Positions 1 through 39,078 of a stretch of DNA of 39,078 nt are shown in pieces; within the stretch, counting starts at the first letter, position 1, and every line of letters starts with the position of its first letter. The stretch is from positions 1-39,078 of the forward strand of contig JAUWTM010000018.1 in the NCBI GenBank assembly GCA_030614715.1, written 5' to 3'. The notes under the pieces were generated by a model. It made no database searches, was not told the DNA's origin, and saw only the letters and a program-made list of their open reading frames with translations. A program made the position numbers and the translations under genes. Origin of the DNA: Planctomycetota bacterium (GTDB lineage: Bacteria; JAJVIF01; JAPKYR01).

Positions 1-1643
1 AGGATAGCAAGGTCGCCGCGCTGGCAGTAATTCCAGTACAGACCGCCGGTCAGGCTGTACTTGCTGTCGTATGAGTGGATGTCCTCCGCGCAATCGACGT
101 GGAAGCCGTCCTCGAGGACTCCTTCCTGAAGGTCGGGATTGATGACAACGACGTCCCAGTCACCCTGCGATGCAAGCGCAAGGTCCAGATCGCATGTAAT
201 TAACGTGCCCCCGCCGCTGACCACTTCGTTCGTGGCTTCGATGGGAGTCCATGTATCGAGTCTTAATTCAACGCTGGCACCGGGCTGGAAATTCAACCCG
301 CCAACCTCGACATCGATCAACACGTCACCGGACATTGCAGTGTCAGGATCGATGCTCAGCACGATAGGTGGATCGCCTCCGGGATTCTGGGCGAGAATCT
401 CTACGGTGCCCACCAGATAGGCTCCAAGCGGATCGAGTGGGAAATTAAAAGCGTTTCCACCGGGAACCTGTGGCTCGTAGCCGATACCATCCGTTGTTTC
501 AGCGTAGACAAGGATCATTTCATCGCCTGATTTGGTCAGGTTCAGCTGGGAAATTGAAACCTCATAAACGCTCGATGTCGGACCGCTGTCTGATATGACA
601 GCAGTGTCAAGAAGGTTGATCGGATTATTGAAAAGCGGGCCTTCGATCCAGATTGAATCAACCTGACCGGGCACGCCAAGCGGGTCATCGACCGCCTGCC
701 AGTCGAAAACCTCGACCTGAAGCTCCAGCGTACCGCCGTTATCGGTACCATCCACATAGTACGCGGTGCTTCCATCGTTCGTAACTTTTATACAGTACGG
801 TTCCTGGCAGTTGGCCTCGGGCGGGTAGAATTCAACGTCGTAATTCGGTTCACCGGCCGGATCGGGGTCCGCCCAGCTTGCATCGATAGCGTAGTTGAAT
901 TCAAATACAACGCTACTTCCGTCCATTGGGAACTGGATGAAATACGGACGGGAATAAACGCCGGGTGATGTCGCGAAGTTACCGCGTGAGTCCGGGTTCA
1001 TCTCCGAGACTTCCTGATCGTAGCCAAGTTCATCGGCGAAATACTTATACCCGTTGATAATTGCAGTCGGGAAGACGGGAGGTGCGAGGCCGCCGGTCGT
1101 GTAGCCGAAGATTGATCCGTAGGATGTAAACTCGGTTGGATTCCACCAGCGGGTGTATCCATCGGCGTTGACAAGCACGGTATCTTCATCGCCACCGTAC
1201 AGCACGTTCGTGTTGTACTCCGATTGATTCGAGCCATTGCCGATCAGGACTCCACGGACGTCGAATCCCCTGTAAAGCGGAATTCCCGGGAAGGGATGTC
1301 GGAGCGTGACAGAAACCTCGAAATATCCTGTCTCGGGAGTGCTGCCGGGAAGTACATCGAAAGTAATCATGTGCAGCGGGCTCGACGGCGGCTGCATGAA
1401 CTGCGTGACATTGCATGTAAATTGAGCACCACGGAGAGGTGTCACTTCCGCGGTGAGAGTCTCCGGGTGAATTGTGATCGTGTAATACCCCCAGAGTTGA
1501 TGCGAGGACCGGTCCGCATCGGCCTGTGCAACAGGCTGGTCGGGAACGGCAGTTGGAGCTGTAATTGAGTTCCCACCGCTGCCCGAGCATGAAACGAAAA
1601 GTATTGCGGCAAAGATCATGACCGCAAGGTTTCGATAAAGCAT
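1..1643 (-). CDS. Large lipoprotein with family N-terminal module and IPT/TIG-like domain (3' end outside window)
   Basis: The frame is open without a stop from an ATG at 1643 to the window edge, so the C-terminus is missing (about 547 codons visible). The N-terminus is a lipoprotein signal: a basic start, a hydrophobic stretch and FVSC, with Cys19 as the likely lipidated residue followed by a Ser/Gly-rich tether. Residues of about 40-300 form a beta-rich module containing HPFPGIPLYRGFDVRG and DGYTRWWNPTEF, with the end marked by GGTLELQVEVFDW. The same landmarks occur in the lipoproteins at 1834-4422 and 36179-39078. Beyond it is a segment resembling an IPT/TIG immunoglobulin-like fold (PPIVLSIDPDTAMSGD and later WDVVVINPD). 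It is presumably an outer-membrane or surface lipoprotein. I do not recognise a named family and infer no activity. A good promoter lies upstream at 1744-1772. Confidence 0.85.
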   Translation of the reverse strand, partial: MLYRNLAVMIFAAILFVSCSGSGGNSITAPTAVPDQPVAQADADRSSHQLWGYYTITIHPETLTAEVTPLRGAQFTCNVTQFMQPPSSPLHMITFDVLPGSTPETGYFEVSVTLRHPFPGIPLYRGFDVRGVLIGNGSNQSEYNTNVLYGGDEDTVLVNADGYTRWWNPTEFTSYGSIFGYTTGGLAPPVFPTAIINGYKYFADELGYDQEVSEMNPDSRGNFATSPGVYSRPYFIQFPMDGSSVVFEFNYAIDASWADPDPAGEPNYDVEFYPPEANCQEPYCIKVTNDGSTAYYVDGTDNGGTLELQVEVFDWQAVDDPLGVPGQVDSIWIEGPLFNNPINLLDTAVISDSGPTSSVYEVSISQLNLTKSGDEMILVYAETTDGIGYEPQVPGGNAFNFPLDPLGAYLVGTVEILAQNPGGDPPIVLSIDPDTAMSGDVLIDVEVGGLNFQPGASVELRLDTWTPIEATNEVVSGGGTLITCDLDLALASQGDWDVVVINPDLQEGVLEDGFHVDCAEDIHSYDSKYSLTGGLYWNYCQRGDLAI

Positions 1644-1699
1644 TGTTTTAACCTCATGCATTCTTTGGTTATTATTAAGATTTTTTACGCACGGTAAAA

Positions 1700-1738
1700 C
1701 TGTACTGACGCCGCGGGACAATGCGAAGCACAGTACAG
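1700..1738 (-). promoter_or_regulatory. Inverted repeat at the predicted 5' end of the lipoprotein mRNA
   Basis: Perfect 8-bp arms CTGTACTG (1700-1707) and CAGTACAG (1731-1738) flank 23 nt. The outer arm begins about where transcription from the promoter at 1744-1772 should start, so the RNA would carry a 5'-terminal stem-loop. It could equally be an operator. Function is inferred from position only. Confidence 0.35.
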
Positions 1739-1743
1739 GTTAA

Positions 1744-1772
1744 AATATAGCATAAAGTGCTATCGATGTTAA
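1744..1772 (-). promoter_or_regulatory. Sigma70-type promoter for the 1-1643 lipoprotein gene
   Basis: On the minus strand, TTAACA (-35, 1767-1772) and TATATT (-10, 1744-1749) are separated by exactly 17 nt. Each hexamer matches the consensus at five of six positions. Transcription would start near 1737, leaving a leader of about 95 nt before the ATG at 1643. Confidence 0.5.
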
Positions 1773-1833
1773 TAATGTGCTGTGATTAATTTTTGACCGA
1801 TATTTAATATTTCCTGAAGTGATCTCACGAACG

Positions 1834-3453
1834 TCAGATCAATTCAAAAATTGCGAATTTCAGCTCCGTTTCGTCCAGGAACCAAACGTGTATCAATTTA
1901 TTTACGTTATCGCAGTCAAGGCCAAGCGGGGTGCCGTTTAACGGTGGTTCAAATCGCTCGATGAAAGTGCCGTTCTGGTCAAACACCGCCACCTGCCATG
2001 TACTGTCCTCGTTGTCCTCAAGCACGAACAACCAGTTGAAGGGTATAAACGGGCTGGAGCCAAAGGTGTTGAGGACGCTGATATCGACCGGCAGTCCCTG
2101 GAGACCTTCATCAATCGTCGCCAGATAAGTTTGGGACACACCAAGTGACGAGACGGAATTCGAGAAAATTTCAATGCCTGGTTCGTCGGGTAATCCTTCA
2201 AGGAAGTACAGGATCAGGTCGTGATCGTGAACCAGGCTGTGAGGCTCGGTATCGATTGCCAGCCTGTACGATTCCATATCAGATACCAAACCATCGACGC
2301 TACCCTCATTATCGACAGGTGCCCAGTTAAGTCCCCATCCGGTCGCCCAATCGGCAGCGCCGTATGGTTCATTGATACCAGCCATGATAATGCCCAGCTC
2401 ATCACCCTCATAAACAAGGTCCTCCTCGACACCGAAAAAGTGCCAGAGGATACCATCACTTGTCAGTGCAGCCTCGACATCCCTTGATACGGCAGTTCCA
2501 TAGACCGAATTGAGAGCGAGAAAGTTTGATGCAATCTGAGTATTCGCCATCCACCAGATCACGTTGTTTTCCGTACCGGGGCCGGAGCCGTGAGTTGCCA
2601 GGATTACCCCGCCGGATGCATCGACCTCCACAGGACCCATTTCCACGGGTTCTCCAGCGAAAGTGCTCAATGGAAAGCCAACGTCACCCTCCAATGTCAT
2701 GTAGAGTGAACCATCAGCGGAATAGTCTGTGGGATAGTACATCAGGTCGTAATCAGGTCCGAAATAGTAGACTCCCTGATGTCCATAGGAGTCGTCACCA
2801 ACCACGCAGAACTGTTTATCATCAGGATAAGGCTGGATATCCGGCAGCACTCCCGTGCTTACAATCGAAAGTTCCAGTGGATCCATGACGGCAAGGGTAA
2901 TACCGCCAACACCGGGCTCCGAGCAGCATCCGTTGATTACAATTACGTCCCAAAGACCTGGTACAGTTCCCGAAAGGTCGAAATTACACGTGATCTGGTT
3001 GTTATCGACCCACGTAACCTCGGTTCCGGGGATATCATCCTGTCCATCCGTTGTAAGGGTTACATCGAGGCAGGGGCCGTAAAGAATTTCGTAGCCGTCG
3101 ATCGTTGCAGGTATAACCGAACCGGGTTCGGTGTAGGATGGATCAATTGAATAGAGAAAAGGCGGAGGACACTGGTTTTCATCGGAAACCTCAAGATCAT
3201 ATCTGAAGAATGCCGTGAGTGTATCGGTGTCGGCGATGTTCAGTTCCCCGAGAGGGTTTGTATAGTCGTAGCCCTTGTACGCGGCGATTATCCAGAATTC
3301 ATTGCCCGCACTGCTCGTTAAATTGTCAGCGGGAACAGCCACATTGTACTCGTACCAGTGATCGCCCTGGTCAGTAACATACATCTGGGACGGCCCGAAC
3401 TCATGGGGAGCGCTAAGGACGGTCGATTCAAGGTACAGCTGGTAGTCATACAT
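1834..3453 (-). CDS. C-terminal part of a lipoprotein gene interrupted by an in-frame TAG
   Basis: This 539-residue frame continues the upstream 300-residue lipoprotein frame exactly. The two are separated only by one TAG (3520-3522) and 22 sense codons in the same phase. Those 22 codons include GGTLAIQFQIFDW, which matches GGTLELQVEVFDW in the neighbouring paralog at 1-1643, so they are real coding sequence. The piece has no signal peptide and no clear Shine-Dalgarno before its first ATG, so it would not be exported if translated alone. It contains an IPT/TIG-like domain (PPPFLYSIDPSYTEPGS to WDVIVINGC) and then about 350 residues of beta-rich sequence that may be a propeller-like repeat. 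It is probably the back half of an 861-residue lipoprotein, either a recent pseudogene, a sequence error or a readthrough product. No enzymatic motif is seen. Confidence 0.7.
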   Translation of the reverse strand: MYDYQLYLESTVLSAPHEFGPSQMYVTDQGDHWYEYNVAVPADNLTSSAGNEFWIIAAYKGYDYTNPLGELNIADTDTLTAFFRYDLEVSDENQCPPPFLYSIDPSYTEPGSVIPATIDGYEILYGPCLDVTLTTDGQDDIPGTEVTWVDNNQITCNFDLSGTVPGLWDVIVINGCCSEPGVGGITLAVMDPLELSIVSTGVLPDIQPYPDDKQFCVVGDDSYGHQGVYYFGPDYDLMYYPTDYSADGSLYMTLEGDVGFPLSTFAGEPVEMGPVEVDASGGVILATHGSGPGTENNVIWWMANTQIASNFLALNSVYGTAVSRDVEAALTSDGILWHFFGVEEDLVYEGDELGIIMAGINEPYGAADWATGWGLNWAPVDNEGSVDGLVSDMESYRLAIDTEPHSLVHDHDLILYFLEGLPDEPGIEIFSNSVSSLGVSQTYLATIDEGLQGLPVDISVLNTFGSSPFIPFNWLFVLEDNEDSTWQVAVFDQNGTFIERFEPPLNGTPLGLDCDNVNKLIHVWFLDETELKFAIFELI

Positions 3454-3519
3454 AATGCAGACCTGAAGCTCTATATCGCCCCAGTCAAAGATTTGAAACT
3501 GAATTGCCAGTGTACCGCC

Positions 3520-4422
3520 CTAGTGCCCCTCGTCCAAATAATAAAGATTTCCAATATAATCGGCCGTGCACGCGACAGCTTCGGGAGCGTTAGACGGGTG
3601 GTTTTCCGGCTGAACGCCGCCCCAGTTAGCGGTTATAGCGTAGTTAAATTTCAACCCGATGGTTGAGGTCTGGAACCTGATGTAATAGTTCCGTGTGTTG
3701 GACGCTCCGGAGTATGTTACACCGTGAAGTTCAGAGTTCTCGGTAACCCAGTCCCAAAGGTTATCGGTTACTTCGAGGCCGCTTGCATAATATTTATACG
3801 GACAGAGAGTCGCGCTCCCATAGTAGTTTGGACTGGACTCGTTAGCCTCGACATATGAGAAGAGAGGATTCAGACTCAGCATAAATTCCGATGGATTATA
3901 CCATCGCGTGTACCCGTCCGGACCACCCATACCGTCCTCGGGATCGGGAAACACCATCTGGTGTTCTCCATGAATAGGGTAGATGAGATCAGGATTGTGG
4001 GCAAGGCTGGGTCCACCGTCGCCGATGAAAATACCCCTGACGTCGTAACCATCGAATTGAGGCATGTCCTCGAACGGGTGTCCGATAGTTACATCGATGT
4101 CCACGTCGGCGAAACCCGGGCTGTAGATGAGCTTGTAGATTTCGGTACCGATTCCGGGAGGTTCGATAGTGTTCAGGAAGTGAACGACGTTAAGTGTAAA
4201 CATTGCAGATCGGTGAGTTACAACTTCCGCGGTCATTGATTCCTCATCGATGTAAAACTCGTAAAAGCCCAAAAGGTGTGTGTTAGTGGATTGAGCCGGG
4301 TTGTGAGAGGTAATGCCGGTCTGGGGATCCGGTGATACCGGAGATCCTCCCCCGCTGGAGCAGCCTGCACTGATGAGCAGGATAATGACCAGCGTCATTG
4401 TATAAAACGCAGATCTATTCAT
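3520..4422 (-). CDS. Lipoprotein N-terminal part, ending at an in-frame TAG
   Basis: A clear lipoprotein signal starts the protein: MNRSAFYTMTL, a hydrophobic run and SAGC, with Cys21 lipidated and followed by SSGGG. The start is supported by AGGAGAG just upstream of the ATG at 4422. Residues of about 45-300 carry the family landmarks HPFEDMPQFDGYDVRG and DGYTRWYNPSEF, aligned with the paralogs at both ends of the window. The frame stops at TAG right after YYLDEGH. In the paralog at 1-1643 the aligned stretch reads YYVDGTDNGGTLEL, so the stop falls inside a conserved region and not at a domain end. The missing part follows in frame at 1834-3519. Role unknown; surface lipoprotein inferred. Confidence 0.8.
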   Translation of the reverse strand: MNRSAFYTMTLVIILLISAGCSSGGGSPVSPDPQTGITSHNPAQSTNTHLLGFYEFYIDEESMTAEVVTHRSAMFTLNVVHFLNTIEPPGIGTEIYKLIYSPGFADVDIDVTIGHPFEDMPQFDGYDVRGIFIGDGGPSLAHNPDLIYPIHGEHQMVFPDPEDGMGGPDGYTRWYNPSEFMLSLNPLFSYVEANESSPNYYGSATLCPYKYYASGLEVTDNLWDWVTENSELHGVTYSGASNTRNYYIRFQTSTIGLKFNYAITANWGGVQPENHPSNAPEAVACTADYIGNLYYLDEGH

Positions 4423-4479
4423 GCCTCACTCTCCTGGTTGTGATCTTAACGGAACACGCGACTGAAAGTTAACACATAC

Positions 4480-4507
4480 AGAATACTTAATATTAGAAAA
4501 ATGGCAA
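4480..4507 (-). promoter_or_regulatory. Possible promoter for the split lipoprotein gene
   Basis: On the minus strand, TTGCCA (4502-4507) and TATTCT (4480-4485) are 16 nt apart. The -35 hexamer overlaps the 3' arm of the terminator of the preceding gene, a compact terminator-promoter arrangement. The -10 match is only four of six. Confidence 0.3.
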
Positions 4508-4522
4508 CCGTTTCCGGTTGCC
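4495..4522 (-). terminator. Intrinsic terminator of the 5'-nucleotidase gene
   Basis: On the minus strand, GGCAACCG, a GAAA loop and CGGTTGCC form a perfect 8-bp stem (4503-4522) followed directly by an ATTTTTC tract. It lies about 30 nt past the stop codon at 4554. Confidence 0.75.
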
Positions 4523-4553
4523 GTATTCCAGAAAAGTGTTTTACGGAGGTAAT

Positions 4554-6224
4554 TTAGTTTATCTGGTTTATCCTGCCCTCGAGCTGTGGTGCCATCGGTG
4601 ACATCAGCTCGATGTACTCCACCACAACGTCTGAAATTACACGTCCATGGTCGTACGGATCGATTGCCTTGTCGATGAGAATCTGGTAACCGTCGCCAGC
4701 ACCACGGAGGAACCCGGAGGTAGCTATGTGCACGATCTGGTCATCAGTCATCGGAGCGTAGTTCCCGGATTCATCCTCAATCCGGATCTCTACAATCCTG
4801 CTGCCAACAGGCTGGCTCGCGTCCCATGTGAATTTCATCCCCGCGACCTGCAGGAACCGTCCCGTACCCTCGTTTCTCGGGTCTTCAGCGCGACTAACCG
4901 CGTATTCCATCAGGTCCCTGAAATCCGAGCCGAGTATGTCGAGTGTGGCAATCGTATCGGTGAAGGGGAGAACCTCCAGAACCTGTGCCATTGTGATGTC
5001 GCCTGCACCGATTCCGGATCTGACACCGCCGCCGTTGTAGAAAGCGACCTGCGCACCGCCGGAATAAGACTCCCAGAGAATCGCGTCGGCAATAAGGTTA
5101 CCGATCAGGCATTCCTGGTGACGTGTGTCATCCTCGGTGCCGGGCATGTCGTAGATCGTGTGCCCGACAATCATCCCCTGGAGCTGGTATACCGAGTCTG
5201 ACATGCTCTCGACCATCTCAAGCACGTCCGGGTCCTTTTCGACCGATGCGTCGAGCAGTACCGGCTCACCTTCCCAGGTTTCCGCGACGCCATCCTCGTT
5301 GAAATTAACCGTAAGGTGACCGAGGTACCAACCCCAGGATTTGGCGGTCACGATCAGGACAGGCTCCTGGGACGGAGAATTCACCATGACGGGGTAGGGG
5401 CCCTCGGCGTTTTCGTCGTCAGTATTCGTCAGGTATGAATGAGTGTGCCCGCCAACAATAATATCGATTCCGTCGACCGCCGCGGCAGTCGCCATGTCGC
5501 TTGAAAGGCCGATGTGGCTGAGCGCGATGATTATGTTGACACCCTGCTCCTGAAGTGCATCGACTGCGTCCTGCGCGGATTGGCGGACATCGTCGAAAGT
5601 CACGTTGGGTCCGGGTTTTGAGATCATCGGAACGTCGGTAGTGGTGAAACCAATGATGCCGACCCGGTGACCGTCCACCTCGAGAATTTCATACGGATTC
5701 ACGAGGTCGGCAAGAAGCGGTTCATTCTCGACTATTATGTTCGATGAGACGACGGGAAAGTTCAGTCCCTCGATGAACTCCGCGAGGACCGCAGGACCAT
5801 CGTCGAATTCATGATTACCCAGCGTCATTGCGTCGTAACCAAGCTCGTTCATGAAAATCTGTGCTGCTCCACCCTTGTAAAGGCTGTAGAAGAGCGTTCC
5901 CTGGAACTGGTCGCCGCCGTCGAGAAGAAGGCTGTTTGTCATGTCAGCCCTGAGCTGATTCAGGACCGTCGCGCGACGTGCCACGCCCCCGAAGCCCTCG
6001 CCTGCTTCCGATTCCTCCTGCGTACAGGTGTTTCCAAACCTGTTAAATTCCCTGATGCGTGCATGACAGTCGTTTGTGTGGAAAACAACCAGGGAAAACA
6101 GCTCGGAATCATCAGGCTCGGGTGTGTCGCCGTTTCCAGCGGGTTCCGTCGCGGGACAGGCTGTCAGAAGCGCCATTACAATTGCCAGAACCGGGATTAT
6201 CCAGAATCGATCGATGGTTTTCAT
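4554..6224 (-). CDS. 5'-nucleotidase / UshA-family metallophosphoesterase, lipoprotein
   Basis: This is a 556-residue member of the UshA/YfkN 5'-nucleotidase family, which hydrolyses nucleotides or related phosphoesters outside the cytoplasm with a dinuclear metal centre. A lipoprotein signal ends at LLTAC (Cys23), so it is anchored rather than free. The N-terminal calcineurin-like domain has Asp52 and His54 (HTNDCHAR), Asp105 (GGDQFQGT), the GNHEFDDG block around residues 136-143 containing Asn137 and His138, and His237, His260 and His262 (SHIGL, GGHTHS). The C-terminal nucleotidase domain (about residues 340-550) has NGGGVRSGI, the usual substrate-arginine segment, and GRFLQVAGMKF. Length and domain order are typical. 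The true substrate is not decidable from sequence. A strong terminator follows, so it is probably monocistronic. Confidence 0.93.
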   Translation of the reverse strand: MKTIDRFWIIPVLAIVMALLTACPATEPAGNGDTPEPDDSELFSLVVFHTNDCHARIREFNRFGNTCTQEESEAGEGFGGVARRATVLNQLRADMTNSLLLDGGDQFQGTLFYSLYKGGAAQIFMNELGYDAMTLGNHEFDDGPAVLAEFIEGLNFPVVSSNIIVENEPLLADLVNPYEILEVDGHRVGIIGFTTTDVPMISKPGPNVTFDDVRQSAQDAVDALQEQGVNIIIALSHIGLSSDMATAAAVDGIDIIVGGHTHSYLTNTDDENAEGPYPVMVNSPSQEPVLIVTAKSWGWYLGHLTVNFNEDGVAETWEGEPVLLDASVEKDPDVLEMVESMSDSVYQLQGMIVGHTIYDMPGTEDDTRHQECLIGNLIADAILWESYSGGAQVAFYNGGGVRSGIGAGDITMAQVLEVLPFTDTIATLDILGSDFRDLMEYAVSRAEDPRNEGTGRFLQVAGMKFTWDASQPVGSRIVEIRIEDESGNYAPMTDDQIVHIATSGFLRGAGDGYQILIDKAIDPYDHGRVISDVVVEYIELMSPMAPQLEGRINQIN

Positions 6225-6303
6225 ATTTTTGTACCCTCTCGATAAAATATTGTACGGAAGTATACCCTACCGGGGTCAGTCCAGTCATTTAAAACAACTT
6301 AAT

Positions 6304-6332
6304 TTGTATCCAGTATTAAACAATCATATAAT
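6304..6332 (+). promoter_or_regulatory. Promoter upstream of the DUF438 gene
   Basis: TTGTAT (6304-6309), 17 nt, and a perfect TATAAT (6327-6332). Transcription would start near 6339, giving a leader of about 26 nt to the chosen ATG at 6365. The -35 box is weak. Confidence 0.45.
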
Positions 6333-6364
6333 CTCCTCGGATTCAGTTCACCATGGAGGACGGA

Positions 6365-7582
6365 ATGAGTGAAGCGAAATCAACCCGAGCGGAGAGGATA
6401 GAAACTCTGAAGGGCATCATTAAGACACTGCACGGAGGCGCGGAGCCGTCGGAGGTTATCGATCAGCTACGTGAACTGGTGCATGTTACCGACGCCAATG
6501 AAATTGCATCGATGGAACAGGAGCTTATCGACGAAGGAATGGATGTTTCCGAGGTTCAATCGATGTGCGACGTTCATTCACAGGTCCTTCGCGAGATCAT
6601 GACAGAGCCTGAAACCGGGATATTCCCGCCGGGACATCCTGTCGATACGTTCCTACGGGAGAATAATGCGCTGAGGGAAGCCATCAGTGAGTTTCGACTC
6701 GTTCTGGATGAGGTCGCTGGGGCTGCAGCGGATGGTGTGCCGGAAGACCTGTTCTTCAAGCTGAAGGCAGCGTTCAATAATATTCAGGACATCGAGCAGC
6801 ATTACATGCGCAAGGAGTTCCTGCTTTTCTCGAAGCTCGAAGATCACGGGGTGACAGGGCCGTCGAAGGTAATGTGGGGCAAGGACGACGAGGTTCGCGA
6901 ACTGCTTAAGGAAGTAACTGAGCAGATGCGACTGGATATGGATGTCAACGCCTTGAAAACGGCGGCAGACGCAGCAATAGTGGGGATCGAGGAGATGTTT
7001 ATCAAGGAGGAGAAAATTCTTTTCCCAATGGCGAAGGAAAAATTAACCCGGGAGGACTGGGCATGGATATGGAAGCACTCTCCGGAGTACGGATACTGCC
7101 GGGTTGAGCCGGGAGAGGGATATAATCCGGTAATTATGGCCGAGGTCGATGGCTCGGAGGCTCGGTCCGACGCCATACTGTCATTTCCTACCGGGAGCCT
7201 GTCGTTCGATCAGATGAAAGCAATTCTGGCGACACTTCCGCTGGACCTGACCTTTGTCGATGCTGATGATCGCGTCAGGTTCTTTTCACACGGTCCCAGC
7301 CCGGTGTTCATTCGAAGCAAGGCTAATCTTGGTCGTAAGGTACAGCACTGCCATCCCCCAAAGAGCGTCGATATGGTGAACTTGATCCTGGATGATTTCC
7401 GATTCGGGCGAAAAAATGTCGCTGAGTTCTGGATCAAGTTTAAAAAGGCATTCGTGCACATTTCGTACTTCGCGGTCCGGGACGCGGAAGGGAAATACCT
7501 CGGCTGCCTTGAGATGACTCAGGATGTGACATCGATCCGTCTTCTCGATGGTGAGCGCAGGCTCCTGATGTACGACAGTTAG
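6365..7582 (+). CDS. DUF438 / hemerythrin-like / PAS domain protein
   Basis: I chose ATG 6365 because GGAGGA at 6355-6360 fits as its ribosome site and overlaps the alternative ATG at 6353. The 405-residue protein has the order of the DUF438 family: an N-terminal helical DUF438 domain (about residues 10-80), a hemerythrin-like four-helix region (about 85-230) and a C-terminal PAS domain (about 280-400). The PAS part has the family blocks HCHPPKSV and YLGCLEMTQD. In the metal-binding region His91, His146, Glu150 and Glu215 are visible (GHPVDTF, EQHYMRKEFLLF, IKEEKILF). Acidic residues sit at 94 and 174 (WGKDDEVREL). Such proteins are thought to sense oxygen, NO or redox state, but no output domain is present. 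It is probably cytoplasmic. The function is inferred from domains only. Confidence 0.88.
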   Translation: MSEAKSTRAERIETLKGIIKTLHGGAEPSEVIDQLRELVHVTDANEIASMEQELIDEGMDVSEVQSMCDVHSQVLREIMTEPETGIFPPGHPVDTFLRENNALREAISEFRLVLDEVAGAAADGVPEDLFFKLKAAFNNIQDIEQHYMRKEFLLFSKLEDHGVTGPSKVMWGKDDEVRELLKEVTEQMRLDMDVNALKTAADAAIVGIEEMFIKEEKILFPMAKEKLTREDWAWIWKHSPEYGYCRVEPGEGYNPVIMAEVDGSEARSDAILSFPTGSLSFDQMKAILATLPLDLTFVDADDRVRFFSHGPSPVFIRSKANLGRKVQHCHPPKSVDMVNLILDDFRFGRKNVAEFWIKFKKAFVHISYFAVRDAEGKYLGCLEMTQDVTSIRLLDGERRLLMYDS

Positions 7583-7728
7583 AGCCTGTACACGTGAAAA
7601 TCCGGAATTTTCCCCTTATATCCTTATTATTGCGTCGTCTACCAGTTCACGCATCGGAACAGCCACCCGAAAATATTAATGCGTCTTTATCAGACTTGAA
7701 AATCGCACCGAAAGGGGCGTTTTGGTAA

Positions 7729-8850
7729 TTGGTTGGAGCCAAAAGGAAAAACTCGACTAAAAGGAAGAAGTCGACAAGGAAATCAACCGTCACTAAACGG
7801 GTGAAGGAGGAGCGTGCAAACGCGTTCCGTCGCGGTGTCAACACTGTCCTCATCCTGGTATTCCTGTTCATTCTGGTGTTCGGTGTCTACAAGACGTGGG
7901 ACTTCCTGGGTCGTCCCGGATGGCCTGAACCTGCCCCAGTGGAGCAGACGATCTGTGTCGAAGTATGGTTCTACGACACGTCGGTTACCTACCTGGTTCC
8001 GGTCCACAGGCGTGTGACACTTGCCGCCAACGACTCAATTACATCTCGTGCCCTGACGGAACTGGCGGAAGGACCGCAAGATCCGTTTCTCGCACGTGCA
8101 TATCCCGCGGACGTCGGTGCTCCGGCGGTCGATATTCGAGGGGATACGGCATTTGTCGACCTGCCGTCTGAAATATGGACCCATATGGGCGGCACGATGA
8201 GGGAATCGGCATTACTCAACGTGATCACCCTGACTGTTCAGTCCGCAGGTGAGGTTGAATCGACAAAGATACTCATCGCAGGCGAGGTAGTCGATGGCAC
8301 GCCCGAGGGATACGACCTTACCGAGCCACTGTCGGCTCCGGAACATATTAATTTTGTCCCTGACTCAGGTCTGCAGGGTGAATCGAAATGGGTAACCGGG
8401 TATTTCAGGGATTCATCTGGTCGATACCTGCTGCCTTTGTCCATGGAAGTGGATATCGGTGTTGAGGACGCTCACGAAGCGGTTTCGCGGATGCTGAAGC
8501 ACCCCCCGCAACTCACGTATCCACCACCGCAGCCTGTGTGCGCGGACGGTTACGATATCGAGCGCCTGACCATTGAAAACGGCACAGCGACAGTCGAATT
8601 AACCGTGCCTGACTCTGCAACGGCATTCCTGAACTTCGATGTGAACATTTTCAGGCGTGCCCTCTATCTTACGTTGCATAAGTGCTGCAACGTGACAGAC
8701 GTTATCCTGAAAATCAACGGACGAGAACTCGAAACATACACGAGATTCGCGAATCTGCTTCCGGTCGCGTCGGAAGAATGCTGGAATATCGAACGCACGA
8801 CAGTAGAGCCGGAATACGTCGATACAACTACAGTGGAGGCAGAAACATGA
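7729..8850 (+). CDS. Membrane-anchored GerMN-domain protein
   Basis: The start is TTG at 7729, with AAAGGGG at 7711-7717 as a plausible ribosome site. The N-terminus is very basic (about residues 4-35, rich in Lys, Arg, Ser and Thr) and precedes one transmembrane helix near residues 38-54, so the rest should face the periplasm. Two consecutive GerMN-like domains follow (about 70-195 and 215-350). Both show the typical pattern of a beta start, a leucine-rich helix and a strand with YDI-LTIENGTATVEL-type sequence. The stop overlaps the ATG of the amidase gene (ATGA), so the two are translationally coupled. GerMN domains are known from Bacillus GerM and from lipoproteins linked to cell-wall remodelling. 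Here the pairing with an amidase suggests a cell-envelope role. This need not imply sporulation. Confidence 0.82.
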   Translation: MVGAKRKNSTKRKKSTRKSTVTKRVKEERANAFRRGVNTVLILVFLFILVFGVYKTWDFLGRPGWPEPAPVEQTICVEVWFYDTSVTYLVPVHRRVTLAANDSITSRALTELAEGPQDPFLARAYPADVGAPAVDIRGDTAFVDLPSEIWTHMGGTMRESALLNVITLTVQSAGEVESTKILIAGEVVDGTPEGYDLTEPLSAPEHINFVPDSGLQGESKWVTGYFRDSSGRYLLPLSMEVDIGVEDAHEAVSRMLKHPPQLTYPPPQPVCADGYDIERLTIENGTATVELTVPDSATAFLNFDVNIFRRALYLTLHKCCNVTDVILKINGRELETYTRFANLLPVASEECWNIERTTVEPEYVDTTTVEAET

Positions 8851-11084
8851 TGCGAACAACGGCCATACGAGGATCGATCCTGGCTGTGATAGCAATTGCA
8901 TGTTTCATTCTGCCTGTACAGGCAGCGTATGCAGGGAATGTAATTTTTGATGGGACTCATCTAACCCACGATTTTAAAACGGTGGACGGGGAGTTGTTCG
9001 TAGCGATCGATGATCTAGCCGACCAGCTTGGCATAACGATCCTCGATGACGGAACACGTCTGCTGATCGGCAACACAATCAACGGATCGGTCACTGTCGA
9101 CCCACAGTCGCCGGTTATCAGCAACGGTAACCTGTCCATTGATTACGGTAAAAATCTCGTTAAAGAGGACGGTGTCTGGTACGTACCCGACACTTTCTTA
9201 GTGAAAGTGCTTGGCGTTAAATCGCGCCTGAACCTGGAGGATGGCAACCTTACACTGTACCCGGTGATCGTTGCGATAAGGCTTTCGAACGGCGCGGTAC
9301 GTATCACGTCATCCCTGCCACCCGAATTCGACACCTTCGAGCTGACAGGGCCGTCGCGACGGGTAATCGATATAGACAACTCATTCCTGTCGGGACGCAG
9401 CATCGAAATATCAGGCGATCAACTCGGTATGAACGGTGTCGCGGCGTTGAGAGCAAGCCAGTTCGTATGGGAACCGCCGACAGTCCGCATCGTACTGGAA
9501 TGGGAGAACGAACAGGCACCACGTCACACGGTTTTCCCCGACCTGAGCACTCTCGAGGTTCTGATCAGCAATGCAAACCAGGGTAGTTCAGCCTGCAGTG
9601 ACCGAAACCTGCTTAATATCGATTCTGAAATCGTGCAGCTGGTCGTGGTACTGGCTGCAGCAGGGGATGAAAACGATACCGAAGGACCAGAACTTTTCAC
9701 GATAGAACCCGCAATATCCACTACTACCGATCCCGCAGACTCGACCGAAACCGTCACGGATGATGAATTGACCCAGGAGGTCGAGCCGGAAATTCAGACT
9801 CCGCCTGAACTTTTCGGGGAAGGTCGGCTGCTCGATGGAGAATTGATCCCGGACATCATCACGCCGGACGAAACATCTGCCCCCCCCGGACCGCAGCTCA
9901 TCGAGTACCCGGAAGGTGCGGAGGATATGTCGCTAGAGGAACTTGGCTGGATTGTCGGGTTCGAGATGGGCGTGGACGGTGAGATCACCACGACGTTCGA
10001 TGTACCGCCGTTCGAGATGCTGACCGATTTCACACTCGCCGGGGACGGAATGCGCCTGGTTATCGACCTGAGCGGAACATGGCTTCCGGGGAACGAGCGT
10101 CGTATGGATGGAATCGGCGACATCCAGCAGATCAGGTTCGGGCAGTTCCAGCCGACCACAACCCGCCTTGTGATGGATCTCGATCGCGTGCTTGCGTACC
10201 AGGTTGAGCACGACTGCGAGGAAGGGCTTATCACGGTCAGGATTCTATCCGGTGACCTTTCAGGGAAGGTAATAGTCATCGATCCCGGTCACGGCGGCGA
10301 AGACCCCGGTGCGAGTCACTTCGGGCTCCAGGAGAAGGACCTGAACCTCGAAATGTCGTATTACCTTAAGGAATTCCTCGAGGAAAACGGAGCAACCGTA
10401 ATCCTGACCCGCGAAAACGATGTATACATTACCCTCGCCAGGCGAATCGATATAGCCATACAGGTCGATGCGGACCTGTTCATCTGCGTGCACAACAATG
10501 CAACCGAGGAACCGACAGCCATTCAGGGCTCGATGATCATCTACCAGGACGAGAATTACATGCCTCTCTATCGACTCGTGCACCGTGGAATTGCCGGACG
10601 TACAGGCGTTCCCGGACTGGGTCCCGTGCCGGACGAGCGAGGCTTATTTATTCTCCGTTATGCCGAGGATATACCCGTCCTGTTTGTCGAGGCTGCGTTC
10701 ATGACGAACCAGATCGACCATGCACGTCTCGCGGACAGGTCGAGAGCCTACGCGCGCAACATAATGGCCGGAGTCATGGACGGCGTCCTTGCGTACTATG
10801 CGGGTCGGGACCTGCCCCCGGTTATTTATCCCGATTTTCGTGAAGATATCGAAACAGGTGTATTCGACCTTGCCGGACGTCCGATAGTCCTTCCCGGTGA
10901 GGATGTAGAGAACTCGGCTGCGGGTTCAGGCAGTGCATGGGACACACCGGGAGAGGTTGATACATCGGATGAAGAGGATTCAGAATCTGAAGATGATTCG
11001 GATGAAGATGCAGGGGATGAAGAATCTGATGATAACGAGGACCGGGATCGTCTGAGGGGTCGGGGCGCGTACCGTTACAGGTAG
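8847..11084 (+). CDS. N-acetylmuramoyl-L-alanine amidase (AMIN + Amidase_3) with acidic tail
   Basis: The start is ATG 8847, with GGAGG at 8835-8839. It overlaps the GerMN stop. A signal peptide ends near AYAG (about residue 29). Residues of about 30-130 resemble a copper-amine-oxidase-N-like domain. They are followed by two AMIN-type beta domains (about 135-245 and 375-475) separated by an acidic Pro/Thr/Glu linker. The zinc amidase domain spans about 475-665, with ligands His482 (DPGHGG), Glu496 (LQEKDLN) and His549 (VHNNA) and catalytic Glu615 (LFVEAAFMTN). It cleaves the amide between N-acetylmuramate and L-alanine in peptidoglycan. AMIN domains usually direct such enzymes to the wall or septum. 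The last 60 residues are strongly Asp/Glu/Ser-rich and end in a basic RGRGAYRYR. At 745 residues it is longer than AmiC-type enzymes. Confidence 0.92.
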   Translation: MMRTTAIRGSILAVIAIACFILPVQAAYAGNVIFDGTHLTHDFKTVDGELFVAIDDLADQLGITILDDGTRLLIGNTINGSVTVDPQSPVISNGNLSIDYGKNLVKEDGVWYVPDTFLVKVLGVKSRLNLEDGNLTLYPVIVAIRLSNGAVRITSSLPPEFDTFELTGPSRRVIDIDNSFLSGRSIEISGDQLGMNGVAALRASQFVWEPPTVRIVLEWENEQAPRHTVFPDLSTLEVLISNANQGSSACSDRNLLNIDSEIVQLVVVLAAAGDENDTEGPELFTIEPAISTTTDPADSTETVTDDELTQEVEPEIQTPPELFGEGRLLDGELIPDIITPDETSAPPGPQLIEYPEGAEDMSLEELGWIVGFEMGVDGEITTTFDVPPFEMLTDFTLAGDGMRLVIDLSGTWLPGNERRMDGIGDIQQIRFGQFQPTTTRLVMDLDRVLAYQVEHDCEEGLITVRILSGDLSGKVIVIDPGHGGEDPGASHFGLQEKDLNLEMSYYLKEFLEENGATVILTRENDVYITLARRIDIAIQVDADLFICVHNNATEEPTAIQGSMIIYQDENYMPLYRLVHRGIAGRTGVPGLGPVPDERGLFILRYAEDIPVLFVEAAFMTNQIDHARLADRSRAYARNIMAGVMDGVLAYYAGRDLPPVIYPDFREDIETGVFDLAGRPIVLPGEDVENSAAGSGSAWDTPGEVDTSDEEDSESEDDSDEDAGDEESDDNEDRDRLRGRGAYRYR

Positions 11085-11129
11085 TTAAAACCAAGAAGGA
11101 ATCAAGGATTGGTTAATTTGCGTGTAGTT

Positions 11130-11467
11130 TCTGCATTAGGTGAAACACCCTCAAGCACCAGTTGCTCCCTGGGTAAGTGACCATCGTCGTGTGCTTGAGG
11201 ACGACATTGGAGGTTGGGGGGTTGCTGGGGGAAATGTGTGTGTTGATTGTGAAAGAGTCTGCATTAGACGAGACACCCTTAAGCGCCATGCTCTGGCAGC
11301 GTGAGTCACCATCAACGTGCGCTTAAGGGCGGCACTGGAGGATTGGAGGTTTGTGGGGGAAGTGTACGTGTTGATTGTGAAAAAGTCTGGATTAGACGAT
11401 ACACCCTTAAGCGCGATGCTCTGGCAGCGTGAGTCACCATCAACGTGCGCTTAAGGGCGGCACTGGA
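11130..11467 (+). repeat. Three tandem 128-bp repeats, each with a covarying hairpin
   Basis: Units begin at 11130, 11258 and 11386, each starting TCTGCATTA or TCTGGATTA, with an exact 128-bp period. The third is cut off after position 11467. Each unit has an inverted repeat: CCTCAAGCAC/GTGCTTGAGG in unit 1 (11149-11158 with 11191-11200) and CCCTTAAGCGC/GCGCTTAAGGG in unit 2 (11276-11286 with 11319-11329), repeated in unit 3. The differences between units are paired: C:G against T:A at 11152/11197 and A:T against G:C at 11157/11192, so the stem is preserved. Loops are about 32 nt. No open frame explains it. It could be a structured RNA array or a hairpin mobile element. The strand is arbitrary. 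The rest of the 550-bp gap up to 11634 shows nothing recognisable. Confidence 0.85.
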
Positions 11468-11643
11468 ATTTATTTTGTTCTGGTGATACCTGGCAAGGTA
11501 ATTTACACTGAGTCTGGCGATGGATGTCTTTCGTCTCATCAGAAGATACGAGTTTATCCTGAACCGGTAAAACTCTACTCCCAGATCCTTCAATATCTTT
11601 AACCTTTACTTTCCTGACAACCCATTCTACCATTGTGCATGAC

Positions 11644-13389
11644 ATGAGTAAGCAGGCGTCAAATGACCGGTTAAGGAACCACCTGGAGCGAGGATCCGGG
11701 GAGGAATTCCACTCGCTATCACTGCGTCTCCTCCAACAGGCAAACCAGGGAGGTTCAACCAGCGACTTCCTTCAACAATGCACGCAGATCCTATTAGATT
11801 TCACTGGCTGTGATGTGATCGGCGTATATATCGCTGATGATCCAGTATTTTGTCATGGCGAAACCACCAGCAAGCCGGAGGCATCGTTCACGTTCAACGC
11901 AACGCAACCCGGTTTAGAAGGGCAGGAAGGAACAAACGATAACGCAGCGGTCATCGATCAGGGTATTGAAAAGATGCTGTCGGGAAACGAGGAGTTGCAC
12001 TCAGGATACAAGACAGCAAAAGGCAGCTTCTGGACGGGTGACATACGAGAAGTTCTGGATAAGATTAAGTCCGCAACTAATGCTCAACAAATTGACGAAG
12101 TAAGTTACAGCGATATTTACAGGTCTCTGGCACTTATCCCGATTGTTGCCAACGGAAAATCAATCGGCCTTCTGCAAATGAAATGCAGGCAGGAACAATT
12201 CTTTTCCATTGATGATATGGAATTCTACGATGGAATCAGTGATATTCTCGGTTCCGCTCTTGTGAGTCACCGTGCACAGATCGCTCTTGGTGAACGTATT
12301 AAGGAACTTTCCTGCCTGTATGGAATTGCCCAGATTGCCGCCGAACCGGGATATACACTGGATGATGTAATGAGAAATGTCGTTGGGTTGCTTCCTCCAG
12401 CGTGGCAATACCCGGAGATCACAGAAGGCAGAATCCTCCTTGATGGGCATGACTATGCAACCCCTGGTTATACCGGGAATTTGCAGAATCAAACTGCTGA
12501 TATTTTCATCAATGGTAAATGCCGTGGTCATATCGAGGTTGCTTATGCCGAGATAATGCCGGAGCTGGACGAGGGACCATTTCTGAGGGAAGAGCGAAAC
12601 CTGATCGATGCCATATCCAGGCTCATCGCTCAAATAATCGAGAGGAAACAAGCCGAGGATGATCGAATTAAACTCCAGGAGCAGCTAAGGCACGCTGACA
12701 GGCTTGCAACCATCGGGCAACTCGCAGCAGGGGTGGCACATGAGTTCAATGAGCCCCTGGGTAATGTACTCGGTTTTGCCCAACTCATACTCAGAAACGA
12801 AAACCTGCCCGACGATATTAAAGATGATATCGATAAAATAGTAACAGCATCCATGCACGCCCGTGAAGTGGTCAAGAAACTCATGCTGTTCGCCCGTCAA
12901 ATGCCTGCAGAGAAGACCAGGGTTAACATCAATAAAGTAATTGAGGAAGGACTGTATTTCCTTGATGCCCGGTGTATAAAAGCTGGAATCGAGATGGTGC
13001 GGTCACTAACACCCGATCTTCCTGAGATCATGGCTGACCAGTCCCAGATACATCAGGTCCTGGTAAACCTTGTTGTTAATGCGATCCAGGCCATGCCGGA
13101 TGGAGGTACTATTACAATATCCACGGAATGGCTGGATAAATACATATGCCTCAGGGTGACGGATACTGGCGAGGGCATGAGTGATGAAATTCTGGAGCAG
13201 TTATTCGTGCCCTTCTTCACAACGAAAGATGTTGACGAGGGTACCGGATTGGGTCTTCCGGTAGTGCACGGAATAGTCACTTCACATGGCGGATCAATAG
13301 AAGTCTCCAGTCAAGCAGGCAAAGGCAGCAGCTTCGAGATTCAATTACCTATCGCTGGTCCCGATGAAGTAGAGGTGACAGAAAAATGA
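11644..13389 (+). CDS. GAF-domain sensor histidine kinase
   Basis: This is a soluble two-component kinase of about 581 residues. The start is uncertain: GTG 11635 and ATG 11644 are both in frame and neither has a good ribosome site. I prefer the ATG. Residues of about 15-210 look like a GAF domain, and a second sensory region fills about 215-330. A coiled segment then leads to HisKA with the phospho-acceptor His366 in AAGVAHEFNEPLGN. The HATPase domain shows the N box (VLVNLVVNAIQAM), DTGEGM and GTGLGLPVVHGI. There is no transmembrane helix, so it senses a cytoplasmic signal. It overlaps the response regulator gene by ATGA, which makes the pair a cognate system. The NtrB/AtoS-like kinase core fits the NtrC-type partner. 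The signal is unknown. Confidence 0.93.
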   Translation: MSKQASNDRLRNHLERGSGEEFHSLSLRLLQQANQGGSTSDFLQQCTQILLDFTGCDVIGVYIADDPVFCHGETTSKPEASFTFNATQPGLEGQEGTNDNAAVIDQGIEKMLSGNEELHSGYKTAKGSFWTGDIREVLDKIKSATNAQQIDEVSYSDIYRSLALIPIVANGKSIGLLQMKCRQEQFFSIDDMEFYDGISDILGSALVSHRAQIALGERIKELSCLYGIAQIAAEPGYTLDDVMRNVVGLLPPAWQYPEITEGRILLDGHDYATPGYTGNLQNQTADIFINGKCRGHIEVAYAEIMPELDEGPFLREERNLIDAISRLIAQIIERKQAEDDRIKLQEQLRHADRLATIGQLAAGVAHEFNEPLGNVLGFAQLILRNENLPDDIKDDIDKIVTASMHAREVVKKLMLFARQMPAEKTRVNINKVIEEGLYFLDARCIKAGIEMVRSLTPDLPEIMADQSQIHQVLVNLVVNAIQAMPDGGTITISTEWLDKYICLRVTDTGEGMSDEILEQLFVPFFTTKDVDEGTGLGLPVVHGIVTSHGGSIEVSSQAGKGSSFEIQLPIAGPDEVEVTEK

Positions 13390-14738
13390 CGGCACAGACT
13401 GAGAAAGAAAGCATATTGGTTGTAGACGACTCGGAAGCAACACTGGAAGTAATTCAGAGGAACCTGTCAGGGGAAGGTTACCGGGTATTTACAGCGGGCA
13501 ACGTCGGCGACGCAATCACGTTAATCGAAAGTACACCTCTTGACCTCGTCATCACAGATCTGAAGATGCCCAAAGTCAGTGGACTCGACCTGATCAGGCA
13601 TCTGAAAGAAAACTACAAAGACACCGAAGTAATGATGATCACCGGCTATGCTACGGTCGAGGGTGCAGTCGAGGCCGTCAAAGCGGGAGCCGAGGGTTAT
13701 CTATCAAAGCCGTTTACGGACCAGGAACTCCTGAGTGCGGTACAAACAGCTCTGGAGAAATTGCATATACGCAGGACTTCGCAGGTACCGTCATATCTGG
13801 GACCGGCTGAATCTTTTGGAATCATTGGGAATTCCGATGGAATGCTCAGGATGTACTCAGCATTTGAAAAAGCGGCATCCACCCAGGCTACTGTTTTGAT
13901 CTATGGTGAAAGCGGGACCGGCAAAGAACTGGTAGCCAGGGCAATTCATTACAACAGTCCAAGGGCAGCGTCAGCCTTAGTGCCGGTTAATTGCGGCGGT
14001 ATCCCGGAAAGCCTTCTCGAAAGTGAGCTTTTCGGTCATGTGAAAGGTGCTTTCACCGGAGCCACCGAAACTCGAGCCGGTTTCTTTCTTACAGCGGACG
14101 GCGGCACCATCTTCCTGGATGAAATTGGAGAAATGAGCCTGGCGATGCAGGTGAAGCTGCTTCGGGTATTGCAGGACAAAGAGATATGCATGGTAGGTTC
14201 CACAAAACCACGTAAAGTCGATGTCAGGATCCTTGCCGCAACCAATAAGGACCTCCTGAAACTTGTTGAGGATGGCTCTTTCAGGGAAGATCTGTATTAC
14301 CGTTTAAACGTAATTAATATCGCAATACCGCCGCTCAGGGAGAGGGGAGACGATGTCCTGTCCCTGACGAATCATTTCATCAGGGAATTTTCAGAAGTGG
14401 CTGACAAAACCCCGTTATCATTCAGCGACGAAGCATTACGGGTCCTGTTTAATTACTCGTGGCCAGGGAATGTCCGTGAGCTTGAGAATCTTATTCAACG
14501 ACTTGTTGTAATGACCGACGGGGGAGTCATCGATGTGGTTGACTTCCCATCGTTAATGAGATTTTCGGCAAACAGGGCTCTAAACCTTACTAAGAGCCTA
14601 TCTGAGGTCGAAGCGGAACATATTCGGAATGTATTAGCGAGTGTCGATGGGAATAAATCCCAGGCATCAAAGATACTGGGTATCGACCGGAAGACACTCA
14701 GGGAAAAGTTAAAGTCGTACGGATTTAATGGTAAGTAA
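13386..14738 (+). CDS. NtrC-family sigma54-dependent response regulator
   Basis: The 450 residues are in the standard order. The receiver domain (1-125) has Asp14/Asp15, phospho-acceptor Asp58 and Lys108. The AAA+ domain (about 145-375) has Walker A GESGTGKE (174-181), the sigma54-contact loop GAFTGA (221-226) and Walker B TIFLDEI. A Fis-type helix-turn-helix (about 412-447) carries NKSQASKILGIDRKTLREKL. An intact GAFTGA means it should activate sigma54 promoters by ATP-driven remodelling. The gene directly precedes the redox cluster, and a near-consensus -24/-12 element lies 210 bp downstream of its stop. The likely target is therefore the next operon, an inference from position. Confidence 0.95.
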   Translation: MTAQTEKESILVVDDSEATLEVIQRNLSGEGYRVFTAGNVGDAITLIESTPLDLVITDLKMPKVSGLDLIRHLKENYKDTEVMMITGYATVEGAVEAVKAGAEGYLSKPFTDQELLSAVQTALEKLHIRRTSQVPSYLGPAESFGIIGNSDGMLRMYSAFEKAASTQATVLIYGESGTGKELVARAIHYNSPRAASALVPVNCGGIPESLLESELFGHVKGAFTGATETRAGFFLTADGGTIFLDEIGEMSLAMQVKLLRVLQDKEICMVGSTKPRKVDVRILAATNKDLLKLVEDGSFREDLYYRLNVINIAIPPLRERGDDVLSLTNHFIREFSEVADKTPLSFSDEALRVLFNYSWPGNVRELENLIQRLVVMTDGGVIDVVDFPSLMRFSANRALNLTKSLSEVEAEHIRNVLASVDGNKSQASKILGIDRKTLREKLKSYGFNGK

Positions 14739-14889
14739 CAGTTGAACCCAGGGTGAGGAATAATTCCCCACTGATGCAAATATCCCCAATATTACCACCC
14801 TTCCATTTTCACTCTCTCTGTATGCACATATCCTCGACAGCTTGATTTACCGGCATTTTAACGCGATTTCCGTCAACTCAAGCTAATTT

Positions 14890-14903
14890 GTGATTCAAAT
14901 CAT
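14890..14903 (+). promoter_or_regulatory. FNR-like operator candidate
   Basis: GTGATTCAAATCAT contains TGAT-N4-ATCA. This is eight of the ten defined positions of the FNR consensus TTGAT-N4-ATCAA. It lies 59 bp before the sigma54-like element that precedes the redox operon. A single weak site of this length can occur by chance. Confidence 0.28.
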
Positions 14904-14948
14904 GTTTTTAAGGGCTTAACCTGATTAACGTGCTTCTTTAATCCTGCT

Positions 14949-14965
14949 TTGGCACGGTACCTGAA
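14949..14965 (+). promoter_or_regulatory. Sigma54-type (-24/-12) promoter candidate for the redox operon
   Basis: TTGGCACGGTACCTGAA has a perfect -24 element (TTGGCACG) at the correct spacing from a -12 element that reads CTGAA instead of TTGCW. The C of the important GC is an A, which lowers confidence. A start near 14976 would leave a 56-nt leader before the first gene. A sigma54 activator gene lies immediately upstream. Confidence 0.4.
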
Positions 14966-15031
14966 TATCTCATAGCGCTGCCACAATCTGGATAGCAGAG
15001 AATCGGAAAAATACCTGAGAGGAGGCACAAG

Positions 15032-15376
15032 TTGTCAGAAGCAAATGTAAGGTTAAAGAAAACAACAAAGGCAAAGAAAGCGAAGCGTAAGAAGGACCAG
15101 CAGGTCCTTGCGATGAAGCCACACGAGGAGTTCCAGGACCTGTGCTCCACCTGTGCTGAAGCCCCCGGTTGTATTCATCGGACACCTGGTTATCCGGTCC
15201 ATCACTGTGAAGAGTGTGAATCGCATGCTGGTGTTTCACCGGTACCAGCCAAGACTGCACCGATCCCCCAGGAGACGCAGACAATGCAGGGGCTTTGCAT
15301 CAATTGTGATGCCCGGGAAACGTGTATGCACTCCTGCGCCGAAGGCGGTGTATGGCACTGCGAGGAGTACTGTTAG
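15032..15376 (+). CDS. Small protein with a duplicated Cys motif (probable metal-binding)
   Basis: The start is TTG 15032, well supported by GAGGAGG a few bases upstream. The 114-residue protein begins with a Lys-rich segment (residues 9-22) and then has two copies of one motif. Cys38-x2-Cys41-x5-Cys47-x11-Cys59 repeats exactly as Cys89-x2-Cys92-x5-Cys98-x11-Cys110. Both copies end in HCEE, the second as GGVWHCEEYC. Further Cys lie at 62, 102 and 114. The pattern suggests a zinc or iron-sulfur site per copy. Similar short Cys proteins occur beside redox enzyme genes, but I cannot name the family. As first gene of the operon it may be an assembly factor or an electron-transfer partner. Confidence 0.75.
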   Translation: MSEANVRLKKTTKAKKAKRKKDQQVLAMKPHEEFQDLCSTCAEAPGCIHRTPGYPVHHCEECESHAGVSPVPAKTAPIPQETQTMQGLCINCDARETCMHSCAEGGVWHCEEYC

Positions 15377-15435
15377 TACTGCCGAAGGTCAATTTAAATT
15401 GAATGAATCGTATCCTTAAAAAAGGGTAGCACGCT

Positions 15436-16284
15436 ATGAGTTCAGATACAGTCAAGGAAATTCTCGACAAGCACAATGAGGAAGGTAACGGCCTGATTTC
15501 AATACTTGAGGACATCCAGGCAAGGTTCAGCTACCTTCCTGAAGATGCCTTAAGGATGGTTGCAGATGCGAAGGAAATGTCCCTGGTTGAGGTTTATGGT
15601 GTAGCAACGTTCTATAAGGCTTTCAGCCTGGAACCCAGGGGCAAGCATTTAATCTCGGCGTGCCTGGGTACCGCATGTCACGTCAGAGAAGCGCCGAATA
15701 TAGTCAAAGAGTTTGAAAGCCAACTTGGAATCAAGGCTGGTGAGACTACTCCTGACAAGGAATTTACTCTGGAAACGGTAGCGTGTCTCGGGGCATGCGC
15801 ACTTGGTCCTATTGTTGTGGTTGATGGACACTACTTTTCGAATGTTGGGCAGACAGAAGTCAAAGGGATCATAGAAGAAGCAAAACAAGGATTCGAAACA
15901 GCAGACATTCAGCAGGATTACCATATCTTTCCTGTCGACGTCAGCTGCCCCAAATGTAATCACAGCCTGATGGATTCTGGACGAGTAATCGATGATTACC
16001 CCTCAATCCGTGTGACAGCGTCCTTTGGAATCAACCATGGATGGCTGCTTTTATCTTCCATGTATGGAAGTTACAAGGTTTTCTCCGAACACGAAATTCC
16101 GACCGAGACCGTGGTTCATTTCTTCTGTCCACACTGCCATGCTGAACTAAAGGGAACCACAAACTGTGTGACATGCAGTGCTCCCATGGTTCCCATGATA
16201 ATCAGTGGCGGAGGAATGTTTCAGATATGTTCACGAAGAGGATGTAAAAACCATATGCTGGATATCAATGGGGTTAATTTATAG
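15436..16284 (+). CDS. NuoE/HydC-like [2Fe-2S] subunit with C-terminal zinc-ribbon extension
   Basis: Residues 1-155 are a thioredoxin-like [2Fe-2S] ferredoxin of the NuoE family, with ligands Cys76, Cys81 (ACLGTACHV), Cys117 and Cys121 (CLGACALGP). NuoE and HydC subunits pass electrons between the flavin subunit and the rest of a complex. The usual length is about 160 residues. This one has an extra 120 residues with Cys pairs at 171/174, 231/234, 244/247 and 265/270, suggesting one or two zinc ribbons. It is followed after 59 bp by the NuoF-like subunit gene with which it should form a dimer. The function of the extension is unknown. Confidence 0.93.
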   Translation: MSSDTVKEILDKHNEEGNGLISILEDIQARFSYLPEDALRMVADAKEMSLVEVYGVATFYKAFSLEPRGKHLISACLGTACHVREAPNIVKEFESQLGIKAGETTPDKEFTLETVACLGACALGPIVVVDGHYFSNVGQTEVKGIIEEAKQGFETADIQQDYHIFPVDVSCPKCNHSLMDSGRVIDDYPSIRVTASFGINHGWLLLSSMYGSYKVFSEHEIPTETVVHFFCPHCHAELKGTTNCVTCSAPMVPMIISGGGMFQICSRRGCKNHMLDINGVNL

Positions 16285-16343
16285 GGATACGGAACTTGAT
16301 CTCGTGTGTAACTACCTAAACAGATAAACAGGAAGTAATATAG

Positions 16344-18194
16344 ATGGAAAACCTCAGGTCAATCGAAGATTTCAGAAGACTCCAGGCGATCTTGCTTGAA
16401 AATACAGACTCTGGTATCCCGACTATCATAATTAATGCGGGTACATGCGGTCAGGCGAGTGGAGCCAATGAAATAATCAGAACGGCGAAGAGCAAGATAC
16501 TTGGGAAACGATTAGTAGACAAAGTTAAGCTCAGGATCACCGGTTGTCATGGTTTCTGCCAGATGGAACCATCGATTCTTATCGAACCCGGCAGGACATT
16601 TTATCCAAACGTTAAACCGAAGGATGTAGAGCGTATTCTCGATGCGGTGCTTTACGATGAGGTCGTTGAAGATCTTCTATACGTTGATCCTTCATCTGGT
16701 GACAGGATCGAGAAACAGGAGGATATTCCATTTTTCAATAAGCAGGCCCGCATTCTCCTTGGCCTGAATGAGAAAGTTGACCCGATTCGTATTTATAATT
16801 ACATCGAAAACGGCGGATATTCATCACTTTGCAGGATCCTTGAGAACAAGCACCCTTGGTGGGTAATAGAACAGGTAAAGATATCAGGACTGCGCGGGCG
16901 TGGGGGAGCAGGTTTTCCAACTGGAATTAAATGGGAACTGCTTGCCAAACAGCAGAACGGTGAAGGTAAATATATTGTGTGTAATGCGGATGAGGGTGAC
17001 CCAGGCGCATACATGGACAGGAGTGTGCTGGAGGGCAGCCCACACAGCATTATTGAGGGCATGATCATTGGTGGATACGCCTCCGGAGCTACTGACGGCG
17101 TAATCTATATACGGAATGAGTATCCCCTGGCAATCAAACACCTGATTATTGCACTTAACCAGGCTCGGACTCTTGGTTTACTCGGTGAGAACATACTTGG
17201 ATCCAACTTCAACTTCGATATCCAGATCGTGAAAGGTGCCGGAGCCTTTGTTTGTGGCGAGGAAACTGCCTTGATGAAGTCTGTCGAGGGTAAAATGGGC
17301 GAACCTCGCCAGCGTCCTCCATTCCCAATTGAAAAAGGGATATACGGTAAACCTACCGTTATCAATAACGTAGAAACCTGGGCCAACATTCCGGTCATTA
17401 TCGACCATGGAGCGGATGAATACGCTAAGACAGGAACTGACGGGAACTCTGGAACCAAGATATTCAGCCTGGTCGGTAAGATAAAGAACACTGGACTGGT
17501 TGAAGTCCCGATGGGCATGACGATCAATGAAATCGTGTTCGACATCGGGGGAGGACCTGTCGGAAAGGCAAAGATAAAAGCCGTTCAGACCGGAGGACCG
17601 TCCGGCGGGTGTATTCCCGCAGATCTGTTTGACCTTCCAATAGATTATGACAGCCTGGCAAAAGTCGGTTCTATTATGGGATCAGGCGGCATGATCGTCA
17701 TGGACGATAACACCTGCATGGTCGATGTTGCGAAGTACTTCATGAATTTCCTGAAGGATGAGTCCTGCGGGAAGTGTTTTACCTGCCGTAAGGGCACTCA
17801 GCGGATGCATGAGATCCTTGATGATATCTCCAGGGGTATTGGAACCCTCGATCAGCTCGATCTCCTCGAAGAACTTGCGTTGGCAGTGAAGGACACGACA
17901 ATGTGCGGCCTGGGCCAGACTGCTTCCAATCCTGTGCTTTCCACGCTGAAATACTTCCGGGATGAATATATCGAGCACATTGAAAACAAGCGATGTCCCG
18001 CCGGAGTCTGCGAAGAACTGATTCAATATTACATAAATGAAGAATGTACCGCGTGTGGGCTCTGCAGAAAAGCATGTCCCGAGGACGCAATTACGGGTGA
18101 AAAGAAAGTTCGGCATGTTATAGACACAGCCAAGTGTATTAAGTGTGGAGCGTGTAAGAGTGTTTGTAAATTCGATGCAGTTGAAACCAGGTAG
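16344..18194 (+). CDS. NuoF/HydB-like NAD(P)H and FMN binding subunit
   Basis: The 616 residues have the HydB-type architecture. An N-terminal thioredoxin-like [2Fe-2S] region (Cys35, Cys68, Cys72 visible) is followed by the NuoF core with the NADH/FMN motif GLRGRGGAGFPTG (182-194) and CNADEGDPGAYMDR. The [4Fe-4S] site is ESCGKCFTCRKG (Cys475, 478, 481) plus Cys521. The C-terminus is a two-cluster ferredoxin domain (about 560-616) with CTACGLCRKACP and CIKCGACKSVC. Plain NuoF lacks the two terminal additions. They are typical of soluble HydABC-type and formate dehydrogenase-linked complexes, which couple NAD(H) and ferredoxin. Expression from a polycistronic message with its neighbours is likely. 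Confidence 0.95.
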   Translation: MENLRSIEDFRRLQAILLENTDSGIPTIIINAGTCGQASGANEIIRTAKSKILGKRLVDKVKLRITGCHGFCQMEPSILIEPGRTFYPNVKPKDVERILDAVLYDEVVEDLLYVDPSSGDRIEKQEDIPFFNKQARILLGLNEKVDPIRIYNYIENGGYSSLCRILENKHPWWVIEQVKISGLRGRGGAGFPTGIKWELLAKQQNGEGKYIVCNADEGDPGAYMDRSVLEGSPHSIIEGMIIGGYASGATDGVIYIRNEYPLAIKHLIIALNQARTLGLLGENILGSNFNFDIQIVKGAGAFVCGEETALMKSVEGKMGEPRQRPPFPIEKGIYGKPTVINNVETWANIPVIIDHGADEYAKTGTDGNSGTKIFSLVGKIKNTGLVEVPMGMTINEIVFDIGGGPVGKAKIKAVQTGGPSGGCIPADLFDLPIDYDSLAKVGSIMGSGGMIVMDDNTCMVDVAKYFMNFLKDESCGKCFTCRKGTQRMHEILDDISRGIGTLDQLDLLEELALAVKDTTMCGLGQTASNPVLSTLKYFRDEYIEHIENKRCPAGVCEELIQYYINEECTACGLCRKACPEDAITGEKKVRHVIDTAKCIKCGACKSVCKFDAVETR

Positions 18195-18225
18195 TAGTAC
18201 TGAGTTCAAACCAGGAACGAAAGCA

Positions 18226-18903
18226 ATGATCAATCTCACAATAAACGGAATAGATACCCAGGTTCATGAGGGTACTACAATACTTGAGGCTGCTAAATTC
18301 CTTGGATTACCCATCCCCACTCTTTGCCACATGGAAGGGCTGTCACCATACGGCGCATGCAGGCTATGTGTGGTTGAAATCGGTGAGGCTCCGCGAAGCA
18401 AGCTGGTTTCGTCATGCACATATCCCGCTACCGAAGGCCTGAAAGTACGTACAGCGACCTCACGGGTTTTGAAAGCCAGGAAGATGGTCATTGAACTGCT
18501 CCTCGCTACCTGTCCACAATCGAAGATCATTCAGGATCTGGCATCGGAGCACCATGTCCGCCAGCAGAGATTCAAACAGGAGCATGAAGACTGCATTTTA
18601 TGCGGACTCTGCACCCGCATATGCGAAGAGCAGATGATGGCTAAGGCAATTGGATTTCGGGGACGTGGTGGTAACCGGAGTATCGGAACCCCATTCGATG
18701 TCGAATCCGAAGAATGCCGGCGATGTGGTGGCTGTATGTATGTCTGTCCGGTATGCCAGTTACGCTGCACGTTTAATGAGCCGGAGAAGGCAATATGCAA
18801 CGGTTGCATAAACCTTGCTGCTCCCTGCGTTGAAAAAGATCAATTTGATGACCTGATGTGCTACATGGATCCCTGTGTAGCCTGTGAAATAGAAAAGGAC
18901 TGA
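18226..18903 (+). CDS. Short NuoG/HydA N-terminal-like iron-sulfur subunit
   Basis: I start it at ATG 18226 because the protein then opens with the normal ferredoxin strand MINLTINGID. An in-frame upstream start would overlap the NuoF-like gene. The 225 residues hold a plant-type [2Fe-2S] domain (Cys34, 45, 48, 64) and a two-cluster ferredoxin domain (Cys123, 126, 129, 133 and 164, 167, 170, 174). The tail is unusually Cys-rich (177, 181, 191, 194, 201, 212, 217, 220). It has no [FeFe]-hydrogenase H-cluster domain and no molybdopterin domain, so the catalytic part must be another protein. The next gene, 20 bp downstream, is the obvious candidate. The tail may hold another cluster that docks to it. 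Confidence 0.9.
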   Translation: MINLTINGIDTQVHEGTTILEAAKFLGLPIPTLCHMEGLSPYGACRLCVVEIGEAPRSKLVSSCTYPATEGLKVRTATSRVLKARKMVIELLLATCPQSKIIQDLASEHHVRQQRFKQEHEDCILCGLCTRICEEQMMAKAIGFRGRGGNRSIGTPFDVESEECRRCGGCMYVCPVCQLRCTFNEPEKAICNGCINLAAPCVEKDQFDDLMCYMDPCVACEIEKD

Positions 18904-18923
18904 CCAGAATCAAGGAGAACAAA

Positions 18924-20507
18924 ATGTCTTATTCGAGAATTAACGCTTCAGCTGCCACATTGACGAAGAACAGGACTGAAGATTCAATATCACCGAATTC
19001 GGGGATGTGCGCCACATGTATCGACGGCTGTATCGGTATGTGCGAGATAGGCAAGTCTGCATACCGTGGCCATGAGGTTATCTATCCTCAGCCGTTCGGA
19101 GTGATTACCACTGCAGCAGAAAAAGAATACCCGGTAGACTATTCACATTTCAACATAATGGGTACAGCTGTCGGTGCACATGGAATCGAAGCCGACAGTG
19201 ATAAGGCAGTGTTCCCTGCTGTCAGTCTGGAAACTACATTCGGTCATGACAATGGCATTAAATTCAAATTGCCAATCATGATTCCGGGTATCGGTTCGAC
19301 AAATATCGCCAAGAACAACTGGGAGGGACTTGCGATTGGAACAGCTCTTTCCGGTACCGGCCTGACCATCGGTGAGAACGTCGTAGGAATGGATCCTGAA
19401 TCTGTCATTAAAAACGGCCGGGTGGTTGATACCGTAGACCTGAAGCGCAGGGTGCAACTGTTTACGGATCACCAGCGTGACGGGTATGGAGCGATCGTAG
19501 TACAGGCGAACATCGAGGACACGCGCCTGGGAGTACAGGAATATGCCATTGAGAAACTTGGCGTTCAATGCGTAGAGTTAAAATGGGGACAGGGTGCGAA
19601 AAATATCGGGGGCGAGGTTAAGATCAAGGACCTTAAGAAAGCCCAGTTCCTGTATGAGCGTGGCTATATTGTGCTGCCTGATCCTACCGATCCCAGTGTG
19701 ATCGATGCATTCGAGAAGGGTGCATTCACTGAGTTCGAAAGGCATTCACGTGTAGGAATGGTCACCGAGGAATCGTTTGCGCAAAGGGTTGAAGAACTTC
19801 GAGCTGCCGGAGCTAAATATGTCTTCTTAAAGACTGGAGCATACCGTCCAGCAGATCTGGCCCGGGCTGTCAAGTTTTCCTCAAAATACAAAATTGACCT
19901 TCTGACAGTCGACGGTGCCGGTGGCGGCACAGGCATGAGTCCGTGGCGAATGATGAATGAGTGGGGCATGCCTCCAGTGGAAATTCACTCTCTTCTTTAC
20001 CACTATGCCAAGCGTCTTGACGATGCTGGTGAGTATGTTCCTCCGTTAACCGTTGCTGGTGGATTCACCTTCGAGGATCAGATGTTCAAGGGACTGGCCT
20101 TGTGCGCACCTTATTCAAAGCTTGTGGGTATGGCAAGGAGTCCTATCGCCGCTGCAATGGTTGGTAAAACCATCGGCAAGACAATCGATGAGCACCAGGT
20201 CCCCGTTTATGTTGAGCGCTTCGGACATTCCATAGATAAAATATTCGTAACCGCCTCTCACCTCAGGAAAGAGCTGGGTGATGATGAATTTGAAAGGATC
20301 CCAACGGGCGCAATCGGACTGTATACGTACTACGAACGCCTTGCACAGGGTTTACGCCAGATGATGGCTGGCAGCCGCAAGTTCGCCCTTGAGTACATGT
20401 CCCGTGATGATCTGGCGGCACTGACCCCTGAGGCTGCTGAGATAAGCGGTATTAAGTACGTAATGGATGTCGATAAGGACGAGGTTGATAAAATCCTGGG
20501 TTGCTAG
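18924..20507 (+). CDS. FMN-binding glutamate-synthase-like protein (GltS domain), substrate unknown
   Basis: A ribosome site (AAGGAG) precedes the ATG. The 527 residues consist of a Cys-rich N-terminus and a TIM-barrel GltS domain with FMN-site sequences such as VDGAGGGTGMSPWR and LTVAGGF. The N-terminus has Cys29-x2-Cys32-x3-Cys36-x3-Cys40, likely an iron-sulfur site. True glutamate synthases have a glutaminase domain and, after the barrel, a Cys motif for a [3Fe-4S] cluster. Neither is visible here: the corresponding stretch reads LCAPYSKLVGMARSPIAAAM. I therefore do not call it glutamate synthase. Its place as the last gene after NuoE-, NuoF- and NuoG-like subunits suggests it is the catalytic flavoprotein of that complex. 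A terminator follows. Confidence 0.9.
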   Translation: MSYSRINASAATLTKNRTEDSISPNSGMCATCIDGCIGMCEIGKSAYRGHEVIYPQPFGVITTAAEKEYPVDYSHFNIMGTAVGAHGIEADSDKAVFPAVSLETTFGHDNGIKFKLPIMIPGIGSTNIAKNNWEGLAIGTALSGTGLTIGENVVGMDPESVIKNGRVVDTVDLKRRVQLFTDHQRDGYGAIVVQANIEDTRLGVQEYAIEKLGVQCVELKWGQGAKNIGGEVKIKDLKKAQFLYERGYIVLPDPTDPSVIDAFEKGAFTEFERHSRVGMVTEESFAQRVEELRAAGAKYVFLKTGAYRPADLARAVKFSSKYKIDLLTVDGAGGGTGMSPWRMMNEWGMPPVEIHSLLYHYAKRLDDAGEYVPPLTVAGGFTFEDQMFKGLALCAPYSKLVGMARSPIAAAMVGKTIGKTIDEHQVPVYVERFGHSIDKIFVTASHLRKELGDDEFERIPTGAIGLYTYYERLAQGLRQMMAGSRKFALEYMSRDDLAALTPEAAEISGIKYVMDVDKDEVDKILGC

Positions 20508-20605
20508 GCTGCATGCCCATGATCTCAGGATTCAGATAGAGATAGAATCTACAGACGCAGGATTATAATTGAGACAAAATCTGACACGCTGTTTATACAG
20601 CCTTG

Positions 20606-20640
20606 GCCGGGGTAGATGGAACTGCCCCGGTCATTTTGTT
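20606..20640 (+). terminator. Terminator at the end of the redox operon
   Basis: GCCGGGG and CCCCGGT form a GC-rich stem with a 12-nt loop at 20606-20631. It is followed on the plus strand by TCATTTTGTTATTT. The opposite strand lacks a T-run, so it serves the plus-strand operon ending at 20507 better than the convergent asparaginase gene. Confidence 0.65.
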
Positions 20641-20678
20641 ATTTCATTCATTGAGGGCTTTACAACGATTATGACAAT

Positions 20679-22244
20679 CTACCGGCTGTCCACAGTGCTT
20701 CCTGAGTAAATACAGAACTCCGCACTCTCCCATTTAAATGATCCTCTGGAATCCTCGTCAATTGATACTGTAAAAGATACCTTCATCCCGGGTTTGATCA
20801 GCTTTCGGGCTACCCTCGTTACATTCAACGATACAATAGACGGTTCGTCATTCACCATTCTCAGAAACTCACCGGCGTAATTCGGATTTTTATCATCAAG
20901 TGTGTCAGAAGATCCCAGATTAAGAAAAACCCTGATTGCCACTGGTTCCTTGAGCGGATGATTTTCAACTTTGGCATTTCTGAATCTTAATACTGCCGAG
21001 CTGATTTTCCAGCCCGTCCAGTCACCGGGCAGGATATCGACTGCCGCCAGTCGTACCCGATGTTGTGAAGCATTAAGTTCGTTCTTTTCATGTTTTCTGA
21101 AACGAGTTGTGAAGACCGACAGAGACATCTCACCTTCAAGGTCCTGCTGCATGAGGTCGGCCACCTCATTCTCAGAAAGATCCTCGTCTCCAAGCAGAAC
21201 CATCATCTTGCACAACGCAGCCTCATCAGTAATATCCAGGCCCGAGATAATACCTATTTCCAGGAGTTTAGCGCTGCTTTCGTATAATCCAAGATCAACC
21301 ATGCCCCTCGTGCACTGTGTAACATTCTGGATTATCACTCCTCTCTCTACCGCTTTCCTGAATGGTTCCAGGAAATCCGGACTAGTTGGTATATTTCCCG
21401 ATCCGAATGAGCAAAGGATTATCCCTCTCAAGCTTGGAGCATTGATCAGACGCTGTACGACATCGGTGTCCTGGATGCCCGGGAATACATTGAACGATAA
21501 TACATTCGAGTCCATATGGCGTCGAATTCTGAACGACTGGGTCGGCATCTGACGAATGTGCCTGGTATCGATATGTATTTTATCTCCCGCCCATCCAAGG
21601 CGAGGGTAATTCGGGCTGGTGTATGCGCTGTAACCACTGGCGTCCCCTTTTATACAACGATTACCCCTGTAAAGTTCATCACGAAAGAAAATACATACCT
21701 CCGGTACGACAGGAATTCCGGAGTCCTTGGGATTGGCAATTCTCAGGGAGGTGATAAGGTTCTGTTCAGCGTCGTTCCTTGCCTGGTATAAATGGCTCCG
21801 CTGTGCACCTGTCAGGATAACCGGTTTTCCGAGGTTCACCAGCATGAATGAAAGAACCGATGCTGTATACACCATTGTATCGGTGCCGTGGAGAATCACA
21901 AATCCTTCATAATTATCGTAGTTCTCTTCGATCTTCTCCGCCATCATGCGCCACTCGAGCGGTCCAATGTTGCATGAATCGGTAGGCGCGGGGAAACTCC
22001 ATCCTGACACCGGGAAGTCAAGGTCATTCAAGGCCGGTGTAAGTTCGAAAAGTTCATCCCATTGAATAACGGTCCTCGGGCTGTCAGGATCGTTCGGGTC
22101 CCGTGGTTTCGATCCGATCGTCCCGCCCGTGTAAATTACAAATACACCTTTATTAGTTTCAGTGTCCAATAACAGCTCCTTCTGTAACCTTGTTGGATCC
22201 TTACCTGAGAAGGATAACATTATTCTCAGGTTATGGAAATCCAT
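20679..22244 (-). CDS. L-asparaginase-family amidohydrolase with extra C-terminal domain
   Basis: Residues of about 33-375 are a type I (cytosolic) asparaginase fold: YTGGTIG with nucleophile Thr42, HGTDTM with Thr121-Asp122, and the following VILTGAQ. These enzymes hydrolyse asparagine to aspartate and ammonia. There is no signal peptide. The start is uncertain (ATG 22244 or ATG 22220), and neither has a clear ribosome site. About 140 extra residues at the C-terminus (from about 380) are beta-rich with no motif I recognise; type I enzymes are usually 330-350 residues. The extension might bind a partner or alter oligomerisation. Related proteins include the archaeal GatD amidotransferase subunit, but a GatE partner is not next to it. 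Confidence 0.9.
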   Translation of the reverse strand: MDFHNLRIMLSFSGKDPTRLQKELLLDTETNKGVFVIYTGGTIGSKPRDPNDPDSPRTVIQWDELFELTPALNDLDFPVSGWSFPAPTDSCNIGPLEWRMMAEKIEENYDNYEGFVILHGTDTMVYTASVLSFMLVNLGKPVILTGAQRSHLYQARNDAEQNLITSLRIANPKDSGIPVVPEVCIFFRDELYRGNRCIKGDASGYSAYTSPNYPRLGWAGDKIHIDTRHIRQMPTQSFRIRRHMDSNVLSFNVFPGIQDTDVVQRLINAPSLRGIILCSFGSGNIPTSPDFLEPFRKAVERGVIIQNVTQCTRGMVDLGLYESSAKLLEIGIISGLDITDEAALCKMMVLLGDEDLSENEVADLMQQDLEGEMSLSVFTTRFRKHEKNELNASQHRVRLAAVDILPGDWTGWKISSAVLRFRNAKVENHPLKEPVAIRVFLNLGSSDTLDDKNPNYAGEFLRMVNDEPSIVSLNVTRVARKLIKPGMKVSFTVSIDEDSRGSFKWESAEFCIYSGSTVDSR

Positions 22245-22370
22245 CAGTAAGCGGTACTAAAAGGGAACGAAAAACCTGCTTCAGTGGTGCCGACTGGGTG
22301 ACCGTTGAAGATGCACATCCCGCGAGTATCACCCAAGAAGAAGCAATGTTGATCCACGAACTCAGCCCCA

Positions 22371-22403
22371 TTAATAAAAAGAGACCGCATTGTGCGGTCT
22401 CTT
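22371..22403 (-). terminator. Strong intrinsic terminator of acs
   Basis: A perfect 11-bp stem, AAGAGACCGCA (22379-22389) and TGCGGTCTCTT (22393-22403), with a 3-nt loop. It is followed on the minus strand by TTTTTATTAA. It lies 29 nt past the acs stop codon. Confidence 0.85.
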
Positions 22404-22431
22404 GATAGTTTAATTTAAAAAACTGAAGTGA

Positions 22432-24405
22432 TTACCCGTCGTCTTTGGCCAAAGCTGAAAGGTTTGAAAGTACGTTGTGATCTTCCAGCGTGGTCGTGTC
22501 GCCCATCGGGGTCTTACCCGCGGCGATCTCTTTCAGAAGACGTCTCATGATCTTGCCGGAACGGGTCTTCGGTAGCGAATCGGTGAATAGGATCTTCTTC
22601 GGACGCGCGAGTTTTCCGATCTCCTTGGCGACGTGCGCCTTCAACTCGTTGACCATGTCCGGACCCGGCTCGAAGTCGCCCTCAAGCGTCACGAACGCGT
22701 AGATCGCTTCGCCTGTCAGCTCGTCGGGTGCGCCAACAACCGCGGCCTCGACAACCTTCGGGTGCGCCACCAGCGCGCTCTCGACCTCCATCGTGCCGAG
22801 ACGGTGACCGGAGACGTTCAGCACGTCGTCCAGTCGTCCCATGATCCAGAAGTATCCACGCTCGTCACGCCTGGCAGAGTCGCCGGCCTTGTACATGCCG
22901 GGAATCTCGGACCAGTAGACTTCCTTGTAGCGCTCCGCGTCGCCCCAGAGCGTGCGAAGCATCGACGGCCACGGCTTGCGGATCACGAGGATGCCGCCCT
23001 TGCCATGATCGAGCTCCTTGCCCTCGGCATTCACGATCGCGGCGTCGACTCCCGGAAGCGGAAGCGTGCACGATCCCGGTACCGTCGGTGTCGCGCCCGG
23101 AAGCGGGCTGATCATGATCGCACCGGTCTCTGTCTGCCACCACGTGTCGACGATCGGGCACTTCTCGCCACCGATCACCTCGTGGTACCAGATCCACGCC
23201 TCGGGATTGATCGGCTCTCCGACCGTGCCCAGCAACCGCAGGCTCGAAAGGTCGAACTTGTCCGGATGCTGACGTCCCCACTTCATGAATGCGCGAATCG
23301 CTGTCGGCGCAGTGTAGAAAATGTTGATGTCGTATTTCTCGACGATCTCCCAGAACCGGCCATCATGCGGATGGTTCGGGCCGCCCTCGTACATCACCGT
23401 CGTAGCGCCCAGTCCGAGCGGTCCGTAGACGATGTAACTGTGTCCGGTTACCCAGCCGATGTCAGCCGTGCACCAGTACGTGTCCTCTTCGTGAAGGTCG
23501 AACACTATTTTCGTGGTGTACGCGGTTCCGACCATGTAGCCGCCGGTCGTGTGAACGATTCCCTTCGGCTTTCCGGTCGTTCCGGATGTGTATAGGATGT
23601 AAAGCGGGTGCTCGCTGTCCAGCGGTACCGCCTCGAATTTGCCACTCTTGCCCTCCATCACGTCGTGCCACCAGTGGTCGCGCTTCTCGTCCCAGTTGAT
23701 CGCGGGTCCCTTGTCGCCTACACGCTTGACCACTACCACGTTCTCCACGCAGTCGCAGCCCTTGACAGCCTCGTCGGTCGCTTCCTTCAGCGGTATCGTC
23801 TTGCCGCGGCGCCAGCCGTGATCGGCCGTGATTACCATCTTCGCCTCGGCGTCGAGAATCCTGTCCTTCAGCGCTTCCGCTGAAAAACCGCCGAACACGA
23901 TCGAGTGCGGCGCACCGATCCTGGCGCACGCCAGCATCGCGATCGGAAGCTCAGGGACCATCGGCATGTACAGGCACACCCTGTCGCCGGTCTTGATCCC
24001 GAGCTCGGTCAGTGCGTTTGCGAACTTGCATACCTCGTGGTGAAGCTGCTGGTAGGTGAACGTCCGGCTGTCGCCGGGCTCCCCCTCCCAGATGATCGCA
24101 GCACGGTTCTTCTTCCACGTCGTCAGGTGACGGTCGAGGCAGTTGTACGACAGGTTTGTCTTCCCGCCTATGAACCACTTTGCGACCGGTGCTTCCGACC
24201 AGTCCATTACCTTCGTGTATGGCTCGAACCATACGAAGCCCAGTTCCTTGTTTACCTTGTCCCAGAATCCTTCCGGATCAGCAATGCTATCCTTCCAGAT
24301 TTTCTCGTACTCCTCCATGCTCTTGATGTGAGCGGTCGCCGAAAACTCCTCCGGCGGCGGGAATATCCTTGATTCTTGCAGTACTACATCGATGTCCTGT
24401 GTCAT
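22432..24405 (-). CDS. acs: Acetyl-CoA synthetase (AMP-forming)
   Basis: This 657-residue cytoplasmic enzyme makes acetyl-CoA from acetate, ATP and CoA through acetyl-AMP. Adenylation motifs are clear: [26 protein letters not shown], and [14 protein letters not shown] in the C-terminal domain. The end has [16 protein letters not shown], whose lysine is the adenylation lysine that is acetylated in Acs proteins. Length and order are as in bacterial Acs. AGAGGA lies 8 nt before the ATG at 24405. The gene is visibly more GC-rich than its neighbours. Upstream are a likely promoter and a perfect CRP/FNR-family site, so expression probably depends on such a regulator. It would feed the acetyl-CoA pool used by the divergent acyl-CoA operon. 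Confidence 0.97.
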
Positions 24406-24618
24406 GACAATTCCTCTGTTCTTTGTTTCTGTGTTCTGATTCGCCCGTTTTGATATGTTCCGGGCCGTACTTCACTGGCGATGGCTAAAAGCCAACGTGC
24501 TCAGCCTATCATTTTATGTAGAAAGCGCAAGGCTTGAATCTGCTCGGGCTCGGTCGGATTAAGTTCCAAACTTCACAAAGTACTCATATACTCGCCAAAC
24601 CAACCGGACCAGCGCATA

Positions 24619-24647
24619 TATATAGCTATTTACAGCGCCTTTTTCAA
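24619..24647 (-). promoter_or_regulatory. Candidate acs promoter
   Basis: On the minus strand, TTGAAA (24642-24647) and TATATA (24619-24624) are 17 nt apart. Transcription would start near 24612. The CRP-like palindrome would then be centred about 82 bp upstream, on the helix face used at class I CRP promoters. Confidence 0.4.
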
Positions 24648-24682
24648 CCCCTATTACCCCTTTCATCCCTATTTTACCTCAT

Positions 24683-24704
24683 TTTTGTGACTTTTTTCAC
24701 AAAA
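24683..24704. promoter_or_regulatory. CRP/FNR-family operator
   Basis: Perfect 22-bp palindrome: TTTTGTGA, six bases, TCACAAAA. It contains the canonical TGTGA-N6-TCACA. It lies between acs (minus) and the acyl-CoA dehydrogenase operon (plus), closer to a plausible acs promoter. In E. coli, acs is activated by CRP, which agrees with a regulatory role here. Confidence 0.65.
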
Positions 24705-24867
24705 TAGCGACTTTAGTGTTCCCTGAGCCTGAAAAATGCTGATTTTCAGCCTTTAATGCGATTTAATACCGAGATGGACATTGATGGATAGGTGTGTATT
24801 GTACGGGGGATTATTTATTAATGAAAAGCAAAACAATGATAAGCAGACCGTCGAGATTAAATTTGTT

Positions 24868-24897
24868 TTGACCTTGCACCTTTGATTCTGATATACT
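24868..24897 (+). promoter_or_regulatory. Sigma70-type promoter for the acyl-CoA operon
   Basis: TTGACC (24868-24873), 18 nt, and TATACT (24892-24897), each matching the consensus at five of six positions. The start would be near 24904, 127 nt before the dehydrogenase start codon. Confidence 0.5.
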
Positions 24898-25030
24898 CGC
24901 TGACTCTGTACGGTCGGGCCAATTGTAGTGGTGAGGGGGTCGCTCGCTCTTTTCAGAATATCTGAATAGAGCCCATTCCTGCAGCAATCTCGTCATACCA
25001 CAAGCTGGCTGAGCTAAGGAGGCTTCTTTA

Positions 25031-26197
25031 GTGGACATATCCTCTGAAAATAAAATGGTGCGCGAGATGGCGCGGGACTTCGCGCGTGGGGAAGTCGCTC
25101 CCATTGCTGAAAAGATGGACGAAGAAGCTAAGCTCGATGCCGATCTGATTCCAAAGATGGCGGAGCTGGGATTCTGGGGAATTCCCTGGCCGGAGGAATA
25201 CGGCGGCGCAGGGATGGACGTGATGAGCTATATCATCGCGGTCGAGGAACTCAGCCGGGCCGACGGCTCAACCGGAATCACACTTGCAGCACATACATCG
25301 CTCGGAACATACCCGATCTTCGCATTCGGTACAGAGGAGCAGAAGCAGAAGTATATGCCCCCCCTGTGCAAGGGAGAGCACCTTGGCGCGATGGGTCTGA
25401 CCGAACCCGATGCCGGTTCAGATGCCGGTGGGACGAAAACAATCGCGGTCGATGATGGTGACAGCTGGATCCTTAACGGAACGAAAACCTTTATCACAAA
25501 CAGCGAGCATGCCGGAACATTCGTTATCGCAGCGGTAACCGACACGGAAGCCAGGCCAAAAACCCGTGGGATCTCGGCATTTATCATCGAGCGCGACGAT
25601 AAGGGATTCTCCATCGGAAAACATGAGAACAAGATGGGTCTCAGGGGCTCATCCACCACTGAACTGATAATGGAGGATTGCCGGCTCCCCAAGGATCGGT
25701 TGCTTGGAGAGTTGAACAAGGGATTTACAGTATTTATGAAGACCCTTGACGGTGGACGTATCAGTATCGGGGCCCTGGCGCTCGGTGTCGGACAGGGAGC
25801 CTTCGATGAAGCACTGAAGTACTCGCAGGAACGCGAGCAGTTCGACCAGGCAATATGCAATTTCCAGGGCGTCCAGTGGATGCTTGCCGACTCAGCAACG
25901 AAACTGGAAGCATCACGTCATCTCGTCTATCACGCTGCACGCAGGTACACACGTGGAGACGATTACAGTCGTGAAGCGGCGTTCGCAAAGTATTTCGCAG
26001 CGGTTACATGCCGCGAGGTCTGCAACGACGCCGTACAGATTCACGGCGGCTACGGTTATATCAAGGAATTCCCGGTTGAAAGAATGTACCGTGACGCGAA
26101 ACTTATGGAGATCGGCGAGGGAACGAACGAGATCCATAAACTGGTGATAGCCCGAAGCCTTATCAGGAACGGTTATCCCGCTCACGACTTCGAATAG
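25031..26197 (+). CDS. Acyl-CoA dehydrogenase (short/branched-chain type)
   Basis: The start is GTG 25031, with a strong AAGGAGG 8 nt upstream. The 388 residues cover the whole FAD-dependent family fold. Signatures include GLTEPDAGSDAGG, LRGSSTTELIMEDCRLP, HGGYGYIKEFPVERMYRDAK and EIGEGTNEIHKLVIAR. Glu363 in GEGTNE is at the position of the catalytic base of butyryl- and medium-chain dehydrogenases. Isovaleryl-CoA dehydrogenases have their base elsewhere. The operon context (methylcrotonyl-CoA carboxylase) nevertheless suggests an isovaleryl-CoA or 3-methylcrotonyl-CoA substrate. Electrons would go to an electron-transfer flavoprotein, which is not encoded here. It is the first gene of the operon. 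Confidence 0.93.
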   Translation: MDISSENKMVREMARDFARGEVAPIAEKMDEEAKLDADLIPKMAELGFWGIPWPEEYGGAGMDVMSYIIAVEELSRADGSTGITLAAHTSLGTYPIFAFGTEEQKQKYMPPLCKGEHLGAMGLTEPDAGSDAGGTKTIAVDDGDSWILNGTKTFITNSEHAGTFVIAAVTDTEARPKTRGISAFIIERDDKGFSIGKHENKMGLRGSSTTELIMEDCRLPKDRLLGELNKGFTVFMKTLDGGRISIGALALGVGQGAFDEALKYSQEREQFDQAICNFQGVQWMLADSATKLEASRHLVYHAARRYTRGDDYSREAAFAKYFAAVTCREVCNDAVQIHGGYGYIKEFPVERMYRDAKLMEIGEGTNEIHKLVIARSLIRNGYPAHDFE

Positions 26198-26220
26198 ACC
26201 TGTTCAGTCTGTAAACAAAC

Positions 26221-26240
26221 ACCCGGGATGTAATCCGGGT
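26221..26240 (+). other. Intergenic hairpin
   Basis: ACCCGGGAT, a 3-nt loop and ATCCGGGT form a stem with one bulged G, 24 nt after the dehydrogenase stop. There is no T-run, so it is more likely an mRNA processing or stability element, or a weak attenuator, than a terminator. Confidence 0.35.
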
Positions 26241-26307
26241 ACGCATACAACGAAACAGCCTGACCTCCTGCGACAGTCGGGAAGGCAGGTAAGGAAAGTG
26301 AGGACCT

Positions 26308-27360
26308 ATGACCGACGTTGGCATCGTAGGATATGGCGCATCAATTCCAAGACGCCGTATCAAAGTAGAAGAGATCGCGAAGGTCTGGGGCGCCGACGCC
26401 GAGAGTTACAAGAAGGGGCTTATGCTCACTGAAAAAAGTGTTCCGGGAATCGACCAGGACACTGTGACACTCTCGGTCGAAGCGTCAAAGCGTGCGATCA
26501 AACGCGCCGGGATCGATCCTGTGAAGATCGGTGCCGTGTATATTGGCTCAGAGTCGCATCCCTATGCAGTCAAGCCATCGGGGACTATCGTAGCCGAGGC
26601 AATCGGCGCCGTTCCCGAATGCCACTGTGCAGACTTCGAGTTTGCATGCAAAGCGGGCAGCGAGGGAATGTTCGTGGTTTACTCGGAAGTCATGGCAGGG
26701 ACGATTGAATACGGCCTGGCAATCGGTGCGGACACCAGCCAGGGTGCGCCGGGCGATGCGCTCGAGTACTCTGCGTCCGCGGGAGCAGCAGCTTTCATTT
26801 TCGGTACAAAGGACATTTGTGCCGTGTGCACACACACGTACTCGTTCATGACCGACACTCCCGACTTCTGGAGACGCGAACACCAGCACTATCCGCAGCA
26901 TGCGGGACGGTATACCGGTGAACCCGCTTACTTCAAGCACACCCTCGGCGCAGCCAGGGGAATCATGAAACTCTCCGGTTATACCCCGGACGACATCGAC
27001 TGGTACATCGGCCATCAGCCGAACGGTAAATTCCCGCTTCGCGCAGGAAAAATGCTCGGTTTCCCGAAAGAGAAACTCGATCCGGGCTGGCTCGTACCTA
27101 AGCTCGGAAACACGTACTCCGGCGCAAGCCCGATCGGGTTGACATCCACACTGGATATCGCGCAGCCCGGACAGAGAATCCTGATGGTAAGTTACGGATC
27201 CGGTTCCGGTTCGGACGCCTTTATTTTCGAGGTTACCGACCATATTAACGAGATCCGTGACCTTGCGGAGCATACGCTTCACCAGCTGGAGTACAAACCC
27301 ATTTACCTCGACTACGGAAACTACGCCAAGTACAGGCGTAAGATCTTGAAGAATACATAA
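26308..27360 (+). CDS. Hydroxymethylglutaryl-CoA synthase, archaeal type
   Basis: A 350-residue thiolase-fold protein of the archaeal HMG-CoA synthase family, which condenses acetyl-CoA with acetoacetyl-CoA. Catalytic residues are recognisable: Glu82 (SESHPYAVKPS), Cys114 (ADFEFACKAGS) and His236 (GHQPNGKFP). Bacterial MvaS has different local sequence and about 390 residues. The gene is followed at 15 bp by thiolase and then DUF35. These are the three components of the archaeal acetoacetyl-CoA thiolase/HMG-CoA synthase complex, in which the DUF35 protein bridges the enzymes and the intermediate is channelled. No HMG-CoA reductase is present nearby, so mevalonate synthesis is not the obvious role. 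The direction of flux in this operon is open. Confidence 0.93.
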   Translation: MTDVGIVGYGASIPRRRIKVEEIAKVWGADAESYKKGLMLTEKSVPGIDQDTVTLSVEASKRAIKRAGIDPVKIGAVYIGSESHPYAVKPSGTIVAEAIGAVPECHCADFEFACKAGSEGMFVVYSEVMAGTIEYGLAIGADTSQGAPGDALEYSASAGAAAFIFGTKDICAVCTHTYSFMTDTPDFWRREHQHYPQHAGRYTGEPAYFKHTLGAARGIMKLSGYTPDDIDWYIGHQPNGKFPLRAGKMLGFPKEKLDPGWLVPKLGNTYSGASPIGLTSTLDIAQPGQRILMVSYGSGSGSDAFIFEVTDHINEIRDLAEHTLHQLEYKPIYLDYGNYAKYRRKILKNT

Positions 27361-27375
27361 CGGAGGCTTTGAACC

Positions 27376-28533
27376 ATGAGAGATGTTGCAGTTGTTGGAA
27401 TTGGAATGAACAAATGGGGCGAGCTCTGGGACAAAGACCTCCGCGATCTATATGTGGAGGCGTCCCTCCTCGCCATAGAAGATGCCGGTGTCGATCACAT
27501 CGACAGCATGTATGTCGGGTGCATGTCATCGGGTCTGTTCAACTGCCAGGAGCATCTTGGCAGCCTGATGGCCGACCATCTCGGGTTAACCCCGATTCCT
27601 GCTACACGAATTGAGTCGGCCTGTGTATCAGGTGGTATTGCATTCAGGATGGGCTTTATGGAAGTTGCCGGTGGCTTCAGCGACATCGTCCTTGCAGGCG
27701 GTGTCGAAAAAATGACCGACGTGTCCGGTGACGGAGCAACCTTCGCACTGGCCACCGCGTGCGACCAGGAATGGGAAGCTTACAACGGCATCACGTTCCC
27801 CGGTTTGTACGCGATGATCGCCCGTGCGCACATGCACAAGCACGGCACAACCCGCGAGCAGATCGCGATGGTGTCGGTCAAGAACCACAAGAACGGTATG
27901 CACAACCCGAACGCACAGTATCACCTGACGCCTTCGGTTGAGGACATTATCAACTCTGTTAAGGTCGCCGAGCCGCTTAACATTCTCGACTGCTCACCGA
28001 TCACCGACGGCGCCGCCGCGGTCATCCTGACGACTGTCGAGAAGGCGAAGGAGCTCGGTAAGCCGATCATCAGGGTAATCGGCGCAGGCCAGGCAAGTAA
28101 CACGCTCGCGCTTCACAACCGATCGGACCTTACACGAATTCAGGTCACCGAGGACGCAGCTAAAATGGCGTACAAGATGGCCGACAAGAAGCCCGAGGAC
28201 ATCGATTTCGCGGAGGTTCACGACTGCTTCACTATCGCCGAGCTGGTAATTATGGAAGAGCTCGGATTTGTCGAGAGAGGCAAGGGTGGAGCTGCTGTTG
28301 AAGCGGGAGAGACCGATGTAGGCGGACGGATTCCGATCAACACGTCCGGTGGGCTCAAGAGCAAGGGTCACCCGGTCGGTGCGACCGGCGTTGCCCAGAT
28401 ACACACCCTTGTCGAGCAGCTTCGCTGTGACATGGGTGAGTGCCAGGTCAAGGGCGCAAAAATCGGACTGGCCCAGAACATGGGCGGTTCCGGCGGAAGT
28501 GCCACAGTTCATATTCTGGAGGCGATGTCATGA
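27376..28533 (+). CDS. Acetyl-CoA acetyltransferase (archaeal/SCP2-type thiolase)
   Basis: The 385-residue thiolase has nucleophile Cys83 ([10 protein letters not shown]), His282-Asp283-Cys284 (VHDCFT) and catalytic His332 ([10 protein letters not shown]). The classical C-terminal CxG motif is replaced by NMGGSGGS, as expected for the SCP2-like branch. It would interconvert two acetyl-CoA and acetoacetyl-CoA. The 3' end overlaps the DUF35 start (ATGA), and the upstream gene is HMG-CoA synthase, matching the archaeal three-component complex. It is cytoplasmic. GGAGG before the ATG supports the start. Confidence 0.93.
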
Positions 28534-28931
28534 GTTTCGAAAGCGTAACCCCGGCAAGATATGCAAGGTTCATGCCGCAGCGATACAGGCTCGAGGCGAA
28601 TTACTGCGCGAAATGCGATCTGCATCATTTCCCGCCGCGTCAGATCTGCAAGTGCGGCAACAAGGAACTGGAAACCAGGACGCTTCCGGATGAGGGTGAA
28701 GTTCTGACCTACACAATCATCCACACGCCCGGCAGCCAGTTTTCTGACGAGCGACCGTTTGCCATCGGAATCATCGAGCTGGCAACCGGAGCGCGTATCA
28801 CGGCACAGATCGCTGATACCCCATTTGATGAGATCGAGATCGGCATGAGGGTCAAGATCGAGTTCAGGCGGATTCAGACGGTCGGTGAGGCAGGCGTGCT
28901 TGCGTACGGTTATAAAGTAGTCAGTATGTAA
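28530..28931 (+). CDS. DUF35 zinc-ribbon/OB-fold acyl-CoA-binding protein
   Basis: The start is ATG 28530, overlapping the thiolase stop. The 133 residues hold a rubredoxin-like zinc ribbon ([18 protein letters not shown]) followed by an OB fold (about 55-130), the standard DUF35 architecture. In archaea this protein holds thiolase and HMG-CoA synthase together and supplies part of the shared CoA-binding site. The gene order here predicts the same. It is small and cytoplasmic with no catalytic residues of its own. Confidence 0.92.
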
Positions 28932-28958
28932 CCGGACCAACCTAAGTGAAAAATATGT

Positions 28959-28982
28959 GGGGGCGGCGGTGACGTCGCCCCC
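28959..28982 (+). terminator. GC-rich GNRA-loop hairpin after DUF35
   Basis: GGGGGCGGCG, GTGA, CGTCGCCCCC form a 10-bp stem with one G:T pair and a GNRA-type tetraloop, 27 nt past the DUF35 stop. No T-run follows, so termination would be partial. It may separate expression of the first half of the operon from the carboxylase half. The rest of the 353-bp gap to 29284 is filled by two REP-like inverted repeats. Confidence 0.45.
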
Positions 28983-29015
28983 GCGTTGATTTAAGACATT
29001 GATCTGGAATGAAGC

Positions 29016-29099
29016 GGGGACAGGCACTCAAATTTGCCGGTTGTTGTATCCTTAGTAAATTCAACTTTGACGTCCCGGCAAATTTGATCGCCAGTCCCC
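29016..29099. repeat. REP-like inverted repeat 1
   Basis: GGGGACAGGCACT then CAAATTTGCCGG (ending at 29040) is mirrored by CCGGCAAATTTG (29075-29086) and GTCCCC (ending at 29099). The inner 12 bp are perfect and the outer part is imperfect. The outer GGGGAC(A/T)GGC motif is shared with the second element 64 bp away. No transposase is present. Confidence 0.7.
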
Positions 29100-29162
29100 T
29101 AAAAAAGAATTATTTAATAAAGGGTGCGCCAGTGGAGTGCATCGAAAAACGCAGAATGGGTG

Positions 29163-29255
29163 CTGAAAAGGGGACTGTCACCTTTTTTGCGTAGTCCAGG
29201 CCTGTATGATGAACACTCGCAGTAAAGCAAAAAAGGATGCCTGTCCCCTTTTCAG
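29163..29255. repeat. REP-like inverted repeat 2
   Basis: The left arm (29163-29190) runs CTGAAAAGGGGACTGTCACC then TTTTTTGC. The right arm (29227-29255) is its imperfect inverse with GGATGCCTGTCCCCTTTT. The GGGGACAGGCA-type end resembles elements mobilised by REP-associated tyrosine transposases, from memory and not searched. It interrupts the operon before the carboxylase gene. Confidence 0.7.
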
Positions 29256-29284
29256 ACAACATCAATTAAAAAAGTAGAGACGCC

Positions 29285-30892
29285 ATGTTCCGTATTGAAT
29301 CGAAAATCAGCACAAACTCCGATGATTTCAGGGAAAACACCGAGCACAACAAATCCTTACTAGCTGAACTCAAGGAACGTATGGAGCAGGTTAAGCTCGG
29401 TGGCCCCGAACACCATCGACAGCGACATATCGACCGCGGCAAAATGCCCGTACGCGACCGCGTTAAAAATCTCCTCGATCCCGGAAGTCCCTTCCTCGAA
29501 TTTTCCACCCTCGCAGCATGGGACCAGCACGACAACGAGGTTCCCGGCGCGGGTGTCGTGACGGGAGTCGGACGCGTTCACGGCCGCGAGGTACTGATAG
29601 TCGCAAACGATGCCACAGTCAAGGGCGGGACATACCTCCCGATGACGATCAAGAAGCACATTCGCGCGCAGGAGATCGCACTCGATAACAACCTCCCCTG
29701 CGTTTACCTTGTCGACTCCGGCGGCATCTTCCTCCCGCTCCAGATCGGAACATTCCCCGACAAGGAGCATTTCGGCAGGATTTTCTACAACCAGGCGAGG
29801 ATGTCGCGCGAGGGCATCACACAGATCGCTGTTGTCATGGGAAGCTGCACGGCCGGTGGAGCATATGTACCCGCAATGGCTGATGAGGTTGTACAGGTCC
29901 GAAAACAGGGCACGATCTTCATCGGCGGACCGCCGCTGGTCGAAGCAGCTACAGGTGAAAAGGTCTCCGCCGAGGACCTCGGTGGTGCGGACGTTCACTG
30001 CCGCATCTCGGGTGTGTCGGATCACTTTGCGAACAACGACGAACACGCATTGAAAATTTCACGGAACATAATCGCGGAACTCGACCGCAAGAGAAAATTT
30101 GAACTGGACTGCACCGAGCCGGAGGACCCGTACTACGATCCCGAGGAACTCTACGGCATCATACCGAAATCGACAGCCAAGCCGTACGACATCCGCGAGG
30201 TCATAGCGCGAATAGTCGACCGCTCCGAGTTCCAGGAGTTTAAGGAGACCTACGCGGGAACGATCGTAACCGGGTTCGCGCGAATCATGGGCTACCCGGT
30301 CGGGATCGTCGGAAACAACGGCGTCCTGTTCCCGGAATCGGCGAGGAAAGCCGCGCACTTCATCACTCTGTGCGGGATGCGCAAGACTCCGCTCATCTAC
30401 CTACAGAACATCACCGGATTCATCGTCGGCAAGCAGTACGAGCACGGCGGACTTCCGCGCGACGGCGCGAAGATGGTCCACGCGACCGCGAATGTCGACG
30501 TGCCGAGGTTCACGCTTATAATCGGCGCATCGAACGGCGCTGGCAACTACGCGATGTGCGGTCGCGGATACCTTCCGAGGCTCCTCTGGATGTGGCCGAA
30601 CTCGAGAATTTCGGTCATGGGCGGGGAGCAGGCTGCAGGCGTTCTTACCGATGTAAAAAAGAACCAGCTCAAGAAGGCGGGCAAGGAAATCGACGAGAAG
30701 GCAATGGAGGATATGCGCAACAGGATCCTTGCCGAGTACGAGCACGATTCGAGTGCGTACTTCTCGACATCGCGGATGTGGGACGACGGCATCCTCGACC
30801 CGACCGACACGCGTACCGCACTTGCACTGGGCATATCAATGAGCTTGAACAAGCAGATCCCGGATTACAAAATGGGAGTATTCAGGATGTGA
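29285..30892 (+). CDS. Methylcrotonyl-CoA carboxylase beta subunit (carboxyltransferase)
   Basis: The 535 residues match the MCC-beta subfamily of acyl-CoA carboxyltransferases in length and motifs: [62 protein letters not shown] and [16 protein letters not shown]. It transfers CO2 from carboxybiotin to an enoyl-CoA, normally 3-methylcrotonyl-CoA to 3-methylglutaconyl-CoA. Biotin carboxylase and biotin carrier follow as separate genes. Geranyl-CoA carboxylase is a close alternative, but the adjacent methylglutaconyl-CoA hydratase favours MCC. It is followed after 6 bp by the hydratase gene. Confidence 0.92.
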
Positions 30893-30898
30893 GGCACA

Positions 30899-31711
30899 AT
30901 GCCTGAACGGATCGACTTAGAGACACTATACATACAGACCGAAGGACCCGTCGGGACGATGACGTTCAACCGCCCCGACATCCGTAACGCCTTCAACGCA
31001 CAGATGATCCAGGACATCATCGAGGGCGTCGGTATAATTAACGAAATGGACGACGTGCGCGTGGTAATCGTCACGGGCGCGGGCACCGCGTTCTCCGCAG
31101 GCGCCGACCTCAACTGGATGAAGTCGATGAAGGACTATTCCTTCGAGGAGAACATAAAGGACGCCGAAGCACTGGCCGACTGCATGCATGCGATCTACAC
31201 GTGCAGAAAACCGACCATCGCGCGGGTGAACGGACCCGCTATCGGCGGCGGCAACGGCCTGGTATGCGCGTGCGACATCGCAATTGCCGCGGATGAAGCG
31301 ATCTTCAGCCTGTCGGAGGTCAAGATCGGATTAGTCCCCGCGACAATCGGCCCGTACGTCGTCAATCGCGTCGGTCCTGCGAACGCCCGGTACCTGATGC
31401 TGTCCGGTCGACGCATAAACGGTGTCGAGGCGGCTGAATTCGGCCTGGTAAACTGGTCTGTACCGCGAAACGACCTGAATGATGAGGTCGATCTGATGGT
31501 CGAACGGCTGTTGTCATCGGGACCTGACGCGATGTGGATGGCCAAGGAGCTGATCAGGCACGTGCCGTCGATGTCGCATGAGGAAGCCCGGACATACACC
31601 GCGAAAATGATCGCGGAATTACGTACGAGCGAAGAAGGACAGGAGGGGATATCGGCCTTCCTCGAAAAACGAAACCCCAAATGGGTTGAGGATTCAGAGC
31701 CCCGAGCGTAA
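30899..31711 (+). CDS. Enoyl-CoA hydratase, probable methylglutaconyl-CoA hydratase
   Basis: A 270-residue crotonase-fold protein. The oxyanion-hole segments are TAFSAGADLNWM and NGPAIGGGNGLVCACDIAIA. FSLSEVKIGLVPATIGPYV, with Glu140 in the position of a crotonase catalytic glutamate, is characteristic of the LiuC branch. That branch hydrates 3-methylglutaconyl-CoA to HMG-CoA. Its location between the carboxylase beta and biotin carboxylase genes is exactly the liuB-liuC-liuD order. The reverse reaction (dehydration of HMG-CoA) is used in the myxobacterial route to isovaleryl-CoA. Confidence 0.9.
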   Translation: MPERIDLETLYIQTEGPVGTMTFNRPDIRNAFNAQMIQDIIEGVGIINEMDDVRVVIVTGAGTAFSAGADLNWMKSMKDYSFEENIKDAEALADCMHAIYTCRKPTIARVNGPAIGGGNGLVCACDIAIAADEAIFSLSEVKIGLVPATIGPYVVNRVGPANARYLMLSGRRINGVEAAEFGLVNWSVPRNDLNDEVDLMVERLLSSGPDAMWMAKELIRHVPSMSHEEARTYTAKMIAELRTSEEGQEGISAFLEKRNPKWVEDSEPRA

Positions 31712-31735
31712 GCGAGTGGGGTATAGAAGAAAACA

Positions 31736-33274
31736 ATGTTTAACAAAATACTCATAGCAAATCGCGGCGAGATCGCGGTCCGGATCATACGGGCATGCCG
31801 CGAACTCGGAATCGCCACCGCGACAATCTACTCCGAAGCCGACGCTACCGCGCTTCACGTGCAGGAAGCGGACGAAGCGGTCTGTGTCGGGCCGCCATCC
31901 CCTCTCGAAAGCTACTTGGACCAGGACCGCATCGTGCAGGCCGCGAGTGACCTCGGCTGCTGCGCGATCCATCCCGGCTACGGTTTCCTCGCGGAGAACA
32001 ATTCGTTCGCCGGGAAGATCAAGGACGCCGGAATGGTCTTCATCGGACCGCAGTCGGAAGCAATCAGACTGATGGGGAACAAGATCGAGAGCCGAATCTC
32101 GATGATCGAGGCGAACATCCCGGTCATCCCCGGCATGCAGGCCGGAGCCGACGATTTCAGCAAGGTCGGTGCCGAAGCCGACCGCGTCGGTTACCCGATC
32201 ATCGTGAAAGCCGCATCCGGCGGTGGGGGAAAGGGCATGCGGAAGGTCGATTCACCCGATGAGCTGCAGGCAGCACTCGAAGGCGCAAGCCGTGAAGCCG
32301 GAAAAGCGTTCGATGATCCCACCGTCTACATTGAAAAATGGATCGTCGACCCGCGACACATCGAGTTTCAGGTCCTGGCCGACGATCACGACAATGTCGT
32401 GCACGTTTTCGAGCGCGAATGCTCGATCCAGCGGCGTCACCAGAAAATTGTCGAGGAAACACCGTCAGTCGCGGTCCATCCCGAACTCAGGAATAAAATG
32501 GGTGAGACAGCATGTCAGGTCGCGCGCTCGTGCGGCTACAGGTCGGCCGGGACGGTCGAATTCCTGCTCGCACCGGACGACAGCTTCTACTTCCTCGAAA
32601 TGAACACCCGAATACAGGTCGAGCACCCGATTACCGAGATGACAACGGGCGTGGATCTCGTTCAGGAGCAGATAAGGATCGCAATGGGAGAACCCATCTC
32701 GTTTAAGCAGGATGAAATCAGGCAGACCGGACACTCAATCGAGGTCAGAATCTACGCCGAGGACCCGGCAAACAAATTCCTGCCGCAGTCCGGCCCGCTG
32801 CTCACGGTCAAGGAGCCGACCGGACCGGGAATCCGTGTCGATTCAGGAATTTATTCTGGCTCCGAAGTGTCGACCTATTACGATCCGATCCTGTCAAAAC
32901 TGATTGTCTACGGACCGGATCGCGAAGCCGCCCGAAGGCGCATGATTCGTGCACTGGAGGATTACACCATTCTCGGGATCAGGACGAACATCGAATTTCT
33001 AATAGATGTGCTCAGCCACCAGGCATTCATCGACGGTGCGACGTACACCGATTTCATCCCGCGCAACATGCCGGATTGGCCGGAGGGCGACGGCGCGCAG
33101 GTCGGTTTGTTACAGGAAAAGAACGACCAGGCAGCGATAGCAGCAGCGATTGTCGATCACCTCGGGCTTGGACGCCGCGTGGGTGGATTCGGGCAGTCGG
33201 GCAACGGTGGACCGTCGATGCCCGAACCGTGGGATTTTGTCGGACCATGGGAGATCGCATCGGGACGCAAATAG
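31736..33274 (+). CDS. Biotin carboxylase subunit of methylcrotonyl-CoA-type carboxylase
   Basis: Residues 1-450 form a complete biotin carboxylase: the start MFNKILIANRGEIAVRI, ATP-grasp loop SGGGGKGMRKV, ERECSIQRRHQKIVEE and FLEMNTRIQVEHPITE. It carboxylates biotin using ATP and bicarbonate. About 60 more residues (to 512) are a Gly/Pro-containing tail ending PWDFVGPWEIASGRK, likely the start of the linker to the biotin carrier. In most MCC alpha subunits the carrier domain is fused. Here it is a separate gene 20 bp downstream, so the subunit is split. Confidence 0.93.
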   Translation: MFNKILIANRGEIAVRIIRACRELGIATATIYSEADATALHVQEADEAVCVGPPSPLESYLDQDRIVQAASDLGCCAIHPGYGFLAENNSFAGKIKDAGMVFIGPQSEAIRLMGNKIESRISMIEANIPVIPGMQAGADDFSKVGAEADRVGYPIIVKAASGGGGKGMRKVDSPDELQAALEGASREAGKAFDDPTVYIEKWIVDPRHIEFQVLADDHDNVVHVFERECSIQRRHQKIVEETPSVAVHPELRNKMGETACQVARSCGYRSAGTVEFLLAPDDSFYFLEMNTRIQVEHPITEMTTGVDLVQEQIRIAMGEPISFKQDEIRQTGHSIEVRIYAEDPANKFLPQSGPLLTVKEPTGPGIRVDSGIYSGSEVSTYYDPILSKLIVYGPDREAARRRMIRALEDYTILGIRTNIEFLIDVLSHQAFIDGATYTDFIPRNMPDWPEGDGAQVGLLQEKNDQAAIAAAIVDHLGLGRRVGGFGQSGNGGPSMPEPWDFVGPWEIASGRK

Positions 33275-33294
33275 GTTAATTCGGGACGAAAAAC

Positions 33295-33801
33295 ATGGAA
33301 TACACGTACAACATAGACGGAACTGAAAGAACTATTGGCATCGAGGGATCGGGTGATGATCTCATCGTCACGATCGACGGTAAATCCTGCGAGGTCACAG
33401 CCACACCTGCGGGCGATGGATTCCTGTTGATGAAAGTGGACGGAGTAACCGTGCCGGTACGGTTCGCGCGCAACGAGCATGGCCTGCACGTAATGGTGAA
33501 AGGCACAAGCATCATCGCTACCGAACCCGGCGATTCATCGGGTGGCGGCGGAGATGCGTTCGAACTGGTGGACGGAAAGCAGATTCTCGTCGCTCCGATG
33601 CCGGGTCAGGTTGTAAAGGTAAATGTGAATGTCGGAGATAAAGTTGAAGTAAAGCAGTGCTGTGTAATTGTCGAAGCTATGAAAATGGAAAACGAGCTTA
33701 ATTCAGCGATCAATGGGACCATTACTGCGGTCCATGTCGAAGCAGGTCAGCAGGTCGGGGCAATGGCGGCATTAGTCGAAATTACCCAGGATGAGGAATA
33801 G
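33295..33801 (+). CDS. Biotin carboxyl carrier protein
   Basis: The 168 residues have a beta-rich N-terminal part (about 1-80), probably corresponding to the BT-type domain that docks the carrier in MCC alpha. A Gly-rich linker (SSGGGGD) precedes a biotinyl domain (about 95-165) with the modification site EAMKMEN (Lys130). It is the last gene of the operon, completing a three-subunit carboxylase with the two preceding genes. The AT-rich island begins right after the stop, and no terminator is visible. Confidence 0.93.
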   Translation: MEYTYNIDGTERTIGIEGSGDDLIVTIDGKSCEVTATPAGDGFLLMKVDGVTVPVRFARNEHGLHVMVKGTSIIATEPGDSSGGGGDAFELVDGKQILVAPMPGQVVKVNVNVGDKVEVKQCCVIVEAMKMENELNSAINGTITAVHVEAGQQVGAMAALVEITQDEE

Positions 33802-34660
33802 GCCCTTGATCGACGAACATAATGTTATATTAATGTAATATGTCAACAATATGCATTTAAATACATCAATCAAGAATATTTCTGAGAATTGGAATTTTTA
33901 TTGCTCACTTAAAAAAAACTTTGAGCTTATAAATTCCAATCACATTCTACTATGGTGGGAAGAAAGGAATTACAATAAATTATTATTACAAGATATGTAT
34001 CAAGGCATGAAAGAAGGACCAAGCCTAATAACAGGTCCTGAATTAATTGCTGCATTTTGGGGAATTGGCTATATATTGAATAATATTTCTATTAAGAAAA
34101 TAAAGCGGAATTCCTCCATCTCAATTATTGGTACAATTATCCTGTCATTAATATTTATTTTTATTCCAATAATTTTATCAAATTTTTTTTCATTACAAAG
34201 AATTGTTGGGCCATTAACCATCGTATGCATTATATATTTAGTGTTAATGGCGATGATTCCCTGTATAAATCTTGGTCGTATTATTCTATTTATCCATCAT
34301 AAAAGCCATGTAAATCCAGCATTAGGGCTTTATATATTACTTGGAATTTTTTTATCTTTCAGATTTATTAACATACAATTTACACATGACTATATTAATT
34401 TCATATCTGGCTCAATATGGAACATGTCAATACTGATGATCGTTATCTACATGATCGGATGGGTAATCTGGTGTTTCATTACTTATTATCTCATAGTAAC
34501 AATCAGGAAATTGCTATGTGAGAAATATGGCTATTATTGATTAAATAAGCATCTAATTAAGTTGCGACATTACTATGTATGATGAAATAAAGAAACATAC
34601 AAGCATCCACCATTCCGTAGATATAAAACTCGAGTGGGACATCAATGCAGTAACCAGGGG
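33802..34660. other. AT-rich inserted island
   Basis: Base composition drops sharply just after the biotin carrier stop and recovers at the end of the convergent aminotransferase gene. The island uses AT-ending codons and long A and T runs unlike all neighbours. It begins near an ATATTA-ATG-TAATAT inverted repeat (33827-33841) and contains one membrane-protein gene. A 129-bp stretch after that gene begins a frame MYDEIKKHTSIHHSV that fades into the aminotransferase 3' end and looks like a gene remnant. No integrase, transposase or target duplication was seen. Confidence 0.7.
33851..34540 (+). CDS. Multi-pass membrane protein of unknown function, AT-rich
   Basis: The 229-residue frame has no family I recognise. 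About the first 65 residues are polar with a conspicuous WW pair (HILLWWEERNY), then four or five hydrophobic helices follow (about 65-80, 88-112, 118-140, 155-172, 188-215). The tail is basic and ends KYGYY. No ribosome site is obvious before the ATG. The codon use is strongly AT-biased, consistent with recent transfer. Alone on its island, it could be a cargo gene or a piece of a defence or toxin-immunity cassette, but nothing in the sequence shows this. Confidence 0.65.
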   Translation: MHLNTSIKNISENWNFYCSLKKNFELINSNHILLWWEERNYNKLLLQDMYQGMKEGPSLITGPELIAAFWGIGYILNNISIKKIKRNSSISIIGTIILSLIFIFIPIILSNFFSLQRIVGPLTIVCIIYLVLMAMIPCINLGRIILFIHHKSHVNPALGLYILLGIFLSFRFINIQFTHDYINFISGSIWNMSILMIVIYMIGWVIWCFITYYLIVTIRKLLCEKYGYY

Positions 34661-34669
34661 GAGGGGACC

Positions 34670-36022
34670 TCAGCTCCTGATGAACTCAACCCATTTTTTC
34701 AGAGACTCGATACCGTTGAGCATCTTCGGGGCGTTTTTCTTTACGAACTCAATATCCTCTGCTTCATTCGATGGTGGGTCAGCCTTGTAGTTATCGTAAG
34801 CCTGTTTGCCGTTGTAATCGACAAACGCAATCCGTGCTCCGTAGTCGTCTGGATCAAGAAGGCATGCGTCGCCGGTAACGCATGCAAAATGGAACGGATG
34901 ATCGATGAGCGAGTGCCCAAGCGCGTTTGAGTCGGGTACGTCCTTCCGCTTCAGATCATCCTTCAGTTCATTGAAATCAACGAAGAAATAGAAACCACCG
35001 TGCGGAGTTGTAACCTTAAGGCCGTCGATTTTACCGAACTCAGCACTGAGGTGCGTTCCAATAATCCGATGGATGTTACGGGTTATTTCGAAATACTCAT
35101 CGATCTCGTCGTTGGGATTGTAAACATCGATCGCAGCGAACTGTGTCGGGGTTGAAACATATGTGTATATGGTGGCTGCCACTTTTTTAAACGCGTCGCT
35201 GTCCTTCTTCGAACATTTCTCCGGAAGTATGCACGATCCGAGACGGTATCCGCCCGAAGATCGGTCCTTGGAAAGTCCATTTGTCACGAACGATCCCTCG
35301 GGATAGACCACGCCCATGCTGGTGAAGTCATCGAAGTTGTAAGTCGTGATCGCGTAGATTTCATCGGCGATGACAAGGATGTTGTTCACCCTGCATACGT
35401 CCGCGATCTCCTCGAGTTCACCCCGTGAATATACGACACCGGTCGGGTTGTGCGGATTGTTGATTACCATCACGTGCTGCTCACCTGAAAACTGCTTGGC
35501 AAAATCATGCAGCTGCGACGGTTCAATCTTGTAATCGTTGTCCGGATTGAGATGCAGGATGTGGAAATGCTTTTCAAGCAGTTTGATCTGAGGTGAGTAA
35601 CCGATCCACGACGGGGAAGGGAGGATGGCGCCACCGCTGACTATGTCGAAAATGAGGTGGATGAGGTCCTTCGTGCCGGGACCGATGACTATCCGGTCAG
35701 GATCAGCATCGATTCCGAACCAGCGTTTGTTAAATCCCGCGACAGCTTCCCGGAGTTGTGGAATACCCTCCGCGTCGGAGTAATGACCCTTTTCCGCGGA
35801 TTTTCCCAGGGCTTTTACGAGTGGAGGGGGCACGTGGAACGGCGACTGCCCGAACGCGAAGGCATAATAATCAAACGGACACCCCTCATCGTTGCAGTTC
35901 TTGCGATGCTTCGCGACCATTAGCGCGATTGCCAGGTTGTCAGGCATTTTAATCGCCTGTACGTGCTGTTCAATCTCGATTTTTCGAGCTGTCAGTTCGT
36001 TGGGAGTAATTTCTTCTGACAT
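34670..36022 (-). CDS. PLP-dependent class I/II aminotransferase
   Basis: I start it at ATG 36022 (MSEEITPNEL), with GAGGA 8-9 nt upstream. The longer frame to 36190 has no ribosome site and would overlap the divergent lipoprotein gene. The 450-residue fold-type I enzyme has NNPHNPTG (188-195), ADEIY (219-223), the PLP lysine Lys252 in TNGLSKDRSSGGYRLG and Arg260. It would transfer amino groups between an amino acid and a 2-oxo acid. The specificity cannot be read from sequence. Leucine or aspartate/aromatic use would fit nearby acyl-CoA and asparaginase genes. It is longer at both ends than typical 390-residue AspC-type enzymes. Confidence 0.9.
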   Translation of the reverse strand: MSEEITPNELTARKIEIEQHVQAIKMPDNLAIALMVAKHRKNCNDEGCPFDYYAFAFGQSPFHVPPPLVKALGKSAEKGHYSDAEGIPQLREAVAGFNKRWFGIDADPDRIVIGPGTKDLIHLIFDIVSGGAILPSPSWIGYSPQIKLLEKHFHILHLNPDNDYKIEPSQLHDFAKQFSGEQHVMVINNPHNPTGVVYSRGELEEIADVCRVNNILVIADEIYAITTYNFDDFTSMGVVYPEGSFVTNGLSKDRSSGGYRLGSCILPEKCSKKDSDAFKKVAATIYTYVSTPTQFAAIDVYNPNDEIDEYFEITRNIHRIIGTHLSAEFGKIDGLKVTTPHGGFYFFVDFNELKDDLKRKDVPDSNALGHSLIDHPFHFACVTGDACLLDPDDYGARIAFVDYNGKQAYDNYKADPPSNEAEDIEFVKKNAPKMLNGIESLKKWVEFIRS

Positions 36023-36178
36023 TACAGGGTCCTCAGAGGTAGTTTTCAAATAACAATACTTAATGGTAATTAATAATAGTAGCATACTGCATCGAAGGAA
36101 ATTAGCCGGCTGGGCACCAATCCAGTCACTTACGTATGATAAACTGTTATCAGCCTGAATATTCGCAGGAGTGTGCAA

Positions 36179-39078
36179 ATGAGATCCCACCTGTATCTGC
36201 CCACTTTCGTATTTTCTATATTTTTAATACTCGGCTGTCAGGCTGGTGACAATCCGGGTTTACCACCGATCACTGAATCAGATGGTAACATTGCTGTCCA
36301 GCAGGATGGATCGGATAACCACTATCTCTGGTCGTACAACCTGATCTATGTCGATCCGACCGTAGGGGAGATTCCCGAGTTTGAAGTAATTCCCTTAAGG
36401 GATACCGCAATTCATCTAAACATACTCACGTGGCTCGAACAAAGCCCGTGTACCAATTGCTTCAAGCTGACAGGATTGACGCCGTCGGGAACCGGCACGA
36501 TCATCGCGGAAATTGAGCTAACGCATCCCTTCAGCGACCTGAAACTGACCGGTTTTGATGTGCGCGGGATCGCGATGTTCAACGGGAGTCACTATTTTCC
36601 GGAATCGGGACTGACATGTTCGGACAGGTGGGCTGGAGACGGTGAACTGGTCAATCCGGACGGGCACACGACGTTGTACAACGGTTCGACTGTCGGTCAC
36701 GGGATGGAGGGTTATCTACAGGGGAACCTCGCGACTGCATCGGTACCAAATTCAATGATAAACGGTTACAAACGATTTGTTACCGATTATCTGCCAAACC
36801 CTCGCAATGTTTTTTACCCGGCTGACACAATCAGTGCAATATACGAAATAGACATGCCCGATGGGCCGTTTGTATTTGGTTATGCGGTCGATGCGTCGTG
36901 GGCTCAACCGATAGTCAATCCGGTAACCGATCCCATGACTGATTTCGGCGCGAATGCAAACGTTGCTGAACCGTGGAAAATAACTGTTAACCCGACACCG
37001 GTTGGATCAGGACTGACCGATGCTGGCGGATCAGCAACTCTGACTATCGATGTCTACGACTGGATGGGGCCAGGCAGCCATAATGATCCGTTGATCGAGT
37101 GTTCCGAGCTCTTCAACGGTCAATTGACAGCGACGTACGTTTCATTGGGTCTCGGTTATACAAGTTATGAGGTTACAATTTCGAATGATAACCTCGCGTC
37201 GCAGGGAACTTACCGGTGTTTAATCAGTGTCGAGGACAAGGATAACGATCCAATCGGGAAACCGTGGCTCGACCTGACCGCGTACCGTGTAATCACGCTC
37301 GAGGTAAACCCATCGGGAATGGTGTTAAATCCGGTCGATATAACGCCGGACTGGGTGAATATAGCACCTGAATGCGTGAGTGTCGACGGCAACTACGCGT
37401 ATGCAGCCGGCTTCACGGGAGGACTTCATATTTTCGATATAACTGACGTGATGAACCCTATCTGGATCAGATCAGTGCCTGTCGCGGACAATGTGACACG
37501 CCTCGATGCTGCGAACGGGTATGTCTGTGTCGTTGGAGATGACCTCGAAATAGTCGATGTCGATCCACCTGAATCTGCTCAGATTGAAAATTACGTGGTG
37601 ATCCCCGAGACATGCACGGATGTAGCTATCAAAGATGGCTATGCAATTGTAACATCGGATGAGGTTTACATCGTCGACATCGATCCGCCGGAGTTGGCAT
37701 CGATCGTGCATACAGTAATAACGGAGGGAGAAGACGCGGATCTGGATATCGATGGCGATTACGGTTTTGTCTTGAGTGATGTATCGACCAAAAAAATTCA
37801 TTTTCTGGACCTGACGACACCTGAGTCCGCATCAGTGCTGTATACAGAATTCACCTCATTAACAAAACCATCGACCGCGATTTCAATGGAGAATGGTTAC
37901 CTGTGCATAACTGATGGAGGCTACGTCGGGACTCTTATAATTTTAAATGTCGACCCTCCAGGCGCATTCGACTTCGTCGGATACGTGCCGTTTGGTGATC
38001 AACCGGAGCAGATCTACAAGGCGGCGACGAATGTTGTGATGTCTTCCGGTTACGCATACGTGTCGGTGCTGACGTATAAATACAACGGGGATCCCAGCGC
38101 ATATAATCTACACGTAATCGATATCGACCCGCCGGGATCAGCGGAGATCGTTGATACGTACTATTGCGGAACGAGCAACCCGGTCGATCTACATATCGAT
38201 GGCTGTAATTTGTGGGCAGCGTTTCTTGAATACGGGCCGTCGTGCGAAGGCACGGTGCTGTCGCGTCGTCTGGACCTGCTGGATATCTGTCCCGAGGGAT
38301 CGATTGAATATGTTTATTCCATTGAACCGTTCGGGTATGCACTGGACATTGTTGTCAGTGACGGATATGCGTACATAGGAACGGAAGCTGACGGATTGAA
38401 GGTTCTGGATGTCGATCCGCCGGAAGCCGTTCACCAGGTGAGAGAATTACCGTCGATCAGGAACAACCCGGATGTTGTTGTCGATGGTGATTACGCCTAT
38501 GTGAGCAATTTTTACCACAGCGGAATCTTCGACTTCGGTTACCTCGACATCATCGATATAAGCGATCCGGAATCAGCATATATCGTTAACACCCTGGCCC
38601 TGCCGGTTGAGAGTTACACTACCGGGCTTGCGGTGTCAGGAGGGTATGCATACGTCTCCACTCTCGATTACGGAACTAATGCTTGTGGGATACGGGTTGT
38701 GGATGTCGATCCGCCCTTATCGGCACAGGTGGTGCATTTCGTGGGAACGTACTGGGCGCAGGATGTTGCTGTTGAGGGGAATTATGCGTATGTTGCCGAC
38801 GATTCCGCCGGCGTAAAAATCCTGGATATAAGCGTGCCGGGATCGGCAAGCGTGGTCGGGTCTGCAGGAGGCATGGAGGGCAGTGCAAGGTCAATCGCGG
38901 TGTCAGGGGGTTATGCATACACCGGGAATTATGACTGGGACGGTGGTGACAATTATATTTATGTTGTCGACGTTTCGCCTCCCCAACTGGCGTATGTCCT
39001 GAACGAGATGCCGATGGCGGGTCGGGTTTACGATGTAGGTTTGGTGGGTGAGTACCTCCTGGTTGGGACCGTAGCGCC
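36179..39078 (+). CDS. Large lipoprotein with family N-terminal module and LVIVD-type repeats (3' end outside window)
   Basis: AGGAG precedes the ATG at 36179. The frame stays open to the window edge (about 966 codons). A lipoprotein signal ends at LILGC (Cys20). Residues of about 40-320 carry the module shared with the lipoproteins at 1-1643 and 1834-4422: HPFSDLKLTGFDVRGI, INGYKRF and GGSATLTIDVYDW. From about residue 397 there are roughly a dozen beta repeats of the LVIVD kind. The recurring core is V-G-YAYV followed by a L-I-DVDPPE-A turn (for example EIVDVDPPESA, YIVDIDPPELA, KVLDVDPPEA). Such repeats usually build a surface-exposed beta-propeller. It is probably an extracellular binding or adhesion protein. 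The ligand is unknown. Confidence 0.88.
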   Translation, partial: MRSHLYLPTFVFSIFLILGCQAGDNPGLPPITESDGNIAVQQDGSDNHYLWSYNLIYVDPTVGEIPEFEVIPLRDTAIHLNILTWLEQSPCTNCFKLTGLTPSGTGTIIAEIELTHPFSDLKLTGFDVRGIAMFNGSHYFPESGLTCSDRWAGDGELVNPDGHTTLYNGSTVGHGMEGYLQGNLATASVPNSMINGYKRFVTDYLPNPRNVFYPADTISAIYEIDMPDGPFVFGYAVDASWAQPIVNPVTDPMTDFGANANVAEPWKITVNPTPVGSGLTDAGGSATLTIDVYDWMGPGSHNDPLIECSELFNGQLTATYVSLGLGYTSYEVTISNDNLASQGTYRCLISVEDKDNDPIGKPWLDLTAYRVITLEVNPSGMVLNPVDITPDWVNIAPECVSVDGNYAYAAGFTGGLHIFDITDVMNPIWIRSVPVADNVTRLDAANGYVCVVGDDLEIVDVDPPESAQIENYVVIPETCTDVAIKDGYAIVTSDEVYIVDIDPPELASIVHTVITEGEDADLDIDGDYGFVLSDVSTKKIHFLDLTTPESASVLYTEFTSLTKPSTAISMENGYLCITDGGYVGTLIILNVDPPGAFDFVGYVPFGDQPEQIYKAATNVVMSSGYAYVSVLTYKYNGDPSAYNLHVIDIDPPGSAEIVDTYYCGTSNPVDLHIDGCNLWAAFLEYGPSCEGTVLSRRLDLLDICPEGSIEYVYSIEPFGYALDIVVSDGYAYIGTEADGLKVLDVDPPEAVHQVRELPSIRNNPDVVVDGDYAYVSNFYHSGIFDFGYLDIIDISDPESAYIVNTLALPVESYTTGLAVSGGYAYVSTLDYGTNACGIRVVDVDPPLSAQVVHFVGTYWAQDVAVEGNYAYVADDSAGVKILDISVPGSASVVGSAGGMEGSARSIAVSGGYAYTGNYDWDGGDNYIYVVDVSPPQLAYVLNEMPMAGRVYDVGLVGEYLLVGTVA

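Follow-up and report, generated by a model that had tools for sequence, protein, structure and literature searches.

The window analyzed here, a 39,078-nucleotide stretch of DNA from a Planctomycetota bacterium, carries on its + strand a compact cluster that opens with a gene for a small eight-cysteine protein (15032..15376) and continues with BfuC, a NuoE-like [2Fe-2S] subunit (15436..16284), BfuB, a NuoF-like FMN/NAD(H) subunit (16344..18194), BfuA, a short NuoG-like protein (18226..18903), and a GltS-family FMN protein that is the candidate catalytic subunit (18924..20507). The intergenic gaps measure 59, 59, 31 and 20 bp, and the cluster is closed 3' of the GltS stop by a terminator-like hairpin (20604..20633, + strand; 12 pairs, eight of them G-C, and a T-rich tail), a consensus match of a kind that occurs 10 times in the region, where 7.1 would be expected. 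The original prediction had described the NuoE-, NuoF-, short NuoG- and GltS-like genes as a HydABC-like cluster without a hydrogenase or formate dehydrogenase subunit, and Pfam domains confirmed the genes and supported this view of the core.

Upstream lie a GAF-domain sensor histidine kinase (11635..13389, + strand; Pfam HATPase_c, HisKA and GAF), regulatory and outside the enzyme, and a sigma-54-dependent NtrC/AtoC-like response regulator (13386..14738, + strand; Sigma54_activat, Response_reg and HTH_8). Roughly half of the loci in relatives have such a pair 5' of the cluster: + strand homologues of the regulator occur in 41 of the best 80, and of the kinase in at most 37, including a few weak or distant kinases. 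A sigma-54 promoter pattern scan of the region upstream of the window cluster found no site, and the weak -24-like element TGGCACG 5' of the Cys protein (14950..14965, + strand), whose -12 GC is mismatched, is only half a sigma-54 match and is speculative. Between regulator and BfuC, the pattern is present in 11 of 67 relatives' loci, where about 1.6 were predicted in the 54.6 kb scanned (from a background of 32 matches in 1.09 Mb), and this excess suggests sigma-54 control in some relatives.

One scan gave at least 593 pattern matches, of which at least 559 were confirmed as relatives of the GltS-like protein, and Bfu linkage was scored in the loci of the best 80, all from MAGs and spread over many phyla. 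Homologues on the + strand were found for BfuA in 79, BfuB in 72, BfuC in 67 and the small Cys protein in 44 of these loci, a near-complete linkage that arises partly from selection, the 80 loci being those that best match an alignment of Bfu-linked sequences. BfuA adjoins GltS in 79 of the 80, always within about 175 bp, the exception sitting at a contig edge; in the nine loci that lack a BfuB homologue of good score, the GltS ORF starts at most 2.4 kb from a contig end. With the same gene order recurring across phyla, the cluster is not a product of chance. The original prediction had made its case depend on the GltS-like gene staying beside the NuoEFG-like genes in other genomes, which holds inside the Bfu-linked clade (a single clade with SH-aLRT support of 100 in a quick tree). 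More distant GltS-like genes can occur without Bfu, as in 8 of 14 fetched loci, although in one of the 8 the upstream side is truncated by the end of the contig. Viral contigs searched for relatives yielded none.

The small Cys protein, with two CxxCx5Cx11C repeats, matched nothing in Pfam or NCBIfam; all eight cysteines are kept at 0.98 or above in 43 relatives, and it is probably an accessory metal or Fe-S protein. BfuC (PF01257, E 2.6e-47) keeps C76, C81, C117 and C121, together with eight cysteines of a C-terminal extension, at 0.99 or above in 67 relatives. This Zn-ribbon-like extension, omitted from the original prediction, is absent from two basal relatives, L023 and L027.

A Bfu-type core with two forms of BfuB

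For domain comparisons, we took the InterPro codes used for the published Bfu family to be equivalent to Pfam names. Window BfuB matches the B subunits of solved HydABC/NfnABC-type enzymes with E-values of 7.9e-220 to 1.2e-189, and contains PF01512, PF10589 and Fer4 above cut-off, an SLBB domain at 21.0 bits (below the cut-off of 27) and two C-terminal [4Fe-4S] clusters. The HydABC-type core corresponds to the electron-bifurcating Bfu family of Schut et al. 2022, in which BfuB is described as comprising a Complex1_51K FMN domain, SLBB, NADH_4Fe-4S and a ferredoxin-type [4Fe-4S] domain (PMC9304861). Because this family is already published, the window core is not new: the original prediction recognized the core and the conserved GltS link, and missed the Bfu family, the NADP-type form of BfuB and the glutamate context.

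According to the Bfu survey, the B2 cluster is held by three Cys and one His, with Cys or Thr at a further position, and the Cys/His ligands are bifurcation-specific, homologues that do not bifurcate being described as without them (PMC9304861). The window BfuB has these ligands (C458, H545, C551 and C556), and they are invariant in all 71 relatives. The window has Ser at position 496, where 39 relatives have Ser, 27 Thr, 3 Cys and 2 Ala. At the N-terminus, where the survey gives Bfu-family BfuB a four-Cys [2Fe-2S] B5 site (PMC9304861), C68 and C72 are present in 74 of 77 compared rows (the others have gaps) and C35 in 45, with no fourth conserved Cys.

The C-terminus of BfuB occurs in two forms. 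A two-cluster ferredoxin-type domain is present in 25 of the 77 rows (the window and 24 relatives), and in the remaining 52, all relatives, it is replaced at the same junction by a GltD/NfnL-like FAD/NADP module. These 52 tails are 33-38% identical to E. coli GltD, and that of L020, the one long BfuB compared in this way, aligns to residues ~102-595 of Stn/NfnABC-type A/C subunits. A careful tree forces at least five switches between the forms, and the B2 ligands are invariant in both. The survey reports a ferredoxin-binding B3/B4 domain in every Bfu-family BfuB (PMC9304861), a description that therefore fits the window and not most of its relatives. A two-form C-terminus of this kind appears to be a new feature. 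The Stn, NfnABC and Nfn-Bfu transhydrogenases (PMC7483475; PDB 8oh5, 9bov and 9n5u) likewise combine a NuoE and NuoF core with a GltD/NfnL-like FAD/NADP module; however, as described, they carry the module inside the NuoG-like subunit, and their BfuB keeps its ferredoxin domain (PMC7483475), whereas in the relatives studied here the module replaces that domain and a GltS-like subunit is added.

BfuA consists of a [2Fe-2S] domain, two [4Fe-4S] clusters (Fer2_4 and Fer4_7) and a Cys-rich tail. Its ORF opens at 18145; the ATG at 18226 is likely the true start, since the resulting 225 aa are the commonest length among relatives. All 12 cysteines of the ferredoxin domains are conserved in 79 of 79 aligned relatives, and between the [2Fe-2S] and dicluster domains there is one Cys (C96) and no His/Cys-rich motif, so that A3 and A5 are absent, going by what we take to be the A3 motif. 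Eight further cysteines (C177, 181, 191, 194, 201, 212, 217 and 220) are kept at 0.97 or above in the 79 relatives, and the tail is found as well in all three basal BfuA inspected. These cysteines may bind further clusters, and the tail, like the two BfuB forms, looks new. It begins at ORF residue 204, and alignment to solved chains stops, in the three best cases, at residues 219, 206 and 203.

In the survey's account, Bfu-family BfuA carries [2Fe-2S] and [4Fe-4S] ferredoxin domains, and the Type 2 enzymes (Wor-Bfu, Por-Bfu, Codh-Bfu and others) lack A3 and A5 (PMC9304861). Type 2 shares with the window the BfuBC core, the B2 ligands, a short BfuA without the A3 site and a separate catalytic subunit adjoining BfuA (PMC9304861). 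The window differs from Type 2, so described, in its GltS-family FMN barrel as catalytic subunit, its Cys-rich BfuA tail and its Zn-ribbon BfuC, and its family in the 52 of 77 rows with a GltD-like module in place of the BfuB ferredoxin domain. The survey lists 17 BfuB clades without assigned function (PMC9304861), and its main text gives no matches to glt or glutamate. Literature searches found neither a GltS member of the Bfu family nor any bifurcating glutamate synthase or dehydrogenase.

The GltS-like subunit and its candidate substrate

The GltS-like protein belongs to the GltS barrel by homology (PF01645 at 49.8 bits, cut-off 20.4; hhalign probability 97.7) and has the QGAK and GGTGxSP motifs of the FMN barrel, as in the glutamate synthases GltB/GltD of E. 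coli and archaeal-type GltS, whose GltD the long BfuB tails also resemble. Unlike these enzymes, it has an N-terminal CxxCx3Cx3C site and NuoE/F/G-type partners, and Pfam detected neither a glutaminase domain nor further GltB domains in it. The [3Fe-4S] motif Cx5Cx4C, found in E. coli GltB and in four of five other canonical segments taken, is missing from every one of the 15 GltS-like proteins aligned. The loop that follows QGAK is altered as well, so that the substrate may have changed. By sequence the protein appears far diverged from canonical GltS: PDB searches, including one with a 15-member profile, gave no match at E up to 1. A structure model of modest quality (pLDDT 68.6, and below 50 at residues 1-99, the QGAK loop at 223-226 and the GGTGMSP loop at 332-348) retrieved FMN hydroxyacid oxidases, IPP isomerases and similar barrels, GltS structures being absent among the matches listed.

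The original prediction had also held that a glutaminase partner would point to normal glutamate synthase. The window's genome (87% complete) yielded no GATase_2 gene, which together with the missing [3Fe-4S] motif led us to reject an ordinary glutamate synthase for the window cluster. Among 49 Bfu-GltS genomes searched 8 have such a gene, 7 of full length, against 52 of the 116 bacterial relatives sampled (in 37 of them at E below 1e-45), a set that includes G000 and other Bfu-GltS genomes. As proof of function, the absence of GltB is weak, because the two samples are not taxonomically matched and 45 of the 49 genomes have an ELFV dehydrogenase.

Genomic context points to glutamate. Glutamate dehydrogenase genes sit beside the cluster in 9 of the best 80 loci, where 0.52 would be expected (Poisson p 5e-9), and in two of the nine the gene is placed after the Cys protein and before BfuC; the other 71 loci have none, and the window genome's own lies on a different contig. 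Three Bfu-GltS genomes, one of them CP070718.1, whose record is titled chromosome, contain glutamine synthetase and have no match to PF00310, PF00208 or PF05088, i.e., no detected glutamate dehydrogenase or GltB; in two of these the Bfu-linked GltS is the sole PF01645 match, and the third, G094, has two further weak partial ones. ORF lists near glutamine synthetase genes (G000, G050, G087 and G094) and near the glutamate dehydrogenase of G000 showed no link by eye. At 3 of the 8 outgroup loci without Bfu, GAF-ANTAR or NrpR regulators adjoin the GltS-like gene, which in one case sits among glutamine amidotransferase genes; at the other five, no nitrogen-type neighbor was found among the genes tested.

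Because of the adjacent dehydrogenase genes and the genomes without other detected glutamate-forming enzymes, we tentatively favor, with less than even confidence, a Bfu-type complex that would exchange electrons among NAD(H), ferredoxin or NADP(H), and 2-oxoglutarate plus ammonia/glutamate; the choice of 2-oxoglutarate/glutamate as substrate is equally tentative. A GltS-like partner acting on another substrate (a small acid, imine or amide) is a real, if lesser, possibility: It would accommodate the lost [3Fe-4S] motif, the altered loop and the folds retrieved, and the widespread ELFV dehydrogenase means that most hosts do not need the cluster for making glutamate. Against it stand the same dehydrogenase genes and enzyme-poor genomes, and the nitrogen-type neighbors of the outgroup genes.

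Probable coupling of the subunits and the proposed reaction

The subunits likely form one complex, judging from their gene linkage. GltS-like genes without Bfu imply that this family can work alone, and a BfuABC core of the NADP form could act as a transhydrogenase, so that the operon might instead encode two separate enzymes under shared regulation, an NADH:ferredoxin/NADP oxidoreductase and a ferredoxin-dependent glutamate synthase working independently of it. We consider this improbable, as BfuA itself contains no catalytic domain, its conserved Cys-rich tail starts where alignments to solved chains end, and its linkage to GltS extends across many phyla.

In the favored glutamate-linked complex, NAD(H) would react at the BfuB FMN, and ferredoxin (in the window form) or NADP(H) (in relatives with GltD-like tails) at the BfuB C-terminus, while the BfuA tail and the N-terminal four-Cys site of the GltS-like protein would wire the core to the GltS FMN, where 2-oxoglutarate and ammonia would be interconverted with glutamate. 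Overall, 2 NADH, 2-oxoglutarate, NH4+ and either Fd(ox) or NADP+ would yield glutamate together with Fd(red) or NADPH, possibly also in reverse, with the potential drop to glutamate paying for the low-potential carrier. However, at about -0.12 V the glutamate couple has a higher potential than NAD(H), in contrast to the third substrates of most characterized Bfu enzymes, which counts against the glutamate reading. This potential also makes bifurcation unnecessary for glutamate synthesis, and the core could be a plain, non-bifurcating input module passing electrons from NADH and ferredoxin or NADPH to the GltS flavin, as the at most three conserved Cys of the BfuB N-terminal site, against four in B5, might suggest. 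Such a module is very unlikely: The B2 Cys/His ligands, which according to the survey non-bifurcating homologues do not have (PMC9304861), are invariant in both forms, and StnB, from a bifurcating enzyme, is likewise reported to lack two of the four N-terminal Cys (PMC7483475, PMC11406978, PMC12954380).

The most specific proposal, an electron-bifurcating glutamate synthase, is on balance unlikely. Under it, a HydABC-type core would have glutamate synthesis or oxidation as its third half-reaction, and its output arm would have changed repeatedly, always at the same junction, from ferredoxin to NADP(H) or back. If true, it would be a natural experiment on how the potential of the low-potential branch is determined at the FMN/Fe-S site. 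The switch on a conserved core in any case makes it testable whether that branch is fixed to ferredoxin. Cumulatively, the recurring cluster and its repeated output switching point to an undescribed coupling of glutamate metabolism to energy-rich electron carriers, in a widespread Bfu class of which none was found in the literature searched and for which there is now a concrete candidate substrate. If that substrate is glutamate, uncultured bacteria from many phyla would be coupling ammonia assimilation or amino-acid breakdown to the conservation of energy.

The Bfu core and its gene neighbourhood

The window, contig C190, belongs to a 4.29-Mb genome assembly of 254 contigs that is 87% complete. 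It encodes, all on the forward strand, a small protein with two CxxCx5Cx11C repeats (eight cysteines; 15032-15376), the NuoE-like BfuC (15436-16284), the NuoF-like BfuB (16344-18194), the short NuoG-like BfuA (18226-18903) and a GltS-like protein (18924-20507), whose gene is followed by a terminator-like hairpin. Upstream on the same strand lie overlapping genes for a GAF sensor kinase (11635-13389) and a sigma-54 response regulator (13386-14738). The next gene downstream, convergent to the GltS-like gene (20679-22244, reverse strand), encodes a C-terminally extended asparaginase/GatD-like protein, which could release ammonia; it also adjoins the cluster in the close relative L019, and no homologue was matched in the 80 best relatives' loci. 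The small 8-Cys protein matched no Pfam or NCBIfam family; 44 of the 80 loci encode a homologue, in most cases upstream of BfuC.

BfuB aligns along its length with HydB, NfnB and the NiFe-hydrogenase B chains of solved enzymes. According to the main text of PMC9304861, the ligands of the B2 cluster are conserved in Bfu enzymes, and the histidine among them is absent from non-bifurcating homologues; in the window these ligands are C458, H545, C551 and C556, invariant in 71 of 71 relatives. BfuA lacks an A3-type site, fitting Type 2 as described there. Taken together, these features make the Bfu core one of a known kind. At its N-terminal [2Fe-2S] site (residues 30-75), BfuB has only two well conserved cysteines, with another present in 45 of 77 rows, whereas the same text states that the B5 site is conserved in all Bfu enzymes. 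That text leaves 17 BfuB clades without assignment, and neither "glt" nor "glutamate" occurs in it.

Linkage of the GltS-like gene to Bfu genes

The GltS-like protein was matched in 15 of 60 sampled genomes, including the window's own and one weak match (G053). Bfu genes lie beside it in 6 of 14 fetched loci, where the protein is 65-90% identical to that of the window (one of these, L022, showed no BfuC), and are absent in the other eight, where identity is 43-60%; in one of the eight, L030, a Bfu partner could have been missed because the contig ends just upstream of the GltS-like gene. A scan of GTDB genomes returned at least 593 pattern matches, at least 559 of them confirmed as GltS-like relatives, and the best 80 loci were kept, all from MAGs by their record titles. 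These come from Planctomycetota, Zixibacteria, Myxococcota/Deltaproteobacteria, Bacteroidota, Ignavibacteria, Acidobacteriota, Calditrichota and others, and encode on the cluster's strand homologues of BfuA (79/80), BfuB (72/80), BfuC (67/80), the Cys protein (44/80), the response regulator (41/80) and the kinase (37/80). Since the query was itself Bfu-linked and these loci matched it best, they describe the Bfu-linked clade, not the whole family. A quick tree built from 92 GltS-like proteins places the Bfu-linked members in one clade (SH-aLRT 100) and the eight unlinked proteins outside it; according to a program warning, the placement of the long-branched L026 and of L031 and L032 is unsure.

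Proteins of 414-1000 aa from a single BLAST cluster are encoded near the Bfu-GltS genes in 13 of the 80 loci (L045, L059, L064, L071, L104 and L106 among them), by the next gene in seven of these. The single member tested, from L064, carries an N-terminal domain of the pyruvate phosphate dikinase type.

Cysteine-rich extensions and two forms of BfuB

Besides 12 ferredoxin-type cysteines, BfuA has eight more conserved at ≥97% among 79 relatives, all in a C-terminal tail that starts at ORF residue 204; the three best alignments with solved chains stop at residues 219, 206 and 203. Three basal relatives, L022, L023 and L027, share a Cys-rich tail of this kind. BfuC carries an 8-Cys Zn-ribbon-like extension, missing from L023 and L027. 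An invariant CxxCx3Cx3C lies close to the N-terminus of the GltS-like protein, unlinked members included, and the [3Fe-4S] motif is absent from 15 of 15 GltS-like sequences. Electrons would probably move along a wire made of the BfuA tail, the GltS 4-Cys site and FMN. In L074, L075 and L097 the BfuA-bearing ORF is far longer, at 562, 810 and 1244 aa when measured from the furthest upstream start codon; it may represent a fusion or a long open frame.

The length of BfuB after C556 is sharply bimodal across the 77 rows compared: 25, the window included, have a short form with 60-77 further residues and two [4Fe-4S] clusters, and 52 have a long form with 486-563. In L020 the long tail consists of Fer4_20 and Pyr_redox_2 domains and matches NfnA/StnC; the 52 tails are 33-38% identical to E. 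coli GltD, and 51 of them have nucleotide-binding motifs. Core cysteines and histidine between residues 304 and 556 are identical in the two forms. Judging from these domains, NADP(H) would replace ferredoxin in the long form.

A careful tree of the BfuB core (76 rows, the short fragment L107 left out) requires 10 changes of form, with a range of 8-11 across 90% of the bootstrap trees; well-supported branches force five or more of these changes. A single origin appeared in no bootstrap tree, although the bootstrap had not fully settled. The quick BfuB tree gave 11 changes, five forced, and the quick GltS tree 16 over 75 rows of known form, at least six forced; the forced numbers became 9 and 7 when the nine rows of unknown form were treated as a separate group. 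In some switches only the tail seems to have been exchanged, as with the long-form L103, which groups with the short-form L084 and L087 on both the BfuB and GltS trees. In others the entire BfuB gene seems to have been replaced: the GltS tree, unlike the BfuB tree, joins the short-form window and L019 to the long-form L033, and the long-form L108 to the short-form L110.

Glutamate as a candidate substrate

Nine of the 80 loci contain glutamate dehydrogenase genes (10 genes, all found by phmmer and nine checked by Pfam), against about 0.52 expected from 1.09 Mb at a chosen rate of 1.9 matches per 4 Mb (p = 5e-9 under independence, weakened by relatedness). Eight of these loci carry the gene on the same strand as the cluster and no more than ~0.5 kb from it; in two of them, L090 and L096, it sits between BfuC and the Cys protein. 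The ninth, L082, has it 3 kb away on the opposite strand. Regulators adjoin three of the eight unlinked GltS-like genes, namely a GAF-ANTAR protein in L024 (7517-8209, within a run of glutamine amidotransferase genes) and L025 (7715-8410), and an NrpR-type regulator in L029 (6568-7839), which suggests nitrogen control of the outgroup family; no nitrogen-type neighbour was present among the genes tested in the other five.

An ELFV dehydrogenase is present in 45 of 49 Bfu-GltS genomes and a GATase_2 gene in eight. Neither was found in G076 (L053), G087 (L072; record titled chromosome) or G094 (L081), all of which have glutamine synthetase but no match to PF05088; the GltS-like gene is the sole PF01645 match in G076 and G087, with two further weak, partial matches in G094. 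G050, a 98%-complete genome with an unlinked GltS-like gene, likewise has glutamine synthetase and one further weak PF01645 match, with none to PF00310, PF00208 or PF05088. Two points weigh against a glutamate substrate: most hosts do not depend on an additional enzyme to make glutamate, and a domain missing from a MAG counts as weak evidence.

Most likely, the proteins form a complex in which NAD(H), ferredoxin or NADP(H), and a substrate at the GltS site exchange electrons through the BfuBC core. The 2-oxoglutarate plus ammonia/glutamate couple, at about -0.12 V, sits above NAD(H), so that, if this were the substrate, NADH could serve as reductant both for it and for a low-potential carrier; alternatively, glutamate and reduced ferredoxin could jointly reduce NAD+, either direction being possible. 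The Bfu family is already known, but searches of paper text turned up neither its GltS-like candidate catalytic partner nor the Cys-rich tail of BfuA nor the recurring ferredoxin/NADP switch.
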